Shown here one piece after another: positions 1 through 64,000 of a DNA stretch of 64,000 bases. A program made the translations under genes and the position numbers. Origin of the DNA: Acidomonas methanolica (lineage in GTDB: Bacteria > Pseudomonadota > Alphaproteobacteria > Acetobacterales > Acetobacteraceae); assembly GCF_004346035.1 (NCBI RefSeq), contig NZ_SLZN01000001.1:124001-188000 (forward strand), written 5' to 3'. The stretch's first letter is position 1, and every line of letters starts with the position of its first letter. The notes beneath the pieces were generated by a model. That model did not search any database. It had not been told where the DNA came from and worked only from the letters and a program-made list of their open reading frames with translations.

Positions 1-543
1 TGCCAGCACGAAGGGCCGTCGCGCGTGGAGAAAGGGAGGGCGGCAGGCGGAAACATCCGCATAATCGGAGGCGAAATTCGGAACGTAATGCACCTGCTCG
101 GCGGACCAGCCCTGCGCGATCATCCAGGCGACAAGCCCGCGCGTATTGCCGACCAGATGACGACAGCCGCGATAATTCGACAGATCGTAATACCCGCCCA
201 GACGCCCGACGGCCGTCCAGTTCCCTTCGGGCAGATGCCGCGCCGCACGGCTCATCCAGGCCACGACGACGTTCGGTGCGAAGCCGCGCAACGCGCGGGC
301 GAGGCGCGGGCGCGTCCTCCAATCCAGCGCGCCGCCGAAGCGGAACGTCCGCACCGGCACGCCTCCGTCACGCAACCGCTCCACCCGCCCCGCATCGCGG
401 CGGATGAAGGCCGCGACATCCACCCCGCCCGCGTGCTGCGCGCGGGTCAGACGCTCGAAGAACAGTTCCGCCCCTCCGGTCGGCGCACCCGCCATGACGT
501 GAGCGACGCGCAACGGGGTGCCGCTGTCGGAAAGAAAGGCCAT
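1..543 (-). CDS. Glycosyltransferase family 4 protein, N-terminal part (cut by window edge)
   Basis: The leftward frame from the ATG at 541-543 stays open for 181 codons to base 1, so the gene continues outside the window. The N terminus has the layout of a GT-B glycosyltransferase donor/acceptor fold: a hydrophobic first strand (RVAHVMAGAPTGGAE, about residues 12-26) with the Gly-rich GGAE turn, then a Rossmann-like region ending in RGLVAWMIAQGW and VHYVPNF, typical of family 4 just before the nucleotide-sugar domain. The catalytic C-terminal half is not visible, so substrate cannot be judged. The start lies 6 bases beyond the stop of the GT9 gene, so the two are probably co-transcribed for lipopolysaccharide or surface glycan assembly. 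Confidence 0.8.
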   Translation of the reverse strand, partial: MAFLSDSGTPLRVAHVMAGAPTGGAELFFERLTRAQHAGGVDVAAFIRRDAGRVERLRDGGVPVRTFRFGGALDWRTRPRLARALRGFAPNVVVAWMSRAARHLPEGNWTAVGRLGGYYDLSNYRGCRHLVGNTRGLVAWMIAQGWSAEQVHYVPNFASDYADVSACRPPFLHARRPFVLA

Positions 544-549
544 GCGCCT

Positions 550-1461
550 CTATCCGCCGCCCGCGGAGACTTGGCAAGCAAGCAGGGCAAGCGCCGCATC
601 GCGCACCTCGGCGACGGAAATATCCACCATCGCCCCCTCACCTTCCGCGCCGGGCGCCTGAACGAACGCCGCGCATCTCCCGGACGGAGCATATTCCGAA
701 GGTTTCGACGGGCCGAACAGCCCGAGCGTCGGGATGCCGCTCGCCGCCGCGAGATGCATCAGCCCCGAATCATTGCCGACGAACAAGGCGCATCGCCCGA
801 GCAACGCGGCGACTTCGCCTACTGGACGCCCACCCCCGAGATCATGCGCCAGCGGGAGCAACGCGATGACTTGCGCCGCCCGGCGACGTTCGTCCTCTCC
901 CGGGCCGTAGAACAGCACGGGCACGAAGCCCTCGCGCGTCAGATCCTGCGCCAGCGCGGCGAAGCTCTCGGGCGGCCAGATTTTCCCGTCCCAGTTCGCG
1001 GTCGGCGCGAGCGCGAGATAGCGCGATCCTGCGGGCAACAGTTCCACGGCGCGGCGTCGCTGCTCCACCGTGGACCAGGTGACGGGCAGAGGCCATGGCG
1101 CGATGCCAAACAAACCGGCGATATGTCCCAGACGCCTTCCCGGCCGCCGACCGCCGCGCAGGATGCGCCGCCGCTTCGCGCGGAGGAACAGGCTCACCCC
1201 CGATCCGCGCAAATCGACCGCCAGATCCCAGCGCGTGCCGATGCAGGCCCGCCAGAGCGCCAGCCAGTGCCGGTCATGCCGCTGTTTGACCAGCGGAATG
1301 ACGCGCTCCACGTGCGGGCAGGGTTCGAAGAGGCTCGCCGCCACCGGCCCGCAGACGACCGTCACGCGCGCCGTCGGATACCGGGTGATGAGGGCGTTCA
1401 GCAACCCCGTGGAAATCACGGCGTCGCCGAGGCGGTTGGCCGTGATGAAGAGAATGTTCAT
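550..1461 (-). CDS. Glycosyltransferase family 9 (heptosyltransferase-like) protein
   Basis: A 303-residue protein of the ADP-heptose:LPS heptosyltransferase family (GT9), which transfers heptose or a related sugar to the lipopolysaccharide core at the cytoplasmic face of the inner membrane. The N terminus MNILFITANRLGDAVIS carries the family's LGD motif; the C-terminal domain has LFVGNDSGLMHLAAA and PTLGLFGPSKP, the GT9 nucleotide-sugar site. Length is slightly below the usual 320-350. It starts 7 bases after the dnaQ stop, so it probably rides on the aroE-coaE-dnaQ transcript, and it is followed by another glycosyltransferase. The acceptor sugar cannot be told from sequence. Confidence 0.88.
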   Translation of the reverse strand: MNILFITANRLGDAVISTGLLNALITRYPTARVTVVCGPVAASLFEPCPHVERVIPLVKQRHDRHWLALWRACIGTRWDLAVDLRGSGVSLFLRAKRRRILRGGRRPGRRLGHIAGLFGIAPWPLPVTWSTVEQRRRAVELLPAGSRYLALAPTANWDGKIWPPESFAALAQDLTREGFVPVLFYGPGEDERRRAAQVIALLPLAHDLGGGRPVGEVAALLGRCALFVGNDSGLMHLAAASGIPTLGLFGPSKPSEYAPSGRCAAFVQAPGAEGEGAMVDISVAEVRDAALALLACQVSAGGG

Positions 1462-1468
1462 AGGGCGT

Positions 1469-2149
1469 TCAACGGAGCCAGATCGGCTCCTTCAACGTGC
1501 CGACGAAGGCCGCATGGGCGGCGTCCTCTTCGGCGGAAGGAGGCGCCATGCGACGCGGCGAGCGGTTCGGATCGCGCACATATGTCGCCACCCCGCCGCG
1601 TCCGCCGCTCTGATGCATCAGACCGAGACCGCGCTGACGCCCTCCCATCAACTCCACATAGACCTCCGCCAGCAGCTTGCAGTCCAGCAGGGCGTTATGG
1701 GTGGTGCGTGCCGATAGGTCGATCTCGAAGCGGCGGCACAAGGCGTCGAGGCTGTTGGGCAGGCCGGGAAAGCGCTTCTTGGCGATTTCGAGCGTGTCCA
1801 CCATGCGGGACGATTCGAGGGGCGGCAACCCGCATGCCGCCAGCTCGGCGTTGAGAAAGCCGAAATCAAAGCGCGCATTATGCGCGATCAGCGGATCGCC
1901 CTGAACGAAATCGAGGAAGCCTTGCGCGACCTCGGCGAATTTCGGCTGGCCGTGCAGATCCTCCCGCGTGAAGCCATGCACGCGCGTTGCCTCCGCGGGC
2001 ACGTCGCGCTCCGGGTCGACCAGCGTGTGATAATGATTCCCGGTGGGCAGATCGTCCACCAGTTCGAGGGCCGCGATCTCTATGACGCGATCGCCCGAGG
2101 CGGGATCGAGGCCTGTCGTCTCGGTGTCGAAGAGGATCGAACGTTTCAT
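1469..2149 (-). CDS. dnaQ: DNA polymerase III epsilon subunit (3'-5' proofreading exonuclease)
   Basis: DnaQ removes misincorporated bases in the Pol III core with DnaE (also in this window) and theta. All exonuclease motifs are visible in the 226-residue product: ExoI FDTETTGLDP near residue 6, ExoII HNARFDFGFLNAEL near 90, and ExoIII HNALLDCKLLAEVY near 150, giving the DEDDh set of metal ligands. The frame is open further upstream, but MKRSILFDTETTG is the family start and its ATG (2147-2149) overlaps the coaE stop (2146-2148), a classic coupled start. The C-terminal tail after about residue 170 is the likely Pol III alpha-binding segment. Confidence 0.96.
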   Translation of the reverse strand: MKRSILFDTETTGLDPASGDRVIEIAALELVDDLPTGNHYHTLVDPERDVPAEATRVHGFTREDLHGQPKFAEVAQGFLDFVQGDPLIAHNARFDFGFLNAELAACGLPPLESSRMVDTLEIAKKRFPGLPNSLDALCRRFEIDLSARTTHNALLDCKLLAEVYVELMGGRQRGLGLMHQSGGRGGVATYVRDPNRSPRRMAPPSAEEDAAHAAFVGTLKEPIWLR

Positions 2150-2739
2150 GGCAACGACTCCAGCGCGGTCTTGATGCGGATGAACTGACGGAAGGTCTCG
2201 GCACGGGACAGGCCCGTGTGAAGAACGAAATCGGCGCGGCGGCGGCGTTCGTTCTCCGCCATCTGCCGGGCGAGCAGGGCCCGCGCCTGACCGAGATCGA
2301 CGGAACGGCGACGCATGACGCGCCGGATGCGCAAGCTTTCTGGTGCCGTGACGACGAGCACGCGGTCGCATTCCCTCTCGGCCCCCGTCTCGAAGAGGAG
2401 GGGAATCTCGAACACGCACCAGCGATGCCCCCGCGCCCGAGCATGCCGCACGAAGTGCTCGCGCTCCTGTCGCACCAGCGGGTGAATGACTCCTTCCAGC
2501 GTCCGCATCGCCTCCGGGTCGTGGATCACCGCCGCGCGCAGTTTCGCGCGATTCACGGCCCCGTCCACGACCACGCCGGGCCAGAGCCGCGCGATCGGCG
2601 CGATCGCCGCGCCGCCGCGCGACTGGAGGCGATGAACGCAGGCATCGGCGTCGAAGACCGGCCAGCCCGTCGCCCGGAACAGGGTTGCGACATAGGTCTT
2701 GCCCGCCCCCATGCCCCCCGTGAGACCAAGAATACGCAC
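2146..2739 (-). CDS. coaE: Dephospho-CoA kinase
   Basis: CoaE phosphorylates the 3'-hydroxyl of dephospho-CoA, the last step of coenzyme A synthesis, in the cytoplasm. The 197-residue protein starts MRILGLTGGMGAGKTYVA with the P-loop GGMGAGKT, then FDADACVHRL (the DAD substrate motif) and the lid/CoA region FEIPLLFETGAE around residue 112, followed by VVTAPESLRIRRVMRR. Length is normal. It sits between aroE and dnaQ, a conserved order in Alphaproteobacteria; its stop overlaps the dnaQ start, while the gap to aroE is 18 bases, so all three are likely one operon. Confidence 0.96.
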   Translation of the reverse strand: MRILGLTGGMGAGKTYVATLFRATGWPVFDADACVHRLQSRGGAAIAPIARLWPGVVVDGAVNRAKLRAAVIHDPEAMRTLEGVIHPLVRQEREHFVRHARARGHRWCVFEIPLLFETGAERECDRVLVVTAPESLRIRRVMRRRSVDLGQARALLARQMAENERRRRADFVLHTGLSRAETFRQFIRIKTALESLP

Positions 2740-2757
2740 GTTTTCAGCCCGGACCCT

Positions 2758-3606
2758 TCAGTCTGGCGTCGCGAGCAGAAGCGCGCGGGTTTCCGCATCC
2801 GCCTCGGGCCAGACGCCGAACCAGGAGGCGAATCCCGCCCGCGCCTGCTGGATCAGCATGCCCAGCCCGTCGACCGTCGTCAGGCCGCGTGTTTCAGCCG
2901 CCGCGAGCAGCGGCGTGCGCAACGGGTTATAGACGATATCGGCGACGGCCAGCGCCGACGGCGCGCGCTCCAGACATTCCGCCCAATATCCGGCCTCGTC
3001 CGGCCCCTCGGCGCCGTTCAGCCCGAGCGACGTCGCGTTCACCAGCAGGTCGCAGCCCTCCAGCCGCGCCGGCCACGCGTCCCAGCGGACGGCCTCCCCG
3101 CCGCACAAGGCGCGCGTCAGCACCTCGGCGCGAGTGGCCGTCCTGTTGGCGATCAGGACCTCGCCCCCCGCATCCAGTAGAGCCGCCGCGATGGCGCGCG
3201 CCGCGCCGCCCGCCCCCAGCACCAGGGCGCGCCGCACCGTTTCGATCCCACGGGCGCGCAGATCCGCGATGAAGCCGGTACCATCCGTGCAGTCGCCCGT
3301 CATCGAGCCATCGGGCTCGAACCGGATCGTGTTCACCGCTCCGGCGCGCTGGGCGACATGCGTGCGGCGCGTGACCAGCCCGAATGCATCCTCCTTGTGC
3401 GGAATGGTGACGTTGACGCCTTCGAATCCGGCCGCCGCCAGCCCGGCCAGGGCGGTCGCGAGCGCGCCCGGCCTGACGGGAAGCGGCACATACGCCCCGT
3501 TCACCCCATGGCGGGCGCACCAGTGATTATGCAGGAGAGGCGAGCGCGAATGGGTCACGGGCCAGCCGATCACCCCGGCGAGACGGGTCGTGCCGCTGAT
3601 CGTCAT
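2758..3606 (-). CDS. aroE: Shikimate dehydrogenase
   Basis: AroE reduces 3-dehydroshikimate to shikimate with NADPH in aromatic amino acid synthesis. Visible motifs are GVIGWPVTHSRSPLLHN (shikimate binding), NVTIPHKEDA with the catalytic lysine, VLGAGGAARAI (NADP-binding glycine loop, about residue 130), NRTATRAE just after it, and VNATSLGLNG. The start MTISGTTRLAG gives 282 residues, the family size, and its ATG overlaps the stop of the upstream amidohydrolase gene (3603-3605) as ATGA; a longer in-frame start upstream is unlikely. With pheA elsewhere in the window it covers part of the aromatic pathway. Confidence 0.96.
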   Translation of the reverse strand: MTISGTTRLAGVIGWPVTHSRSPLLHNHWCARHGVNGAYVPLPVRPGALATALAGLAAAGFEGVNVTIPHKEDAFGLVTRRTHVAQRAGAVNTIRFEPDGSMTGDCTDGTGFIADLRARGIETVRRALVLGAGGAARAIAAALLDAGGEVLIANRTATRAEVLTRALCGGEAVRWDAWPARLEGCDLLVNATSLGLNGAEGPDEAGYWAECLERAPSALAVADIVYNPLRTPLLAAAETRGLTTVDGLGMLIQQARAGFASWFGVWPEADAETRALLLATPD

Positions 3607-4382
3607 GCCGGTTGCGTCTCCTCTTCCAGCCGTTTCCAATAAAGCGGCAACAGCCGGGCCAGACGGACCGCCCATGCGTCCTGCCCTCCCCGGCCGGCGA
3701 TCAGATCCTGCCGGATTTCGAGTTCCAGATACGGTAGCCCCGCCGCCTCGGCATGGCGCGGAACAGTGTAGTCCGAGGTCGTGGTCAGGACATAGGGCTC
3801 GTTGTCGCCGACGCAGAGATCGCCGTCCGCGCGCAGCAGATCGAGCATGATCCGGGCCGAAACGGTGTCACGGTGATGCAGCACGCCGACATGCCACGGC
3901 CGGTCCGCACCGCCCATGCGCGGGGTGAAGCTGTGCAGCGCGATCAACGCCGTCGGCTGCCCGTCCGTCTTGCGCCGCGCCAGCTCCGCCGCGATCCTGT
4001 CGTGATAGGGATGCAGGATTTCCATCTCCCGCGACGCCCTGCACAGCACGCTCGCCGTCTGGTTCGCGGGCACGGCCGTCCCGTCCGAAACGGGGGTCAG
4101 CGAGGTCGGATGGCCGGGCGAGCGATTACAGTCGATCACCAGCCGGGAATAGACCTGCTCGATCAGCGTGGCGCCCAGCCGCTCATGCAGCGCGCGCCCG
4201 ACGCCCTGGATGCCGATATCCCATGCGATATGCCGTTCCCAATCCTCGGGCGAGACGCCCAGATCGCCCAGACGCTTCGGACTCTGCCGTCCCGCATGGT
4301 CGGCGACCAGCAGAAAGGGCGACGGACGGACCGCCGCATGGACGATGTAAGGCGGCGGATCGTCCTCCGACAGCAGCGCCAT
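3603..4382 (-). CDS. N-formylglutamate amidohydrolase family protein (HutG-like)
   Basis: The 259-residue product belongs to the N-formylglutamate amidohydrolase family, which releases formate from N-formylglutamate in histidine degradation, although many members outside hut operons are of unknown substrate. Visible landmarks are LLVADHAGRQSPKRLG near residue 27, DIGIQGVGRAL, VIDCNRSPG with the Asn-Arg pair, LIALHSFTPRMGG and YLELEIRQDLI near the end. Start ATG at 4380-4382 follows the TlpA-like stop by 2 bases, and its own stop overlaps the aroE start, so the genes are translationally coupled. No hut genes lie nearby, so the role in histidine catabolism is not supported by context. Confidence 0.85.
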   Translation of the reverse strand: MALLSEDDPPPYIVHAAVRPSPFLLVADHAGRQSPKRLGDLGVSPEDWERHIAWDIGIQGVGRALHERLGATLIEQVYSRLVIDCNRSPGHPTSLTPVSDGTAVPANQTASVLCRASREMEILHPYHDRIAAELARRKTDGQPTALIALHSFTPRMGGADRPWHVGVLHHRDTVSARIMLDLLRADGDLCVGDNEPYVLTTTSDYTVPRHAEAAGLPYLELEIRQDLIAGRGGQDAWAVRLARLLPLYWKRLEEETQPA

Positions 4383-4384
4383 GG

Positions 4385-4993
4385 TCACGTTCCCCGCGCC
4401 AGCGCCGCCAGCGCCGCCAGCGTCGAGGATGCGTCCGCCGCGTTCCAGGCGATCGCGCCGTTCGCCTCCCCTATGAGCCGCCCCGACGCATCCAGCAGGA
4501 GCGTGTCGGGCAGGCCCATCTCCACATCGCCATAGGCTTTCTGCACCGCGCCCGCCTCCGCCGTCAGAACGGGCAGCGCCGCAATGCCGTGCGCCTTGTA
4601 AAAGGCGGCGACGCTTGCGGGCGTGCCGCTCGCCAGCGCAACCGGGAGGATCGTCACAACGTCCTTGTGCCGCGCATAAAACGCATCGAGTTCCGGCAGT
4701 TCGCGCAGGCAGGGACCGCACCAAATCGCCCAGCAATGCAGGATCACCTTCCTGCCCCGGAAACGGGAAAGCGGAATCGCCGCGCCGTTCCCGTCTGTCA
4801 TGGTGAAATCGAAGAGGGGATGATGGTCGGAGGGTTTGCCGAGCGCCCCGAGCGCGGTCAGGGGATGTCCGTCGCTCCCGGTCGCCGGTCCCGGCTCCGC
4901 AAGCGCGGAATTGCGTAGTGCCGCCCCGGCCGCTAGGCTCGCACCCGTCGCGCCCGCGAGGAACCGGCGACGTTTCAGCAGCGCACTTGTCAT
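4385..4993 (-). CDS. TlpA/ResA-like thiol-disulfide protein with Tat signal
   Basis: A 202-residue periplasmic thioredoxin-fold protein. The N terminus has a twin-arginine signal, KRRRFLAG followed by a small-residue hydrophobic stretch, and probable cleavage near ALAEP around residue 33. The mature part has the TlpA/AhpC-TSA core: [19 protein letters not shown] with the active site CGPC near residue 94, then the long insertion [14 protein letters not shown] and [14 protein letters not shown] with the cis-proline region. Such proteins reduce or oxidise cysteines of c-type cytochrome partners or other exported proteins; the partner is unknown. The ATG at 4991-4993 faces the argH start, and the gene heads the leftward aroE-coaE-dnaQ run. 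Confidence 0.87.
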
Positions 4994-6428
4994 GCAAGGC
5001 ATCTCCGTGGAACCAGACGTGAACGAGACTAATTCCCGCCTCGCCAATCCGCAATGGGGCGGTCGCTTCGCCACCGGCCCGGCGGCGGTCATGGGGGAGA
5101 TCAACGCCTCCATCGGTTTCGACAAGCGCCTGTGGCGGCAGGATATTCGAGGGTCTCTCGCCCATGCGGCGATGCTGGCGAAGGTCGGCCTGCTGACGAC
5201 GGAGGAAGAGGCCCAAATCCGCGAGGGGCTGCTGACGATCGCCGATGAGATCGAGGCGGGCAGCTTTGCCTTTTCGACGGCTCTCGAAGACATCCATATG
5301 AATATCGAAGCGCGGCTGTCCGAACGCATCGGCGAGGCGGGCAAGCGGCTGCACACCGCCCGCTCGCGCAACGATCAGGTGGCGACGGATTTCCGCCTCT
5401 GGGTACGCGACGCGATCGACGGGCTGGACGGGCAGATCGCAACCCTGATGACGTCGCTCGCCACGCGGGCGCTGGAGTTCCACGCCCTGCCCATGCCGGG
5501 CTTCACCCATCTCCAGGTCGCCCAGCCCGTCACGTTCGGCCATCACCTTCTCGCCTATGTCGAGATGCTGGCCCGTGATCGCGGGCGGCTCGCGGATGCG
5601 CGGGCGCGGCTGAACGAATGCCCGCTCGGCTCGGCGGCGCTGGCGGGTACGTCCTTCCCGATCGACCGGCGCTTCACCGCGGCGCAGCTCGGCTTCGACC
5701 GTCCGACGGCCAATTCGCTCGACGCGGTCTCCGACCGCGATTTCGCACTGGAATATCTCTCGGCGCTCTCGCTGCTCGGGATGCATCTTTCGCGGCTGTC
5801 CGAGGAAATCGTCATCTGGTGTTCCTCGCCCTATAATTTCATCCGGCTTTCCGACGCCTTCACCACCGGCTCCTCCATCATGCCGCAGAAGCGCAATCCG
5901 GACGCCGCCGAACTCGTGCGGGCCAAGATCGGGCGCATCGGCGGCGATTTCATCGGATTGCTGATGGTCATGAAGGGACTGCCTCTGGCCTATGCGAAGG
6001 ACACGCAGGAGGACAAGGAGCCGGTCTTCGACGCCACGGAGGCCGCCACCCTCTCCCTCGCGGCGATGGACGGCATGGTGCGCGACCTGACGCCGCACGC
6101 CGCGCGGATGCGGGAGATGGCGGGAGCCGGTTTCGCCACGGCAACCGACCTCGCCGACTGGCTGGTGCGCGTGCTGCGCCTGCCCTTCCGCACGGCGCAT
6201 CATGTGACGGGACGGCTGGTGGGCATGGCAGAGGCGAAAGGCTGCGATCTCGGCGAACTCACGCTGGAGGAGATGCGGTCCGTCGAGCCGGGAATCGACG
6301 CCAGCGTGTTCGACGTGCTGACCGTCGAGGCGTCGCTGGCCTCCCGCACGAGCGAAGGGGGCACCGCGCCCGAGGCAGTCCGCCGGGCGGCGACGCTCTG
6401 GCTGCATGCGCTGGAGGGAATCGCGTGA
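4992..6428 (+). CDS. argH: Argininosuccinate lyase
   Basis: ArgH splits argininosuccinate into arginine and fumarate, the last step of arginine synthesis. The product has the fumarase/aspartase superfamily signature [12 protein letters not shown] near residue 297, plus [16 protein letters not shown] and the N-terminal NPQWGGRF. From ATG 4992 it is 478 residues; GTG codons at 5007 and 5019 are in frame and would give 473 or 469, also normal, so the exact start is open. If 4992 is used, its ATG and the ATG of the divergent TlpA-like gene share the palindrome CATG. The stop overlaps the start of the downstream lipoprotein gene (TGATG). Confidence 0.96.
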
Positions 6429-6571
6429 TGCGGTGGCGCGCGGCGTTCAGCCTGACTCTCTGCCTGACTCTGGCGGGTCTCTCCCTGGCCGGATGCGGCA
6501 AGAAGGGTGCACCCCATGCGCCCGGCCCGGCCAGCGCCATCACCTATCCGCGCGTCTATCCCTCGGAATAG
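6428..6571 (+). CDS. lptM: Small LptM/YifL-type lipoprotein
   Basis: A 47-residue lipoprotein whose ATG overlaps the argH stop. The sequence is a short hydrophobic signal with lipobox LAGC (Cys23), followed at once by GKKGAPHAPGP, the short Gly-Lys-Lys-Gly-Pro-rich tail of the LptM (YifL) family. LptM is known in Enterobacteria to help LptD oxidative assembly in the outer membrane, and in Proteobacteria this kind of gene commonly follows argH, as here. The last 16 bases overlap the end of gluQRS on the other strand. Assignment rests on size, lipobox, GKKG motif and context. Confidence 0.82.
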   Translation: MRWRAAFSLTLCLTLAGLSLAGCGKKGAPHAPGPASAITYPRVYPSE

Positions 6572-7404
6572 GACGCGGCCTCCAGAGCCGCCCGGGCGCG
6601 GTCCAGCACCGATGCCGCACTCTCTCCCCGCGCACGGGCGTCGCGCACGGACGCAGCCCCTTCGCTTTTGGAGAGTTTTTTGCCGTCCACTCCGATGAGG
6701 AGCGGGTGATGGGCATAAAGTGGCGCACGATACCCCAGAAGCGCCTGAAGAACGCGATGGACGGCGGTGACGTCGAACAGATCGCGGCCACGCGTGACGA
6801 TATCGATGTTCTGGATCGCATCGTCATGTGCCACACAGAGGTGATAGGACACGCCGCTCTCTTTCCGCCCCAGCACCACATCGCCGAAATCCGCCGCGCG
6901 ACGTTCGACCCGGTGTGTCGAACCGTCCGGCCGGATTTCCGTCCAGCCCGGCTCGCCGCCGATGACGTCCAGAGCGCGCGCCATGTCCAGCCGCCAGGCC
7001 GGCGTGTCCCTCGTCCGCAACGAACGATTCCGGCAGGTGCCGGGGTAAAGAAGCCCGCCATCGGGCGCGATGCCAGGTGACGCGGCGGCGATCTCCTGCC
7101 GCGTGCAGGTGCAGGGATAGACGAGTCCGCGCTCGCGCAGCCCGGCGAGAACGGCGCGATAGGCCGGAAGATGCTCCGATTGCCGACGGGGCGGCGCCTC
7201 CGGACGCAGTCCGAGCCAGTCGAGATCCTCGATCAGCGCCGCGTCATAGCGCGGCAGGCAGCGTCGGGAATCGATATCCTCGATCCGCAAAAGAAAGCCG
7301 TCTCGCCCGGCCATGTCCCGCGCGTGAAGGGCGGAGACCACATGCCCGAGATGGAGATAGCCGGTCGGACTCGGCGCGAAACGGGTGCGCGGATCTGTCA
7401 TCAT
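6556..7404 (-). CDS. gluQRS: Glutamyl-Q tRNA(Asp) synthetase
   Basis: A 282-residue paralogue of the glutamyl-tRNA synthetase catalytic domain, without an anticodon-binding domain. It attaches glutamate to the queuosine base of tRNA(Asp). The class I signatures are present: TRFAPSPTGYLHLGH (HIGH-like) at the N terminus and KKLSKSEG (KMSKS) near residue 240; CTCTRQEIA around residue 100 holds likely zinc-ligand cysteines. Two adjacent ATGs (MMTDP) leave the start uncertain by one codon. It is convergent with and overlaps lptM by 16 bases. Confidence 0.93.
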   Translation of the reverse strand: MMTDPRTRFAPSPTGYLHLGHVVSALHARDMAGRDGFLLRIEDIDSRRCLPRYDAALIEDLDWLGLRPEAPPRRQSEHLPAYRAVLAGLRERGLVYPCTCTRQEIAAASPGIAPDGGLLYPGTCRNRSLRTRDTPAWRLDMARALDVIGGEPGWTEIRPDGSTHRVERRAADFGDVVLGRKESGVSYHLCVAHDDAIQNIDIVTRGRDLFDVTAVHRVLQALLGYRAPLYAHHPLLIGVDGKKLSKSEGAASVRDARARGESAASVLDRARAALEAASYSEG

Positions 7405-7543
7405 TCCTCCGCTTGCAGCCTGGTGGGAATCCTGAAATAGTCTGGGCGAGGAACGGATTGCACGGGGCCGACAGGCATTCGTTTTAACGGCGCGATTGCT
7501 GGCGGTTTAACGGGCAACCTTCGATGAGGAGGGGAGCCTCTTG

Positions 7544-8110
7544 ATGCTCGATGAGTCCCGGCACTTTCCCGCTCTTGTGTTGAATGCCGATTTTCGTCCC
7601 CTTTCCTATTTCCCGCTTTCATTATGGTCCTGGCAGGAAGCCGTAAAGGCCGTGTTTCTCGATCGTGTGACGGTCCTGAGCGAATATGAGGACGTGCAGG
7701 TCCGCTCTCCCAGCTTGAGCATGAATCTGCCCAGCGTGATCGCCCTCAAGGATTTCGTGCAGACCACGCGGCGTCCCGCCTTCACGCGCTTCAACGTGTT
7801 CCTGCGGGACAATTTCTCCTGCCAGTATTGCAATGACCGGCTTCCGACCCACGATCTGACCTTCGATCACGTCATCCCCCGCGCGCGGGGCGGCCGGACG
7901 AGCTGGGAAAACGTCGTGACGGCATGCAGTCCCTGCAACCTGCTCAAGGGCTCGAAACTCCCTGCGGAGATCGGCATGTTTCCCCGGAGACGGCCGATTC
8001 AGCCGACGACTCGGCGGCTTCAGGAAAACGGCCGGGCCTTCCCCCCGAACTATCTGCATGAAAGCTGGCGCGACTATCTGTACTGGGATACTGAACTCGA
8101 ACACGGCTAA
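7544..8110 (+). CDS. HNH endonuclease family protein
   Basis: A 188-residue protein with a central HNH domain: CQYCNDRLP, then DLTFDHVIPRARGG (the Asp-His pair) and WENVVTACSPCNLLKGSK (Asn and the second CxxC), which form a beta-beta-alpha metal site. The N-terminal 85 residues (VLNADFRPLSYFPLSLWSW) are conserved in stand-alone HNH proteins found in many Alphaproteobacteria and Cyanobacteria, whose role is unproven. A strong AGGAGG at 7527-7532 precedes; a TTG at 7541 is an alternative start with closer spacing. The preceding 139 bases, 7405-7543, hold a repeated TTTAACGG (7483 and 7506). No restriction or toxin partner is adjacent, so a housekeeping DNA-processing role is as likely as defence. 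Confidence 0.88.
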   Translation: MLDESRHFPALVLNADFRPLSYFPLSLWSWQEAVKAVFLDRVTVLSEYEDVQVRSPSLSMNLPSVIALKDFVQTTRRPAFTRFNVFLRDNFSCQYCNDRLPTHDLTFDHVIPRARGGRTSWENVVTACSPCNLLKGSKLPAEIGMFPRRRPIQPTTRRLQENGRAFPPNYLHESWRDYLYWDTELEHG

Positions 8111-8295
8111 GCATCGTCTGGCCGCCGGGAGGCTCCGTCATCTCACCTTTCGCGCCGTTTCATCCGCTTATGGGCGAAATGACCTTTCTGCAACTTCTCG
8201 TTCGATTCGACGTTCCGTTCGGACCGGCCGCTCTCGCGGACCAGTCACGCGGAATGTCGCGTTCGCTTTCTCAACGACAGATCAGGAGTCACGTC

Positions 8296-8718
8296 ATGCT
8301 TCGCCGCTTTCCTCTTCTCGCGTCCCTGTCCGTTCTCGCATTCGGGGCCGGGGCGGTCGATGCACATGCGGAAATCGTCAGGCTCCATGGTCGTTTCGTG
8401 GCTGAACACGGGGCCACGGAGGTCGTCAAGGGCGGCGTGAAGGCAACGCTGGACACGTCCTCGGACACGCTGAAATACCGCATCCATTATTCCGGCCTCA
8501 GCGGCGCCGTGATGGTGGCACATTTGCACGGTCCGGCCGATGAGGGGCAGGACGCGGGCGTTCTGGTGCCCATTCCCGGTCCCTATGTCGGGCATCTCAA
8601 AGGAACGCTCACCCTGACGCCGGATCAGGTGAAGGACGTTCTCGACGGCAAGACCTATGTGAATCTCCATACCGCGGAACACAAGGACGGCGAGGCGCGC
8701 GCGCAACTCGTTCATTGA
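8296..8718 (+). CDS. Exported CHRD-domain protein
   Basis: A 140-residue secreted protein. Residues 1-25 form a Sec signal peptide ending AVDAHA; the rest is a single CHRD domain, the beta-rich fold first named from chordin, with landmarks LHGRFVAEHG, YRIHYSGLSGAVMVAHLHG near residue 65 and YVNLHTAEHKDGEARAQL at the C terminus. CHRD domains in bacteria are periplasmic or extracellular and have no settled function. CAGGAG at 8283-8288 supports the ATG at 8296. It stands alone, between the HNH gene and the lipid hydroxylase; the flanking gaps (8111-8295, 8719-8817) show no clear gene. Confidence 0.85.
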   Translation: MLRRFPLLASLSVLAFGAGAVDAHAEIVRLHGRFVAEHGATEVVKGGVKATLDTSSDTLKYRIHYSGLSGAVMVAHLHGPADEGQDAGVLVPIPGPYVGHLKGTLTLTPDQVKDVLDGKTYVNLHTAEHKDGEARAQLVH

Positions 8719-8817
8719 ACTGTGTCGCCAGGGTCCTCCTCCTGATTTTTTTCACAATGTGACCCGGCCGGCCATATTTGCCATCCGCATGCCACGCTAC
8801 TATCGGAACGTCCTCAT

Positions 8818-9429
8818 ATGAGTGAGAGAGGGAGAACGTCGGATTTGAGCGTCAGATTATTCCAGAGCGCGTTTCTCGAACGCCTGACGTTCATGCCGAT
8901 GCGGTGGTTCCTGCTCGCCTGGATCATCGTTCTGGGCATGGTCCTGAGCCGTTGCGTCGGTCTGCATCCCGCACGTTGCGCGACGCTGGCTTTTGGCGGA
9001 CTGGCCCTGTGGACGCTCACGGAATATGCGGCGCATCGACATCTCTTCCATCTGCATCTCAGCTCCGGCATGGGACGACGCCTCGTCTATCTGATTCACG
9101 GCAACCACCATGCGGATCCCGGTGACCGGATGCGCAACATGATGCCGCTGATCGTGACCCTCCCGTTGAGCGCCATGATCTGGAGCGGATTCGTGGCATT
9201 GGCGGGACGCGACGGAAACGCCGTTTTCCTTGGATTCGCCTTAGGATATTTCCTCTACGACCTGACGCATTATGCTGCGCATCAATGGCGCTCGGGCAAC
9301 AAGATGCTGGAAGCGTTGCGCCGCCATCACCTGCGGCATCATTACGGCGTTCCGGACGCGAATTTTGCCATTACCGCGATCTTCTGGGATCGCGTCTTCG
9401 GCACGCAGGCCCCCCGTCGTCGCCGCTGA
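8818..9429 (+). CDS. FA2H-like fatty acid 2-hydroxylase (membrane di-iron)
   Basis: A 203-residue integral membrane enzyme of the fatty acid hydroxylase superfamily. The histidine clusters match the FA2H/Scs7 subgroup: EYAAHRHLFHLH, then HGNHHADPGDRMRNMMP, THYAAHQW, RRHHLRHHYGVPDANFAI and the terminal WDRVFGT. These bind two irons and hydroxylate acyl chains at C2 of ceramides or free fatty acids. Acetic acid bacteria are known to make 2-hydroxy fatty acids and sphingolipids, which fits. Four hydrophobic segments separate the clusters. It ends 9 bases before the first GT4 gene and may share its transcript. The substrate (ceramide, lipid A acyl chain) is inference. Confidence 0.83.
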   Translation: MSERGRTSDLSVRLFQSAFLERLTFMPMRWFLLAWIIVLGMVLSRCVGLHPARCATLAFGGLALWTLTEYAAHRHLFHLHLSSGMGRRLVYLIHGNHHADPGDRMRNMMPLIVTLPLSAMIWSGFVALAGRDGNAVFLGFALGYFLYDLTHYAAHQWRSGNKMLEALRRHHLRHHYGVPDANFAITAIFWDRVFGTQAPRRRR

Positions 9430-9438
9430 CATCCCCGC

Positions 9439-10605
9439 ATGGCGGATGTTTCGTTGCGTATAGGTCTTGACAGCCGTAACCTGCGCCTCGCGGGGGGGAC
9501 GGGCGTCTCAATCTATGTCAGCGCCGTGGAAGCGGCCCTGCGCGCCCGGGGAAACCGGCCCGTGCCGCTTCTTTCGCCCCAGTCGGAACCGGGCCCGGCG
9601 CGTTGGCTTCGCCGCCATGCCTATGCGCTTGGCATGCGGCGAAGACTGGAGACGACGGAGGACGATCGTCTCAGCGCGAGGGAACTCAACGCCGCGGCTC
9701 ATATCAGATTCGGCCTCGGCCGTACGCTGACCCGTGTGGCCACGCCCTCGCCCCTCGACGCGATGCATCTGACCTACCCGTTGCCCCTGCACGTCGAGGG
9801 CTGCCCGAATATCGTCACGGTGCATGATGTCATCCCATGCCACCGGCCTGAACTGACCGGCATCGACGGAACCCGGCTGCGGCGGCTGCTCAAGGCGCTC
9901 GATCGTCAGGGAGCGATCTGGGTCACGGTCAGCGAGACCACCCGGCAGGACATGGCCGCAACGCTTGGCATTCCTGCCGACCGGATCGCCAATCTTTCCC
10001 AGCCGATGATGATTTCGGCCACCGATCGGCTGGCCGCCGAAGAGGCGGACCCGGTAGCACCCGCCGGCAGTTTCGTGGTCTTCGGCACGGTGGAGCGACG
10101 CAAGAATATCGGCCGCATCATCGCGGCCCACGCGCGCAGCCGCACGGTGCGCCCGCTCGTCATCATCGGCGGAAACGGCTTCGGCGCGGAGGGAGAGTGG
10201 CGGGCGCTGGAAACCCATCCGCATCCGGAGCGGGTCATTGCGCATCCCTGGTGCGAGCGCCCCCGTCTTCTCCGAAGCATCATCGAGGCGCGCGCCGTCC
10301 TCTTTCCGTCTCTCGCGGAAGGATTCGGCCTGCCGATCATCGAAGGCATGGCGCTGGGCACCCCCGTTCTCACGAGCAAGGGAGGAGCGACCGAGGAAAT
10401 CGCAGGCGGCGCGGCCCTGCTCGTCGATCCGCTGGACGTGCCGGAAATGGCCGAGTCCCTCGCAAGGCTCGATACGGATGACGCGCTCTGCGCCACGCTC
10501 CGCGCCTCGGGCCTGGAGCGGGCGACCGCATTTTCGCCGGAAGGCTTCGCTGATCGACTTGAGCGCTTCTATCGCCACGTCGTCGGCAAAAGCCGAGCAA
10601 CATGA
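9439..10605 (+). CDS. Glycosyltransferase family 4 (mannosyltransferase-like)
   Basis: A 388-residue GT-B enzyme. The N-terminal domain opens LRIGLDSRNLRLAGGTGVS with the glycine-rich acceptor loop; the C-terminal donor domain has FVVFGTVERRKNIGRII (strand then Arg-Lys pair that grips the nucleotide phosphate) and the EX7E motif in AEGFGLPIIEGMALGTPVL. The arrangement resembles mannosyltransferases of exopolysaccharide clusters. It is the first of three rightward polysaccharide genes (two GT4 and an export lipoprotein). The donor and acceptor cannot be told. Confidence 0.87.
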   Translation: MADVSLRIGLDSRNLRLAGGTGVSIYVSAVEAALRARGNRPVPLLSPQSEPGPARWLRRHAYALGMRRRLETTEDDRLSARELNAAAHIRFGLGRTLTRVATPSPLDAMHLTYPLPLHVEGCPNIVTVHDVIPCHRPELTGIDGTRLRRLLKALDRQGAIWVTVSETTRQDMAATLGIPADRIANLSQPMMISATDRLAAEEADPVAPAGSFVVFGTVERRKNIGRIIAAHARSRTVRPLVIIGGNGFGAEGEWRALETHPHPERVIAHPWCERPRLLRSIIEARAVLFPSLAEGFGLPIIEGMALGTPVLTSKGGATEEIAGGAALLVDPLDVPEMAESLARLDTDDALCATLRASGLERATAFSPEGFADRLERFYRHVVGKSRAT

Positions 10606-10694
10606 CGGGTTTTGACCCTGCGTGAGGCTCTGCCTATACCACTCCCCGCACGCCTTGCCGACATGCTCCGGCACTGCGACAGGATCGGATATTC

Positions 10695-12059
10695 GTGACC
10701 CATAGTTCCGCCTACCGTATCGGCATCGATGGTTTCAGTCTCGCTCAGCCGCGCGGCACCGGAGTCGCAGCCTATGGACGCATATTGAGTTTCGCCCTCC
10801 ACGCCCTCGGCCATCCGGTCGATGTGCTCTATGGCATGGATATCGGGCGCCGGACTCCCGCGGCGCTTCAGGAAGTCCTCTTCTTCGACAGTCTGGACGA
10901 GGATCAGGACCAGATCGCCCGACCCCTCAAACCGTTTTCCCCGCGCTGGTTCAAGGAGAAAGCCACGTCCCGGCATGATCGCACGGCCTTCGAGGTGACG
11001 ATCGGCGGAAGGGTCGAGCAACGCGGTTTCGCCGAGCGCATGCCCGCTTATGACCGCATTCTCGACATTCCCCGGTTGTTCCAGCGCGCGGACCACCATT
11101 TCCGCCGGACGGGCCGCTTTCTGACCATCACGATTCCCGATACGCCGCGCATCATGCATTGGACCTCGCCGCTGCCGATCCGTGCGCGCGGGGCGGTGAA
11201 CCTCTACACCATCCACGATCTCGCATCGCTCCACTTTCCGGACACCACGCCCGAGGACAGGGATACCCAACTCCGCCTGCTCCGCGCCGTGTGCGAACAG
11301 GCCGACGGGCTTTGCACGCTCTCCGAGTCTTCGGCGCGCGCCATCACCTCCTTCTTTCCCGGGGCCGCGCCGCGTCTTGTCACCACCTGGCAGTCCGTCC
11401 TGCCCGATGGTGTGGCGCCGAACAGCAATCCGCAGGACAGCGCGAAGGAGATTTACGGCTCTTTCGGACTCCGCCCGGACTCCTATTTCCTGTTCTTCGG
11501 CTCCCCCGGGCCCCGGAAAACTATCGGCCGGCTCATCGAGGCTTTCCTGGCGGCGCAGACTTCCCGGCGCCTCGTGCTTGTCGGAACCACCGGCTGGACG
11601 AACGGGGAGGACCTCCGCCTCCTCAAAGCCGGCCTCGCTTCGGGGCGCATCGTCGCTACCGAATACCTGCCGCAGCAGAGCCTGTTCGCCCTCATCCGCC
11701 ATGCCTGCGGCGTGGTCTTGCCCTTCGTCATGGAAGGGTCCGGGCTCCCGGTTCTGGAGGCCATGGCAATGGGAACGCCCGTGATCACCTCACGGGAAGC
11801 ATCCCTGCCGGATATCACCGGAGAGGCCGCGATCCTCATCGACGCCCATGACGTCTCCAGCATCACGCAGGGTCTGGAGACACTCGACCGCGATGACGCG
11901 CTGGCCGCGCGTCTGCGCCGGGAAGGCGCCATCGGGGCGGAATTTTTCAGCATGGCGCGCTATCAGGAGCGCTTGGCTCATATGTATCATCGTCTTATGC
12001 AAAACCGGCATCCCGTTTCCGATTCACCCCTTCAGCTCCGCCAACAAGAAGGCTCATAA
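10695..12059 (+). CDS. Glycosyltransferase family 4 protein
   Basis: A 454-residue GT4 enzyme similar in design to the preceding one: IGIDGFSLAQPRGTGVAAYG at the start, YTIHDLASLHFPD in the middle, FLFFGSPGPRKTIGRLIEAF opening the donor domain and the EX7E motif in MEGSGLPVLEAMAMGTPVI. It is longer than its neighbour because of an insertion around residues 45-130. The start is a GTG at 10695. Its TAA overlaps the ATG of the export lipoprotein gene (TAATG), so the two are translationally coupled, which ties this glycosyltransferase to the exported polysaccharide. Confidence 0.87.
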   Translation: MTHSSAYRIGIDGFSLAQPRGTGVAAYGRILSFALHALGHPVDVLYGMDIGRRTPAALQEVLFFDSLDEDQDQIARPLKPFSPRWFKEKATSRHDRTAFEVTIGGRVEQRGFAERMPAYDRILDIPRLFQRADHHFRRTGRFLTITIPDTPRIMHWTSPLPIRARGAVNLYTIHDLASLHFPDTTPEDRDTQLRLLRAVCEQADGLCTLSESSARAITSFFPGAAPRLVTTWQSVLPDGVAPNSNPQDSAKEIYGSFGLRPDSYFLFFGSPGPRKTIGRLIEAFLAAQTSRRLVLVGTTGWTNGEDLRLLKAGLASGRIVATEYLPQQSLFALIRHACGVVLPFVMEGSGLPVLEAMAMGTPVITSREASLPDITGEAAILIDAHDVSSITQGLETLDRDDALAARLRREGAIGAEFFSMARYQERLAHMYHRLMQNRHPVSDSPLQLRQQEGS

Positions 12060-13276
12060 TGACTTTCCTCGCCTCTTCGGGCCGCAAGGCCGCGACCTGG
12101 ACCCTCCTGGCCAGCGGCGCATTGCCGGGGGTACTGTCCGTTGCCGGATGCAGCGCGTTGCCCGATAGCGGCCCGAGCGAATCGCACGTGCTGGACAGCG
12201 CGCGCAAGGACAACCCGCTCCACTATCAGATCATGCCGGTCACGCCGGAGGTCATCGCGGTGCTTTCGAGCGAGCATCCCCCGTTGATTTCCTCGCTGGA
12301 CACCGCCCAGGGGACGGGAGGCAACAATGACCGCATCGGCGCGGGCGACATGCTGGCGATCACGATCTTCGAACTGGGAAGCGGCCTGTTCTCGGCCTCC
12401 CCGGGTTCGCTGAGCACGGCAACCGGCGGCACGGCCAGCGCGCCCGGCCCCTCCACAGGCGTCACGAATACGACGCTTCCGCTCACCGCGGTCGAGCAGG
12501 ATGGCCTGATCCTGATCCCGTATGTCGGCCGGATTCGGGCCGCCGGGTTGACGCCGGAAATGCTGGCGGAAACCATTCGCCAGAAACTCAAGGGAAAATC
12601 ACAGGACCCCGAGGTGATGGTTCACATCGCCACGGATATCGGAAACACGGTGATCGTTTCCGGCGAGGTTCACAGGCCGGGCCGCGAACTGCTGTCGAGC
12701 GCACGCGAACGCCTCTCCGATCTGATCGCCATCGCGGGCGGCGCGATCTATCCGCCGGAGGACACCTATGTAGAGTTGCTCCGCGGCGAGCAGACCGGCG
12801 GCACCGATCTCGGCACGCTCCAATCCCATCCGGCGCAGGACATCCGGGCGCGGCCGGGCGACCGGATTCACGTGATCTATCGGCCGCGCAGCTATACGGT
12901 GTTCGGCGCGAGCGAAAAGGTGCAGGAAACGCCCTTCAAATCTCCCGACCTGACGCTGGCGGAGGCTGTCGCCCGCGCCGGAGGCCCGGCGGACTCGCGG
13001 GCGGACCCCAACGCCGTCTTCCTGTTCCGCTTCGAAGACATTCCGGCCGCGCGGAAGATGGGCATCACCACCCCCGCCATCGGCGACTGGGTTCCGGTGC
13101 TGTACAAGCTCGATATGATGAACCCGAACAGTTACTTCCTGGCGCAGAAACTGCCGATGAAGAACAAGGATCTCATCTACATCGCCAATGCGAAGACCAA
13201 CCGCTTCTACAAGTTCACGCAGTTGATCAGTTCATTTTCGGGATATGCCTATTCGGCGGCCTGGATCGCAAGGTAG
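12059..13276 (+). CDS. Outer-membrane polysaccharide export lipoprotein (OPX/Wza-KpsD family)
   Basis: A 405-residue OPX-family lipoprotein forming the periplasmic and outer-membrane exit channel for a capsule or exopolysaccharide. Signal peptide with lipobox SVAGC (Cys31); a poly-export domain follows (RIGAGDMLAITIFE near residue 92, then DGLILIPYVGRIRAAGLTPEML), and then SLBB-type repeats (VIVSGEVHRPGRELLSSARERLSDLIAIAGG; YTVFGASEKVQETPF). The DPEVMVHIA strand is standard. A linker rich in Gly, Ser and Thr around residues 110-140 interrupts the poly-export domain. It converges on kpsT-like and kpsE-like genes that would supply the inner-membrane part. Confidence 0.9.
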   Translation: MTFLASSGRKAATWTLLASGALPGVLSVAGCSALPDSGPSESHVLDSARKDNPLHYQIMPVTPEVIAVLSSEHPPLISSLDTAQGTGGNNDRIGAGDMLAITIFELGSGLFSASPGSLSTATGGTASAPGPSTGVTNTTLPLTAVEQDGLILIPYVGRIRAAGLTPEMLAETIRQKLKGKSQDPEVMVHIATDIGNTVIVSGEVHRPGRELLSSARERLSDLIAIAGGAIYPPEDTYVELLRGEQTGGTDLGTLQSHPAQDIRARPGDRIHVIYRPRSYTVFGASEKVQETPFKSPDLTLAEAVARAGGPADSRADPNAVFLFRFEDIPAARKMGITTPAIGDWVPVLYKLDMMNPNSYFLAQKLPMKNKDLIYIANAKTNRFYKFTQLISSFSGYAYSAAWIAR

Positions 13277-13285
13277 GAACGTGTT

Positions 13286-13323
13286 CCGGAACGCCTGAAG
13301 CGGTCTCTGACCCCGCGTTCCGG
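13286..13323. terminator. Inverted repeat between convergent export genes
   Basis: A perfect 9-bp inverted repeat, CCGGAACGC at 13286-13294 and GCGTTCCGG at 13315-13323, fills the gap between the OPX stop and the KpsT-like stop. The position, exactly between two convergent genes, suggests transcript ends for both, but there is no uridine tract and the loop is 20 bases, so it may be only a processing or Rho-associated element. Confidence 0.4.
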
Positions 13324-14001
13324 TCACAGCGTCTCATATTCGGCGATTGCGTCATTCACATCATCATAATGACGCAGATGCCCGTTATGGAGGACGGAGC
13401 CGCGCTCACACACGTCGCGCACGAAGTCCATGCTGTGGGAGACGATGATCAGCGCGCGGTCGGAGCGCTTGCCGAACAGTTCATCATGGCAGCGCTGATG
13501 GAACCGCGCGTCGCCGACCATGATCACCTCATCGATGAGATAGCAGTCGAACTCGATCACGATCGACAAGGCGAAGGCCAGACGGGCACGCATCCCTGAC
13601 GAATAGGTCTTGACCGGCTCCGCGAGTTGCTTGCCGAGCTCGGCGAAGTCATCGACAAAGGCGCGGGTGGTCGTATAGTCCAGCCCGTAAATGCGCGCTA
13701 TGAAGCGAAGATTGTCCAGCCCGCTCAGGCTGCCCTGAAACGCCCCTCCGAAGGCGATGGGCCATGAAATCGACATGTCCTGCTCGATCCGGCCGCCGGT
13801 CATCGGTTCAACGCCGCCGATGATTCGCATGAGCGTGGACTTGCCGGCGCCGTTACGCCCGAGGATTCCGAGCTTCTGCCCCCGTTCCAGACGAAGATTC
13901 ACGTGATTGAGGACCCGGCGCGTGCCGGTATGGCCCTTGTAGTCCTTGACGATGTCGATGCATTCGAGCAGGGCGTGAACTCCTTTCCGCTTGGCGCGCA
14001 C
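13324..14001 (-). CDS. kpsT: Capsule-type polysaccharide ABC exporter ATP-binding protein (KpsT/Wzt-like)
   Basis: A 225-residue ATPase of the polysaccharide-exporter ABC family. Walker A GRNGAGKST near residue 50, signature YSSGMRARL near 138, Walker B CYLIDEV near 155 and the switch histidine in ALIIVSHSMDF near 190. KpsT works with the permease KpsM and the co-polymerase KpsE to move a lipid-linked capsule across the inner membrane. Start is a GTG 5 bases after the KpsE stop; an AAGGAG lies inside the predicted first codons, so a slightly later start is possible. No KpsM gene is adjacent or elsewhere in the window. Confidence 0.9.
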   Translation of the reverse strand: MRAKRKGVHALLECIDIVKDYKGHTGTRRVLNHVNLRLERGQKLGILGRNGAGKSTLMRIIGGVEPMTGGRIEQDMSISWPIAFGGAFQGSLSGLDNLRFIARIYGLDYTTTRAFVDDFAELGKQLAEPVKTYSSGMRARLAFALSIVIEFDCYLIDEVIMVGDARFHQRCHDELFGKRSDRALIIVSHSMDFVRDVCERGSVLHNGHLRHYDDVNDAIAEYETL

Positions 14002-14006
14002 CGCTC

Positions 14007-15179
14007 TCAGTGGAGATTGTGTTCGCGCGCGCCCGCGACGATCAGGCCGCCCATCCAGTACAGACCCAGCATCGTCACGAAGATGATGACGATATCGCGC
14101 AGGCTTCGCGGATATTCCGGATAATCCGCGAAATTGGGCTGAGTGACCTCATCGAGGTAAAGTTGCTGCCGGTCGGCCTGCACCCGGGCCGCGTCCAGAC
14201 GTTCCGTCGTGGCCACGAGTTCCTTGATCGTGAGTTCCCGCTTCAGCAGCAGGTCGTCATAGGCGCTGATCTTCGGCACCAGAGAGGCGTCATCGCCCGT
14301 GACGTGCTTCGCCGCGGCGGCGATCTGATCCGTCAGCGCGCCGATCCGCTGCTGGTAGACGACGATGAGCGGGCTGCCGGGCGCCGTCGCGCGAAGCTGC
14401 TCAAGTTGCAGTTGCGTCGTCAGCACCATGGACTGCAAGCTCGCGATGTCCTTGAGCAAAGGCTGGGACTGCTTGTTCGGATCGATCATGGCGACCTTGT
14501 TGCGGTAGCTGTCGATCTGCGCGGTCAACTGGTTGAGATGGTCGAGAACCTCCTGACGCTCGCGTTTCGCGCTCGCGATCATGTTTTCGCGCTGCCGCTC
14601 GTTCATCCTGTTGACGAGCGCCTCGGCCGCCACGATGAGGGCGCGCGCCACCCGCTGCGAATCAGCGGCGGAAAAACTGCGCACCCTGAGCGTCGAAATC
14701 CCCGTGGTCGAGTCAAGCTCGGCGATGACATGCCGCTTGTAGTACGCGAAGAAATCCTCGAACGTCCGCCCGCTGTAGAAATTCGGGAACCGCGCGAGAA
14801 AATCCGCGACCGGCGTATCGTAGACAGCCGCCAGCTTCTCAGTCTTCAACATGTCCTGCGCCGCATCGCGCGACATCATGAAGCCCTGGACCGCATAGGT
14901 GTCTTCGCTCGAACTGTTGGCCCCGCCGGTGATGGCCATCAGCCCCGCGAGCGCGGAACTCGACTGGTTGTTCTGCCCGCGCACGACGAATTGCGCCTCG
15001 GAAATATATTGGGGCGTGGCGAAAAATGCATAATAGAGGGAGGCGAGCAACGTCGGCAGGATGACGATGACAAGAAAAGGCGCTCGCCGCCGCAACGCCG
15101 CGATCAAGGGAGACGGACGGCGAAAGAGAGTCGGACGCCCAAGCTGACGACTTTCAAAAATGAGGTCGGTCTGATCCAT
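14007..15179 (-). CDS. kpsE: Capsule polysaccharide export inner-membrane protein (KpsE-like)
   Basis: A 390-residue polysaccharide co-polymerase/export adaptor. One membrane helix near residues 34-53 (FLVIVILPTLLASLYYAFFA), a large periplasmic part with coiled-coil propensity (about 200-340, RQEVLDHLNQLTAQIDSYR and following) and a second membrane helix near 365-385 (DIVIIFVTMLGLYWMGGLI). The YPEYPRS proline motif just before the last helix is typical of the Wzz/KpsE group. It heads the leftward kpsE-kpsT pair, divergent from dapB across a 242-bp gap (15180-15421) that should hold both promoters and has no other gene. Confidence 0.9.
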   Translation of the reverse strand: MDQTDLIFESRQLGRPTLFRRPSPLIAALRRRAPFLVIVILPTLLASLYYAFFATPQYISEAQFVVRGQNNQSSSALAGLMAITGGANSSSEDTYAVQGFMMSRDAAQDMLKTEKLAAVYDTPVADFLARFPNFYSGRTFEDFFAYYKRHVIAELDSTTGISTLRVRSFSAADSQRVARALIVAAEALVNRMNERQRENMIASAKRERQEVLDHLNQLTAQIDSYRNKVAMIDPNKQSQPLLKDIASLQSMVLTTQLQLEQLRATAPGSPLIVVYQQRIGALTDQIAAAAKHVTGDDASLVPKISAYDDLLLKRELTIKELVATTERLDAARVQADRQQLYLDEVTQPNFADYPEYPRSLRDIVIIFVTMLGLYWMGGLIVAGAREHNLH

Positions 15180-15421
15180 AGATGCTGCCTTGCCCGAAAC
15201 AACGCCTCAAGGCAACTGCCTATCCGTGGCGGAAATTTGGCGAAATGGCGGCACAAGCCCTTGTCTCGCAAGAAGACTCTACCCGATCCCGAGGCCGGCC
15301 GGAAGGCTCCCGCGCCCTTCAAGATAACCGATCGGACCGGATGGCGGCGCGAGGGTGGTTTTCCGCGTCCTGTGCCCGCGCTATCCAGCATGTCTCCTTC
15401 ATCCCTGACGCTGGAAAAGCC

Positions 15422-16186
15422 ATGACTGCGCTGCGTATCGGAATTGCCGGAATCAACGGTCGCCTGGGGCGGCTTTGCGCGGAAGAGATCGAGGCGCGGG
15501 GACTGGTCCTGACCGGCGGATTGTCTCGCACCGCCGACCCGGCGCGGCGGATCACCGACGATGCGGCGGCGCTGGCGCGCGGATGCGACGTGGTGATCGA
15601 CGTCAGCCATCCGGACGCGATCGCGCATCACGCGCGTGTCTTCGCCGAAGCCGGATGCGGCTGGGTGTTGGGCACGACCGGGCTGGACGACATGGCGCAG
15701 ACGGCGGTGCTGGCGGTCGCCACGACGATCCCGGTGCTTCAGGCGGCCAATTTCGCGCCGGGGCTCACGATGCTGCTCGACCTCGCCCGTCAGCTCGGCG
15801 CGGCCCTTCCGGCGGGCGCCTATGACGCGGAGATCGTCGAGACGCATCATCGCCAGAAGCTGGACGCGCCCTCCGGCACGGCGCTGGCCATCGGCGCGGC
15901 CGTGAGCGAAGGGCGCGGCGTATCGCTGGCCGACGTGAAACGCGTGGATCGCACGGGGCGGCGTCAGGACGGCGAAATCGGCTTCGCGTCGCTCCGCGCG
16001 GGGCAGATCGTCGGCGAGCATAGTCTGATCCTCACCTCCGCCACGGAACAGATCACGCTGTCCCATCGCGCCTTCGACCGGAGAGTCTTCGCTGACGGCG
16101 CCGTGCAGGCGGCCTGCTGGCTGGCGGGACGACAACCCGGCCTCTACGGCATGCGGGACGTGCTCGGCCTCACCCGCGGCGCCTGA
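15422..16186 (+). CDS. dapB: 4-hydroxy-tetrahydrodipicolinate reductase
   Basis: DapB makes tetrahydrodipicolinate with NAD(P)H in lysine and peptidoglycan precursor synthesis. The 254-residue protein has the dinucleotide loop GIAGINGRLGR, the GTTGLDD motif, the family signature ETHHRQKLDAPSGTA near residue 140 with the catalytic His-His and Lys, and a C-terminal SHRAFDR. The usual first-loop form G-x-x-G-x-M-G is here GINGRLG, a mild variant. The ATG at 15422 is chosen because MTALRIGIAG is the family start; GGAAAAG lies just upstream. dapA, the preceding step, is at 30246-31139, so the pathway genes are dispersed. Confidence 0.95.
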   Translation: MTALRIGIAGINGRLGRLCAEEIEARGLVLTGGLSRTADPARRITDDAAALARGCDVVIDVSHPDAIAHHARVFAEAGCGWVLGTTGLDDMAQTAVLAVATTIPVLQAANFAPGLTMLLDLARQLGAALPAGAYDAEIVETHHRQKLDAPSGTALAIGAAVSEGRGVSLADVKRVDRTGRRQDGEIGFASLRAGQIVGEHSLILTSATEQITLSHRAFDRRVFADGAVQAACWLAGRQPGLYGMRDVLGLTRGA

Positions 16187-16259
16187 GGCTGCTCTTCCCT
16201 GAGGCTACACTCCTTTACGTGCTATTCCTATTGGCCCTCCCGATCAGCGGTTCGCCGAA

Positions 16260-16390
16260 TTTCACTTGACCCGGGGGGCCGCTTCCGTCAAAGCGGGGCG
16301 CCTTACGGCACAGGGCGATAAAGCCCCCGCCGGTCTCCCTGCGGCCTTCGCGCCGCTACCCCGCATGCTGAGAGGTCACGGGACGATCAA
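16260..16390 (+). promoter_or_regulatory. Hairpin-rich leader of metK (possible cis-regulatory RNA)
   Basis: The 204 bases before metK (16187-16390) hold no gene but show stacked hairpins: CCGCTT and AAGCGG enclosing a 6-base loop near 16281-16298, and GGGC-GATAAA-GCCC near 16315-16328. SAM-sensing riboswitches often precede metK, but this sequence does not match the SAM-I, SAM-II or SAM/SAH consensus that I can recall, so any regulatory role is conjecture. Confidence 0.3.
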
Positions 16391-17578
16391 ATGCGTAACA
16401 ATGGCGATTTCCTTTTCACATCAGAATCGGTTTCCGAAGGTCATCCGGACAAGGTCGCGGATCGCATCAGCGATACGGTGCTGGACGCCTATCTGGAGGC
16501 CGATCCCGAATCGCGCGTTGCGTGCGAGACCCTCTGCACCACGAATCGCGTCATCCTCGCCGGTGAGGTGCGCGGCCCGGCTTCCGTCACCACGGAGCTT
16601 CTGATCGACCGCGCGCGTGAGGCGATCAGGGATATCGGCTACGATCAGGAGGGATTCTCCTGGAAGACGGCGGACATCACCTCCTATCTCCACGCTCAGT
16701 CCGCCCATATCGCCGTCGGCGTCGACAGCGCGGGCGAGAAGGACGAGGGCGCGGGCGATCAGGGCATCATGTTCGGCTTCGCCACGCGCGAGACGAAGAA
16801 CCTGATGCCCGCGCCGCTCTATTATGCGCAGACGATCCTCGAAAAGGTCCGCGACTATCGCAAGAGCGGCGATCCGCGCGGCGCGGGGCTCCTGCCCGAC
16901 GCGAAGAGCCAGGTGACGCTGCGTTATGTCGACGGCAAGCCCGTTGGCGTCACCTCGGTCGTCATCTCCACCCAGCATGAAGCGGATCTGACCCAGGCGC
17001 GGATTCGCGAGCAGTTGCGCGGCATCGTGACGGACGTCCTGCCCGCGGGCTGGACGGTCCCCGAAGACGAGTTCTACGTGAATCCCACCGGCATCTTCGT
17101 GATCGGCGGCCCGGACGGCGACGCCGGTCTCACCGGCCGCAAGATCATCGTGGACACCTATGGCGGCGCGGCCCCGCATGGCGGCGGCGCGTTCTCCGGC
17201 AAGGACCCGACCAAGGTGGACCGCTCGGCGGCCTACGCGGCGCGCTATCTGGCCAAGAACGTCGTCGCCTCCGGCCTCGCGGATCGTTGCACCATCCAGC
17301 TCTCCTATGCCATCGGCGTCTCCCGGCCGCTCTCGGTCTATGTGGACCTCGACGGCACCGGCAAGGATATCGACGAGGGGAAGCTGGGCCGCATGCTCAA
17401 CGAAATCATGGATCTCTCCCCGCGCGGCATCCGCAAGCATCTGCGCCTGAACCGCCCGATCTACGTGCCGACCTCCTCCTACGGTCATTTCGGCCGCGTG
17501 CCCGACCCGGCGAAGGACAATTTCACCTGGGAGAACACGGATCTGGTGGACGTCCTGCGTGGCGCCTTCAACCGCTGA
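16391..17578 (+). CDS. metK: S-adenosylmethionine synthetase
   Basis: MetK makes S-adenosylmethionine from methionine and ATP. The 395-residue product shows all family landmarks: [20 protein letters not shown] (ATP and metal site), [12 protein letters not shown] near residue 118 (methionine site) and [19 protein letters not shown] near 262 (phosphate loop). Length is standard. The downstream trmB, a SAM-dependent methyltransferase, starts at a GTG 20 bases inside the metK end, so the two are likely translated from one message. Confidence 0.97.
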
Positions 17579-18308
17579 GACCGGCGTCCCTCCGGAGACA
17601 GGGGCCCCGGGGACGCTCAAGCCGCAGCCGGAGCGACTCTATGGCCGCCAGCGGGGCCATCCGCTCCGCGCCCGTCAGCAGAAGCTGCTGACCGAGTCCC
17701 TGCCCCGGCTGCGTCTCCAGCCGGAACAGGCGCATGATCCGCGCGCGGCGTTTTCGACGCCGGTCGAGGATGTGTGGCTGGAAATCGGTTTCGGCGGCGG
17801 CGAGCACGCCCTGGCGCAGTCGGCGGAAAACCCCTCGGTCGGCTATATCGCCGCGGAAGTGTTCGAGAACGGCTTGTGCTCCCTGCTGACGCGGCTCGTG
17901 CCGGAAGGCGAGGAAGCGACCGTCGCACCGCCCTCCCGCCTGCGTCTCTGGCCGGACGACGCGCGGCTCCTGCTGAAAGCCCTGCCCGATTCCAGCCTCG
18001 GGCGCGTCTATCTCATGTTCCCGGACCCGTGGCCCAAGGCGCGCCATGCCAAGCGGCGTTTCGTCCATCCGGAGAACATCCGCGAGGTGGCGCGCGTGCT
18101 GCGGCCCGGCGGCGTCTGGCGGATCGCGAGCGATCACCCGACCTACCAGGGCTGGGTGACGGAAGTGATGGCCGCCCAGACGCTCTTCGCCCCGGCCGAG
18201 CCGGCGCGCGGCATCCGCCCGCCGGGCTGGTCGCCCACGCGTTATGAGGCGAAAGCGGTGCGTGAGGGGCGCACACCGTTTTACTGGACATTCGTGAAGA
18301 ACGACTGA
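17559..18308 (+). CDS. trmB: tRNA (guanine-N7-)-methyltransferase
   Basis: TrmB methylates G46 in the tRNA variable loop. In the 249-residue protein the SAM loop is [11 protein letters not shown] near residue 73, followed by [12 protein letters not shown], and the family signature [19 protein letters not shown] near 150 with [12 protein letters not shown]. The C-terminal [12 protein letters not shown] is the TrmB conserved tRNA-contact segment. The start is a GTG overlapping metK by 20 bases; the N-terminal 40 residues are Pro/Arg-rich and would be variable. ETF-QO begins 10 bases after the stop. Confidence 0.94.
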
Positions 18309-18318
18309 TGAGGACGAG

Positions 18319-19956
18319 ATGACCGCGATCGAGCGTGAGGAGATGGAATTCGACGTGGTGGTGGTCGGCGGCGGCCCGGCCGGGCTGGCCGCCGCGATCC
18401 GCCTGCGCCAGCTTCTGCCCGACGCGACGGTCTGCCTCGTCGAAAAAGGCAGTGAGATCGGCGCGCATATCGTCTCCGGCGCGGTGATCGAGCCTCGCTC
18501 GCTCACCGAGCTTCTGCCCGATTGGCAGGAGCGCGGCGCGCCGCTGACGACCGGCGTGACGGAGGAGTCGATGCTCTTCCTCACCGAGACGAAGTCCTTC
18601 ACCATTCCCTATCTCGACCGCGTGATGCCGCATATGCGCAACCACGGGAATTACGTGATTTCCCTGGGCGAGCTTTGCCGCTGGCTCGGCGCGCAGGCGG
18701 AGGCTCTGGGCGTGGACATCTATCCCGGCTTCGCGGGGGCGGATCCGTTCATCGAGGAGGGCCGCGTCGCCGGGATCGTGACCGGCGACATGGGGGTCGG
18801 GAAATCCGGCGAACACGGACCGAACTTCGCCCCCGGCATGATCCTGCGCGCACGGCAGACGATCTTCGCGGAAGGCGCGCGCGGTTCGCTGACGAAGAAG
18901 CTCTTCTCCCTCTTCGGCCTGCGCGAGGGCGTCGATCCGCAGAGCTTCGGGCTGGGAATCAAGGAAGTCTGGGAGATTCCGGCCGAAAATCATCGTCCCG
19001 GCCTCGTTCAGCACAGCTTCGGCTGGCCGCTGGACGATCACACCTATGGCGGGGCGTGGCTCTATCATTTCGGCAGGAATCTCGTCTCCTACGGTTTCGT
19101 CACCGGGCTCGATTACCGCAATCCCTGGCTTTCGCCGTTTCAGGAGATGCAGCGGGTCAAGACGCACCCGGCTTTCGCGCCGCATTTCGAGGGCGGACGG
19201 CGGCTGATCTACGGCGCGCGCGCCCTCTCCGAAGGCGGGTTCCAGTCCATTCCGCGCCTCTCCTTCCCCGGCGGCGTGCTGGCGGGCGACTCGGCGGGAT
19301 TTCTCAACGTGCCGAAGATCAAAGGCACGCATACGGCGATGAAATCCGGGATGCTCGCCGCCGAGGCGGTGGCGGCGGCGCTGTCCGAGAACACGCGGGA
19401 GGCCGCGCGTTATACGGAGATGGTGCGCGCCTCCTGGCTGTACGAAGAGTTGCGCGGCGTGCGTAACATCCGCCCCGCCTTCGCGAAATGGGGCAATCGC
19501 CTCGGCGCGCTCTATGCCGGGTTCGACGCTATGGTCCTCAAGGGCCGCGCGCCCTGGACGCTGCATTTCTCGCACGGCGACAACGAGACGCTGGAACCCG
19601 CCTCTGTCAGCCCGAAGATCGACTATCCGAAGCCCGACGGCGTTCTGACCTTCGATCTCCCCTCCTCCGTCTTTCTTTCGAACACGAATCACGAGGAAGA
19701 CCAGCCGGTGCATCTGCGCCTGCGCAATCCGTCACTCTGGAAGACCGTCAACTGGGACGTGTTCCGCGCCCCGGAGAGCCGTTATTGCCCGGCAGGGGTC
19801 TATGAGGCGGTGGAAGAAGGCAACGACATGGCGTTGCGGATCAACGCGCAGAACTGCGTCCACTGCAAGACCTGCGACATCAAGGACCCGACGCAGAATA
19901 TCGACTGGTGCGCGCCCGAAGGCGGCGGCGGCCCGAACTACCCGTCAGGGATGTAG
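18319..19956 (+). CDS. Electron transfer flavoprotein-ubiquinone oxidoreductase
   Basis: A 545-residue membrane-associated flavoprotein that passes electrons from electron transfer flavoprotein to ubiquinone. N-terminal FAD loop VVVVGGGPAGLAAAIRL near residue 13; the middle contains GNYVISLGELCRWLG and the ubiquinone-side region; the C terminus has the single 4Fe-4S cluster ligands in NAQNCVHCKTCDIKDP together with the Cys of RYCPAGVYE. Length and ending GGGGPNYPSGM are typical. The ETF alpha and beta genes are not in the window. It is convergent with mfd across a 12-base gap. Confidence 0.95.
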   Translation: MTAIEREEMEFDVVVVGGGPAGLAAAIRLRQLLPDATVCLVEKGSEIGAHIVSGAVIEPRSLTELLPDWQERGAPLTTGVTEESMLFLTETKSFTIPYLDRVMPHMRNHGNYVISLGELCRWLGAQAEALGVDIYPGFAGADPFIEEGRVAGIVTGDMGVGKSGEHGPNFAPGMILRARQTIFAEGARGSLTKKLFSLFGLREGVDPQSFGLGIKEVWEIPAENHRPGLVQHSFGWPLDDHTYGGAWLYHFGRNLVSYGFVTGLDYRNPWLSPFQEMQRVKTHPAFAPHFEGGRRLIYGARALSEGGFQSIPRLSFPGGVLAGDSAGFLNVPKIKGTHTAMKSGMLAAEAVAAALSENTREAARYTEMVRASWLYEELRGVRNIRPAFAKWGNRLGALYAGFDAMVLKGRAPWTLHFSHGDNETLEPASVSPKIDYPKPDGVLTFDLPSSVFLSNTNHEEDQPVHLRLRNPSLWKTVNWDVFRAPESRYCPAGVYEAVEEGNDMALRINAQNCVHCKTCDIKDPTQNIDWCAPEGGGGPNYPSGM

Positions 19957-19968
19957 CGCCGTCCGCCC

Positions 19969-22900
19969 TCAGGCGGCGTTTTCTCCCTTCTCCGCCAGTT
20001 TCTTCAGCGCGCCGGCGACCTTGCGCGCCATGGTGATGCGCTGGGCGTTGGTCATCTCGCGCACCACCGCCAGCTTGTGGTCGGGGCGCAGCTTGACGCC
20101 CTGATCGCGATGGCGCTCGACCCAGCCAATGAGACCCGCCGGGTTGCGGAACTGCCGGTTGCGGAACTGAAGCACCATGCCCTTGGGCCCGGCTTCCAGA
20201 CGCTCCACCCCGGCGGCGCGGCAGAGTCGCTTGAGCATGACGACATCCAGCAGGTTTTCCACTTCCGGCGGCATGGCGCCGAAGCGATCGACCAGCTCCG
20301 CGCGCATCGCATCGATTTCGGCCTCGTTCTCGAGTCCGGCGATGCGGCGATAGAGTCCGAGTCGCACGGGGAGATCGGGCACGTATTTTTCCGGGATCAG
20401 CACGGGGAGGCCGAGGATGATGTTCGGCGTCCAGCTATCATCCTCGCGGCGGCTGCGCCCCTTCTCCGCGCGCAGATCCGCGACCGTGTCCTCGAGCATC
20501 TGCTGGTAAAGCTCGATGCCGACCTCCTTGATGTGGCCGGACTGCTCCTCGCCCAGCAGATTGCCCGCGCCGCGCAGGTCGAGATCGTGCGAAGCGAGGG
20601 TGAAGCCCGCGCCGAGCGTGTCCAGCGTCTGCATGATCTCCAGCCGCTTCTGGGAGGACGCGGAGAGCGGATGCGTCTGCGGCCAGGTCAGATAGGCATA
20701 GCCGCGCTGCTTCCCGCGCCCGACGCGCCCGCGAAGCTGGTAGAGCTGCCCCAGGCCGAACATGTCGGCGCGATGGATGATCAGCGTGTTGACGGCGGGC
20801 ATGTCCAGACCGCTTTCGACGATGTTGGTCGACAGCAGGATGTCGTATTTGCCGTCCGAAAATTCGGTCATGACCCGCTCCAGCTCGGCGGGCGCCAGAC
20901 GTCCATGCGCCTGCACCGTCTTCGCATCCGGCACGATCTCGCGGAGACGCTCCGCCATCCGGTCCATATCCTCGATGCGCGGCACGACGCAGAAGATCTG
21001 CCCGCCCCGGAACCGCTCGCGCTGGATGGCCTCGCGGATCATCACGCTGTCGAAAGGCGTGATGAACGTCCGGACGGCGAGACGATCGGTCGGCGGGGTG
21101 GCGATCAGACTCATCTCGCGCACGCCGGAGAGCGAGAGTTGCAGCGTGCGCGGCAGCGGCGTGGCGGAGAGGGTGAGCACATGCACGTCCTCGCGCAGGG
21201 CTTTGAGTCGCTCCTTGTGCTTGACGCCGAAATGCTGTTCCTCGTCGATGATGAGCAGGCCGAGATTGGCGAATGCGATGCTCTTGGCCAGTAGCGCATG
21301 GGTGCCGACGATGATCTCGACCGTCCCGTCGGTCAGGCCCTGCCGCGTCTCCGCCGCTTCCTTCGCCGTCACGAGGCGGGACAACTGGCGCACACGGATC
21401 GGAAACCCCTCGAAACGCGTCGAGAAACTGCGGAAATGCTGGCGCGACAGCAGCGTCGTCGGCACCACCACGGCAACCTGGACGCCGGACATGGCGGCGA
21501 CAAAGGCGGCCCGGAGCGCCACCTCCGTCTTGCCGAAGCCGACATCCCCGCAGACCAGACGATCCATCGGGCGCCCTGCGCTCATGTCCTCCAGCACGTC
21601 GGCGATGGCGCGGGACTGATCCTCCGTCTCCACGAAGGGGAAACGCGCGCAGAACTCGTCCCAGAGTCCTTCCGCGGGCGCCAGGCTGGGCGCCTCCTTC
21701 ATCTCGCGCGCGGCGGCGGTCCGGATCAGTTCGGCCGCCATGTCGCGGATGCGCGACTTCATCTTCGCCTTGCGCGCCTGCCAGGCCTGACCGCCCAGCC
21801 TGTCCAGCGCCACTCCGGCCTGATCGGAGCCGAAGCGGCTGAGAAGCTCGATATTCTCGACGGGCAGGAACAGCTTCTGCTCGCCGTCATACATCAGGCG
21901 CAGACAGTCATGCGGCGCCACGCCGTCGCTGACCGTCTCCAGCCCGTCATATCGCCCGATTCCGTAATCGGCATGAACGACGAGATCGCCCGCCGTCAGT
22001 TCCGACGCCTCGGAGATGAACTGCTCGGCCCGGCGCTTGCGACGCGGCGGCCGGGCGATGCGCTCGCCCAGCAGATCCTGTTCGGAGACCAGCGCCAGAC
22101 GGTCCGCCACGAAACCACGCTCGACGCCGAGCGTGATGAGCCCGACCACGCCGCGTTCGATTCCCGCCGCCGTGGCCCAGCTTTCATGCTGCTCGGCGGC
22201 GATCCCGTGTTCGCGCAGCAGGGCCGCGATCCTCTCGCGCGAGCCGCGCGACCACGCCGTGACGTAGCTCCGCCGCCCCTCGCCGCGCCAGATTTCGACC
22301 TGAGCGCGAAAGGCGTCGAACACTCCCTCCCTGCTCCCGTCCTTGCCGCGCGCGAAGAGCGGACCGGGGCGGCCGCCCGCGTCGATCCCCGTTGCGACAT
22401 CCGGCTTGAGAAACGGGTTGAGTGTCGCGCAGGCAGCGCGGGACAGCATCGCCCGCCAGCCTTCGAGATCGAGATACAGCCGGTGCGACGGCAGCGCGCG
22501 ATAGGGAGACTCGCCCTCGCGCGCGGGAGCGCGCCGCGCCTCGTAATGATCGGCGATCATCTCCAGCCGCGCGGCGAGAATATCGCCCGCCTGATGATCG
22601 AAACTCGCCGAAACGCCGGGAAGATAGTCGATCAGCGTTTCCATCGTTTCATGGAAAAGCGGCAGATAATGCTCCAGCCCCGGATAGCGGCGCCCGTCCG
22701 AGACGTTCTGATAGATCATGTCCGCCGCCGCCGAGGGGCCGAACTGGTCGCGCCACGCGCTGCGGAAGCGGCTGATGGCCTCGGGCGCGAGGGCGTATTC
22801 CGAAACGGGACGCAGCTCGAAATGCTCCAGCGCCGCCGTCGAACGCTGCGATCCGACATCGAAGCGGCGGATGTTCTCCACCTCGTCGCCGAAGAGATCG

Positions 22901-23457
22901 AGCCGCACCGGCTCGGATTCGGCGGCGGGAAAGAGATCGAAGATGCCGCCCCGCGTGGCGAATTCGCCCGGTTCGCGCACCGTATCCGTGCGGGTGTAGC
23001 CGCTGGCCACCAGCATTTCGCTCAGCATGGCGGAATCCAGCGTCTCGCCGGTCCGCACGGAGAGCGATTGTCCGGCGAAAGCGGCGCGCGGCGGCACGCG
23101 CTGCACCAATGCGTGAACGGTCGTCAGAATGATCCGCCGCGCAGCGGGTTTCTCCACCAGCCTTGCGAGCGTCCCCGCCCGCTCGGCGACGATCACCGGA
23201 TTGGGCGAGACGCGGTCATAGGGCAGGCAGTCCCAGGCGGGAAAGCGCAGCACCTCGACCTCGGGCATCATGTAGCCCAGCATGTCGATCAGCGAGGCGA
23301 CCGCCGCGTCATCCCGCGCCACATGCAGGAGCGGGCCGTCATGCTCGCCCAGACGCCGCCGCAGCAGGAACGCCATGTAGGATTCGGGCACGCCCCAGAT
23401 GGTGGGACCGGGAATGACGGAAGCGTGGACGGCAGGGGCGTGGACGGCGTCGCTCAT
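19969..23457 (-). CDS. mfd: Transcription-repair coupling factor
   Basis: Mfd displaces RNA polymerase stalled at DNA damage and recruits UvrA. The roughly 1162-residue protein shows the UvrB-homology N-terminal domains, the RNA polymerase-interacting domain near HADYGIGRYDGLE (about 510), the RecG-like translocase with Walker A CGDVGFGKTEVALRAAF, DEEQHFG, LSATPLPRTL and QLRGRVGRGKQRGYAYL, and the C-terminal TRCF domain. Start taken at MSDAVHAP (23457); an upstream start at 23505 would add 16 residues and neither has a strong ribosome site. It is divergent from recG. Confidence 0.96.
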   Translation of the reverse strand: MSDAVHAPAVHASVIPGPTIWGVPESYMAFLLRRRLGEHDGPLLHVARDDAAVASLIDMLGYMMPEVEVLRFPAWDCLPYDRVSPNPVIVAERAGTLARLVEKPAARRIILTTVHALVQRVPPRAAFAGQSLSVRTGETLDSAMLSEMLVASGYTRTDTVREPGEFATRGGIFDLFPAAESEPVRLDLFGDEVENIRRFDVGSQRSTAALEHFELRPVSEYALAPEAISRFRSAWRDQFGPSAAADMIYQNVSDGRRYPGLEHYLPLFHETMETLIDYLPGVSASFDHQAGDILAARLEMIADHYEARRAPAREGESPYRALPSHRLYLDLEGWRAMLSRAACATLNPFLKPDVATGIDAGGRPGPLFARGKDGSREGVFDAFRAQVEIWRGEGRRSYVTAWSRGSRERIAALLREHGIAAEQHESWATAAGIERGVVGLITLGVERGFVADRLALVSEQDLLGERIARPPRRKRRAEQFISEASELTAGDLVVHADYGIGRYDGLETVSDGVAPHDCLRLMYDGEQKLFLPVENIELLSRFGSDQAGVALDRLGGQAWQARKAKMKSRIRDMAAELIRTAAAREMKEAPSLAPAEGLWDEFCARFPFVETEDQSRAIADVLEDMSAGRPMDRLVCGDVGFGKTEVALRAAFVAAMSGVQVAVVVPTTLLSRQHFRSFSTRFEGFPIRVRQLSRLVTAKEAAETRQGLTDGTVEIIVGTHALLAKSIAFANLGLLIIDEEQHFGVKHKERLKALREDVHVLTLSATPLPRTLQLSLSGVREMSLIATPPTDRLAVRTFITPFDSVMIREAIQRERFRGGQIFCVVPRIEDMDRMAERLREIVPDAKTVQAHGRLAPAELERVMTEFSDGKYDILLSTNIVESGLDMPAVNTLIIHRADMFGLGQLYQLRGRVGRGKQRGYAYLTWPQTHPLSASSQKRLEIMQTLDTLGAGFTLASHDLDLRGAGNLLGEEQSGHIKEVGIELYQQMLEDTVADLRAEKGRSRREDDSWTPNIILGLPVLIPEKYVPDLPVRLGLYRRIAGLENEAEIDAMRAELVDRFGAMPPEVENLLDVVMLKRLCRAAGVERLEAGPKGMVLQFRNRQFRNPAGLIGWVERHRDQGVKLRPDHKLAVVREMTNAQRITMARKVAGALKKLAEKGENAA

Positions 23458-23614
23458 GGCTTGATCCGGGACTCGGGATGGCCGCATCCGCCCTGACGCG
23501 GACACAGTATGGACAAGATGCGGCCGGGGCGCTCATGGTTTCGTTTTGTTCCCGGCCGGCGATGTCCTATAGCCTCGGAGCCATGTCCTGTCAGCCCTGC
23601 AATCCCCCCTGTCG

Positions 23615-25720
23615 ATGACGGAGGAGAGCCTCATCGCGCCGCTGCTCGCCCCGCTCGCGACGTTGCCGGGGATCGGGGCGAAGCAGGCGGCGTTGCTGCG
23701 CAAGGTGACGGGCGGCCCGCGCGTGATCGATCTGCTCTTCACCCTCCCGGAAAGCTTCATCGACCGCGGCGCGCGGCTGACTCTCGCCGAGGCGCGGCGG
23801 CTCCTCTCGCCGGGGAGCATCCTGACCGCCGAGGTGGATATTCTCGGCCTCGAGCCCCCTGCCCGGCCGCGCCAGCCCTATCGTCTCCGCGCGGGGGACG
23901 GGACGGACGAGATCGATCTCGTCTTCTTCCACGCGCCGTTTTTCCGCGCCCTGCCCCAGACAGGGCCCCAATCAGAACGTGTGCTTATTTCCGGGCGGTT
24001 CGACCAGTTCGGCCTGCGCCTGAGCATGGCGCACCCGGATTATCTCCTGCCCCTTTCGCGCGCGTCGGAGCTTCCGGCGATCGAGCCTGTCTGGCCGTTG
24101 ACGGCCGGGCTTTTCCCGTCGGCGATGCGCAAGGCCATGCGCGCGGCGCTGGCGCTGTTGCCGCCCGATCTGCCGGAATGGCTCGACGGGCCATTGGTGG
24201 CGCAACGGAAATTCCCGAGTTTCACCGAGGCGCTCCGGACCCTGCACGCCCCGGGCGACCTCGATCGCGCGGAATGGGAGGCGCGGGTGGAACGGGCGCG
24301 GACGCGCCTGGCCTGCGACGAACTGCTGGCGGATCAGCTCTGCCTCGCCCTCGCCAGGCAGAGCGCGCGCTCCCGGCCTGGCCGGGCGCTGACGGGCGAC
24401 GGAGTCCTGCGCGCGGAAGCCCTTCGGCGCTTCGGACACGCGCTCACCGGGGCGCAGCGCCGCGCGCTTGAGGAAATCGACGGCGATCTGGCCGCGCCAC
24501 GTCCCATGACCCGCCTGCTGCAAGGCGATGTCGGCGCGGGAAAGACCATCGTCGCGGCGCTGGCGATGTTGCGGGCGGCCGAATCCGGGGCTCAGGCGGC
24601 CCTGATGGCGCCGACCGAGCTTCTGGCCCGGCAGCATCAGGCCGTGCTGGAGCGGCTTTGCCCCGTGCCCTGCGTCTTCCTCTCCGGCTCGGTCAAGGGC
24701 CGGGCGCGCAAGGCCGCACTGGAGGCCATCGCGAACGGCGCCGCGCCGATCGTGATCGGCACGCACGCGCTGTTTCAGGAGCAGGTGACGTTTCACGATC
24801 TGGGCCTCGCCGTGATCGACGAGCAACATCGCTTCGGCGTCGAGCAGCGCGTGAAGCTGGGCGCGAAGGGCGAGGCCACGGACGTTCTGGTCATGACCGC
24901 GACTCCCATTCCGCGCACGCTGCTGTTGACTCGCTGGGGCGAGATGCAGGTCAGCCGGCTGGACGAGAAGCCGCCGGGCCGCCTGCCGGTCGTGACCTCC
25001 CTGCACCCGCTCCCGACGCTGGAGGCGGTGATCGACGGGGTGGGCCGGACCGTGGGGCGCGGTGTGCAGGTCTACTGGGTCTGTCCGCTGGTGGAGGAAA
25101 GCGAGGCGAGCGATCTCGCCGCCGCCGAGGCGCGTTTCGCCGCCCTTGCCGCCCGCTTTGGTCCGATCGTCGGCCTGGCCCACGGGCGGCAGGATCACGC
25201 GGCCCGTCAGGCGGCGCTCGACCGTTTCCGCGCGGGCGAGACGCGCATTCTCGTCGCGACCACGGTGATCGAGGTGGGCGTGGACATTCCCTCCGCCTCG
25301 GTGATGGTCGTCGAACATGCCGAGCGGTTCGGGCTCGCGCAATTGCATCAGTTGCGCGGGCGCGTGGGACGCGGCGCGGCGCGGTCTTTCTGCCTGCTGC
25401 TCTATGACGACCATGCCTCGGCGACCGCCCGGCGGCGGCTGACGCTCCTGCGCGAAACCGAGGACGGGTTTCTGATCGCCGATGAGGATTTCCGCACGCG
25501 CGGCGGGGGCGACATCGCGGGAAGCAGACAATCCGGCCTGCCCGGATTCCGCATGGCGAACGGCAGCCGCGCCGAACTTTTCCTAACCGCCATGATGCAG
25601 GATGCCACACGGCTGATCGAAAACGCCGATGGTCCCCTGAAAACACGATTTGACGCGAAAGATCTTCTTCTGACCCTGTTCGACCGGGGTTCCATCGAAC
25701 GCGTGATCGCGTCAGGATAA
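23615..25720 (+). CDS. recG: ATP-dependent DNA helicase RecG
   Basis: RecG remodels stalled replication forks and branch-migrates Holliday junctions. The 701-residue protein has the N-terminal wedge domain (LPGIGAKQAALLRKV then LFTLPESFIDRG), helicase motif I GDVGAGKTIVAALAM near residue 308, DEQHRFGVEQR (motif II, DEQH), TATPIPRTLLLTRWGEM (III) and QLRGRVGRGAARSFCLLLYD (VI), then GGGDIAGSRQSGLPGFRMA. Length matches the family. The 157-bp gap to the divergent mfd holds promoters only; sdhE, which often sits between these genes in Alphaproteobacteria, is not there. Confidence 0.96.
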   Translation: MTEESLIAPLLAPLATLPGIGAKQAALLRKVTGGPRVIDLLFTLPESFIDRGARLTLAEARRLLSPGSILTAEVDILGLEPPARPRQPYRLRAGDGTDEIDLVFFHAPFFRALPQTGPQSERVLISGRFDQFGLRLSMAHPDYLLPLSRASELPAIEPVWPLTAGLFPSAMRKAMRAALALLPPDLPEWLDGPLVAQRKFPSFTEALRTLHAPGDLDRAEWEARVERARTRLACDELLADQLCLALARQSARSRPGRALTGDGVLRAEALRRFGHALTGAQRRALEEIDGDLAAPRPMTRLLQGDVGAGKTIVAALAMLRAAESGAQAALMAPTELLARQHQAVLERLCPVPCVFLSGSVKGRARKAALEAIANGAAPIVIGTHALFQEQVTFHDLGLAVIDEQHRFGVEQRVKLGAKGEATDVLVMTATPIPRTLLLTRWGEMQVSRLDEKPPGRLPVVTSLHPLPTLEAVIDGVGRTVGRGVQVYWVCPLVEESEASDLAAAEARFAALAARFGPIVGLAHGRQDHAARQAALDRFRAGETRILVATTVIEVGVDIPSASVMVVEHAERFGLAQLHQLRGRVGRGAARSFCLLLYDDHASATARRRLTLLRETEDGFLIADEDFRTRGGGDIAGSRQSGLPGFRMANGSRAELFLTAMMQDATRLIENADGPLKTRFDAKDLLLTLFDRGSIERVIASG

Positions 25721-25834
25721 GGCTATCCTGAATGAGGGCGGAACCATCGCGTGCCTTTACCCTTTACAAGACCATAATTCTTTGCAATATACTACGTTAA
25801 TTTTTCGTCAAATGGCTTATGCTGTTCCCGCCAG

Positions 25835-25864
25835 TGTTGCAGCCTCGCCTTTCATGTTGCAGCC
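25835..25864 (+). repeat. 10-bp direct repeat upstream of the GGDEF-EAL gene
   Basis: The decamer TGTTGCAGCC occurs at 25835-25844 and again at 25855-25864, a 20-bp period (two helical turns). It lies 19 bases before the ATG, so a bound protein would cover the promoter or the ribosome site. The AT-rich stretch 25770-25815 is the likely promoter area. The rest of the 162-bp gap (25721-25882) has no gene. Confidence 0.35.
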
Positions 25865-25882
25865 AATGAGACGAGGCAGGAA

Positions 25883-27568
25883 ATGACCGTCGTCAAGAAT
25901 GCCCATGCGACATTGCTTGCGGCGCTACGTACCGTCCAGCATCTCAGCAGTTGCCGGTTCGCGGCGTTCGGGCGGCTTTATCCTGATGGCACGACAAAGG
26001 TTCTCGCCGTGATCGGCGAGGCGCCGACGCATGAGTTTCAGGCCGCCGATCTCCGGCGGATCGCCACGAGTCCCAAGCCCGTCGCCATGGAGCACAGGAC
26101 GCGTTCGGGCTGGACCCTCGGCGGCGTGTCCCTCGCCCTGCCCGAGGAGCGCGCGACGAAAACGGTCTGTCATGACTTCCTCCTCGTGGCCTGCGATCCG
26201 GGCGATCCACTGGAGACGGCCTATCTCGCGCCGCTGGAAGACGTCGCCCGGCTCGTTCGCCCGCATCTGCCGTCCAATGTCGACTCCCCCTCCGTGCCCG
26301 TCGTGTCCCCGCGGTCGCGCCTGCGGGCGCGCAACAGCCTGCTGTCCTCGATCTCCGAGGCGATCCAGGCGATCGGCCAGACAGGGCGGGCGCGCAGCTT
26401 CGGCTTCATGCGCGTCGCGCTCGACTCGGTCGTCCAGCTCAACGCGCTCTATGGCTGGGATCTGACGGACCTGCTGATCGACGAGATGATCACGCGGGTT
26501 CTCGAACTCCTCCCCCAGGGGGCGACGGTGACGTATTGCGGGGGCGGCGCCATCGCCGTGATGACCGCTCCGGGAACGAGCCAGGTTTTCACCCGCTCCC
26601 TCGTCACCACGATTCTGGAGGCAATGCATCGCCCGATGAACGTGCCGGATGGCGAGCGGGTCATTTCCGTGTCGATCGGCTGGGCCATCTATCCGCAGGA
26701 CGGCGATGACGCCGCGCGTCTCGATCTCGCGGCCCAGGCGGCGCTGGCCGAGGCGAAACGGCACGGCGACGGTCACGCGGAACGCGCGACCCGCGAGATC
26801 GTCGATCGGTTCGGCAGCGCGGCGGGACTGGAGACGGATCTGCTTCAGGCGCTGGCGCAGGACGCGTTCACGCTGCACTGGATGCCCATCGTCAGCGTCG
26901 AATCCCAGAACGTGGTCAGCCTTGAAGCGCTCCTGCGCTGGCACCGGCCGGGACATGGCCCGGTTCCGGCCGAGGAGATGATTCTCTGCGCGGAAGAAGC
27001 GGGCATCATCGAACAGATCGACGGCTGGGTGCTGCGGGAGGCCTGCGCGGTCGCGGCGCGCTGGAGCGATCCGCTCCGCGTCTCCGTCAATATATCGCCG
27101 CTCTGGCTGTCCAACGGTCAGTTGGCGCCTCTGGTTTCCGAGGTTCTGTCCGAGACGGGACTCGCGCCCGGCCGGCTTCAGATCGAACTGTCCGACCGCC
27201 GCTCCTTCGGCGCCAGGACGCTGGCCTTCCGGGAGATCTCCCGCCTCCGGGCGCTGGGCGTCCGAGTCGCGCTTGATGATTTCGGCGCCGGGATGGGCTC
27301 GCTGGAACGGCTGGGCACCCTGCCGATCGACCAGATCAAGCTCGACCGCTGCTTTCTGAGCCGGCTGAACGAAAATCCACGCATGGCGGACGTCTTGCGC
27401 AGCCTGCTGCAATTCGCCCTGACCCTATCGGTCAGTTGCTGCGCCAAGGGCGTCGAGACGGAGCGGGAACGCGCCTTCCTGGAAGCATATGGCTGCGACG
27501 AAATCCAGGGCTACCTGCTGGGCAGCCCCGTGGCGGAATACGCCTCCCTCACCGCGCTGAGTCTCTGA
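25883..27568 (+). CDS. GGDEF-EAL protein with degenerate catalytic sites
   Basis: A 561-residue cytoplasmic protein: an N-terminal region of about 150 residues that could be a sensor domain, a GGDEF-type fold (about 160-310) and an EAL-type domain (about 330-555). The GGDEF signature is replaced by G-G-G-A-I (220-224), so diguanylate cyclase activity is not expected. In the EAL domain the E-A-L triad (348-350), NIS, DDFGAG (Asp465-Asp466) and Lys486 are kept, but the ELTE-type metal glutamate is Asp438 (ELSD) and the general-base glutamate of AEGVET is Lys522 (AKGVET). It is thus probably a c-di-GMP binder or regulator rather than an efficient phosphodiesterase. AGGCAGGA precedes the ATG. Confidence 0.85.
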   Translation: MTVVKNAHATLLAALRTVQHLSSCRFAAFGRLYPDGTTKVLAVIGEAPTHEFQAADLRRIATSPKPVAMEHRTRSGWTLGGVSLALPEERATKTVCHDFLLVACDPGDPLETAYLAPLEDVARLVRPHLPSNVDSPSVPVVSPRSRLRARNSLLSSISEAIQAIGQTGRARSFGFMRVALDSVVQLNALYGWDLTDLLIDEMITRVLELLPQGATVTYCGGGAIAVMTAPGTSQVFTRSLVTTILEAMHRPMNVPDGERVISVSIGWAIYPQDGDDAARLDLAAQAALAEAKRHGDGHAERATREIVDRFGSAAGLETDLLQALAQDAFTLHWMPIVSVESQNVVSLEALLRWHRPGHGPVPAEEMILCAEEAGIIEQIDGWVLREACAVAARWSDPLRVSVNISPLWLSNGQLAPLVSEVLSETGLAPGRLQIELSDRRSFGARTLAFREISRLRALGVRVALDDFGAGMGSLERLGTLPIDQIKLDRCFLSRLNENPRMADVLRSLLQFALTLSVSCCAKGVETERERAFLEAYGCDEIQGYLLGSPVAEYASLTALSL

Positions 27569-27595
27569 AGACCCGCCCGCGTCCCACGTCTTCGT

Positions 27596-28636
27596 TCAGA
27601 ACTTCACCGACAGCTTGACCGAGCCGTAGTTGAACAACCCGCTGCGCGAGGCCGTGAAGGTCGGCGTCTGCCAGACCTGGCTGTAGGACATGCGGACGCC
27701 ATGCCACATCACCGCGAGACCCGCGTGAATCTCGCCCACATCCCAGACCTTGCTGACATGCGGCGAGTTGTTGCGCACCGTGTTGCCCTGCAACGTCGAA
27801 TCATAGGCGACCGCCTGTCCTTCAACTCCGGCGAACATATACCAGGAGATCGGCCGCGCCTGCACGAACGCGTCCGTCCCGTCGAGACCCGGGCCGATCG
27901 TCGCCGTGCCGAAATCACTTTGCAGGCCCTGCCCGATTCGCACCGTGGCCGCGACGTCGCCATAGGTGCGGTAATCGCCGGCGGCGCCGGACAGGGCGGG
28001 CAGCACGTCCATGCCGACGCTGCCGACATTGACCACCGGCAGACGCCAGATGCGCCCGGCCTGAACCTGGAAGACCGGCTGATTGGCGAGTTGGTGCGCC
28101 CATCCCTTGTTCGGCGTGTCGCTGATCAGATTGTGAAATCCGTTCTGCACCTGCCGTCCCAGACTCGCGGGCCCAAGGACGCCGACCTGAATGCCGACGA
28201 CACTGCGCGAAAGATCGGTATCGTTGATGAGATTCACCGTTCCCAGCAGCACACCGGCATAGGGCCGGTCATTCGACGGCGGATTGACGAGCTGCGTGTG
28301 CTGGGTCGCGGGGGTGTAGATAAGCTGCTCGATGCCCAGGCTGATCCTCTGCACACCCGGCCCGAGGAGCGCTGCGTTCAGATCATGCAGCGGCTGCGGC
28401 AGGTTGTCCGTTCCCGACGTCCAGTTGAACCGCAGGCCGGAGGTGTAATACTGGTCGGACGTGCCCTTGAGTGTGGAGACCGCGTCGTTCTCTCCCTGAA
28501 GCGTCCAGGTGCCGTAGGGGTCCTGTAGCGGCGTCGCATGAGCGGAAGGAGAGAGAACGGCACCAACGGCAAAGGCCGCCCCCAGAATGGACCATCGTCC
28601 GAACGCTCCATTCGTCACCAGCAGCTTCTCCCGCAT
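27596..28636 (-). CDS. LpxR-like lipid A deacylase family outer-membrane protein (DUF2219)
   Basis: A 346-residue exported beta-barrel. A signal peptide of about 35 residues ends near PSAHA; the mature part alternates short polar and amphipathic strands and ends in SVKLSVKF, a C-terminal phenylalanine as in barrel proteins. GENDAVSTLKGTSDQYYTSGLRFNW near residue 48 and NDRPYAGVLLG near 123 are the DUF2219/LpxR hallmarks. LpxR removes the 3'-acyloxyacyl chain of lipid A in the outer membrane of some pathogens; activity here is inferred from family only. The gene is convergent with the GGDEF-EAL gene (27-bp gap). Confidence 0.82.
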   Translation of the reverse strand: MREKLLVTNGAFGRWSILGAAFAVGAVLSPSAHATPLQDPYGTWTLQGENDAVSTLKGTSDQYYTSGLRFNWTSGTDNLPQPLHDLNAALLGPGVQRISLGIEQLIYTPATQHTQLVNPPSNDRPYAGVLLGTVNLINDTDLSRSVVGIQVGVLGPASLGRQVQNGFHNLISDTPNKGWAHQLANQPVFQVQAGRIWRLPVVNVGSVGMDVLPALSGAAGDYRTYGDVAATVRIGQGLQSDFGTATIGPGLDGTDAFVQARPISWYMFAGVEGQAVAYDSTLQGNTVRNNSPHVSKVWDVGEIHAGLAVMWHGVRMSYSQVWQTPTFTASRSGLFNYGSVKLSVKF

Positions 28637-28807
28637 TCCGTTGCGCTTTGTCTTTCTCCCTGTATGTCATCGCCACAACCAAAAAGCAAAACCATGGCTC
28701 GCTCCCTCGGCATCATGGCGACGTTGCGTGGCGTTCGGGACACAATGGGCCGCGACGGGAGATTTTCACGCTGAAGTCGATTTGATGTGGCAGGCGCAGG
28801 AAGAACC

Positions 28808-28951
28808 ATGTTAAGGTTCGGCAGAAATCGCACGGACGGGGTGTCCCGTCTCATTGACGCCAGACCGGCCCGTGTCATTTCGACATATTGCAATCGCGGT
28901 TCAACGCAAAGACTATTGACCGCATTTTTTATCCCGGGATTAAACCGTTGA
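28808..28951 (+). CDS. Possible 47-codon leader ORF overlapping the cold-shock gene start
   Basis: An ATG at 28808 preceded by AGGAAG (28798-28803) opens a frame of 47 codons, MLRFGRNRTDG through FFIPGLNR, that stops at TGA 28949-28951, overlapping the putative TTG start of the cold-shock gene (28948-28950) in the string TTGA. This is the geometry of translational coupling. The peptide is basic, with no recognisable domain, and could be chance. It sits inside the 311-bp gap between the LpxR-like and cold-shock genes, which otherwise shows no gene. Confidence 0.3.
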   Translation: MLRFGRNRTDGVSRLIDARPARVISTYCNRGSTQRLLTAFFIPGLNR

Positions 28952-29631
28952 GAAGCAACAGAACCGACCGCAGCTCCCGTTCCCCGCGCCGCGGCGGATT
29001 TGACGACGACTTCATGTCGCCTCCGTCCTATGGCGACCGTGCGCCTGCTCCGTTCCGCCGCCCCGCCGGCGGCAGCGCAAGTGGCCCGCAAGTGGTCGCT
29101 TCCGGACCTGAAATCAGCGCCAGCGTCAAGTGGTTCAACAGCGAGAAGGGCTTCGGCTTCGTCGAACTCGCCGACGGGTCAGGTGACGTGTTCCTGCACG
29201 TCAACGCGCTGACGCCGACGGGCCATACCAATGTGAACCCCGGCACCACGCTGGGCGTCCGCATCGGCCAGGGTCCGAAGGGCCGTCAGGTCGCCGAGGT
29301 CGTCTCGGTTGACGAGAGCACGGCGGAAGCCCCCCGTCCCCGCGCTGCCTTCGGTGCGCCGCGCGCGCCGAGCGGTTTCGGCAGCCCGCGTCCGTCCCGT
29401 CCGGCTCCCGACCTTTCCCGCGCGCAGGACATGCGCGGCACGGTGAAGTGGTACAACGCCACCAAGGGCTTCGGCTTCATCACGCCGGAGAGCGGTGGCA
29501 AGGATATCTTCATCCATGCCTCAGCGCTTGAGCGTTCGGGCCTCAGCGCGTTGAATGAGGGCCAGTCGGTGGATGTGAAGGTCGTTCAGGGCCAGAAGGG
29601 TCCGGAAGCCGCCGGCATTTCGCTCGCCTGA
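28948..29631 (+). CDS. Cold-shock protein with two CSD domains
   Basis: A protein of about 227 residues with two cold-shock domains that bind single-stranded RNA or DNA. CSD1 (about 78-140): SVKWFNSEKGFGFVEL with RNP1 KGFGF and RNP2 VFLHV. CSD2 (about 165-225): TVKWYNATKGFGFITP with RNP2 IFIHA. A basic, Arg/Ser-rich N-terminal tail and a Pro/Ala-rich linker join them. Two-domain CspA-like proteins are characteristic of Alphaproteobacteria. No ATG starts the frame until 29014; a TTG at 28948 giving LRSNRTDRSSRSPRRGG is preferred because that basic tail looks coding. A bidirectional terminator follows. Confidence 0.88.
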   Translation: MRSNRTDRSSRSPRRGGFDDDFMSPPSYGDRAPAPFRRPAGGSASGPQVVASGPEISASVKWFNSEKGFGFVELADGSGDVFLHVNALTPTGHTNVNPGTTLGVRIGQGPKGRQVAEVVSVDESTAEAPRPRAAFGAPRAPSGFGSPRPSRPAPDLSRAQDMRGTVKWYNATKGFGFITPESGGKDIFIHASALERSGLSALNEGQSVDVKVVQGQKGPEAAGISLA

Positions 29632-29650
29632 CACTGTAAAAGTCCGAGAT

Positions 29651-29684
29651 AAAAAGCCGCCCAGGTAAAATCGGGCGGTTTTTT
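29651..29684. terminator. Bidirectional Rho-independent terminator
   Basis: CCGCCC (29657-29662) pairs with GGGCGG (29673-29678) around a 10-base loop; AAAAA precedes and TTTTTT follows, so the hairpin ends with a U-tract on both strands. It serves the cold-shock gene rightward and smpB (and the kdsB operon) leftward. Confidence 0.85.
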
Positions 29685-29750
29685 GTCGGAAACTGTTTCA
29701 GATGTTCCGCGAAAGACAGTCGTCGGCAGCGGAACACATGAAATACTCTT

Positions 29751-30242
29751 TCAGTAATCGCGGCCTTTGCTGCGAAGCAGGCGCGCCTTGTCGCGCTGCC
29801 AATCCCGCTCCGCGATCGCCTGCCGCTTGTCCGCCTTCTTGCGACCTTCGGCGAGACCAAGCGTCAGCTTGGCGACACCGCGCGCATTGAAATGGATGTC
29901 CAGTGGGACGAGCGTCGCGCCGTCGCGCGCCACCGCGCCGAGAAATTGCGCGATCTGACGGCGATGAAGCAGGAGTTTGCGCGCCGCGCGCGGCTCGAAG
30001 CGTGAGAGCACGCCGCCCTGATATTCCGGAATATAGGCGTTGAACAGCCAGAGCTCGCCATCCCGCTCCGCGGCATAGGCCTCGGTGATGGTCGCGCGGC
30101 CGAGACGGAGGCTCTTGACCTCCGGCCCCTTGAGCACGAGTCCAGCTTCGGCGGTTTCAAGTATCTTGTAGTCGAAGCGCGCCTTGCGATTCTGTGCGGC
30201 GATCCCATGCGTGATCATGCCGCTCTTGCGTTTTTCTGCCAC
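29751..30242 (-). CDS. smpB: SsrA-binding protein (tmRNA partner)
   Basis: SmpB delivers tmRNA to stalled ribosomes. The 163-residue protein shows [20 protein letters not shown], the [19 protein letters not shown] core, [11 protein letters not shown] and the basic C-terminal tail ending [14 protein letters not shown], which becomes helical in the empty mRNA channel. The start is a GTG at 30240-30242, three bases after the dapA stop, so smpB is the last gene of kdsB-pheA-dapA-smpB; dapA followed by smpB is a common alphaproteobacterial pairing. The tmRNA gene itself is not in the window. Confidence 0.96.
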
Positions 30243-30245
30243 TGA

Positions 30246-31139
30246 TCAGTCCAGAAGTCCCGTCGCCCGCAGCGCCGCGTCCACAACGGCGCACGCATTG
30301 GGTTGAGGCGGCACGAGAGGCAGACGGATCGTGGCGGCGCACAGGCCGAGTCTGGCGGCGGCGTATTTCACCGGGCCGGGATTGCTCTCGCAGAACATCG
30401 CGTCGTGCAGCGGCATCAACTGGTCTTGCAGCGCGATGGCTCCCCCAACATCGCCATTCTGCCATGCCGCCTGGACTTGGGCGCAAAGCGCGGGCGCGAT
30501 GTTCGCCGTCACGCTGATGCAGCCGTCGCCACCCGCCGCGAGAAACGCCACCGCAGTGCCGTCCTCGCCGGAAAGCTGGTTGAACGGCTTCTCGACACAG
30601 CGCCGCACCTGAAGCGGCCGCACCAGATTGGCGGTCGCATCCTTCACGCCGACGATATTGGGATGACGCGACAGGCGGCCGATCGTCTCGGGCAGGACTT
30701 CGACGGCGGAGCGGCCAGGCACATTATAGATATAGAGCGGCAGGTCCGTCGCATCGGCGACCGCCATGTAATGGCGATAGAGTCCTTCCTGAGTCGGCCT
30801 GTTGTAATAGGGCGCGACGACCAGCACCGCATCGGCGCCGACCGATTTCGCATGCCGCGCCATGCCGACGGCTTCCTGTGTCGAATTCGACCCCGCCCCG
30901 GCCATGACGCGGACCCGCCCCGCCGCCGCCTCGACCGTATGGGCCACGACCTTCGCGTGCTCGTCATGCGAGAGCGTCGGGCTCTCCCCCGTCGTCCCCG
31001 CCGGCACGAGGGCGGAGGTGCCATTGGCGATCTGGAAATCGACGAAACGGGAAAGCGCCGGAAGATCCAGTTCTCCGTCCTCCCGCATCGGCGTGATGAT
31101 CGCCGTCAGCGACCCCGTGAAGAAAACATGTTCAGTCAT
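30246..31139 (-). CDS. dapA: 4-hydroxy-tetrahydrodipicolinate synthase
   Basis: DapA condenses pyruvate and aspartate semialdehyde, the committed step of lysine synthesis. The 297-residue TIM barrel shows PAGTTGESPTLSHDEH near residue 45, YYNRPTQEGLYRHY near 108, YNVPGRSAVEV near 135 and the Schiff-base lysine in IVGVKDATAN near 163. The ATG at 31137-31139 gives the family start MTEHVFFTGSLTAIITP and overlaps the pheA end by 8 bases. dapB lies 14 kb away. Confidence 0.96.
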   Translation of the reverse strand: MTEHVFFTGSLTAIITPMREDGELDLPALSRFVDFQIANGTSALVPAGTTGESPTLSHDEHAKVVAHTVEAAAGRVRVMAGAGSNSTQEAVGMARHAKSVGADAVLVVAPYYNRPTQEGLYRHYMAVADATDLPLYIYNVPGRSAVEVLPETIGRLSRHPNIVGVKDATANLVRPLQVRRCVEKPFNQLSGEDGTAVAFLAAGGDGCISVTANIAPALCAQVQAAWQNGDVGGAIALQDQLMPLHDAMFCESNPGPVKYAAARLGLCAATIRLPLVPPQPNACAVVDAALRATGLLD

Positions 31140-32010
31140 GGCTGCCTTGCCCCGCAAATGCCCCTTGCCCGGCCTGTCTGACATGGTGCGGCCGGGTGGC
31201 CGGATAAACCCCGAGAATGCTCCACTCATCACACGAAGCGGGCAGGACTTCCAGCGCCGCGCCGAGGCGATCGTCCGCGGGGTGGCCTTCGACATCGAGC
31301 AGAAACTGCGTCGCGGCGAAAGAACCGCCGAGCATGTAGCTCTCCAGCCGCGTCATGTTGACGCCCGCCCGGGCGAAGCCACCAAGCGCCTCATACAACG
31401 TGCCCGGCGCGTTCCTGACGCGGAAGAGCAGCGTCGTCATCACGTCGGGCGTATCCCGCTCCGCCCAGATGACCTCGCGCGAGACGATATAGAAACGCGT
31501 GGTGTTATGGGCGGCGTCCTCGACATTGGCGCGCAGTATTTCGAGCCCGTTCAACTCGGCGGCCAGGCGGGACGCCACCGCCGCATCCTCCGGATTGCCC
31601 CATTCGCGCACCAGCTCCGCCGCGCCCGCCGTGTCGAAAGCGGCGACGCCCGGCACGTCCAGCTCCGCCAGAAGCTTCGTGATCTGGCCGAGCGCGACGG
31701 GATGGGTATGGACACGGCGGATCGTCTCGATCTTCGTGCCGGGCAGCGCCATCAGGCAATGCTCGACCCGCTGGAAATGCTCGCCGACGATATGCAGCCC
31801 GGCCTGCGGGAGGAGCAGATGAATTTCCGGCACGCGCCCGACCAGCGAATTCTCGCAGGCCAGCATGGCGGCATCCGCCTGCCCGTCATGCACGGCCGCG
31901 ATGGCCCCGGCGAAGGTGGTGCATGGCAAAGTCGTCCAGCCGGGACGCGACGCCCGGCACGCCTGATCGGAATAGGCGCCGGGCCGCCCCTGAAAGGCGA
32001 TGACAGGCAT
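31132..32010 (-). CDS. pheA: Prephenate dehydratase
   Basis: PheA converts prephenate to phenylpyruvate in phenylalanine synthesis. The 292-residue monofunctional enzyme lacks a chorismate mutase domain. The catalytic part has FQGRPGAYSDQACR at the start, ENSLVGRV near 53 and NTTRFYIVSRE near 170, the family's essential TRF. The C-terminal ACT domain (about 185-270) has GVNMTRLESYMLGG, the phenylalanine-sensing ESRP-like region with Ser-Tyr-Met instead of Arg-Pro, so feedback may differ. The ATG at 32008-32010 overlaps the kdsB stop. A longer in-frame reading upstream is not coding. Confidence 0.94.
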   Translation of the reverse strand: MPVIAFQGRPGAYSDQACRASRPGWTTLPCTTFAGAIAAVHDGQADAAMLACENSLVGRVPEIHLLLPQAGLHIVGEHFQRVEHCLMALPGTKIETIRRVHTHPVALGQITKLLAELDVPGVAAFDTAGAAELVREWGNPEDAAVASRLAAELNGLEILRANVEDAAHNTTRFYIVSREVIWAERDTPDVMTTLLFRVRNAPGTLYEALGGFARAGVNMTRLESYMLGGSFAATQFLLDVEGHPADDRLGAALEVLPASCDEWSILGVYPATRPHHVRQAGQGAFAGQGSHD

Positions 32011-32759
32011 TACGGCACGTCCTTTTCCGTCAGGGCGACGACAGCGCGCACGCGCTCCAGATCCTCGGGCGTATCGACCCCCAGAGGCGCGCGGGCGATC
32101 GCCGCGCATCCCACCGCCATGCCGGCTTCGAGCGCCCGCAACTGCTCCAGCGATTCCCGCAGCTCCAGCGGCGAAGGCGGCAACGAGACGAAGCGCCGGA
32201 GCGCCGCCCGCCGCCAGCCATAGACGCCGATATGATGCCAGAGCGGCCCCTCGCCCCACGGCACCGCGATGCGGGAGAAATAGAGCGCCCGCGCCACGTC
32301 GTCGCCTTCCGTGAAGGCGCACGCCGCCTTGACGACGGACGAGGCGGCGATTTCCCGCTCCTCCGTGACGCGCGCGACCAGTGTAGCGAGATCGTATTCC
32401 CCGCGTTCCAGAGGCAGCAACACGCGCCGCAGATCGTCCGGCGGGAAAAGCGGCAGATCGCCCTGAAGATTGACGACGACATCGTGAAGGCCCGCCGCGT
32501 CGACCGCCTCGACCGCCGCATGCACCCGGTCCGAGCCGCTGGGCAAAGCCGGGTCCGTCAGCACCACCCGCACCCCCGGCTGGGCCACGGCCTCCGCGAT
32601 CTCGGTCTCGGCGGCGGCGACGACGACCGGCCCGAGTTCCGCCGCCAGCGCCCGGCGCACGACGCGGCGGATCATCGGCTCGCCGCCGATCCCGGCAAGC
32701 GGCTTGCCCGGAAGCCGGGTCGATGCCATGCGGGTCGGGATGACGATGATCGGATTCAT
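32010..32759 (-). CDS. kdsB: 3-deoxy-manno-octulosonate cytidylyltransferase
   Basis: KdsB activates Kdo to CMP-Kdo for the lipopolysaccharide inner core. The 249-residue protein begins MNPIIVIPTRMASTRLPGKPL, the nucleotide-binding motif, and has TDPALPSGSDRV, VVNLQGDLPLF with the metal Asp near residue 99, and HHIGVYGWRRAALRRFV near 176. It is the first gene of kdsB-pheA-dapA-smpB, all within single-base or overlapping spacing. The 111-bp gap to hisN (32760-32870) should carry the divergent promoters. Confidence 0.95.
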   Translation of the reverse strand: MNPIIVIPTRMASTRLPGKPLAGIGGEPMIRRVVRRALAAELGPVVVAAAETEIAEAVAQPGVRVVLTDPALPSGSDRVHAAVEAVDAAGLHDVVVNLQGDLPLFPPDDLRRVLLPLERGEYDLATLVARVTEEREIAASSVVKAACAFTEGDDVARALYFSRIAVPWGEGPLWHHIGVYGWRRAALRRFVSLPPSPLELRESLEQLRALEAGMAVGCAAIARAPLGVDTPEDLERVRAVVALTEKDVP

Positions 32760-32870
32760 GAGAAAATTCGGCTGGACAATCGGCTAGACCGGGGCTGAAA
32801 GGGTCGGGACTCTTGCCCCAGTCCCAAGGGCGCGTCAATGGTCGGGGACCAGATCCTCCGAGGAGTTCCG

Positions 32871-33683
32871 ATGCCGCTTCCCCCCGATGCACTTGCGACC
32901 GCCCGCGCCTGCGCGGATGTCGCGCGAGCCGCCGTCCTGCCGCATTTCCGACGCGGCGTCACGGTGGACGACAAGAGCGACGAGAGCCCCGTCACCCTCG
33001 CCGATCGGTCCGCCGAACAGGCCATTCGCGACATTCTCTCCACCCGCCATCCCCGTCACGGCGTGTTGGGGGAGGAATTCGGTCGTTCAGGGATGACGGA
33101 GGGCGAATGGTGCTGGGTTGTCGATCCGATCGACGGCACACGGTCGTTCATCACCGGCCGCCCCAGCTTCACCACGCTGATCGCCCTGCTGCACGAGGGC
33201 CGCCCGGTGCTCGGCGTGATCGACCAGCCCGTCACTGGCGAACGCTGGATCGGCGTGGAGGGCGAGGCCACGCGCTACGAAGCGGGCTGCCTGCCTCTTC
33301 CCGCCCCTGTGGTGCGCACGCGCCCCTGCCCCGATCTCGCGGAGGCGGAGCTGTCCTGCACCTCGCCCGACATGCTCGCCCCGCCCAGCGACCGGCGCTT
33401 CAGCGGACTGAAACATGCCGCGCGGCGGACGAGCTGGGGTGGCGACGCCTATGCATATGGCCTGCTGGCATTGGGACAGATCGACCTCATCGCGGAATGT
33501 TCCATGAAGCCGTGGGACTGGGCGGCGCTGGTGCCTGTCGTCACGGGCGCGGGAGGAGTCATCACGGACTGGGCGGGCGACCCCCTGCGCCTCGACAGCG
33601 ACGGGACGGTTCTTGCCTGCGGCGACCCTGCCATGCTTCACGCGGCTGTCCGGGCTCTTTCCCCGACCGAGACAATCGGCTAG
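32871..33683 (+). CDS. hisN: Histidinol-phosphatase (inositol monophosphatase family)
   Basis: A 270-residue Mg-dependent phosphatase. The metal sites are GEEFGRSG near residue 66, VVDPIDGTRSFITGRP near 84 (the DPxDGT motif) and WDWAALVPVVTGAGGVITDW near 222 (WD). In Alphaproteobacteria this subfamily dephosphorylates histidinol phosphate rather than inositol phosphate, and the FITGRPSF segment after DGT is typical of it. The ATG at 32871 follows AGGAG (32861-32865); an earlier ATG at 32838 is less likely. serA starts 46 bases downstream. Confidence 0.88.
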   Translation: MPLPPDALATARACADVARAAVLPHFRRGVTVDDKSDESPVTLADRSAEQAIRDILSTRHPRHGVLGEEFGRSGMTEGEWCWVVDPIDGTRSFITGRPSFTTLIALLHEGRPVLGVIDQPVTGERWIGVEGEATRYEAGCLPLPAPVVRTRPCPDLAEAELSCTSPDMLAPPSDRRFSGLKHAARRTSWGGDAYAYGLLALGQIDLIAECSMKPWDWAALVPVVTGAGGVITDWAGDPLRLDSDGTVLACGDPAMLHAAVRALSPTETIG

Positions 33684-33729
33684 GCAAACGCCCTTCTGGT
33701 CTTCAGAGTCGCTTCGGAGTTTCCGCCCC

Positions 33730-34983
33730 ATGGACGTGACCCTTTCCCTTCCCAAGGACAAGATCCGGATTCTTCTTCTCGAAGGTATCCATGAAAGCGC
33801 CGTGGCCTATCTCAACGCGCAGGGCTACGGGCAGATCACGCGCCTCAAGACCGCGCTGGAAGGCGACGCGTTGCGGGAAGCTCTCAACGGCGTCCATATG
33901 GTCGGCATCCGGTCGCGCACGCAGCTCACCGCGCCGGTCATCGAGGCGGCCGACCGGCTGATGGCGATCGGATGTTTCTGCATCGGAACGAATCAGGTCG
34001 ATCTGAAGGCGGCCCGCATCGCAGGTATTCCCGTGTTCAACGCTCCGTTCAGCAATACCCGCTCGGTGGCCGAACTCTCGATCGCCGAAATCGTCATGCT
34101 GATGCGGCGGATTCCGTCGCGTTCCGAGGCCTGCCACAAGGGCGGCTGGGACAAATCCGCCGACAATGCCTGGGAAGTGCGCGGCAAGACGCTCGGAATC
34201 GTCGGCTACGGCTCGATCGGCTCCCAGCTTTCCGTGCTGGCCGAAGCCATGGGCATGACGGTGCTCTATTACGACGTGCAGGACAAGCTTCCGCACGGCA
34301 ATGCGCGCCCGGTCGCCAGTCTTCAGGCGCTGCTCGCGCAGTCCGATGTGGTGAGCCTGCATGTGCCGCAGACGAAACAGACGCGCAGCCTGATCGGCGA
34401 GGCGGAAATCCGCGCCATGAAGCCGAATTCCATTCTCCTCAACAACGCGCGGGGATCGGTGGTGGATCTCGCCGCCCTCGCCGCCGCCCTGAAGGACGGG
34501 CATCTGATGGGCGCGGGAATCGACGTCTTCCCCGTCGAGCCCAAAGGCAATGGCGACCGATTCGAATCGCCGCTTCAGGGGCTGCCGAACGTCATCCTCA
34601 CCCCGCATATCGGCGGATCGACGATGGAGGCGCAGGAGCGCATCGGCGTCGAGGTGGCCCGCAAGCTGGTCGAATATTCGGATGTCGGATCGACGCTCGG
34701 CGCGGTGAATTTCCCCGCCGTCCAGTTGCCGGAGCGCCCGCACGGGACGCGCTTCATGCATGTCCATCACAATCGCCCCGGTATCTTGCGGCAGGTGAAC
34801 GAGATTTTCTCGCGCGAGGGCTGCAACATCGTGGCTCAGTTTCTTCAGACGGACGGCGAGGTCGGTTACGTGGTGGTGGAGACGGACGCCGCTCCCGACC
34901 ATGATCTCGACACCCGCCTGCTGGAGGAGTTGCGCACGCTGGACGGCACCGTGCGCGCCCGGCTGCTCTATCGCCGTTCATGA
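33730..34983 (+). CDS. serA: D-3-phosphoglycerate dehydrogenase
   Basis: SerA oxidises 3-phosphoglycerate, the first step of serine synthesis. The 417-residue protein is the E. coli type: substrate domain with GCFCIGTNQVDL, NAD loop GIVGYGSIGSQLSVLA near residue 157, NNARGSVVD near 240, the catalytic Glu and His in TPHIGGSTMEAQERIG near 292, and a C-terminal ACT domain (about 345-417, HHNRPGILRQVNEIF) for serine feedback. The start at 33730 is the family start. The 48-bp gap to comM holds an inverted repeat and a CtrA-type sequence. Confidence 0.95.
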   Translation: MDVTLSLPKDKIRILLLEGIHESAVAYLNAQGYGQITRLKTALEGDALREALNGVHMVGIRSRTQLTAPVIEAADRLMAIGCFCIGTNQVDLKAARIAGIPVFNAPFSNTRSVAELSIAEIVMLMRRIPSRSEACHKGGWDKSADNAWEVRGKTLGIVGYGSIGSQLSVLAEAMGMTVLYYDVQDKLPHGNARPVASLQALLAQSDVVSLHVPQTKQTRSLIGEAEIRAMKPNSILLNNARGSVVDLAALAAALKDGHLMGAGIDVFPVEPKGNGDRFESPLQGLPNVILTPHIGGSTMEAQERIGVEVARKLVEYSDVGSTLGAVNFPAVQLPERPHGTRFMHVHHNRPGILRQVNEIFSREGCNIVAQFLQTDGEVGYVVVETDAAPDHDLDTRLLEELRTLDGTVRARLLYRRS

Positions 34984-34993
34984 TCGTCCGGCG

Positions 34994-35024
34994 TTAACCG
35001 CGCCTTAACTTCAAGCGCGGTTAA
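34994..35024 (+). promoter_or_regulatory. CtrA-type site inside a perfect inverted repeat, before comM
   Basis: The gap before comM holds TTAA (34994-34997), 7 bases, then TTAAC (35005-35009), an exact match to the CtrA consensus. The same DNA forms a perfect 10-bp inverted repeat, TTAACCGCGC (34994-35003) and GCGCGGTTAA (35015-35024), with an 11-base loop and no U-tract. It ends 8 bases before the comM ATG, so it could act as a CtrA operator, a serA transcript end, or both. Confidence 0.4.
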
Positions 35025-35031
35025 TGGGGGC

Positions 35032-36534
35032 ATGTCGCATGCCCTCCCCTCCGGACCGGCCCTCGCCCGCGTCCAAAGTTTCGCCTTCGCCGGGATCGAC
35101 GCCGTGCCGGTCACGGTCGAGGTCCAGATTTCGAGCGGCCTTCCGGCGCTGCTCGTCGTCGGCCTGGCCGACAAGGCGGTGGCCGAGGCGCGGGAACGCG
35201 TGCGCGCCGCGCTGGGAGCGCTCGGAATCGTCCTGCCCCCGAAGCGGATTCTCATCAATCTGGTCCCTGCAGATCTTCCGAAAGAAGGTTCACATTTCGA
35301 CCTGCCGATCGCCCTTGCCATTCTGATCGGCATGGGGCTGATTCCGCCGGAGACGGGCGAACGCTACGCGGCCATGGGCGAGCTTTCGCTGGATGGACGG
35401 CTCAACCCGGTCGCGGGCGTCCTCTCGGCGGCTCTCGGAGCTTTCAGGGTGCAAACCGGGCTGATCTGCCCGCGCGCGCAGGGCGGCGAGGCGCGCTGGG
35501 CGGGTCCGGACCTTTCGGTGCTCGCCGCGCCGGATTTGAGAAGCCTGATCACGCATCTGCGCGGGGAAGCGCCGCTCGATGAGGGTCCGGAGACGGAGCC
35601 GCCGTTCGAGAAGGCATCGCTCGATCTGTCAGATGTCAGGGAGATGGCGCTGGGACGGCGCGCGTTGGAAATCGCCGCGGCGGGCGGCCATAACCTGCTT
35701 TTCTCCGGCCCGCCGGGTGCAGGAAAATCCATGCTCGCCGCGCGTCTGCCCGGAGTGCTCCCGGACCTCACGCGCGAGCAGATGCTCGAAACCACACGCA
35801 TTCACGGCGCCTGCGGACACTTGCACGGCGGTCGCCCGATCACCCGGCCGCCCTATCGCGATCCCCATCACTCCGCGAGCCTCGCCGCGCTGGTGGGTGG
35901 CGGGCCGAAATCGCGACCCGGAGAGGTCAGCCTGGCGCATAATGGCGTGCTGTTTCTTGATGAATTCCCGGAATTCTCGCGTCAGGCGCTCGAAGCGCTG
36001 CGTCAGCCGATCGAAACCGGACAGATCAGCGTCGCCCGGGCGGCGCAGATCACCCAGTATCCGGCACAGTTCCAGCTTGTCGCCGCGATGAACCCCTGTC
36101 GCTGCGGCCATCTCGGCGATCTCGAACGCGCCTGCCGCAAAGCCCCCCGTTGCGGCGAGGAGTATACGGCGCGCCTCTCCGGCCCCATGCTCGACCGCAT
36201 CGACCTCTTCGCTGAAATCCAGCCCGTTTCACCGATTGCCATCAGTCGCGCGGTGGCGGGCGAGTCGAGCGCCGCCGTCCGCGCGCGGGTGGAGGCGGCA
36301 AGGGCGCGGCAGATCGGACGACAGGGACACAGCAACGCGCGGGCTGATCCGAGCGGCTTCGCGATCGACGAAACGGCACGCGAGATGGCGGAACAAGCGG
36401 GGACACGTCTGAGGCTCTCCGCGCGCGGGCTGACACGCCTGCTTCGCGTGGCCCGCACCATCGCGGACATGGCCGCCGGCGACTCGATCACGCGCCTCCA
36501 CATGGCCGAGGCGTTGAGCTTCCGCCGCCGATGA
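35032..36534 (+). CDS. comM: ComM/YifB-family Mg-chelatase-like AAA+ ATPase
   Basis: A 500-residue hexameric helicase that in transformable bacteria extends recombination of imported DNA. Domains: N-terminal Lon-like substrate domain (about 1-170), Walker A GPPGAGKSMLAARLPG near residue 226, Walker B GVLFLDEFPEF near 305, the NPCRCGHLGD loop near 348 and a C-terminal helical domain. Length is standard. GGGGG precedes the ATG. The upstream gap contains a CtrA-type site; in Rhodobacter capsulatus comM is among the CtrA-controlled genes needed for receiving gene transfer agent DNA, which makes regulated DNA uptake a reasonable guess. Confidence 0.94.
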   Translation: MSHALPSGPALARVQSFAFAGIDAVPVTVEVQISSGLPALLVVGLADKAVAEARERVRAALGALGIVLPPKRILINLVPADLPKEGSHFDLPIALAILIGMGLIPPETGERYAAMGELSLDGRLNPVAGVLSAALGAFRVQTGLICPRAQGGEARWAGPDLSVLAAPDLRSLITHLRGEAPLDEGPETEPPFEKASLDLSDVREMALGRRALEIAAAGGHNLLFSGPPGAGKSMLAARLPGVLPDLTREQMLETTRIHGACGHLHGGRPITRPPYRDPHHSASLAALVGGGPKSRPGEVSLAHNGVLFLDEFPEFSRQALEALRQPIETGQISVARAAQITQYPAQFQLVAAMNPCRCGHLGDLERACRKAPRCGEEYTARLSGPMLDRIDLFAEIQPVSPIAISRAVAGESSAAVRARVEAARARQIGRQGHSNARADPSGFAIDETAREMAEQAGTRLRLSARGLTRLLRVARTIADMAAGDSITRLHMAEALSFRRR

Positions 36535-36554
36535 CCGTGCCGGAGCAGGCGGCG

Positions 36555-37784
36555 CTACCCTTCGGTCGAAACGCGCAACACCTCGAATCCGCCGGCCAGA
36601 TCGGCCTTGAGATCCGCCACGTTCTCCAGGCCGATATGCAGGCGGAAGGTGGGACCGCGCGGATACCCGTCGGCGTGGACGCGCCGGATTCCGCCCGTCG
36701 TGGGCAGGACGAGGCTTTCATACCCGCCCCAGGACGCGCCGCGCCCGAACAGCGCCAGAGCGTCGATCATGTCCTCCATGGCGGAAACCGGATATTCGGC
36801 CCGCAACTCGACGCCGAACAACGCGCTCGCTCCGGTGAAATCCCGCCGCCAGAACTGATGGCCGGGGCAGTCTTCCAGCGCGGGATGGAGCACGCGCGCC
36901 ACTTCGGGACGCTCGCGCAGCCAGTGCGCCAGGGCGAGCGCCGAGCGCGACTGCCGTTCCAGCCTGACCCCCATGGTCCGCAACCCGCGCAGGGTCAGCC
37001 AGCATTCGTCGGGCCCGGCGAGCTGGCCGAGCTGAATGGCGGCGTCACGCAGGATTTTCCAGTCCGCTCCGTTCGCCACCGTCACGGCGCCGAGAATCGC
37101 GTCGGAATGTCCCGCCGGATATTTCGTGAGCGCCTGAATGGACACGTCCACGCCATGGAGGAAGGGCTGGAACACCCCGATCCCCCAGGTATTGTCAAGC
37201 ATCAGCCGCGTGCCGTGAGCGTGGGCGATCCGGGCGAGCATCGGCACGTCCTGCACCTCGAACGTATGGCTACCGGGACTTTCGGCGAAGAGCACGCTGG
37301 TTTCCGGACGCATCAGCGCCGTGATGTCCGCCTCGCCCGCCATGGGCGGATAATAGGTCGTGCTGATTCCCATGCGCGCCAGCATCGTATCGGCGAAGCG
37401 GCGCGTCGGAAAATAGACCGAATCGGGCAGGAGCAGATGCTCTCCCGCCGCCATGAAGGCGAGCAGCGGCGTGGTGCAGGCGGCGAGCCCCGAGGAGACG
37501 ACCTGGCAATCCCCTCCCCCCTCGATCCGCGCCAGAAGCCGCTCCAGCATGTGCTGAACCGGCGACCCCATCGCGCCATAAACGAGTTCGTGGTCGTAGC
37601 TGCGCGACCCGTTGTTCCGCAGGGCCGCGACATCGGGATAGAGCACGGTCGAACCGCGTGTGACGGGCGCGTTGACGAACACGCCCTCCTCCGGACTCTC
37701 CTCCGGCCGTCCGCCCTGCACCAGCAGCGAGCCCAGCTTCGCCCAACCCGCCGAGACGCGCTCCTCATCCTGATTCACCGGCAT
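36555..37784 (-). CDS. metC: Cystathionine beta-lyase
   Basis: A 409-residue PLP enzyme of the Cys/Met-metabolism family that splits cystathionine to homocysteine, pyruvate and ammonia. The cofactor lysine is in SIQALTKYPAGHSD near residue 225 and the PLP-binding Tyr and Gly in SYDHELVYGAMGSPVQ near 62; VNAPVTRGSTVLYPD is the family start region. The pattern WGGYESLVLP near 360 is that of MetC rather than MetB. It is leftward and convergent with comM (20-bp gap). Its 108-bp upstream region holds a strong inverted repeat. Confidence 0.92.
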   Translation of the reverse strand: MPVNQDEERVSAGWAKLGSLLVQGGRPEESPEEGVFVNAPVTRGSTVLYPDVAALRNNGSRSYDHELVYGAMGSPVQHMLERLLARIEGGGDCQVVSSGLAACTTPLLAFMAAGEHLLLPDSVYFPTRRFADTMLARMGISTTYYPPMAGEADITALMRPETSVLFAESPGSHTFEVQDVPMLARIAHAHGTRLMLDNTWGIGVFQPFLHGVDVSIQALTKYPAGHSDAILGAVTVANGADWKILRDAAIQLGQLAGPDECWLTLRGLRTMGVRLERQSRSALALAHWLRERPEVARVLHPALEDCPGHQFWRRDFTGASALFGVELRAEYPVSAMEDMIDALALFGRGASWGGYESLVLPTTGGIRRVHADGYPRGPTFRLHIGLENVADLKADLAGGFEVLRVSTEG

Positions 37785-37857
37785 TCTCCCTTGGAGGCGT
37801 ACCGGCGAAGGCTTGCGCGCCGGACTGTCTCCCCATCGTTGTTTCGGGGCATCTTCA

Positions 37858-37885
37858 CCGGCTCGAACGCGTCATTTCGAGCCGG
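37858..37885. promoter_or_regulatory. Perfect 10-bp inverted repeat between sulfurtransferase and metC
   Basis: CCGGCTCGAA (37858-37867) and TTCGAGCCGG (37876-37885) form a perfect stem around an 8-base loop, 73 bases before the metC start and 7 bases after the sulfurtransferase stop. A second weaker pairing (CCCC and GGGG near 37831-37849) lies between it and metC. There is no U-tract on either strand, so it may be a transcript end for the upstream gene or a control site for metC. Confidence 0.35.
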
Positions 37886-37892
37886 ACGATCT

Positions 37893-38750
37893 CTAGAACG
37901 TCGCGACTGGAAGCGATGGATCCGCCCCCCATTCGGCCCAAGAGCCATCATAGAGCCTGCCTTGCGGCAGCCCCGCCGCCACCAGCGCCACGGTCAGCGT
38001 GGCCGCGGTCAGGCCGGAGCCGCAACTGGTGATGACGGTTTGCCCCTCCAGCCCGCAGGACGCGAAATTCGCGCGCAACGCCTCTGGCGAAAGAAAACGC
38101 CCCTCCCCGTCGATCACCTTCCCGAAGGGCAGGCTGACCGCGCCCGGCATGTGGCCTCCTCGCACGCCGGGGCGCGGTTCGGGCGCCTCGGCGAGAAAAC
38201 GGGCCTCGGCGCGCGCATCGAGGATCAGGACGGCGGGATCGCCGAGCGCGGCCAACACGTCGCCGGTCCCGGCGAGGAAGTCGAAACGCGGGCGCGGACG
38301 ATACCCCTCGCTGACGACGAGTTGCGCCGCGTCTCCCGTTTCGATGGCCCCGCCAGCGCGCCGGAATGCCTCCAAGCCCCCATCGAGCACAAAGGCGCTT
38401 TCATGACCGAAGAGTTTCGCAAGCCACCACGCCCGGCACGCGCCGATGCTTCCCTTGCGGTCATAGAAGATGAGCGGCGTGTCCCGCGTCAGGCCCAGGG
38501 CCGCCATGCCGCTCGCGAATTGAGCCTGCGTGGGAACCATATGCGGCAGCGCGTTCGCCGGATCGGAAAACGCCTCGATGTCGAAGCGTACAGCGCCCGG
38601 CAGACGCTCGCGGGCGAAATCGCCGTCAGGATCGCCGGGCTGGCCCGGAAGCAGGGCGGTCGCATCGAGAAACCGCGCGGTCTTCGCCGCAAGGGCGGCA
38701 TCCGGCGTGATCAGGGAGGACAGGGAAGCGTTGAGCCCTTGCATGATCAT
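37893..38750 (-). CDS. sseA: 3-mercaptopyruvate sulfurtransferase (tandem rhodanese)
   Basis: A protein of about 285 residues with two rhodanese domains. The first (about 10-140) is inactive, with FYDRKGSIGACRAWW in place of a catalytic loop; the second (about 155-285) has the active cysteine in TSCGSGLTAA. CGSG(L/V)TA marks 3-mercaptopyruvate rather than thiosulfate as sulfur donor. HMPGAVSLPF precedes. Two ATGs six bases apart (38750 and 38744) both fit a GGGAG site. metC follows downstream in the same direction, so both concern sulfur amino acids. Confidence 0.88.
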   Translation of the reverse strand: MIMQGLNASLSSLITPDAALAAKTARFLDATALLPGQPGDPDGDFARERLPGAVRFDIEAFSDPANALPHMVPTQAQFASGMAALGLTRDTPLIFYDRKGSIGACRAWWLAKLFGHESAFVLDGGLEAFRRAGGAIETGDAAQLVVSEGYRPRPRFDFLAGTGDVLAALGDPAVLILDARAEARFLAEAPEPRPGVRGGHMPGAVSLPFGKVIDGEGRFLSPEALRANFASCGLEGQTVITSCGSGLTAATLTVALVAAGLPQGRLYDGSWAEWGADPSLPVATF

Positions 38751-38890
38751 TTTCTCCCGCGCAGGATCGCGCGTGCGGCAATTGCAGAGCGTTTCCGCGC
38801 CGCGGTCAACCACACCGGCCCTCCCCGCTTTTCGGCCATGTCAGAGCCTGGGCGGAGGAAGACGGATAACGGGGCAGAAGATCAACTCAG

Positions 38891-39961
38891 GTGACGATCG
38901 AACGGACGATTCTGACGCTGCTTCTCCTTGGCCTCGCCTATGGATGCGGGATCATTCTCTGGCCCTTCCTCTCGGCGATTCTCTGGGCGGCCATTCTGAC
39001 CTTCACCACCTGGCCGCTCTATGTGCGCCTGCGCCGTCGCATGCGTCCCGCCATCGCCGCCGTGCTGATGATGATCGGCAGCGCCGTCGTCATTCTCCTG
39101 CCGCTGGGTCTCCTGACGACGACGGGAATTTCCGACATCCCCGGCGTCGTTGGCGCGCTGAACCGCCTCATGGCGCGGCTGGCGAGTTCCGGGCCCCCTC
39201 CCGCATGGATGACGCATCTTCCAGGCGTCGGTCCGCAACTCGCCGCCGCCTATATGGGCTGGACGCATGATCTCAGCACCGTCGGGCGGCTGATGCAGCC
39301 TTATGCCGGGCAGATCGCGGGCTATGCGCTTTCGGCCCTCATGCTGCTGGCGAGCGGAATCGCCGAACTCGTGATGGCGCTGTTCGTCGCGCTGTTCTTC
39401 TGGATCAACGGCGATACGCTGGGCCGCATCATCAATGCCCTGCTCGTCCGCATCACGGGTGTCCACGCGCAGCGATTCGTCACAATCACGGGGCGGGTGA
39501 TCCGGGGCACGGTCTATGGCGTGTTGGGAACGGCCATCATTCAGGGCGTGCTGACCGCGCTCGGCCTGACCCTGACCGGCGTGCCGGACCCGGTCCTGTT
39601 CGGCGGCCTGGCCGCGTTTTTCGCGGTGTTTCCCATCGGCGCGCCGCTCGTCTGGATTCCCGCCGCCCTCTGGCTGGTGATCGAGCACCGGCTCGGCGCG
39701 GGAATCTTCCTCGGCCTGTATGGCGTCATCGTCATTTCGGGAGCCGACCACATCATCCGGCCTGCCTTCATCGCGCGCGGCGCGCAGCTTCCCTACCTGC
39801 TGACCGTGCTCGGCGTGCTCGGCGGCGTGCTCGCGCTGGGCGGACTCGGGATTTTCCTCGGGCCGGTCCTGCTCGGCGTCGGCTATACCCTAACCGTCGA
39901 ATTCGCCGGCGCGCAGCCGCGGCCCATTTTCCGCGATCCCGTGGGGGAACCACCAGAATAA
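38891..39961 (+). CDS. AI-2E/PerM family transporter-like membrane protein
   Basis: A 356-residue polytopic inner-membrane protein of the AI-2E exporter (TqsA/PerM, DUF20) family, with roughly eight hydrophobic segments, a long soluble stretch between about residues 90 and 150, and the family segment VYGVLGTAIIQGVLTALGL near 215. Members export autoinducer-2, sodium or unknown small molecules; substrate cannot be read from sequence. Start is a GTG at 38891. Its TAA overlaps the ATG of the following gene, which suggests a working link with that EEP-family protein. The 140-bp gap to the divergent sseA holds both promoters. Confidence 0.85.
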   Translation: MTIERTILTLLLLGLAYGCGIILWPFLSAILWAAILTFTTWPLYVRLRRRMRPAIAAVLMMIGSAVVILLPLGLLTTTGISDIPGVVGALNRLMARLASSGPPPAWMTHLPGVGPQLAAAYMGWTHDLSTVGRLMQPYAGQIAGYALSALMLLASGIAELVMALFVALFFWINGDTLGRIINALLVRITGVHAQRFVTITGRVIRGTVYGVLGTAIIQGVLTALGLTLTGVPDPVLFGGLAAFFAVFPIGAPLVWIPAALWLVIEHRLGAGIFLGLYGVIVISGADHIIRPAFIARGAQLPYLLTVLGVLGGVLALGGLGIFLGPVLLGVGYTLTVEFAGAQPRPIFRDPVGEPPE

Positions 39962-40707
39962 TGTCGCACGATACCGTCCTTCATCCGGCATCCGCGCCGA
40001 GAATCGGTCAGAGTTTCCATATATTGAGCTGGAATCTTCTTCGTCGCACCGGAGCGCCGCTGCACGAGGTTCTCGAACTCGCCCACCGCGTCAAACCGGA
40101 CATCTTCCTGATGCAGGAGGCGACCGCGGAGATCGACAGGCTCCCCGAGGTCCTGCCGGGCCATTACGCGCGCTTTCCGCTTCCGGGGCGCATCCACGGG
40201 ACCGCCTGCTGGAGCCGTTTTCCCTTTACCCATCCCCCGACGCCGCACACCCTCCCCTCCGGGCTGATCGTGCAGAGAACCGCCCAGATCATTGATTTTG
40301 GAACATTTTCCGTCGCGAATGTCCATCTTTCCCATGGACAGGTGCTCAATCGCCGCCAGCTTCGCACCGTTGCCGGCCTTCTGCGGCGGAGAGGTCTCAT
40401 CATGGGCGATTTCAACCTTGTCGGGCCGCCGCTCCTGCCGGGATTTCAGGATGTCGGCCCACGCATGCCCACGCATCGCATGGCGGACCTGGTTCCCATC
40501 CGCATCGACCGGTGCCTGACGCGCGGCATGACGTCGCTGGACGCCACCGTGCTGCCCAACCAGAGTTCGGATCATCACCCGATCGCCGTGACCCTGCGCA
40601 TCACCAATACGCTGCGCGCGCCGTCCTGGCGCGAACGCTTCGCCCTCGCCGTCAGGGAGAAGGCCGCCGGGGACAGGGCAGTCAGAGATAGGGCAGAAAG
40701 AGCCTGA
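39961..40707 (+). CDS. Endonuclease/exonuclease/phosphatase (EEP) family protein
   Basis: A 248-residue cytoplasmic protein with the EEP fold. Visible sites: ILSWNLLRR near residue 22 (Asn), FLMQEATAE (metal Glu), ANVHLSHGQ (His-like turn), LIMGDFNLV near 147 (Asp and Asn) and SSDHHPIAV near 200 (catalytic Asp-His). These bind a divalent metal and cut phosphodiesters or phosphomonoesters (nucleic acid, inositol or lipid phosphate). It is translationally coupled to the membrane protein before it, and its last 26 bases overlap the end of cardiolipin synthase on the other strand. Substrate unknown. Confidence 0.86.
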   Translation: MSHDTVLHPASAPRIGQSFHILSWNLLRRTGAPLHEVLELAHRVKPDIFLMQEATAEIDRLPEVLPGHYARFPLPGRIHGTACWSRFPFTHPPTPHTLPSGLIVQRTAQIIDFGTFSVANVHLSHGQVLNRRQLRTVAGLLRRRGLIMGDFNLVGPPLLPGFQDVGPRMPTHRMADLVPIRIDRCLTRGMTSLDATVLPNQSSDHHPIAVTLRITNTLRAPSWRERFALAVREKAAGDRAVRDRAERA

Positions 40708-42097
40708 TCGCCGCATTCCGCAGTTTGATGGGAAGAGACCGCTTGTCCAGCGCGTGATGTGTCAACCGGGTGGACGGCCACGAGCGGATGAGCGTATCGA
40801 GCGTCGTCGCCAGAGCGGTGTCATAGATTTCCATATTGATCTCGAAATTCAGCCGCAGGCTGCGCAGGTCGATATTCGCGCTGCCGATGAAGGACCACAC
40901 GCCGTCCACCACGAGCAGTTTGGAATGGTTGAACGGCCGCCGCCCCAGCCAGATCCGGCATCCGGCATCCAGAAACGGCTGGAGATGCGCGTCCCGCGCC
41001 CAGTCGATCAGCCGGTGATTGCTCGTCTCCGGCGCCACGATATCGATTTCCACGCCGCGCATGGCCGCCAGACACAATGCGCTGACGAGCCGCTCGTCCG
41101 GCAGGAAATAGGGCGTCATCACGGTGATGCGGCGGCGCGCGAGCGCCACGGCCTGCAACATGGTGAATTCGATCTTTTCCAGATCGTTATCCGGCCCCGA
41201 AGCGACGACGCGCGCGGGAACCTCCCCCGCCGAGTCCGGCGCCGGGAAATAGAGCGGCCCGTCCAGTTCCTCGCCGCAGGTGAAGGACCAGTCCCGCGCG
41301 AAGGCCTCGTTCAACTGATGCACGACAGGTCCACGCAACCGGAAATGCGTGTCCGCGACCGTCCGCCTCGACCTTCGGCGCAGGAGATTCTCCTGGCCGA
41401 TATTGAGGCCGCCGACGAAGCCGATGCGTCCGTCGACGGTCAATATCTTGCGATGATTCCGAAGATTGATGAACGGCATCCGCCATGGCCAGACGGAATG
41501 CATGAAGCGCGCGTACGCCACGCCCTGCCGTCGCAACTGCTGCGCGACTGGGGAATACAGATAGCCGCTGCCAATGCCATCCACCAGCACACGCACCTCG
41601 ACGCCCCGTTGCCGCGCAGCCGCAAGCGCGGTGACGAAGCGCATGCCGACCTCGTCGGCGCGGAAGATATAGGAGCAGAGCAGCACCGAATGAGCCGCGC
41701 CTGCGATGGCGTCGAGCATGGCGGGATAGGCTTCGTCACCGTCATGCAGCACATCGACGGCGTTCCCGCGCAGAAGCGGCCATTCCGTCAACCGGCCGAC
41801 CATCCGCGCGAGCGGTGCGAACTCTCCCTCCACCCTGAAGCGCTCGCCGGTCAGCGCGCCGCGCCCGCTCCAGCCATGTTTATGCGCGAGACGCCGCGCG
41901 CGCCGCTGCACGCGATTCACGCCGAACATCAGGTAGAGCACCAGACCGGCAAACGGCATGAGGATCATCATGCCGATCCACCCGGTCGCCGCCGCCGTGT
42001 CGCGCTTGGTGCGCAGGACATGCACCACGACCGCAAGAACGATCGCCAGACGCAGCGCGTCGAGAAGAAGGTCCGACAGGGAAAGCTGGAGCGGCAT
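40682..42097 (-). CDS. cls: Cardiolipin synthase (phospholipase D family)
   Basis: A 471-residue membrane enzyme that joins phosphatidylglycerol molecules into cardiolipin. Two N-terminal membrane helices (about 10-28 and 35-60, then FGVNRVQRRARR), then two HKD motifs: NLRNHRKILTVDGRIGFVGG near residue 215 and FNHSKLLVVDGVWSFIGSAN near 390. Start taken at MPLQLSLSD (42097); the frame is open further up, but that region also belongs to the bpt promoter area. It is divergent from bpt (166-bp gap, 42098-42263, no gene seen). Confidence 0.92.
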   Translation of the reverse strand: MPLQLSLSDLLLDALRLAIVLAVVVHVLRTKRDTAAATGWIGMMILMPFAGLVLYLMFGVNRVQRRARRLAHKHGWSGRGALTGERFRVEGEFAPLARMVGRLTEWPLLRGNAVDVLHDGDEAYPAMLDAIAGAAHSVLLCSYIFRADEVGMRFVTALAAARQRGVEVRVLVDGIGSGYLYSPVAQQLRRQGVAYARFMHSVWPWRMPFINLRNHRKILTVDGRIGFVGGLNIGQENLLRRRSRRTVADTHFRLRGPVVHQLNEAFARDWSFTCGEELDGPLYFPAPDSAGEVPARVVASGPDNDLEKIEFTMLQAVALARRRITVMTPYFLPDERLVSALCLAAMRGVEIDIVAPETSNHRLIDWARDAHLQPFLDAGCRIWLGRRPFNHSKLLVVDGVWSFIGSANIDLRSLRLNFEINMEIYDTALATTLDTLIRSWPSTRLTHHALDKRSLPIKLRNAAIRLFLPYL

Positions 42098-42263
42098 GAT
42101 CCGCGACGTTAGCGCAACAAGCCGTGATCCGATATGACAGGAGACCGTTTCGCTATCGTTTGAAGGGCTGAACCGATCTGGCCCTGAGATGAAAGGATGC
42201 AATCCGGCGCGGGAATGCGTAATTTGGGGTGAGGTTCACTGTAAGGGACGGAGGAGGTCACGT

Positions 42264-43004
42264 ATGACGGTAGCCGCGACGACGCCACGCCTGTTCTACA
42301 CGACCTCGCCCGCGCCCTGCCCCTATCTGCCCGGCCGCCTTGAGCGCAAGGTCATCACCGAGCTCGCCGGGCCGGATATTTCGGCGCTGCATGACCGCCT
42401 CTCCCGCGCCGGGTTCCGCCGCAGCCACAGCATCGCCTATGCGCCAGTCTGCGCCGGATGCAGTTCCTGCATCCCCATTCGCATTCCGGTCGAACGCTTC
42501 GTCCCCGATCGCACGCAACGCCGCATCGGCCGCCGCGCGTCAGCCCTTGAAATGACTGAGCGGCCCGCACGCGCGACCGAGGAGCAGTTCGCCCTCTTCA
42601 GCGCCTATCAGCGCGGGCGACACGCCAGCGGCGAGATGGCGCAGATGGGGGAGCAGGACTATCGCGCGATGGTCGAGGACAGCCCGGTCGATACCAGCCT
42701 GTTCGAATTCCGCAACGAGGCCGGCGCGCTCCTCTGTGTTTCGCTGGTCGATCGGCTCGGCGACGGGCTGTCGGCGGTCTATACCTTCTTCGACACCCGA
42801 GATCCCCGCGCCTCGTTGGGCACGGCCTCCGTCCTGCGGCTGATCGGCGAGGCGCGACGCCGTGGCCTCCCCTATCTCTATCTGGGCTACTGGGTCCGCG
42901 AGAGCCCGAAGATGAGCTACAAATCGCGCTTCCGCCCCGCTGAAATCATGCGCCTCGGCGAATGGCGCGCGCTCCCGCCCAGCCCGGCCCCCAGCCCGGA
43001 CTGA
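42264..43004 (+). CDS. bpt: Aspartate/glutamate leucyltransferase (arginyl/leucyl-tRNA-protein transferase)
   Basis: A 246-residue transferase of the N-end rule pathway; the short bacterial type moves leucine from Leu-tRNA to N-terminal Asp or Glu, marking proteins for ClpS-ClpAP. Conserved features are SIAYAPVCAGCSSCIPIRIPV near residue 60 with four cysteines, YQRGRHASGEM near 115, and YLYLGYWVRESPKMSYKSRF near 210. GGAGGAGGT at 42250-42258 supports the ATG at 42264. It ends 2 bases before the convergent parC. No clpS is nearby. Confidence 0.93.
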   Translation: MTVAATTPRLFYTTSPAPCPYLPGRLERKVITELAGPDISALHDRLSRAGFRRSHSIAYAPVCAGCSSCIPIRIPVERFVPDRTQRRIGRRASALEMTERPARATEEQFALFSAYQRGRHASGEMAQMGEQDYRAMVEDSPVDTSLFEFRNEAGALLCVSLVDRLGDGLSAVYTFFDTRDPRASLGTASVLRLIGEARRRGLPYLYLGYWVRESPKMSYKSRFRPAEIMRLGEWRALPPSPAPSPD

Positions 43005-43006
43005 CC

Positions 43007-45217
43007 TCAACCCGCCTTGCGCGTCATCCAGAGCGGCGCAGTGCGGCCCGCATCCGCCCGCTTGCCCAGCCACGGCTCCAGCTCGGCCGCCGAACGCGAC
43101 TTGGCGTCTGGTTGCCACTCCAGCCCCGCCGCAAGATCGAAGACGCGGATCTCGCGCATCCGCCCGTCGGCGTATTTCTGCAACGTGACGCCCATGCCGC
43201 GCGCCATGTCCGGCACCTGATCGAGCGGGAAGATGACCAGCTTGCGGTTCTCGCCCAGCGCGAGCACATGCGTCCCCTTCGCAACGACGCAGGCCGCCGC
43301 GACATCGCCGTCACGCAGCGTCAGCACCTGCTTGCCGGTGCGCTTTTCAGCCATGAGATCGGCCTCGCGCACCACCAGGCCCTTGCCCCTGGCGGTTGCG
43401 AGCAGCCGCCTGCCCTCGGGATCGGCGGTGAACAGGGCGATGACGGTTTCATCCTGCGGCAGATCGACCATCACGCGCACCGGCTGGCCGAAACCGCGGC
43501 CGCGCGGCAGATCGCCGGCCTTCAAGGTGAACGCGCGGCCCCCGCTGGTGAACAGGCACAGCCGATCCGTGCTCTGGCATTCGGTGGCGAAGAGGGGCGC
43601 ATCCCCTTCCTTGAATTTCTGCGCCTCGATCTCCACCCCATGCCCGCGCACGCCGCGAATCCAGCCCTCGCGGGACAGCAACACGGTCAGCGGTTCGCGC
43701 TCCACCTCCAGCGCGGTGGAGAGATCGACCGGACGCGGCGGCGCGGCGATCTCCGTGCGTCGAGCGCCGAGCGCACCCGTGCCGAACTGCTTCGCCGTCG
43801 ACTCCAGTTCCCTGCCGATCTTCGCCCAGCGTTTGCGGTCGCTCGCCAGAAGAGCGTCCAGCGACTCCTTTTCCGCCATCAGCGCGTCACGCTCCTTGCG
43901 GATCTCGATTTCCTCCAGCCTTCGGAGGGAGCGCAGCCGCATGTTCAGCACCGCGTCGGCCTGCACCTCGGTGAGCCCGAAAGCGTCCATCAGGGCGGGT
44001 TTCGGCTCGTCGCTCTCGCGGATGATGCGGATGACCTCGTCGAGATTGAGATAGACGGCCAGAAAACCGTCGAGGATCTCCAGCCGCTTTCCCACCGTCC
44101 CGAGGCGGTGAGTCGTGCGCCGGACCAGAACCTCGTGGCGATGATCCAGCCAGGCCCGGAGCACCGCGCGCAGGCCCATGACGCTCGGCACGCGGTCCCG
44201 GTCCAGCACATTCATGTTCAGGCTGAAGCGGCTCTCCAGCGGCGTGGCGCGGAACAGCGTCTCCATCAGCACCTCTGGCTCGGTGCCCTTGCTGCGCGGC
44301 TCCAGGACCAGACGGATATCCATCGTGCTCTCGTCGCGGATATCGGCGAGCAGCGGCAGTTTCTTCTGCTCCATCAACTCGGCGATCTGCTCGATCAGCC
44401 GCGATTTCTGCACCTGATAGGGAATTTCCGTCACGACGACCGTCCAGGTGCCGAAGCGCCCCGGCTCGACCGCCCATTTCGCGCGGATGCGAAAACTTCC
44501 ACGCCCCGTCTCGTAGGCGGTCTCGATGGCGTCGCGATCCTCGACCAGTATGCCCCCGGTCGGAAAATCCGGCCCCGGCATCAGGGCGAGCAGCTCGGCG
44601 GTGGCGGCCTCCGGCCTGTCCACGAGCAGCCGCGCCGCACGGCAGATTTCCGCCGCGTTATGGGGGGGAATGCTGGTGGCCATGCCCACCGCGATTCCCG
44701 TGGCGCCGTTGGCCAGAAGGTTGGGGAAAGCCCCGGGCAGGACGACCGGCTCCTCCTCCTGATTGTCATAGGTCGGCTGGAAATCGACCGCGTCATCCTC
44801 CAGCCCGTCCATCAGCGCCACGGCGACGGCGGTCAGGCGCGACTCGGTGTAACGCATCGCCGCCGCGCCATCGCCGTCGATCGAGCCGAAATTTCCCTGC
44901 CCCTCGACCAGCGGATATCGCACGGCGAAATCCTGCGCCAGCCGCACCAGCGCATCATAGACCGCCGTGTCGCCATGCGGATGGAACTTGCCGATCACAT
45001 CGCCGACGACACGTGCACACTTTTTAAACCCCGATGTGGGATCAAGGCGGAGTTGCTGCATCGCATAGAGGAGTCGTCGATGAACAGGTTTCAACCCATC
45101 CCGCACGTCAGGCAGGGAGCGCGACATGATGGTCGACATCGCATAGGCGAGGTACCGCTCGCTCAGCGCATCGGCGAGTCGGGTGTCTTCGATATGTCCG
45201 GCGAGATCTCGGCTCAT
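43007..45217 (-). CDS. parC: DNA topoisomerase IV subunit A
   Basis: ParC cuts and passes DNA to separate daughter chromosomes together with ParE. The 736-residue protein has the winged-helix catalytic part with [11 protein letters not shown] near 44, the quinolone-determining stretch [12 protein letters not shown] (79-90, with Thr84 and Asp88 at the positions of E. coli Ser80 and Glu84) and active tyrosine Tyr123 in [11 protein letters not shown]. The C-terminal third is a short beta-propeller. Length and absence of the GyrA-box support ParC over GyrA. parE is not in the window. The 5' end overlaps a divergent lipoprotein frame. Confidence 0.95.
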
Positions 45218-45694
45218 GAACGCTCCCTCAATTCCCCCGGAGATAGGGCGCGCGCCGCCCTCCTGTCCAGTCGCCTCGCCTGCGGTCTCGTCCTGCTGGC
45301 GTCACTCGCCGCCTGCAATCCCTATTCCGCCCCGTTGAAAGCCGGGAACGATCTCGCGCTCGCGGGCTTCATCGCCCATCCGGCCGACACCACGGCCCGG
45401 CAGGAGATGATGAACCTTCTGCCGCCGGAAATGCTCACCTACCGGCCGAGCACCGCCGGGCCGATCATGCTTTATGCCGATCCGAAGGCATGCGGATGTG
45501 TCTATTTCGGCGACCAGAGAGCCTATCGCCAGTATCTCGCCCATCGCCCCGAGACGCGGGACGCACGGAACGCCATGGTCGCGGACAACAATCAGCATCC
45601 CGGGTGGGACTGGAGCGTATGGGCCAGAAGCGCGGACCCCGCCGCCATCACCCATCTGGAGCCCGGCTATGTGCGCGAGCCCGGCTGGAACTGA
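45194..45694 (+). CDS. Lipoprotein of unknown function
   Basis: A rightward frame ends at 45694. Its recognisable part is a hydrophobic signal and lipobox LAAC (Cys41 from ATG 45194), followed by about 125 residues with no domain I recognise, containing ADPKACGCVYFGDQRAYRQY and NNQHPGWDWSVWAR. The start is uncertain: the ATG gives 30 residues before the signal core and overlaps parC by 24 bases on the other strand, and no better start codon lies between. The 3' end overlaps recO by 28 bases. The tail is Trp- and Gly-rich like periplasmic proteins of Acetobacteraceae. Confidence 0.65.
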   Translation: MSGEISAHERSLNSPGDRARAALLSSRLACGLVLLASLAACNPYSAPLKAGNDLALAGFIAHPADTTARQEMMNLLPPEMLTYRPSTAGPIMLYADPKACGCVYFGDQRAYRQYLAHRPETRDARNAMVADNNQHPGWDWSVWARSADPAAITHLEPGYVREPGWN

Positions 45695-46410
45695 AGCTGG
45701 CTCACCAGACGTTCGCGCGCCTGTGGCAGCGGCAGATGCCGGACGCCGAAGAGATGGCGGCCGAGGAAATAGCCGGTCATCCGCAGCCCGGCGACCCACT
45801 CCTCCGCCGTGCCGTCTTGCGCCGCATCGCGCAGGAAGGCCGGCAGAGGCAGGAGCCGTTCCGCCCATTCACCCGCCGCCGCGCGCGACACGGCATGACC
45901 CGAGCGCGGCGAGACATAGATGAGGTCGTCCGTCACACCGCTCACGGCACAGGAGTCCAGCCGCAAACCATATCCCAAAGCCGCGAGAAGCATGCATTCC
46001 CAGCGCACGGCCATGGCGACCGGCGGGTCGTCCGGCAGCACGGCGATCGCGATCAGCAGCCGCACCAGCGCCGCGAACAGGGCGGGATACGCTTCGTGAT
46101 CGGGAAGCGCCCCGTCGGCCAGTTCGGCGATGGATGCGAGAAGCGTCAGAGAAAGCGGATGGTCAAGGAGGCGAACCGCCACGTCCTGAACAGGCTCCGC
46201 CGTGACGCTGCCGAGTTGACCCGGCAGACGCGCCCGATGACGGGCCAGCACGATGTTGCCCGGCTGCCACAAGGCGACCTGGCGGCGGGAGGCCCCGCCG
46301 CGCGCGAGGCCGGCCACGACGCCGTGCTCCTCGCTGAAGAGGCGGATGATCGCATCCGCTTCTCCATACGGGCGAACGGAGAGCACGACGGCGGGAGCGT
46401 CCCATTCCAT
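45667..46410 (-). CDS. recO: DNA repair protein RecO
   Basis: RecO helps load RecA on SSB-coated gaps with RecR and RecF. The 247-residue protein begins MEWDAPAVVLSVRPYGEADAI, the N-terminal OB-fold (about 1-80), with a helical remainder containing LLAALGYGLRLDSCAVSG near 145, where the second half of the zinc site has decayed to one Cys. Length is normal. It is leftward, next to tsf (51-bp gap) and convergent with the lipoprotein. Confidence 0.92.
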   Translation of the reverse strand: MEWDAPAVVLSVRPYGEADAIIRLFSEEHGVVAGLARGGASRRQVALWQPGNIVLARHRARLPGQLGSVTAEPVQDVAVRLLDHPLSLTLLASIAELADGALPDHEAYPALFAALVRLLIAIAVLPDDPPVAMAVRWECMLLAALGYGLRLDSCAVSGVTDDLIYVSPRSGHAVSRAAAGEWAERLLPLPAFLRDAAQDGTAEEWVAGLRMTGYFLGRHLFGVRHLPLPQARERLVSQLQFQPGSRT

Positions 46411-46461
46411 GGCAAGCTCCTCCGCGTCTCCCTTCCGCCCGGCCGTGTTATTGGACCCGCG

Positions 46462-47367
46462 TTACTGGCCGGCAGCCTTGGCCACTTCGGCGGCGAAGTC
46501 GTTCTCTTCCTTCTCGATGCCTTCGCCGAGCTGATAACGCTCGAAGGCGACAAGCTTCGCACCTGCCTTCTCCACGATCTTGGCGACACGGCTCTCGCCG
46601 TCATGCACCCAGATCTGTTCGAGCAGGACGACTTCCTCATAGAACTTGCGGATACGGCCCTCGACCATCTTGTCGATGATCGCTTCCGGCTTGCCGGATT
46701 CACGCGCCTGCTCGACAAGCACGGCCCGCTCGCGCTCGAGCGATTGCGGGTCCACGCTAGCGACTTCCAACGCCGCGGGGCGCGTCGCGGCGACATGCAT
46801 CCCGATCTGACGGCCCAGCCCCACGAGGGCGTCGGTCTCGTTCGGCGCTTCCAGCGCAACCAGCACGCCGATCTTGCCGATTCCCGGACGCAGGGCGGAG
46901 TGCACATAGCTTGCGACCGTACCGGAGGGCACGGTCAGCACGCGCACGCGGCGCAGCGACATGTTCTCCCCGATCGTGGCGATCAGATGGGTCAGTTCCG
47001 CCTCGACCGTGCGACCGCTGGCCAGCGTCGCCGCCTTGATCGCGTCCAGATTCTCGCCGACCTCCAGCGCCACATGAGCGACGGCCTCGGCAAAAGCCTG
47101 GAAATGCTCGTTGCGGCCCACGAAATCGGTCTCGGCGTTCACCTCGACCATCGCGGCCTTGTTCGGCGCGGAGGCCACGGCGATCAGGCCCTCGGCCGTC
47201 ACGCGGCCGGACTTCTTGGCCGCCTGGGACAGACCTTTGGTCCGCAGCCAGTCGATGGCGGCTTCCATGTCGCCCGCGGCTTCCGTCAGGGCCTTCTTGC
47301 AATCCATCATCCCGGCGCCGGTCTTCTCGCGAAGCTCCCGCACGAGCGCGGCGGTGATTTCTGCCAT
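46462..47367 (-). CDS. tsf: Translation elongation factor Ts
   Basis: EF-Ts exchanges GDP for GTP on EF-Tu. The 301-residue protein starts [20 protein letters not shown] with the UBA-like N-terminal domain (about 1-50), then the [11 protein letters not shown] core motif near residue 79, the dimer/coiled-coil region and C-terminal [14 protein letters not shown]. Reading further upstream is not part of the protein. It follows rpsB with a 109-bp spacer holding two hairpins, the standard rpsB-tsf order. Confidence 0.97.
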
Positions 47368-47393
47368 ATGCAGCTTCCTTATGATAATAAAAC

Positions 47394-47423
47394 GGCGCGC
47401 CCGGCTTTCGGGCCCGGCACGCC
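47394..47423 (-). terminator. Attenuator-like hairpin between rpsB and tsf
   Basis: On the leftward strand, GGCGTGCCGGG and CCGGGCGCGCC form a GC-rich hairpin (47394-47423) followed by GTTTTATT, a weak U-tract, 27 bases before tsf. In E. coli a partial terminator between rpsB and tsf lowers tsf relative to the S2 gene; this looks like the same arrangement. Confidence 0.5.
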
Positions 47424-47440
47424 ATGACGTGTGTCCTGAC

Positions 47441-47478
47441 GAGGCTTTCCCGCTCTGAAAAAGAGCGGGCCGAGCCTC
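47441..47478 (-). other. Hairpin at the rpsB stop
   Basis: GAGGCT (47441-47446) and AGCCTC (47473-47478), with CCCGCTCT (47449-47456) and AGAGCGGG (47462-47469) inside, form a long stem beginning inside the rpsB stop codon. It may protect the rpsB 3' end or pause polymerase before the attenuator. Confidence 0.45.
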
Positions 47479-48268
47479 AGGCCCCGGCTTCAACCGGAGC
47501 GGCGTCCTCGACGACGGCGTCGGCGATGGCTTCAACCGGAAGGTCTTCCGAAGCGCCGATATCGATCCCCGAAGCGCCGAGCTGGGTGGAGATGCCGTCC
47601 AGCACCGCGCCCGCGACGAGGTCGCAATACAGGGTGATCGCGCGGATCGCATCGTCATTGCCCGGGATCGGATAGGTCACACCCGCCGGATCGGAATTGG
47701 AGTCGAGCACCGCGACCACCGGAATGCCGAGCTTGTTGGCTTCCTCGACAGCCAGCTTCTCCTTGTTGGTGTCGATGATGAAGAGAATGTCCGGAAGCCC
47801 GCCCATCTCCTTGATGCCGCCCAGGGACCGCTCGAGCTTTTCCCTGTCGCGGGTCAGATCGAGAACTTCCTTCTTGGTCAGACCATGCGTGTCGCCCGAG
47901 AGCATATCCTCGATCTGGCGCAGACGCTTGATCGAGCCTGTGATGGTCTTCCAGTTCGTCAGCATGCCGCCGAGCCAGCGATGATTGACGTAATACTGGC
48001 CGCAGCGCTGCGCCGCCTCGGCGACATGCTCGGCCGCGGCGCGCTTCGTGCCGACGAAGAGCACGCGCCCGCCGCCCGCCACGGTGTCTCGAACAGCCTT
48101 CAGGGCGCGATCCAGCATCGGGACGGTCTGTTGCAGGTCGATGATATGGACCTGATTGCGCACGCCGAAGAGATAGGGTGCCATCGCCGGATTCCAGCGA
48201 CGGGTGTTGTGACCGAAATGCACACCGGCTTCGAGAAGCTGGCGCATGGTGAAATCAGGCATCGCCAT
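47477..48268 (-). CDS. rpsB: 30S ribosomal protein S2
   Basis: A 263-residue ribosomal protein. [30 protein letters not shown] is the standard S2 opening (residues 6-35); [14 protein letters not shown] near 70 and [17 protein letters not shown] near 94 are also diagnostic; the C terminus has an acidic extension (about 235-263) common in Alphaproteobacteria. Start ATG at 48266. tsf follows. The long 5' region 48269-48465 holds palindromic sequence and may be a leader. Confidence 0.97.
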
Positions 48269-48363
48269 GATGCAGAATCCTGTTCATCTGGTTGGACCTC
48301 CGCATGACGCTGCCCCGTGCGGGACACCAGAGTGACTGTAGCCATGCGTGCGGATTATGCGCC

Positions 48364-48400
48364 CCTGAATTTCAGGAGACGCAGGCGCGCATATCGCGCG
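48364..48400 (-). promoter_or_regulatory. Palindromic leader region upstream of rpsB
   Basis: CCTGAA and TTCAGG around one base (48364-48376), and CGCG-CATAT-CGCG near 48386-48400, lie about 100-130 bases before the rpsB start, with an oligo-T on the leftward strand at 48409-48414. S2 mRNA leaders are self-regulated in many Proteobacteria; a match to a known class was not made. The rest of the 197-bp gap (48269-48465) shows no gene. Confidence 0.25.
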
Positions 48401-48465
48401 TTCCACACAAAAAAGCAAGCCGTTCGAGACGCCGCCCAGCGGACAGGCGTGCCACGGGCCGGATA

Positions 48466-48762
48466 TCACGCACCGGCGGAAGCCGCTCCGAAAAGACGAT
48501 ACTGCTCGAGCGCCTTTTCCGACGGAAACTGCGCCATGACGACTCCGCCGGGAGAAAGGAACTGGGTAACCACCATATTTAGCGCGGGATCGATGTATCG
48601 ATACGGATTGGCCTTCTCCTCACCGGCGGCAGCCGTGTCGAGAACCCGGGAGGGGCCGGATGAAACGCGCCCGCTCTCTGGGCCGGTGCCGGACGTGCTG
48701 ACGCCCTTCGCTGCGGAAGCAAAAGCAACCGATGCGGTATTCACCCCGTCAACAAGCGACAT
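48466..48762 (-). CDS. FlaG-like small protein
   Basis: A 98-residue soluble protein, preceded by GGAG about 10 bases before the ATG at 48760-48762. The first 50 residues are Ser/Ala/Gly-rich and low in complexity. The rest, YRYIDPALNMVVTQFLSPGG followed by VVMAQFPSEKALEQYRLFG, follows the FlaG pattern (Asp-x-x-x-x-x-V-V, then G-x-V-x-x-Q-x-P-S-E-x-A-L). FlaG is a small flagellar accessory. No flagellar gene is adjacent, so this is by pattern only. A TTAA-N7-TTAA sequence lies about 100 bases upstream. Confidence 0.5.
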   Translation of the reverse strand: MSLVDGVNTASVAFASAAKGVSTSGTGPESGRVSSGPSRVLDTAAAGEEKANPYRYIDPALNMVVTQFLSPGGVVMAQFPSEKALEQYRLFGAASAGA

Positions 48763-48857
48763 TGCCGATTCTCCGTTCAAGACGCCGCCGGACCGCCGCG
48801 CCGCTCTGGAAAGGAACACGACGAACCAGACAAGTCTCTGACTATAACGCTTCAACC

Positions 48858-48872
48858 TTAATGCTTTGTTAA
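48858..48872. promoter_or_regulatory. CtrA-type TTAA-N7-TTAA sequence
   Basis: TTAA at 48858-48861 and TTAA at 48869-48872, seven bases apart, match the CtrA core (the sixth base C of the ideal form is A on one strand and G on the other). It lies in the gap between the dnaE stop and the FlaG-like gene, about 96-110 bases before that gene's ATG. Confidence 0.35.
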
Positions 48873-51800
48873 AATTGCCGAACCCGCGACACGCCGCCCA
48901 GAGCGCCCAATTTCTCGCCGAGTCGGGGCGTCACGGCGTAACGACCGGGAAGAGTCAGTTCCACCGCCGTATCGTCATCGATCACAGGGACCAGCACGAT
49001 CTTGCCCTTGCCGCCCCGCTGCCCCGCCAGAAGCGCCCGAATGGCCTCGGCCGCCTCTGCCTGCCTGACCCAGACGCGCAGCTCAGCTTCCTCCCGTGCG
49101 GCCGCCTCCTCCAGATCGAGCACGTCCTGCGCGGTGATGCGCAAGGCCTCACCCTCCTGCCTGAGTTCGGCATGGACGAGGACCGCCCGTCCCGCCACCA
49201 GCAGATCGCGACTCCGCGACAAGACCTCGGAGAAGAGTGTCACCTCGCATCCTCCACCCGCATCCGACAGCCGCACCCACGCCATCTTGCTGCCGCTGCG
49301 CGTCGGCCGCTCCTTCTTGTCCACCACGCAACCGGCGATCTTCACCCGCATGCTTCCCGCGTCCGCCGCCGCCTGCAATTGCAGCGACGTCACCGCCCCC
49401 AGACGCTTGAGCACGGGCTTGTACGCGTCGATGGGATGCTCGGTCATATAAAAACCGATGGCTTCGGCCTCGAACGCGAGGCGATCGAAAGCAGGCCACG
49501 GCGTCGTCTCCGGCACACGCAATGACTCGCTTGCGCTTCCTCCGCCGGAAAACAGCCCGATCTGACCCGATGCCACCTCCTCGGCCTGAGCGTGCGCCCG
49601 ACGCAGGATCGCCTCCGCGCTGGCGAAAACATTATGACGCTCCGTTAAAAGAGAGTCGAACGCGCCTGCTTTTGCAAGATTTTCAATCTGCATCTTGTTG
49701 AGTTGCCGCGCATCGCAGCGTTCGGCGAAATCGGTCAGATCGCGGAAAGGCCGCGCGCCGCGCGCCGCGACGATCGCTTCCATGGCACCAAAGCCGACAC
49801 GCTTGACCGCCGCCAGAGCGTAGCGAATGGCCCAGCGCCCGTCCTCAAGACGTTCCAATGTGAAATCCGCGCCCGAACGATTGATATCCACCGGAAGGAC
49901 CGCAATCCCCATGCGCTGCGCCTCCTGGCACAGCGCCGCCAGCTTCTCCGTCTTTTCCCGGGCCAGCGACATGCACCCGGCAATGAACGCAACCGGATGA
50001 TTGGCCTTCATCCAGGCCGTCTGGTAGGAGACCAGAGCATAGGCCGCCGCATGGGATTTGTTGAACCCATAATCGGCAAATTTTGCCATAATATCAAAAA
50101 CTTCGATGGCCTTGTCCGGATCGATGCCGCGCTTCGTCGCCCCAGAGACGAACAGTTCCCGCTGCTGGTCCATCTCGGCGCGGATCTTCTTGCCCATGGC
50201 CCGCCGCAACAGATCCGCTCCGCCGAGACTATACCCGGCCATCTTCTGGGCGATCTGCATGACCTGTTCCTGATAGACCATGATACCGTAGGTCTCTTCC
50301 AGGATGTCACGAAGCTCCTCGTGCGGCGGCTCCCATTTCTCGCCGTGCTTGCGGCGGCAATAATCCGGGATGTTGGCCATCGGACCGGGACGGTAGAGCG
50401 CCACGGCTGCGATGAGATCTTCCAGCCGTGTGACGCGCATCTGCTTGAGCACATCGCGCATGCCCGCGCCTTCGAACTGGAAGACGCCGCCCGCATCGCC
50501 ACGCGCCAGCATGTCATACGTGGCCTTGTCATCCAGCGGAAGATCTGAGAGATCGGCCGTAATGCCTTGCTGTTGAATGAAATCTATGCCGCGCTTGAGG
50601 ATGGTGAGCGTGGTCAGGCCGAGAAAGTCGAACTTCACCAGCCCGGCCTGTTCGACGAACTTCATATTGTATTGCGTGACCAGCATGTCGCTCTTCGGGT
50701 CGCGATAGAGCGGTACGAGTTCGACGAGCCTGCGGTCGCCGATCACGACGCCGGCCGCATGGGTCGAGGCGTGACGATACAGGCCTTCGAGCTGGTTCGC
50801 GATTTCCAGCAGGCGGCGCACCGCCTCGTCGCCGTCGCGCATCTCCTGCAACCGGGTTTCACCGTCGATGGCCTGCTTGAGCGTCACCGGCTTGGCGGGA
50901 TTGTTCGGGATGAGTTCGGCGACACGGTTGACCAGGCCGAAGGGCAGGCCCAGCACGCGCCCCACGTCGCGCACCGCCGCGCGCGCCTGCAACTTGCCGA
51001 AGGTGATGATCTGCGCCACGCGATCGCCGCCATATTCGCGGCGCACGTACTGGATCACCTCGTCACGCCGGTCCTGGCAGAAATCGATATCGAAATCCGG
51101 CATCGAGACGCGCTCGGGATTCAGGAAGCGCTCGAAAAGCAGGTTGAACGGCAGCGGGTCGATATCGGTGATCGTCAGCGCCCAGGCGACCAGGGAACCC
51201 GCGCCCGATCCGCGTCCCGGCCCGACCGGAATGTCGTGCTGCTTCGCCCATTGAATGAAGTCGGCGACGATGAGGAAATAGCCGGGGAACCCCATCCGGA
51301 CGATGATCTCCAGCTCCATTTCCAGCCGCTCGGCATAGCGCGTCCGCGTCGCCGCGTCGGGCCGCATCTTCGCCAGCCGCGCGTCCAGCCCTTCCTGGGC
51401 CATGGCGCGGAGAGTCTCTTCCTCCGTCGTCCCTTCGCGCACTTTCGGGCAAACGGGCAGAAGCGGCTTGCGGGTCGAGACCGTCACGGCGCACCGGCGG
51501 GCGATCATCAGCGTATTGTCGCAGGCTTCCGGCAGATCGGCGAAGATCTCGCGCATCAGGGCCGGCGGCTTGAACCAGTGCTCCGGCGTGACACGCCAGC
51601 GCTCCTCTTCCGCCATCGTTCGGCCCTGCGCGATGCAGAGCAGCGCGTCATGCGCCTCATACATGGCGGGCATTGGAAAGAAACACTCGTTCGTCGCCAC
51701 CAGCGGGATGCCGAAGCGATCCGCAAGCGCGATCATGCCGGGCTCGATCGCGTCCTCTTCAGGCAGACCGTGGCGGTGCAGCTCGACCGCCATCCGATCG

Positions 51801-52291
51801 CCGAACGCCGTCTGGAGGCAACGAAGCAGGGCGCGCGCCTCGTCCTCCTGCCCGTCCGCGAGCATCCGGAACAGCGGGCCACGCGTGCCGCCCGTCATCA
51901 GGAACACCCCTTCCGCATGAGCGCAAAGACAGTCGAGCGTCACCATTGGATCGGCCGGATCGCTCCTCAGGAAGCCTTCCGACGAGAGAAACTGCACATT
52001 GGCGAGACCGGCGTCATTCATCGCCAGAAGCGCGAGGGGCTCGGACGGCAGACCCGGCTTGTCCCCGCGGGGGGGCAGCCCGATCTGGCATCCGATGATC
52101 GGCTGCACGCCCTTGTTCGAGCAATATTGCGAGAATTCGAGCGCCCCGAAGAGATTGCCGGTATCGGTGATCGCCACGGCGGGCATGGCGTGCTCGACGG
52201 CGAGAGCCGCCAGATCCGGCACCCGGATCGCCCCCTGGCTCAGCGAATAGGCGGAGTGATTGCGAAGATGGATGAAATCGGCATGAGACAT
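48869..52291 (-). CDS. dnaE: DNA polymerase III alpha subunit
   Basis: The replicative polymerase of the Pol III core, 1140 residues. N-terminal PHP domain (HLRNHSAYSLSQGAIRVPDLA), then the polymerase palm with GPGRGSGAGSLVAWAL near residue 355 and the catalytic acids in PDFDIDFCQDRRDEVIQYV near 398; YQEQVMQIAQKMAGYSLGGAD near 690 and the helix-hairpin-helix, OB domain and tau-binding tail follow. Length and motif order match DnaE1, not DnaE2/ImuC. The epsilon partner dnaQ is at the left end of the window. Confidence 0.97.
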   Translation of the reverse strand: MSHADFIHLRNHSAYSLSQGAIRVPDLAALAVEHAMPAVAITDTGNLFGALEFSQYCSNKGVQPIIGCQIGLPPRGDKPGLPSEPLALLAMNDAGLANVQFLSSEGFLRSDPADPMVTLDCLCAHAEGVFLMTGGTRGPLFRMLADGQEDEARALLRCLQTAFGDRMAVELHRHGLPEEDAIEPGMIALADRFGIPLVATNECFFPMPAMYEAHDALLCIAQGRTMAEEERWRVTPEHWFKPPALMREIFADLPEACDNTLMIARRCAVTVSTRKPLLPVCPKVREGTTEEETLRAMAQEGLDARLAKMRPDAATRTRYAERLEMELEIIVRMGFPGYFLIVADFIQWAKQHDIPVGPGRGSGAGSLVAWALTITDIDPLPFNLLFERFLNPERVSMPDFDIDFCQDRRDEVIQYVRREYGGDRVAQIITFGKLQARAAVRDVGRVLGLPFGLVNRVAELIPNNPAKPVTLKQAIDGETRLQEMRDGDEAVRRLLEIANQLEGLYRHASTHAAGVVIGDRRLVELVPLYRDPKSDMLVTQYNMKFVEQAGLVKFDFLGLTTLTILKRGIDFIQQQGITADLSDLPLDDKATYDMLARGDAGGVFQFEGAGMRDVLKQMRVTRLEDLIAAVALYRPGPMANIPDYCRRKHGEKWEPPHEELRDILEETYGIMVYQEQVMQIAQKMAGYSLGGADLLRRAMGKKIRAEMDQQRELFVSGATKRGIDPDKAIEVFDIMAKFADYGFNKSHAAAYALVSYQTAWMKANHPVAFIAGCMSLAREKTEKLAALCQEAQRMGIAVLPVDINRSGADFTLERLEDGRWAIRYALAAVKRVGFGAMEAIVAARGARPFRDLTDFAERCDARQLNKMQIENLAKAGAFDSLLTERHNVFASAEAILRRAHAQAEEVASGQIGLFSGGGSASESLRVPETTPWPAFDRLAFEAEAIGFYMTEHPIDAYKPVLKRLGAVTSLQLQAAADAGSMRVKIAGCVVDKKERPTRSGSKMAWVRLSDAGGGCEVTLFSEVLSRSRDLLVAGRAVLVHAELRQEGEALRITAQDVLDLEEAAAREEAELRVWVRQAEAAEAIRALLAGQRGGKGKIVLVPVIDDDTAVELTLPGRYAVTPRLGEKLGALGGVSRVRQF

Positions 52292-52313
52292 GGCCCGAGC
52301 CTATCACCTTCTC

Positions 52314-53507
52314 TCAGCCGCCGCAGCACGCCTCCTCCAGACGGGTCCGATCGCGCATCCGGCGGGACAGCAGCACCAGCGCGACGCCGATCAGCGCAAT
52401 CCCCAATCCCAGCCCGGAAACGACCGGATAACCGTAGCCCGAGGCGAGAACGCCGCCGCCGAGTGCCGCGCCGAGCGCATTGCCGAGATTGAACGCGCCG
52501 ATATTGACCGATGAGGCAAGCCCGGGCGCCTCATGCGCCGCCTGCATGGCGCGAATCTGAAGGGCGGGCATGAGGGAGAAACTCGCCGTTCCCCAGAGCA
52601 GCACCCCGATCAGCGCGCCGGCGGGCGTGACGGCGACGAAGGGAAAGGCAAGCATGACGAGGCCGAGAATGGGGAAGCCCACCAGCAGCGTTCCGTCGAG
52701 GGAACGATCCGCCGCGCGGCCTCCCAGGGCGTTCCCGATGCTGAAGCCGACGCCGATCAGCATGAGCGCGACCGTCACCATCCTGGGACCGGCATGGGTG
52801 ATATGTTCGAGCATGGGCGCGATATAGGTATAGAGTTCGAACATCGCCGCAGCGCCGATGACCGTGGCGGCCAGCGCCATCAGCACGTTCCCGCGCAGCA
52901 GGACGCGCAACTCCGCAGCGGCGTCCGGCGGCGGGCCGACTTCCGTCACCCGCGGCAAGGCCAGCAGCATGGCTGCGGCCGCGACGAGGCCCAGCACCGC
53001 CGTCGCCAGAAACGCCTCCCGCCAGCCCATGGCATGGCCCAGCCATGTCGCCGCCGGCACGCCGAGAACATTCGCTATGGTCAGCCCCATGAGCATGGCC
53101 GCCACCGCGCGGGCCCGGCGATGCGCCGGGACGAGTGCGGCCGCCTCGACCGCGCCGAGGCCGAAGAACGCTCCGTGGCACATGCTGGTCAGCACGCGCG
53201 CCATCAGAAGCTCCAGATAGGAATTCGACAACGCCGCGGCGACATTTCCCGCAAGGAACACGCCCATCAGCGCCACGAGCGCCCGCTTGCGCGGCCACGA
53301 TGCCAACAGGAGCGTGATGACCGGCGCGCCGCCCATGACGCCGAACGCATAGGCGCTGACGAGACCGCCGGCCTCCGGCACGCTGACGGACAGCCCGGAC
53401 GCGATGACCGGGAGCAGCCCCATCGGGGCGAATTCCGTCACCCCGATCGCAAAGGCTCCTGCCGCGAGGGAAAGCAGCGCCCAGTTCGGCACATTCTTCT
53501 TTTTCAT
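52314..53507 (-). CDS. MFS drug/sugar exporter (AraJ/DHA1 family)
   Basis: A 397-residue transporter with twelve hydrophobic segments. LSLAAGAFAIGVTEFAPMGL at the start with TEF, the conserved YAFGVMGGAPVITLL in TM2 and ASWPRKRALVALMGVF between TM2 and TM3 (the loop 2-3 motif) match the DHA1/AraJ-like exporters of sugars, purines or drugs. The start is the ATG at 53505 giving MKKKNVPNWALLS; longer in-frame reading upstream is not coding. It is divergent from the aminotransferase gene and separated from dnaE by 22 bp. Confidence 0.88.
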   Translation of the reverse strand: MKKKNVPNWALLSLAAGAFAIGVTEFAPMGLLPVIASGLSVSVPEAGGLVSAYAFGVMGGAPVITLLLASWPRKRALVALMGVFLAGNVAAALSNSYLELLMARVLTSMCHGAFFGLGAVEAAALVPAHRRARAVAAMLMGLTIANVLGVPAATWLGHAMGWREAFLATAVLGLVAAAAMLLALPRVTEVGPPPDAAAELRVLLRGNVLMALAATVIGAAAMFELYTYIAPMLEHITHAGPRMVTVALMLIGVGFSIGNALGGRAADRSLDGTLLVGFPILGLVMLAFPFVAVTPAGALIGVLLWGTASFSLMPALQIRAMQAAHEAPGLASSVNIGAFNLGNALGAALGGGVLASGYGYPVVSGLGLGIALIGVALVLLSRRMRDRTRLEEACCGG

Positions 53508-53615
53508 TCCTGACCCCTTTTCACCCTTTCCCCGCGCGATGGCGATTGTTTTGCTCCCGGCCGCCATGCCAGACTTCGCCCGACATCCGCGCAACCCCGG
53601 AGCCGAAAGACCACG

Positions 53616-54926
53616 ATGGACGCCCCTACCAATCTCGATGCCCTCTGGCTGCCCTTCACCGCCAACCGGCAGTTCCGCGCGGCGCCCCGCATGCTCGTCT
53701 CCGCCAAAGGCATGTATTATACCGACGATCAGGGCCATCAGGTGCTGGACGCCTGCGCCGGTCTCTGGTGCGTCAATGCGGGCCATGCACGGCCCAGAAT
53801 CGTCGAGGCCGTGCAGAAGGCCGTCGCGACGCTCGATTTCGCCCCGTCCTTCCAGATGGGGCATCCGCTGGCCTTCGAGGCCGCCAACCGCGTGGCGAGA
53901 CTCGCGCCCGGCAACCTCAACCATGTGTTCTTCTGCAACTCCGGCTCCGAAGCCGGAGATTCAGCGCTGAAGATCGCGCTGGCCTATCATCGCCAGCGCG
54001 GCGACGCCGCCCGCACGAAGCTGATCGGCCGCGAACGCGGCTATCACGGCGTCGGATTCGGCGGCATGTCCGTGGGCGGCATCGCCGGGAACAGAAAACT
54101 TTACGGCAACTTGCTGGGCAATGTCGATCACCTGCCGCACACGCATGACCCCGCGCGCAACGCCTTCTCGCGCGGCCAGCCGGAGCATGGCGCCGAACTG
54201 GCCGACGCGCTCGAACGGATCGTGGCGCTCCACGACGCCTCCACCATCGCCGCCGTCATCGTCGAACCGCTGGCGGGGTCGACCGGCGTCCTGCCCGCGC
54301 CGAAGGGCTATCTCCAGCGCCTGCGCGACATCTGCACGGCCCATGGCATCCTGCTGATCTTCGACGAGGTCATCACCGGGTTCGGCCGCCTTGGCGCCTC
54401 CTTCGCCGCCGAGAAATATGGCGTGGTGCCGGACATCATGACCGTCGCCAAGGGCATCACCAACGGCACGGTCCCGATGGGCGCCGCGATCGTCTCGGAC
54501 ACGGTATTCGACGCCTTCATGCAGGGGCCGCCCGAAGCCATCGACCTGCCGCACGGCTACACCTACTCCGCCCATCCGATCGCCTGCGCCGCCGCCATCG
54601 CGACGCTGGACACCTATGCGGATGAGCATCTCTTCGAGCGCGCCGCCATTCTCGCCCCCTATCTGGAGGAGGCGGTCCACGGACTGCGTGGCCTGCCCCA
54701 TGTGACGGACATCCGCAACGAGGGCCTCGTCGCCGCCGTCGAACTCGAACCCCGCAACGCGCCGACCTCCCGCGCCTATGAGGTGTTCGACCGCGCCTTC
54801 CACAAGGGCGTTCTCGTCCGCTACACCGGCGACACCATCGCCTTCTCCCCGCCGCTGATCGTGGAAAAGGCGGAGATCGACCGGATCGTCGAGACGCTGG
54901 CGGAACTGATCCGCGAGGTGCCCTGA
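53616..54926 (+). CDS. Omega-amino acid (beta-alanine):pyruvate aminotransferase
   Basis: A 436-residue class III PLP aminotransferase. The cofactor lysine is in TVAKGITNGTVPMGAA near residue 287, the PLP-binding Asp in LLIFDEVITGFGRLG near 250 and the phosphate turn in NSGSEAGDSALKIAL near 110; LWLPFTANRQF at the start is typical of the omega-amino acid group (Pfam aminotransferase III; beta-alanine, putrescine and related amine donors). It stands alone, divergent from the MFS gene by 108 bp. The exact amine donor is inferred from family only. Confidence 0.85.
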   Translation: MDAPTNLDALWLPFTANRQFRAAPRMLVSAKGMYYTDDQGHQVLDACAGLWCVNAGHARPRIVEAVQKAVATLDFAPSFQMGHPLAFEAANRVARLAPGNLNHVFFCNSGSEAGDSALKIALAYHRQRGDAARTKLIGRERGYHGVGFGGMSVGGIAGNRKLYGNLLGNVDHLPHTHDPARNAFSRGQPEHGAELADALERIVALHDASTIAAVIVEPLAGSTGVLPAPKGYLQRLRDICTAHGILLIFDEVITGFGRLGASFAAEKYGVVPDIMTVAKGITNGTVPMGAAIVSDTVFDAFMQGPPEAIDLPHGYTYSAHPIACAAAIATLDTYADEHLFERAAILAPYLEEAVHGLRGLPHVTDIRNEGLVAAVELEPRNAPTSRAYEVFDRAFHKGVLVRYTGDTIAFSPPLIVEKAEIDRIVETLAELIREVP

Positions 54927-54978
54927 ACGCAACCCGGCTCCGAACGCAGTCGGGACGAGAGCGCAGCCGGGTCGGCGG

Positions 54979-55377
54979 TCACGTCTCCTCTTCCGGCAGT
55001 CCCGGCCCGCAACGGACCCATGGGAGGCGGCTTTCCACCCCGTCATGCCGGATGGGGCGGAACACCGTCGGGTCGTCCAGCGTGCCGACGGTGAGGGAAA
55101 TGCCTTTCCCGGCATCATAGGCAAAAAAGAGCGGCGACCCGCACCGGCCGCAGAAGCCCCGCGTCGCTGCGGCGGACGACCGATAGACCGAGGGCGGAGC
55201 AACCCCCACCCAGTCCAGATCGGTCTTCTTCACATCGACGAATGCCTCGTATTCCCCGCCGGTCGCCCTGCGGCACATGGTGCAGTGACAGTAGCTCCCG
55301 GCAAGAGTCTCCTCTCCCTCTATCCGATAGCGGACATGCCCGCACAGGCAGCCGCCCTCATGAACGCGTTTCTCCAT
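54979..55377 (-). CDS. GFA-family (glutathione-dependent formaldehyde-activating) zinc protein
   Basis: A 132-residue protein with the GFA/centromere-V zinc fold. The ligands are GGCLCGHVRYRI near residue 8, SYCHCTMCRRATGG near 28 and RGFCGRCGSPLFF near 69, two zinc sites in all. The founding member was proposed to speed S-hydroxymethylglutathione formation, but most members have no known substrate. Start ATG at 55375-55377; a second ATG at 55405 would add ten residues. It is divergent from the NCS1 permease. Confidence 0.84.
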   Translation of the reverse strand: MEKRVHEGGCLCGHVRYRIEGEETLAGSYCHCTMCRRATGGEYEAFVDVKKTDLDWVGVAPPSVYRSSAAATRGFCGRCGSPLFFAYDAGKGISLTVGTLDDPTVFRPIRHDGVESRLPWVRCGPGLPEEET

Positions 55378-55422
55378 CGTTTCGACTTCACCCCGTAACG
55401 AGATCATGTCAGTCTGGCGGGG

Positions 55423-56853
55423 ATGACGACGCAGCCCTTCCTTCCCGACCCCTCGCTTTATAACGAGGATCTGGCGCCGATTCCTCAGGAAAAGCGCGAC
55501 TGGACATGGCTGAACATGGCCACCGTCTGGATGGGCATGGTGCATAATATCGTCGTGTACGAGGCGGCGGCGGGGCTGATGGCCATCGGCTTCTCCGCAT
55601 GGCAATGTCTCGAAATCGTGGCCGTCGCCTATGTCGTGCTGTTCCTCGCGATGGGGCTGAACGCGCGGGCGGGCACGCGGTACGGCATTCCGTTCTGCGT
55701 GCTGATCCGGTCGGCCTTCGGCCCGTCCGGGGCTCAGCTTCCGGTCATATTACGCGGATTCTGCGCGATTTTCTGGTTCTCGGTCCAGGCCTACGCGGCC
55801 ACCCAGGCGGTCGACGCCATTGCCGGCACGATCTGGCCCGTCTGGAAGACGGCGGCGGCGGGCGTCCTCGGCATGCCGCTGCATCGGTGGGGCGCGCTGG
55901 TCGTCGTCTGGCTGCTCCATGCGTGGATCATGAATCACGGCGTCACCCGAATCCGCAATTTCGAACTGATCGCCGGGCCGCTGGTCATCGTCATCGGCGC
56001 GCTCGCGACGGTCTGGGCACTGAAGGTCGGGCACGGGCCGGGGCCGCTTTTCGCCGTGCCGGGGCGGCTGCATGGCTGGAACTTCGCCCTCGCCTTCGCC
56101 GGGGGCGTGACCGGCATGATCGGCATGTGGGCCACCTTCGCCGTCAATATCCCCGATCTCTCGCGCTTCGTGCGTTCGCAGCGCGATCAGGTCATCGGCC
56201 AGGCGATCGGCCTCCCGGTGACGGCGCTGGTGTTCACCCCGATGGCGATCATCACCACCTCAGCCACCGTGCTGCTCTTCGGACGGGCGATCTGGAATCC
56301 GGTCGATCTGCTGCTGACGCTCGACAAACCGCTCGTGACCGTGCTGGGCGGCGGCGTGATCGTGCTGGCCACGCTCTCGGTCAATGTCGTGGCGAACATC
56401 ATGCCCGCCTGTTACGACCTCATCAATCTCTCCCCGGAGAAGCTGAATTTCCACCGCGCCAGCTTCCTGGTGCTCGGCATCGGGCTGCTCTTCGCGCCGT
56501 GGCTCTGGTTCAGCGAGGCGGAAAGCATCTACCGCGTGCTGGACATCATCAGCGGCCTGCTCGGCCCCGTGACCGGGATCATGCTCGCGGATTATTTTAT
56601 CCTCCGCGCCCGGCATCTCGACGTGCCCGATCTCTATCGGCGCGACGGATGCTACGCGGCGTCGAACGGCTGGAATCCCGCCGCCATCGCAGCCTTCCTC
56701 CTCGGCGGCTTCTGCGCCAATCTCGGCCTGGTCTGGCCGCGCGCCGTCTGGATCGGCCATCTGTCCTGGTTCGTCGGGCTGGCGGTGGCGGCCGGGCTTT
56801 ATCTCGAATTCTCGCGCTGGACGGCCCTGGGGAGAAAGCCGCGACAGGTGTGA
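55423..56853 (+). CDS. NCS1-family nucleobase/allantoin-type permease
   Basis: A 476-residue inner-membrane transporter of the nucleobase:cation symporter 1 family, with about twelve membrane segments. The NCS1 signature is visible as NEDLAPIPQEKRDWTWLN before TM1, then VILRGFCAIFWFSVQAYAA near 110 and FAVNIPDLSRFVRSQRDQV near 240. Candidate substrates are cytosine, allantoin, hydantoin or thiamine; none of the usual catabolic genes are beside it. The last 55 bases overlap the end of cdh on the other strand. Confidence 0.87.
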   Translation: MTTQPFLPDPSLYNEDLAPIPQEKRDWTWLNMATVWMGMVHNIVVYEAAAGLMAIGFSAWQCLEIVAVAYVVLFLAMGLNARAGTRYGIPFCVLIRSAFGPSGAQLPVILRGFCAIFWFSVQAYAATQAVDAIAGTIWPVWKTAAAGVLGMPLHRWGALVVVWLLHAWIMNHGVTRIRNFELIAGPLVIVIGALATVWALKVGHGPGPLFAVPGRLHGWNFALAFAGGVTGMIGMWATFAVNIPDLSRFVRSQRDQVIGQAIGLPVTALVFTPMAIITTSATVLLFGRAIWNPVDLLLTLDKPLVTVLGGGVIVLATLSVNVVANIMPACYDLINLSPEKLNFHRASFLVLGIGLLFAPWLWFSEAESIYRVLDIISGLLGPVTGIMLADYFILRARHLDVPDLYRRDGCYAASNGWNPAAIAAFLLGGFCANLGLVWPRAVWIGHLSWFVGLAVAAGLYLEFSRWTALGRKPRQV

Positions 56854-57563
56854 TCCTGCACTTCCTCGCCGGACGCCCGATCGAGCCCCTGCGCCTTGTC
56901 GTCAAGCAGCAGGAACCCTCCCGGCACGGTGACGACGACCAGCGTGTGCAGCCCCATCTCCGCCGGCGTCTCGCTGGCGCCATCCGCCAGCACGAGAAAG
57001 GGCGAGTCGTGCAGATCGGGCAGCAGGATCGCGCGATAGGCGTGTCCCAGCAGAGGCTGAGGCAAGGACGACCAATGAGTGCCGACCGACGGCGCCATCG
57101 CGTCGAGCGCCTCGCGCACGCCCGGACGCAGACAATCGATATGGATGTGAAGCTGGTTCTGCGATCGCCCCTCTTCGGAATTGATCGCCAGCGACAGGCC
57201 GCGATCCGGCACCGCCGCGCCATAGGCTTTCGAAACCAGCCCGCGCGCGGCCCAGGCCTCCGCGAAATAATTCGGCGCATCGGGCGTCAGCACGGCCGGA
57301 CTTTCGATGCCCGTGACCTTCGCCGTCGGAATCAGCAGATATTGTCCCTTCCCCTCAATGCTGTGCAGAAGGGCGTAGCCGTCCTTCGCGTCATAAACAG
57401 CGCAGGGCCGCCCTCCGGACGCGCAGCGCCCATGCACGATCTTCCACAACGCATCGGGATCATGCCCGCGCGTGCGCCATCCCAGACCGAGGCTGAGCAC
57501 GACCACGGCGGCGCAAAGAGCAACGCCCATGCCGAAGAGCGGCCAGCGCCGCCGGCGGCTCAT
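56799..57563 (-). CDS. cdh: CDP-diacylglycerol pyrophosphatase
   Basis: A 254-residue HIT-like membrane-anchored enzyme that cleaves CDP-diacylglycerol to phosphatidate and CMP. One N-terminal membrane anchor (about 7-28, LFGMGVALCAAVVVLSLGL), then a periplasmic domain with LWKIVHGRC, the catalytic histidine run QNQLHIHIDCL near residue 138 and a conserved HAYRAILLPDLHDSPFLVL. Its ATG overlaps the ppx stop (ATGA), so it is coupled to ppx and ppk1. Overlap of 55 bases with the NCS1 gene is unusually long. Confidence 0.9.
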   Translation of the reverse strand: MSRRRRWPLFGMGVALCAAVVVLSLGLGWRTRGHDPDALWKIVHGRCASGGRPCAVYDAKDGYALLHSIEGKGQYLLIPTAKVTGIESPAVLTPDAPNYFAEAWAARGLVSKAYGAAVPDRGLSLAINSEEGRSQNQLHIHIDCLRPGVREALDAMAPSVGTHWSSLPQPLLGHAYRAILLPDLHDSPFLVLADGASETPAEMGLHTLVVVTVPGGFLLLDDKAQGLDRASGEEVQDHTCRGFLPRAVQRENSR

Positions 57564-59071
57564 GCCTCCACCATCGCGACCTGCATGCCAAAGGCAGCCC
57601 CCACCCGCTCCAGCCGCCGCTGCACCACGCCGCCCGCGACACGCCGGTCCTCCGGAGTCAGGACGAGGGTGAGCACGCCGTCCTGTATCTTCAGCCCTGT
57701 GCCCTTCAGCAGCGCCGTCGTGCCGCCGCACAACGTATAGGCCAGACGCAGGGCGAGGCCGAGGCGCAAGGCCGAAACGAGGAGCGAACGGTCCAGCAGA
57801 TAGCGCGAGGGCTCGAATTGCGGGTCGTCGGCATCCGCCTCGTAACGTATGGCGAGCGTCAGCGCGATGAAGGCGCGGGCGACATGGTCGAAGCCGACGC
57901 CATGCATGCGCAGGACGCGCAGATAGGTCTGCACGGCGCGATATTCCGGGTGGTCGTACGCCCCGATATCCGACATGACACAGGCCAGCACGCGCAGCTT
58001 TTCCATCTCCGCCGTCTCGCCATGGAAGAGCGGCGCGGTCCAGGCGATCAGATCGGCCGGAAGGCGCTGACTCCGGCTCAGCCGTCCCGCCATCTCCTCG
58101 GCCAGCGCCGTGCACGGGTCCTGCGCCGCGATGGAGGCGCCGATCTTCCGCATGTACCAACCCTCGCGCAGCCCGTCGACGCTGAAGACGACGCGCCCCG
58201 GATCGGCGCTCTTCAGCAGGGCCTCGAGAACGGTCGCGGAATACGGCACGTCCTCCAGCCGCTTGCGCGATACGCCGGACAATCGCTCCTGCGTGCGCCG
58301 CCCGCTCTTCAGCAGCCAGTTCGTCATCTCCCACGCCTCGGGCGCGGTCATGGAAAAGAGGTGAACGATGTTCAACGGATAATGGGTGCGCATGATCTGC
58401 AAGCGCGCCATGGCGCGGAACGCCCCGCCGACGAGATAGAGGGGTTTGCCGCGCACGGAGGACAGCCACTCCACCCCGGCGAGATCCTCCCTCGCCAGCC
58501 TCGCGGCGGTGGTCTGGTCGCCCTCCGCGCGATCGGCGAGGCGGATCACCCCGAGCTTCAGCGTGCACGCCTCGTGATAGCGCCCGCCCTGCACCCGGAT
58601 CAGTTCGAGCGAGCCGCCGCCGATATCCGCCACCAGGCCGTCCGCTTCGGGAATGCTGCACAGCACGCCGGTCGCGGAATAATCCGCCTCTTCCTCCCCG
58701 GAGATCACGCGGACCGGAACGTCCGGCATCCGTTCCCGCAAGGCGGCCACGAAATCCGGCCCGTTCGCCGCATCCCGCACGGCGGCCGTGGCGATGACCT
58801 CGAACGGATCGGCCTGCATGGATCTGGCGATCGCATGGAAACGGCTCATCACGTCCATGGCCAGCGCCACCCCCTCCTCGTTGAGGCGGCCAGTGCTCTG
58901 AAGCCCTTTGCCGAGACGGAGAATGGCCTTCTCGTTGAAAATGGGAATCGGATTGCGTGTGACTCCCTCGAAGACGACGAGGCGAACCGAATTGGAGCCA
59001 AGATCGACGATCGCCGCGCGCTGGTGCTCGCCGGCCGTCGCGGCGGTCTTCGAGATGTCTTTCGGAGCCAT
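57560..59071 (-). CDS. ppx: Exopolyphosphatase (Ppx/GppA)
   Basis: A 503-residue actin-like phosphatase that removes terminal phosphate from polyphosphate or pppGpp. Motifs: AAIVDLGSNSVRLVVFE near residue 20 (phosphate 1), VISGEEEADYS near 125, LVADIGGGSLELI near 145 (phosphate 2), and a C-terminal HD-like helical domain (about 320-500). ppk1 lies just upstream (7-bp gap), and cdh is coupled after it, so synthesis and breakdown of polyphosphate are co-transcribed. Confidence 0.94.
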   Translation of the reverse strand: MAPKDISKTAATAGEHQRAAIVDLGSNSVRLVVFEGVTRNPIPIFNEKAILRLGKGLQSTGRLNEEGVALAMDVMSRFHAIARSMQADPFEVIATAAVRDAANGPDFVAALRERMPDVPVRVISGEEEADYSATGVLCSIPEADGLVADIGGGSLELIRVQGGRYHEACTLKLGVIRLADRAEGDQTTAARLAREDLAGVEWLSSVRGKPLYLVGGAFRAMARLQIMRTHYPLNIVHLFSMTAPEAWEMTNWLLKSGRRTQERLSGVSRKRLEDVPYSATVLEALLKSADPGRVVFSVDGLREGWYMRKIGASIAAQDPCTALAEEMAGRLSRSQRLPADLIAWTAPLFHGETAEMEKLRVLACVMSDIGAYDHPEYRAVQTYLRVLRMHGVGFDHVARAFIALTLAIRYEADADDPQFEPSRYLLDRSLLVSALRLGLALRLAYTLCGGTTALLKGTGLKIQDGVLTLVLTPEDRRVAGGVVQRRLERVGAAFGMQVAMVEA

Positions 59072-59078
59072 GCCCGCG

Positions 59079-61379
59079 TCAGTCCTCCAGGATACGGTCC
59101 TGCCGGACCTTGTGCGTCATGGCCTGCCCGACGCCTTTGTCGCGAGCCGACGATCCCCGACCGGAAAGCGAGGGATTGTTCATGAAATATTCATGCGTCG
59201 AGAACGGTTTCGCCCCCGGCTGCACGCGCCGCCAGGCGCCGTCCGCATGAAGCGTCCAGCTCTGGAGCGTGTCCTTGAGATTCATGGTCATGATCTGGCC
59301 GAGAATCTGGGCGTGAACCGTCGGGTTGTAGATCGGCACCATGCACTCCACGCGCCAGTCCATGTTGCGGACCATCCAGTCCGCCGAGGCGATGAAGAGC
59401 TTCGCCTCGCGCGACGGCAGGCGATGGCCGTTGCCGAAGGCGAAGATGCGCGCATGTTCGAGAAAACGCCCGACGATGGACCGTATCTCGATATTCTCCG
59501 AGAGCCCCGCCACGCCGGGACGCAGACAGCAGATGCCGCGCACGATCGCCACGATCTTCACCCCGGCGCGCGAGGCCGCGTACAGCGCGTCGATCAGTTC
59601 CGGATCGACGAGACTGTTCATCTTGAGCCAGATCCGCCCCGGCCGCCCCGCTTTCACATGGTCGATCTCGTCGGCGATCAGCTTCAGCAATGTCGGGCGC
59701 AAGGTGATCGGCGCGAAGGCCAGCCCCTCCATCGTCTCCGGCGCGGCATAACCGGTCATGTAGTTGAACAGCCGCGCCGAATCCCGCGTCAGGCGCGGAT
59801 CGCAGGTGAAGAAGGAGAGATCCGTGTAGATCCGCGCGGTGATCGGGTGATAGTTTCCCGTGCCGAAATGCGCATAGGAGCGCATGGAGCCGCCTTCGCG
59901 CCGCACCACCAGGCTCATCTTGGCGTGGGTCTTGAGATTGACGAACCCGAACACAACCTGCACGCCGGCGGCCTCCAGGGCGCGGGCGAGGCGGATATTC
60001 GCCTCCTCGTCGAAGCGCGCGCGCAATTCGACCATCGCGGTGACGGATTTCCCCGCCTCCGCCGCCTCGATCAGCGCGCGGACGATCGGGCTGTCCCGCG
60101 AGGTCCGGTAGAGCGTCTGCTTGATCGCCACGACATTCGGGTCTTGCGCCGCCTGTTTGAGAAACTGCACCACCACGTCGAAACTCTCGAAGGGATGGTG
60201 AACGACGATGTCCTTGGCGCGGATAGCGGCGAAGCAATCCCCGTCGAAATCGAGAATCCGCTGGGGAAAGCGCGGCGTATAGGGCGGGAAGACGAGATCC
60301 GGACGGTCCGAGACGATCATCTGCCGCAGATCGACCACCCCGACCATGTCGGTCTGGACGAACATGTCCTCCTCCGACACGTCGAGCTCTTCCGCGAAAT
60401 CGCGCCCCAGCGCGACGGGCAGCGCCGCATCCATGGCGAGATGGATGCCGACTCCCCTGCGGCGCTGCTTGAGGGCCGTCTCATAGGAACGGACGAGATC
60501 TTCCGCCTCATCCTCGAACTCGACGTCGGAATCCCGGATGACGCGCAGCACGCCGCCCTCGATCACCTCCATGCCTGGGAAGAGACGCCCGACCGACATG
60601 CGGATGATATCCTCCAGCAGGACGAAGCGCGTCGTTCCCGGCGCGTCCGCCGGACGATGACGGAGCCGGACGAAGCGGTTGATCTGGCTGGGCAGAAGAA
60701 TCAACGCGTTCATGCTGAAGGTAGGAATGCCGGGGCGGCCAAGTCTCAACGCCAGGGCGAGGCCGAGATTCGGAATGAACGGCATCGGGTGCGACGGATC
60801 GACGGCGAGCGGGGTGAGGACCGGAAAGATGTGCTCCTCGAAAATCCGGTCGATCTCCTGCCGGTCCGACTCGTCCAGCGTCCCCGGCGCGAGGAGCATG
60901 AGCCCCGCCTCGGCCAGCTCGGCCCGCAGGCCGCGCCAGATCCGCTGCTGTTCCTGCAGGATTTGCGCCAGACCGGCCCGGACCTCCGCCAGTTGCTGCG
61001 CGGGGGTCAGCCCGTCCGCGGCGGGCGCGACCAGACGTTCGCGCACCTGCCCGACCAGACCGGCGACGCGGACGGAATAGAACTCGTCGAGATTGCTCGC
61101 GCTGATGGACAGGAACCTCAGCCGTTCGAGCAAAGGATTACGGCGGTTCTCCGCCTCCTCGATGACGCGACGGTTGAAGTCGAGCCATGACATTTCGCGA
61201 TTGAGGAATCGATGCGGGGAGTGCATCACCTCGTCCGCCGGGCCGATCCAGTTCGCCGCCTGACGCCGCCGGGCGCGCGTCGGATCTCGCTTCGCCACCA
61301 CCTCTTCAGCACGCGCCGCGGCGCTCTCCGCGTTTCTGCCCGCGCCTCTGATCGTCCTCTTTCCCGGCGTTCTCGTCAC
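59079..61379 (-). CDS. ppk1: Polyphosphate kinase 1
   Basis: Ppk1 polymerises the gamma phosphate of ATP into polyphosphate at the membrane. The 766-residue protein shows [19 protein letters not shown] near residue 57 after a basic, variable N terminus, and the autophosphorylated histidine region [20 protein letters not shown] near 460 with the second conserved histidine further on. Length is slightly above the usual 690-740 because of the extra N-terminal 50 residues. The start is GTG at 61377-61379, and an ATG at residue 52 (MHSPHRF) could be used. It opens ppk1-ppx-cdh. The 95 bp to hda hold no gene. Confidence 0.95.
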
Positions 61380-61474
61380 TCTCTCTGTCGCTCCTCACTT
61401 CACCGCGCGCACATCACGCCACACCATCCTTGGGCGCCCTTCTGTCTGTCAAACCCCTCTTCCGAAAGAGTCTC

Positions 61475-62191
61475 TCATATTTCTTCCCGGCCGTCAGGAT
61501 GAAGCCGGTCGCCCAGAACCTCGCGGGCCAGCGCGCGCGTGACGGCCTGCCCGCGCGCCAGGGCCGCGCCGTCCAGCCGCTCCACCGCGTCGAGCACGGC
61601 GTCCGCCGTGCGCGGAAGATGGCGCAGGAGCCAATCCATGACGGGTTGCGAAACCACGATCTGACGTTCCGCGAGCAGACGCAGCAGCAGGTTCGCCCGC
61701 AACGCGTCATCCGGGGCGCGAATCCCGATGGCGGTCGTGGCCCGCAGGCGGCTGGCGAGATCGGGCAGATTCACCGCCCTGCGCGCGGGCGGCGCGCGCC
61801 CGGCCAGCAGCAGCGGCCGCCGCTGCTCGCGCGCATGATTCAGGAGATGGAGCAGGACATCCTCGCGGAACGGGCTGTCGAGTCCGTCGACCGCGACGCC
61901 GCCGGGCGGGAGTTCCGTCAGGAACAGCTCCGGCGACAGAAGCCCGGCCTGGACATGGAGCGCGCCCCGGCGCTCCGCCCAGATGCTCAGCAGATGCGTC
62001 TTGCCGCATCCCGCCTCGCCCCAGAGCCAGAGGCGGCGCTCCGGCCACTCGCCCTGCGCCAGCCAGAGACGCGCCTCGGCATTGCTGGCCGAGGCGACGA
62101 AGCGTGACGCCGCATAGTCCCGGCGCAAGGCGAGCGGCAGGGCGAACTGCCCGTCCTTTCGCGTTTCGCCCCCCTCGTCTTTTCCCGCCAT
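61475..62191 (-). CDS. hda: DnaA regulatory inactivator Hda-like protein
   Basis: A 238-residue DnaA-related AAA+ protein without the DNA-binding domain, which with the sliding clamp stimulates ATP hydrolysis by DnaA. The clamp-binding consensus QFALPLAL is at the N terminus (about 15-22), Walker [13 protein letters not shown] near 58, and a sensor region [10 protein letters not shown] near 128 with the family's [10 protein letters not shown]. Most Walker B acids are replaced here (VAVDGLDS), as is common in Hda. Its position between ppk1 and purM is standard in Alphaproteobacteria. Confidence 0.9.
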
Positions 62192-62289
62192 TTCCCGCTC
62201 CCGACGCGCCGGACGCTTTGCCTTGCACGACTCGTCCCGTTAAGAGAATGCCGATTACACGACGATTCGACGCCAAGCGAGACGACAGC

Positions 62290-63357
62290 ATGACCATGCC
62301 CGATTCCCCAGACCTGTCCGGAGCAAGCTATCGCGAGGCCGGAGTCGATATCGAGGCCGGAGACGCGCTGGTCGAGGCCATCAAGCCCGCCGCCCGCGCG
62401 ACCGACCGTCCCGGCACGATGGGCGGCCTCGGCGGCTTCGGCGCGCTCTTCGACCTGAAAGCCGCGGGATTCACCGATCCGGTTCTCGTGAGCTGCACGG
62501 ACGGCGTCGGCACCAAGCTGATGCTGGCCATCGAAACCGGCCAGCACGATACGGTCGGCGTCGATCTCGTCGCCATGTGCGTCAACGATCTCGTCGTGCA
62601 GGGTGCGCAGCCGCTCTTCTTCCTCGACTATCTCGCCACCGGCAGGCTCGCGGTGGAGGATGCCGCCCGCGTGATCCGGGGCATCGCCGCCGCCTGCCGG
62701 GAAAGCGGCTGCGCGCTCGTCGGCGGAGAGACGGCGGAAATGCCGGGCATGTATGCGCCGGGACATTACGACCTCGCCGGGTTCAGCGTGGGGGCGGCGG
62801 AACGCTCCGCCCTGCTGCCCGCGAAGGTGAGCGAGGGCGACACGCTGATCGCCCTGCCCTCCAGCGGCGTGCATTCCAACGGCTATTCCCTCGTCCGCGC
62901 CATCGCGGCACGCAGCGGCCTCGGCTGGGACGCGCCCGCGCCCTTCGCACCGGGCGAGACGCTGGCGACGGCCCTGCTCCGCCCGACCCGCCTTTATGTC
63001 AGGACCGTACTGGCCCTGCATCACGAAGGATTGCTGCATGGATGCGCCCATATCACCGGCGGCGGCCTGCCGGGCAACCTGCCGCGCGTCCTGCCGGAGG
63101 GGCTGACGGCGATTGTCGACGCCGGATCGTGGCCTGTCCCGCCGGTCTTCGCCTGGCTGGCGCGCACCGGGAACGTCGCGCCCGAGGAAATGCTCAAGGT
63201 GTTCAATTGCGGGATCGGCATGGTGCTGGTCACGCCCGAGCCGGACCGCGTGATGGCGGCGCTCTCGGCCCGCGGCGAGACAGGCCATCGCATCGGGCAC
63301 GTCGCGCGCGGCGTGGAGCCATTCGTCCTGAGCGGCACGCCGGATTTCACGAACTGA
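62290..63357 (+). CDS. purM: Phosphoribosylformylglycinamidine cyclo-ligase
   Basis: PurM closes the imidazole ring to form aminoimidazole ribotide in purine synthesis. The 355-residue protein shows [20 protein letters not shown] at the start, [15 protein letters not shown] (catalytic loop), [29 protein letters not shown] near 115, [11 protein letters not shown] near 155 and [15 protein letters not shown] near 255. ATG at 62290 is chosen; another ATG at 62248 would add 14 residues. purN follows with 1 base between, and the pair is divergent from hda. Confidence 0.95.
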
Positions 63358-63358
63358 C

Positions 63359-63964
63359 ATGACCGCCGGACTCTCCCCCGTGAAACGCCCGATCGCCGTC
63401 CTCATCAGCGGCCGCGGCAGCAACATGCGCGCGCTGATCGCAGCCTGCGCCGATCCCCGCTTTCCTGCCCGGATCGTCGCCGTCCTCAGCAATCGCGAGG
63501 ACGCCCCTGGGCTGCGGACAGCGGAAGAGGCCGGGCTGCACACGGTCTGCATCCCGTCGAAACCCTTCGGCCGCGACCGCGAGGCGCATGAACGCGCGAT
63601 CGATGACGCCCTCCGCGCGGCGGGAACCGAGATCGTCTGCCTCGCGGGATATATGCGGGTTCTGACGCCCTTTCTCGTGGGCGCATGGTCCGGACGGATG
63701 CTGAATATCCATCCGAGCCTCCTCCCCGCCTTTCCCGGCCTGCACACCCATGCCCGCGCCATCGAGTCCGGCGTCGCGGAGCACGGCTGCACCGTGCATC
63801 TGGTGACGGAAGGAGTCGATGAGGGCCCGATCCTGGGTCAGGCGCGCGTCCCGGTCCTGCCCGGCGACACGCCGGAGATCCTCGCCGCGCGCGTGCTGGA
63901 GGAGGAGCACCGACTCTACCCGCATGCCCTCGCCGCGTTCATCGAGGGCCTCGTTTCGGCCTGA
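63359..63964 (+). CDS. purN: Phosphoribosylglycinamide formyltransferase 1
   Basis: PurN transfers formyl from 10-formyltetrahydrofolate to glycinamide ribotide. The 201-residue protein has VLISGRGSNMRALIAAC near residue 14 (phosphate loop), LAGYMRVLTPFLVG near 93, and the catalytic Asn, His and Asp in LNIHPSLLPAFPGLHTH near 116 and HLVTEGVDEGPILGQA near 145. Spacing to purM is 1 base, so both are translated together. The last 36 bases of the window have nothing recognisable. Confidence 0.95.
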   Translation: MTAGLSPVKRPIAVLISGRGSNMRALIAACADPRFPARIVAVLSNREDAPGLRTAEEAGLHTVCIPSKPFGRDREAHERAIDDALRAAGTEIVCLAGYMRVLTPFLVGAWSGRMLNIHPSLLPAFPGLHTHARAIESGVAEHGCTVHLVTEGVDEGPILGQARVPVLPGDTPEILAARVLEEEHRLYPHALAAFIEGLVSA

Positions 63965-64000
63965 CGGGCCTTCGCCCCGCCCGCATCTTGCGGGACGCGA

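Follow-up and report, generated by a model that had tools for sequence, protein, structure and literature searches.

A candidate CtrA box upstream of comM, recurring across genera, and a natural Glu51 CtrA that may no longer use phosphate

We analyzed a window of 64,000 nucleotides from a genome of 3.68 Mb (G000; the other G numbers denote further genomes of the same family), in which an exact TTAA-N7-TTAAC pattern lies directly ahead of comM. With a conserved box, a glutamate at residue 51 of CtrA and no ChpT found, the best reading of the site is a conserved CtrA box under a regulator that may have given up phosphate. It is probably a working box, at which CtrA would bind the two half-sites and set the expression of comM in concert with that of flagellar and surface genes. 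The original prediction of a CtrA site is supported at the level of sequence by the presence of a ctrA gene, an excess of TTAA pairs at spacing 7, comM boxes in other genera and targets shared between genomes against a clean control. The features of the window are as follows.

33730-34983, plus strand: upstream gene, 417 aa, a serA-like phosphoglycerate dehydrogenase (identity by eye; start taken at MDVTLSLP)
34992-35026, plus strand: stem-loop enclosing the box (RNA fold, 12-pair stem, z -2.9)
34994-35009, plus strand: CtrA-type box TTAACCGCGCCTTAAC, an exact TTAA-N7-TTAAC
35032-36534, plus strand: comM, a YifB family Mg chelatase-like AAA ATPase adjoining the box (NCBIfam TIGR00368, 486 bits, cut-off 362)
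48466-48762, minus strand: 98-aa ORF, downstream of the second spacing-7 place
48858-48872: the other spacing-7 TTAA pair of the window, some 95 bp ahead of the 98-aa ORF

Direct reading bore out the predicted TTAA at 34994 and TTAAC at 35005, exactly seven bases apart. The pattern is matched on both strands (34994-35009 on the plus and 34993-35008 on the minus strand), with 10 bp between the serA-like stop codon and the box and 22 bp between the box and the comM ATG at 35032. By chance the window would hold 0.01 exact matches, and two matches occurred in 0/100 shuffles. The 98-aa ORF behind the second pair matched no family above cut-off in a family search; its C-terminal part we take, by eye, to be FlaG-like. 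A relative of this ORF in G078 likewise has a spacing-7 TTAA pair upstream.

The genome does encode CtrA, as the CtrA interpretation demands. The gene (G000:C1:333411-334130, equal to L016:1069-1788) lies about 174 kb from the box on the same contig, and its product combines a receiver (PF00072) with an OmpR-type DNA-binding domain (PF00486). It scores best with NF045991, at 310 bits where the next family reaches 158; the 310 bits are below the NF045991 cut-off of 350, in a model whose name points to Rhodobacter-type CtrA. Thirteen proteins of the genome carry an OmpR-type DNA-binding domain above the Pfam cut-off, and CtrA is the top NCBIfam family for this one alone. Each of the remaining 12 is best matched by a different family, and the CtrA model reaches at most 176 bits where it is listed for them.

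The phosphorelay hallmarks, Asp51 and an acidic pair at positions 8-9, are missing from this protein, where Glu occupies the phosphate-acceptor position 51 and Ser8-Asp9 replaces the acidic pair. A CtrA match was found in 105 of 120 family genomes. Of these, 81 have Asp at residue 51, 17 have Glu and 2 have Ala, and the residue is unreadable in 3; the remaining 2, with Ser or Arg, may not be CtrA. In 16 of the 17 Glu51 genomes Asp8 is gone as well. ChpT (PF10090) gave no match in G000 while the Caulobacter control was positive, although a divergent ChpT could be missed by this search. Across the family, PF10090 matched 78 of 120 genomes, of which 71 were counted as ChpT. Seven weak matches (G001, G009, G017, G027, G074, G098 and G113) were set aside, as their best matches lie in long frames of 625-1036 aa that look like histidine kinases; the match in G088 is also weak, yet was counted. 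By this count all 64 ChpT-positive genomes with a readable residue 51 have Asp51, and ChpT was counted in 0/17 Glu51 genomes, among which G009 has a sub-cut-off match in a 693-aa frame. It is also uncounted in 17 Asp51 genomes.

The association between Glu51 and the loss of ChpT is to be taken as clustered and not as a series of independent events. In a CtrA tree of 99 rows, in which 47 of 96 inner branches are open, long branches occur and the trait columns were kept in, Glu51 was clustered and needed about 6 changes. Comparing the loss of Asp51 with that of ChpT on this tree left 4 usable pairs, too few for any significance.

Which regulator would own the sites is the question on which the CtrA reading has its strongest competitor. 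Recognition of both half-sites by a different regulator, such as another of the 13 OmpR-type proteins, is conceivable in view of the degenerate CtrA receiver; we nevertheless consider it unlikely. The pattern is the CtrA consensus obtained by ChIP-seq in Hyphomonas, according to the portion of PMC7200025 consulted, the 12 remaining OmpR-type proteins fall into other families, and motility genes are among the targets. Moreover, the DNA-binding side of CtrA is well kept. Between Glu51 proteins and the CtrAs of ChpT-positive genomes, the DNA-binding domain is 69% identical and the receiver 49%, compared with 77% and 71% among the latter themselves, and the segment EPEMKIIDVFICKLRRKL is retained when the Glu51 consensus is compared with that of the Asp51 proteins, a single K/R change apart.

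The predicted inverted repeat overlapping the box is present, with 15-nt arms that are 87% complementary and fold into the 12-pair stem. In this rival reading the CtrA match is a by-product of a stem-loop, which would either terminate transcription of the serA-like gene or serve as an RNA element within the leader of comM. The fold itself speaks for this (z -2.9 for the 12-pair stem, -3.7 in a shorter stretch), as does a good fold in G055 (z -3.45). However, the element resembles an intrinsic terminator in its stem only and lacks the T run after it, a terminator scan made no call there, the fold is unremarkable in G025 (z 0.21), G047 (z -0.85) and G022 (z 0.68), and the same pattern is found before unrelated gene types. 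Because G025 and G047 retain the exact box without the hairpin, the suggestion of a transcript-end hairpin is unsupported, and we regard it as improbable.

Counting the exact pattern in the genome is, taken alone, no signal, because the 5 distinct places (8 strand matches) in 3.68 Mb are about equal to the 6 of a reversed control pattern. That control differs in word content and gave an unclear answer, so spacing controls were used instead. Among 39 TTAA pairs with spacings N3 to N12 in G000, 14 have spacing 7 and every other spacing accounts for 1-5 (Poisson tail 1.4e-6); compared with the total of 15 for N8-12, the binomial p is 8e-5. The proposed rarity of the site by chance holds for the window, and the spacing-7 excess is informative where the genome count is not. 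An excess of N7 over N8-12 is also seen elsewhere, with 11 v 9 in G047, 14 v 21 in G025, 6 v 6 in G055 and 7 v 7 in G008.

Pooled over the 64 ChpT-positive Asp51 genomes, the N7 ratio is 2.0. For the Glu51 genomes it is 1.0 in all 17; without G039, G053, G060 and G100, each of which has more than 100 control places, the other 13 give 1.9. No N7 excess was seen in the Glu51 genomes G022, G039, G041, G053, G069, G072 and G100. The 20 genomes that lack a CtrA match at threshold or have another residue 51 gave 147 v 472 when pooled, a ratio of 1.56. In the Asp51 genome G054, eight similar TTAA-N7-TTAA places (TTAAGGCAGGCTTAA-like) lie within 31 kb (G054:C24:1292-32119), an arrangement more suggestive of a repeat than of regulation; removing G054 changes the pooled Asp51 ratio from 2.01 to 1.95. 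As a separate observation, G098, a 6.7 Mb genome of the same family with Asp51 and no counted ChpT, has 45 TTAA pairs at spacing 7 and 22 at five other spacings combined, which gives it the lowest N7 p among the 120 genomes.

Conservation ahead of comM was surveyed at 30 loci, with comM starts picked by script and unsure in some (e.g. L064). The serA-comM order is found at 17 of the 30, and the prediction of conservation in relatives stands for part of these: an exact box precedes comM in four genomes, G000 and the three other genera G025, G047 and G055, and is absent or imperfect in the other 13. The exact boxes start at -38 (G000), -40 (G025), -39 (G047) and -60 (G055, minus strand), and boxes with one mismatch occur in G022 at -39 and in G078, whose CtrA is the nearest sampled (82%), at -40. 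Counted from the start codon picked, 5 of these 6 boxes begin between -38 and -40. The ComM proteins of the four genomes with exact boxes are 63-73% identical. G055 carries its comM box alongside Asp51 (and no counted ChpT), so Glu51 is not a prerequisite of the box. The 13 loci without the serA-comM order gave zero matches with up to one mismatch. No box was present at the two named Asaia comM loci; the G084 comM locus, 4,482 bases long, is identical to that of Asaia lannensis NBRC 102526, a member of the Acetobacteraceae, to which G000 belongs as well. The comM locus of G069 has 63% GC and is not AT-rich. Among the best 80 of 582 relatives in a scan of ComM in named genomes, an exact box lies upstream in 1/80 and a box with one mismatch in 13/80, and the comM box is therefore not general beyond this lineage.

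Next, we looked at which genes flank the spacing-7 places of G000 and of five further genera. Of 65 loci, 59 lie outside script-kept ORFs of at least 120 aa (the G078 set comprises 13 loci for 14 places, as two overlap). Neighbouring genes were chosen by a script based on codon bias and length, and two proteins counted as related if a one-way search gave 35% identity across half of the shorter one. With the same script in five genera, 22/52 N7 places have a related target in another genome, compared with 0/58 N8-12 places (Fisher p 4e-9, in a test that takes places as independent, which is untrue for sites in related genomes). The N7 set holds 73 neighbouring proteins with 27 related pairs and the N8-12 control 47 with none, a difference in pairs that the smaller control set cannot explain. 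Two groups among the 27 pairs may consist of paralogues, namely those of a GGDEF protein and of one WbsX-type protein (38-43%). The shared targets are listed here by gene.

RND efflux gene: spacing-7 place in 5/6 genomes (L095:1501-1515; G008, G025, G047 and G078), 244-387 bp upstream
comM: spacing-7 place in 4/6 genomes
motB: spacing-7 place in 4/6 genomes
Protein without known family: spacing-7 place in 3 or 4 of 6 genomes
DUF1217 gene and divergent ATP-grasp gene: spacing-7 place in 3/6 genomes
WbsX-type glycosyltransferase: spacing-7 place in 3/6 genomes
fliF: spacing-7 place in 2/6 genomes

Slow change may account for some of the sharing, as the RND pump and certain other targets are highly conserved (77-93%); motB, with 41-48% identity, and comM do not belong to this class. 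The expectation that flagellar genes carry the site is confirmed for motB and fliF; the one for comEC failed, this gene having no exact box in G000. Neither comF nor dprA was among the spacing-7 neighbours run against Pfam or NCBIfam. Further places were seen in individual genomes: in G000 one lies 78 bp upstream of mutS and is unshared with the other genera, and in G055 they adjoin fliL, a rod-type protein, flagellin and a HAMP-domain protein. A place in G025 (L288:1501-1515) sits between ctrA and a fliI-type ATPase gene, which suggests self-control of CtrA in that genus; the ctrA promoter of G000 has a 2-mismatch site only.

Chance, meaning that the pattern simply fell into an intergenic gap, could appeal to the similarity between the exact genome count and the reversed control. 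It is highly improbable considering the spacing-7 excess in G000, the recurrence of the exact box before comM across four genera and the sharing of targets confined to N7 places. The LexA box is GTTC-N7-GTTC, of the same N7 spacing. Control of comM by LexA (SOS) with an accidental TTAA pair is weaker still and barely credible, even with ComM listed beside LexA and RecA as a core stress-response protein in the consulted part of PMC6473078, since comM is repeatedly preceded by the TTAA pair at -38 to -40. Exact GTTC-N7-GTTC or GAAC-N7-GAAC was found in 0/27 anchorable comM upstream regions (of 30), and one-mismatch matches of this type in 4/27, G000 among them.

CtrA is a model of the phosphorelay-driven master regulator. 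Under the CtrA reading, the protein would occupy both half-sites just ahead of comM and co-ordinate this gene with motility and surface genes; the effect on comM would presumably be activation, its sign depending on the transcription start. Glu51 may hold CtrA in an active-like state without phosphate, as laboratory D51E alleles mimic phosphate, and control would then act through CtrA amount or stability and not through the CckA-ChpT relay. Alternatively, Glu51 might be a neutral substitution in a receiver that is no longer signalling. In either case the Rhodobacter model as originally written is not transferable as it stands, because G000 has a Glu51 CtrA and no ChpT was found. On balance, we lean slightly towards a branch of the acetic acid bacteria having freed CtrA from the phosphorelay, with ChpT lost, Glu51 in place and a small regulon of swimming, surface and DNA-uptake genes kept, comM being a more widely conserved member. 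If true, this branch would offer a natural experiment on CtrA acting independently of phosphate: natural Glu51, no detectable ChpT and conserved boxes would separate the DNA-binding role of CtrA from its phosphate-dependent role. The link between CtrA and DNA uptake would, as far as sequence comparison indicates, also extend from the Rhodobacterales to a distant family. Among open-licence PMC titles and abstract openings, we found neither a natural Glu51 CtrA nor a function of CtrA in acetic acid bacteria described; in the covered part of PMC12733265 CtrA appears solely as a Caulobacter ClpP substrate, and the covered main text of PMC13214618 is without CtrA.

Compared with known systems, sites of this type have the same half-sites, spacing, intergenic setting and occurrence ahead of flagellar genes as the CtrA box of Caulobacter, Hyphomonas and Dinoroseobacter. 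Flagellar genes of Dinoroseobacter shibae are predicted with the TTAA-N7-TTAAC consensus in an excerpt of PMC4046655, and the excerpted Hyphomonas ChIP-seq study (PMC7200025) gives 222 bound sites, a number that is not like-for-like with the 14 TTAA-N7-TTAA places found in G000 by sequence alone. In the Rhodobacterales, the covered part of PMC6473078 reports comEC/comM/comF of D. shibae and competence family proteins of R. capsulatus as CtrA-regulated; G000 likewise has the comM box, but its comEC is without an exact box. Weak, missing or degenerate parts of the CckA-ChpT relay are in print for the Rhodospirillales, as far as the sections of PMC8116508 and PMC2877005 at hand go. CtrA D51E is described as a phosphomimetic laboratory allele, e.g. 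in R. capsulatus, in the available part of PMC6363796; the G000 protein has the same residue 51, but here in a natural sequence and in a group of 17 genomes without counted ChpT. Altogether, the box itself has the standard CtrA consensus, and the variant part of the system would be the natural Glu51 CtrA without detectable ChpT.
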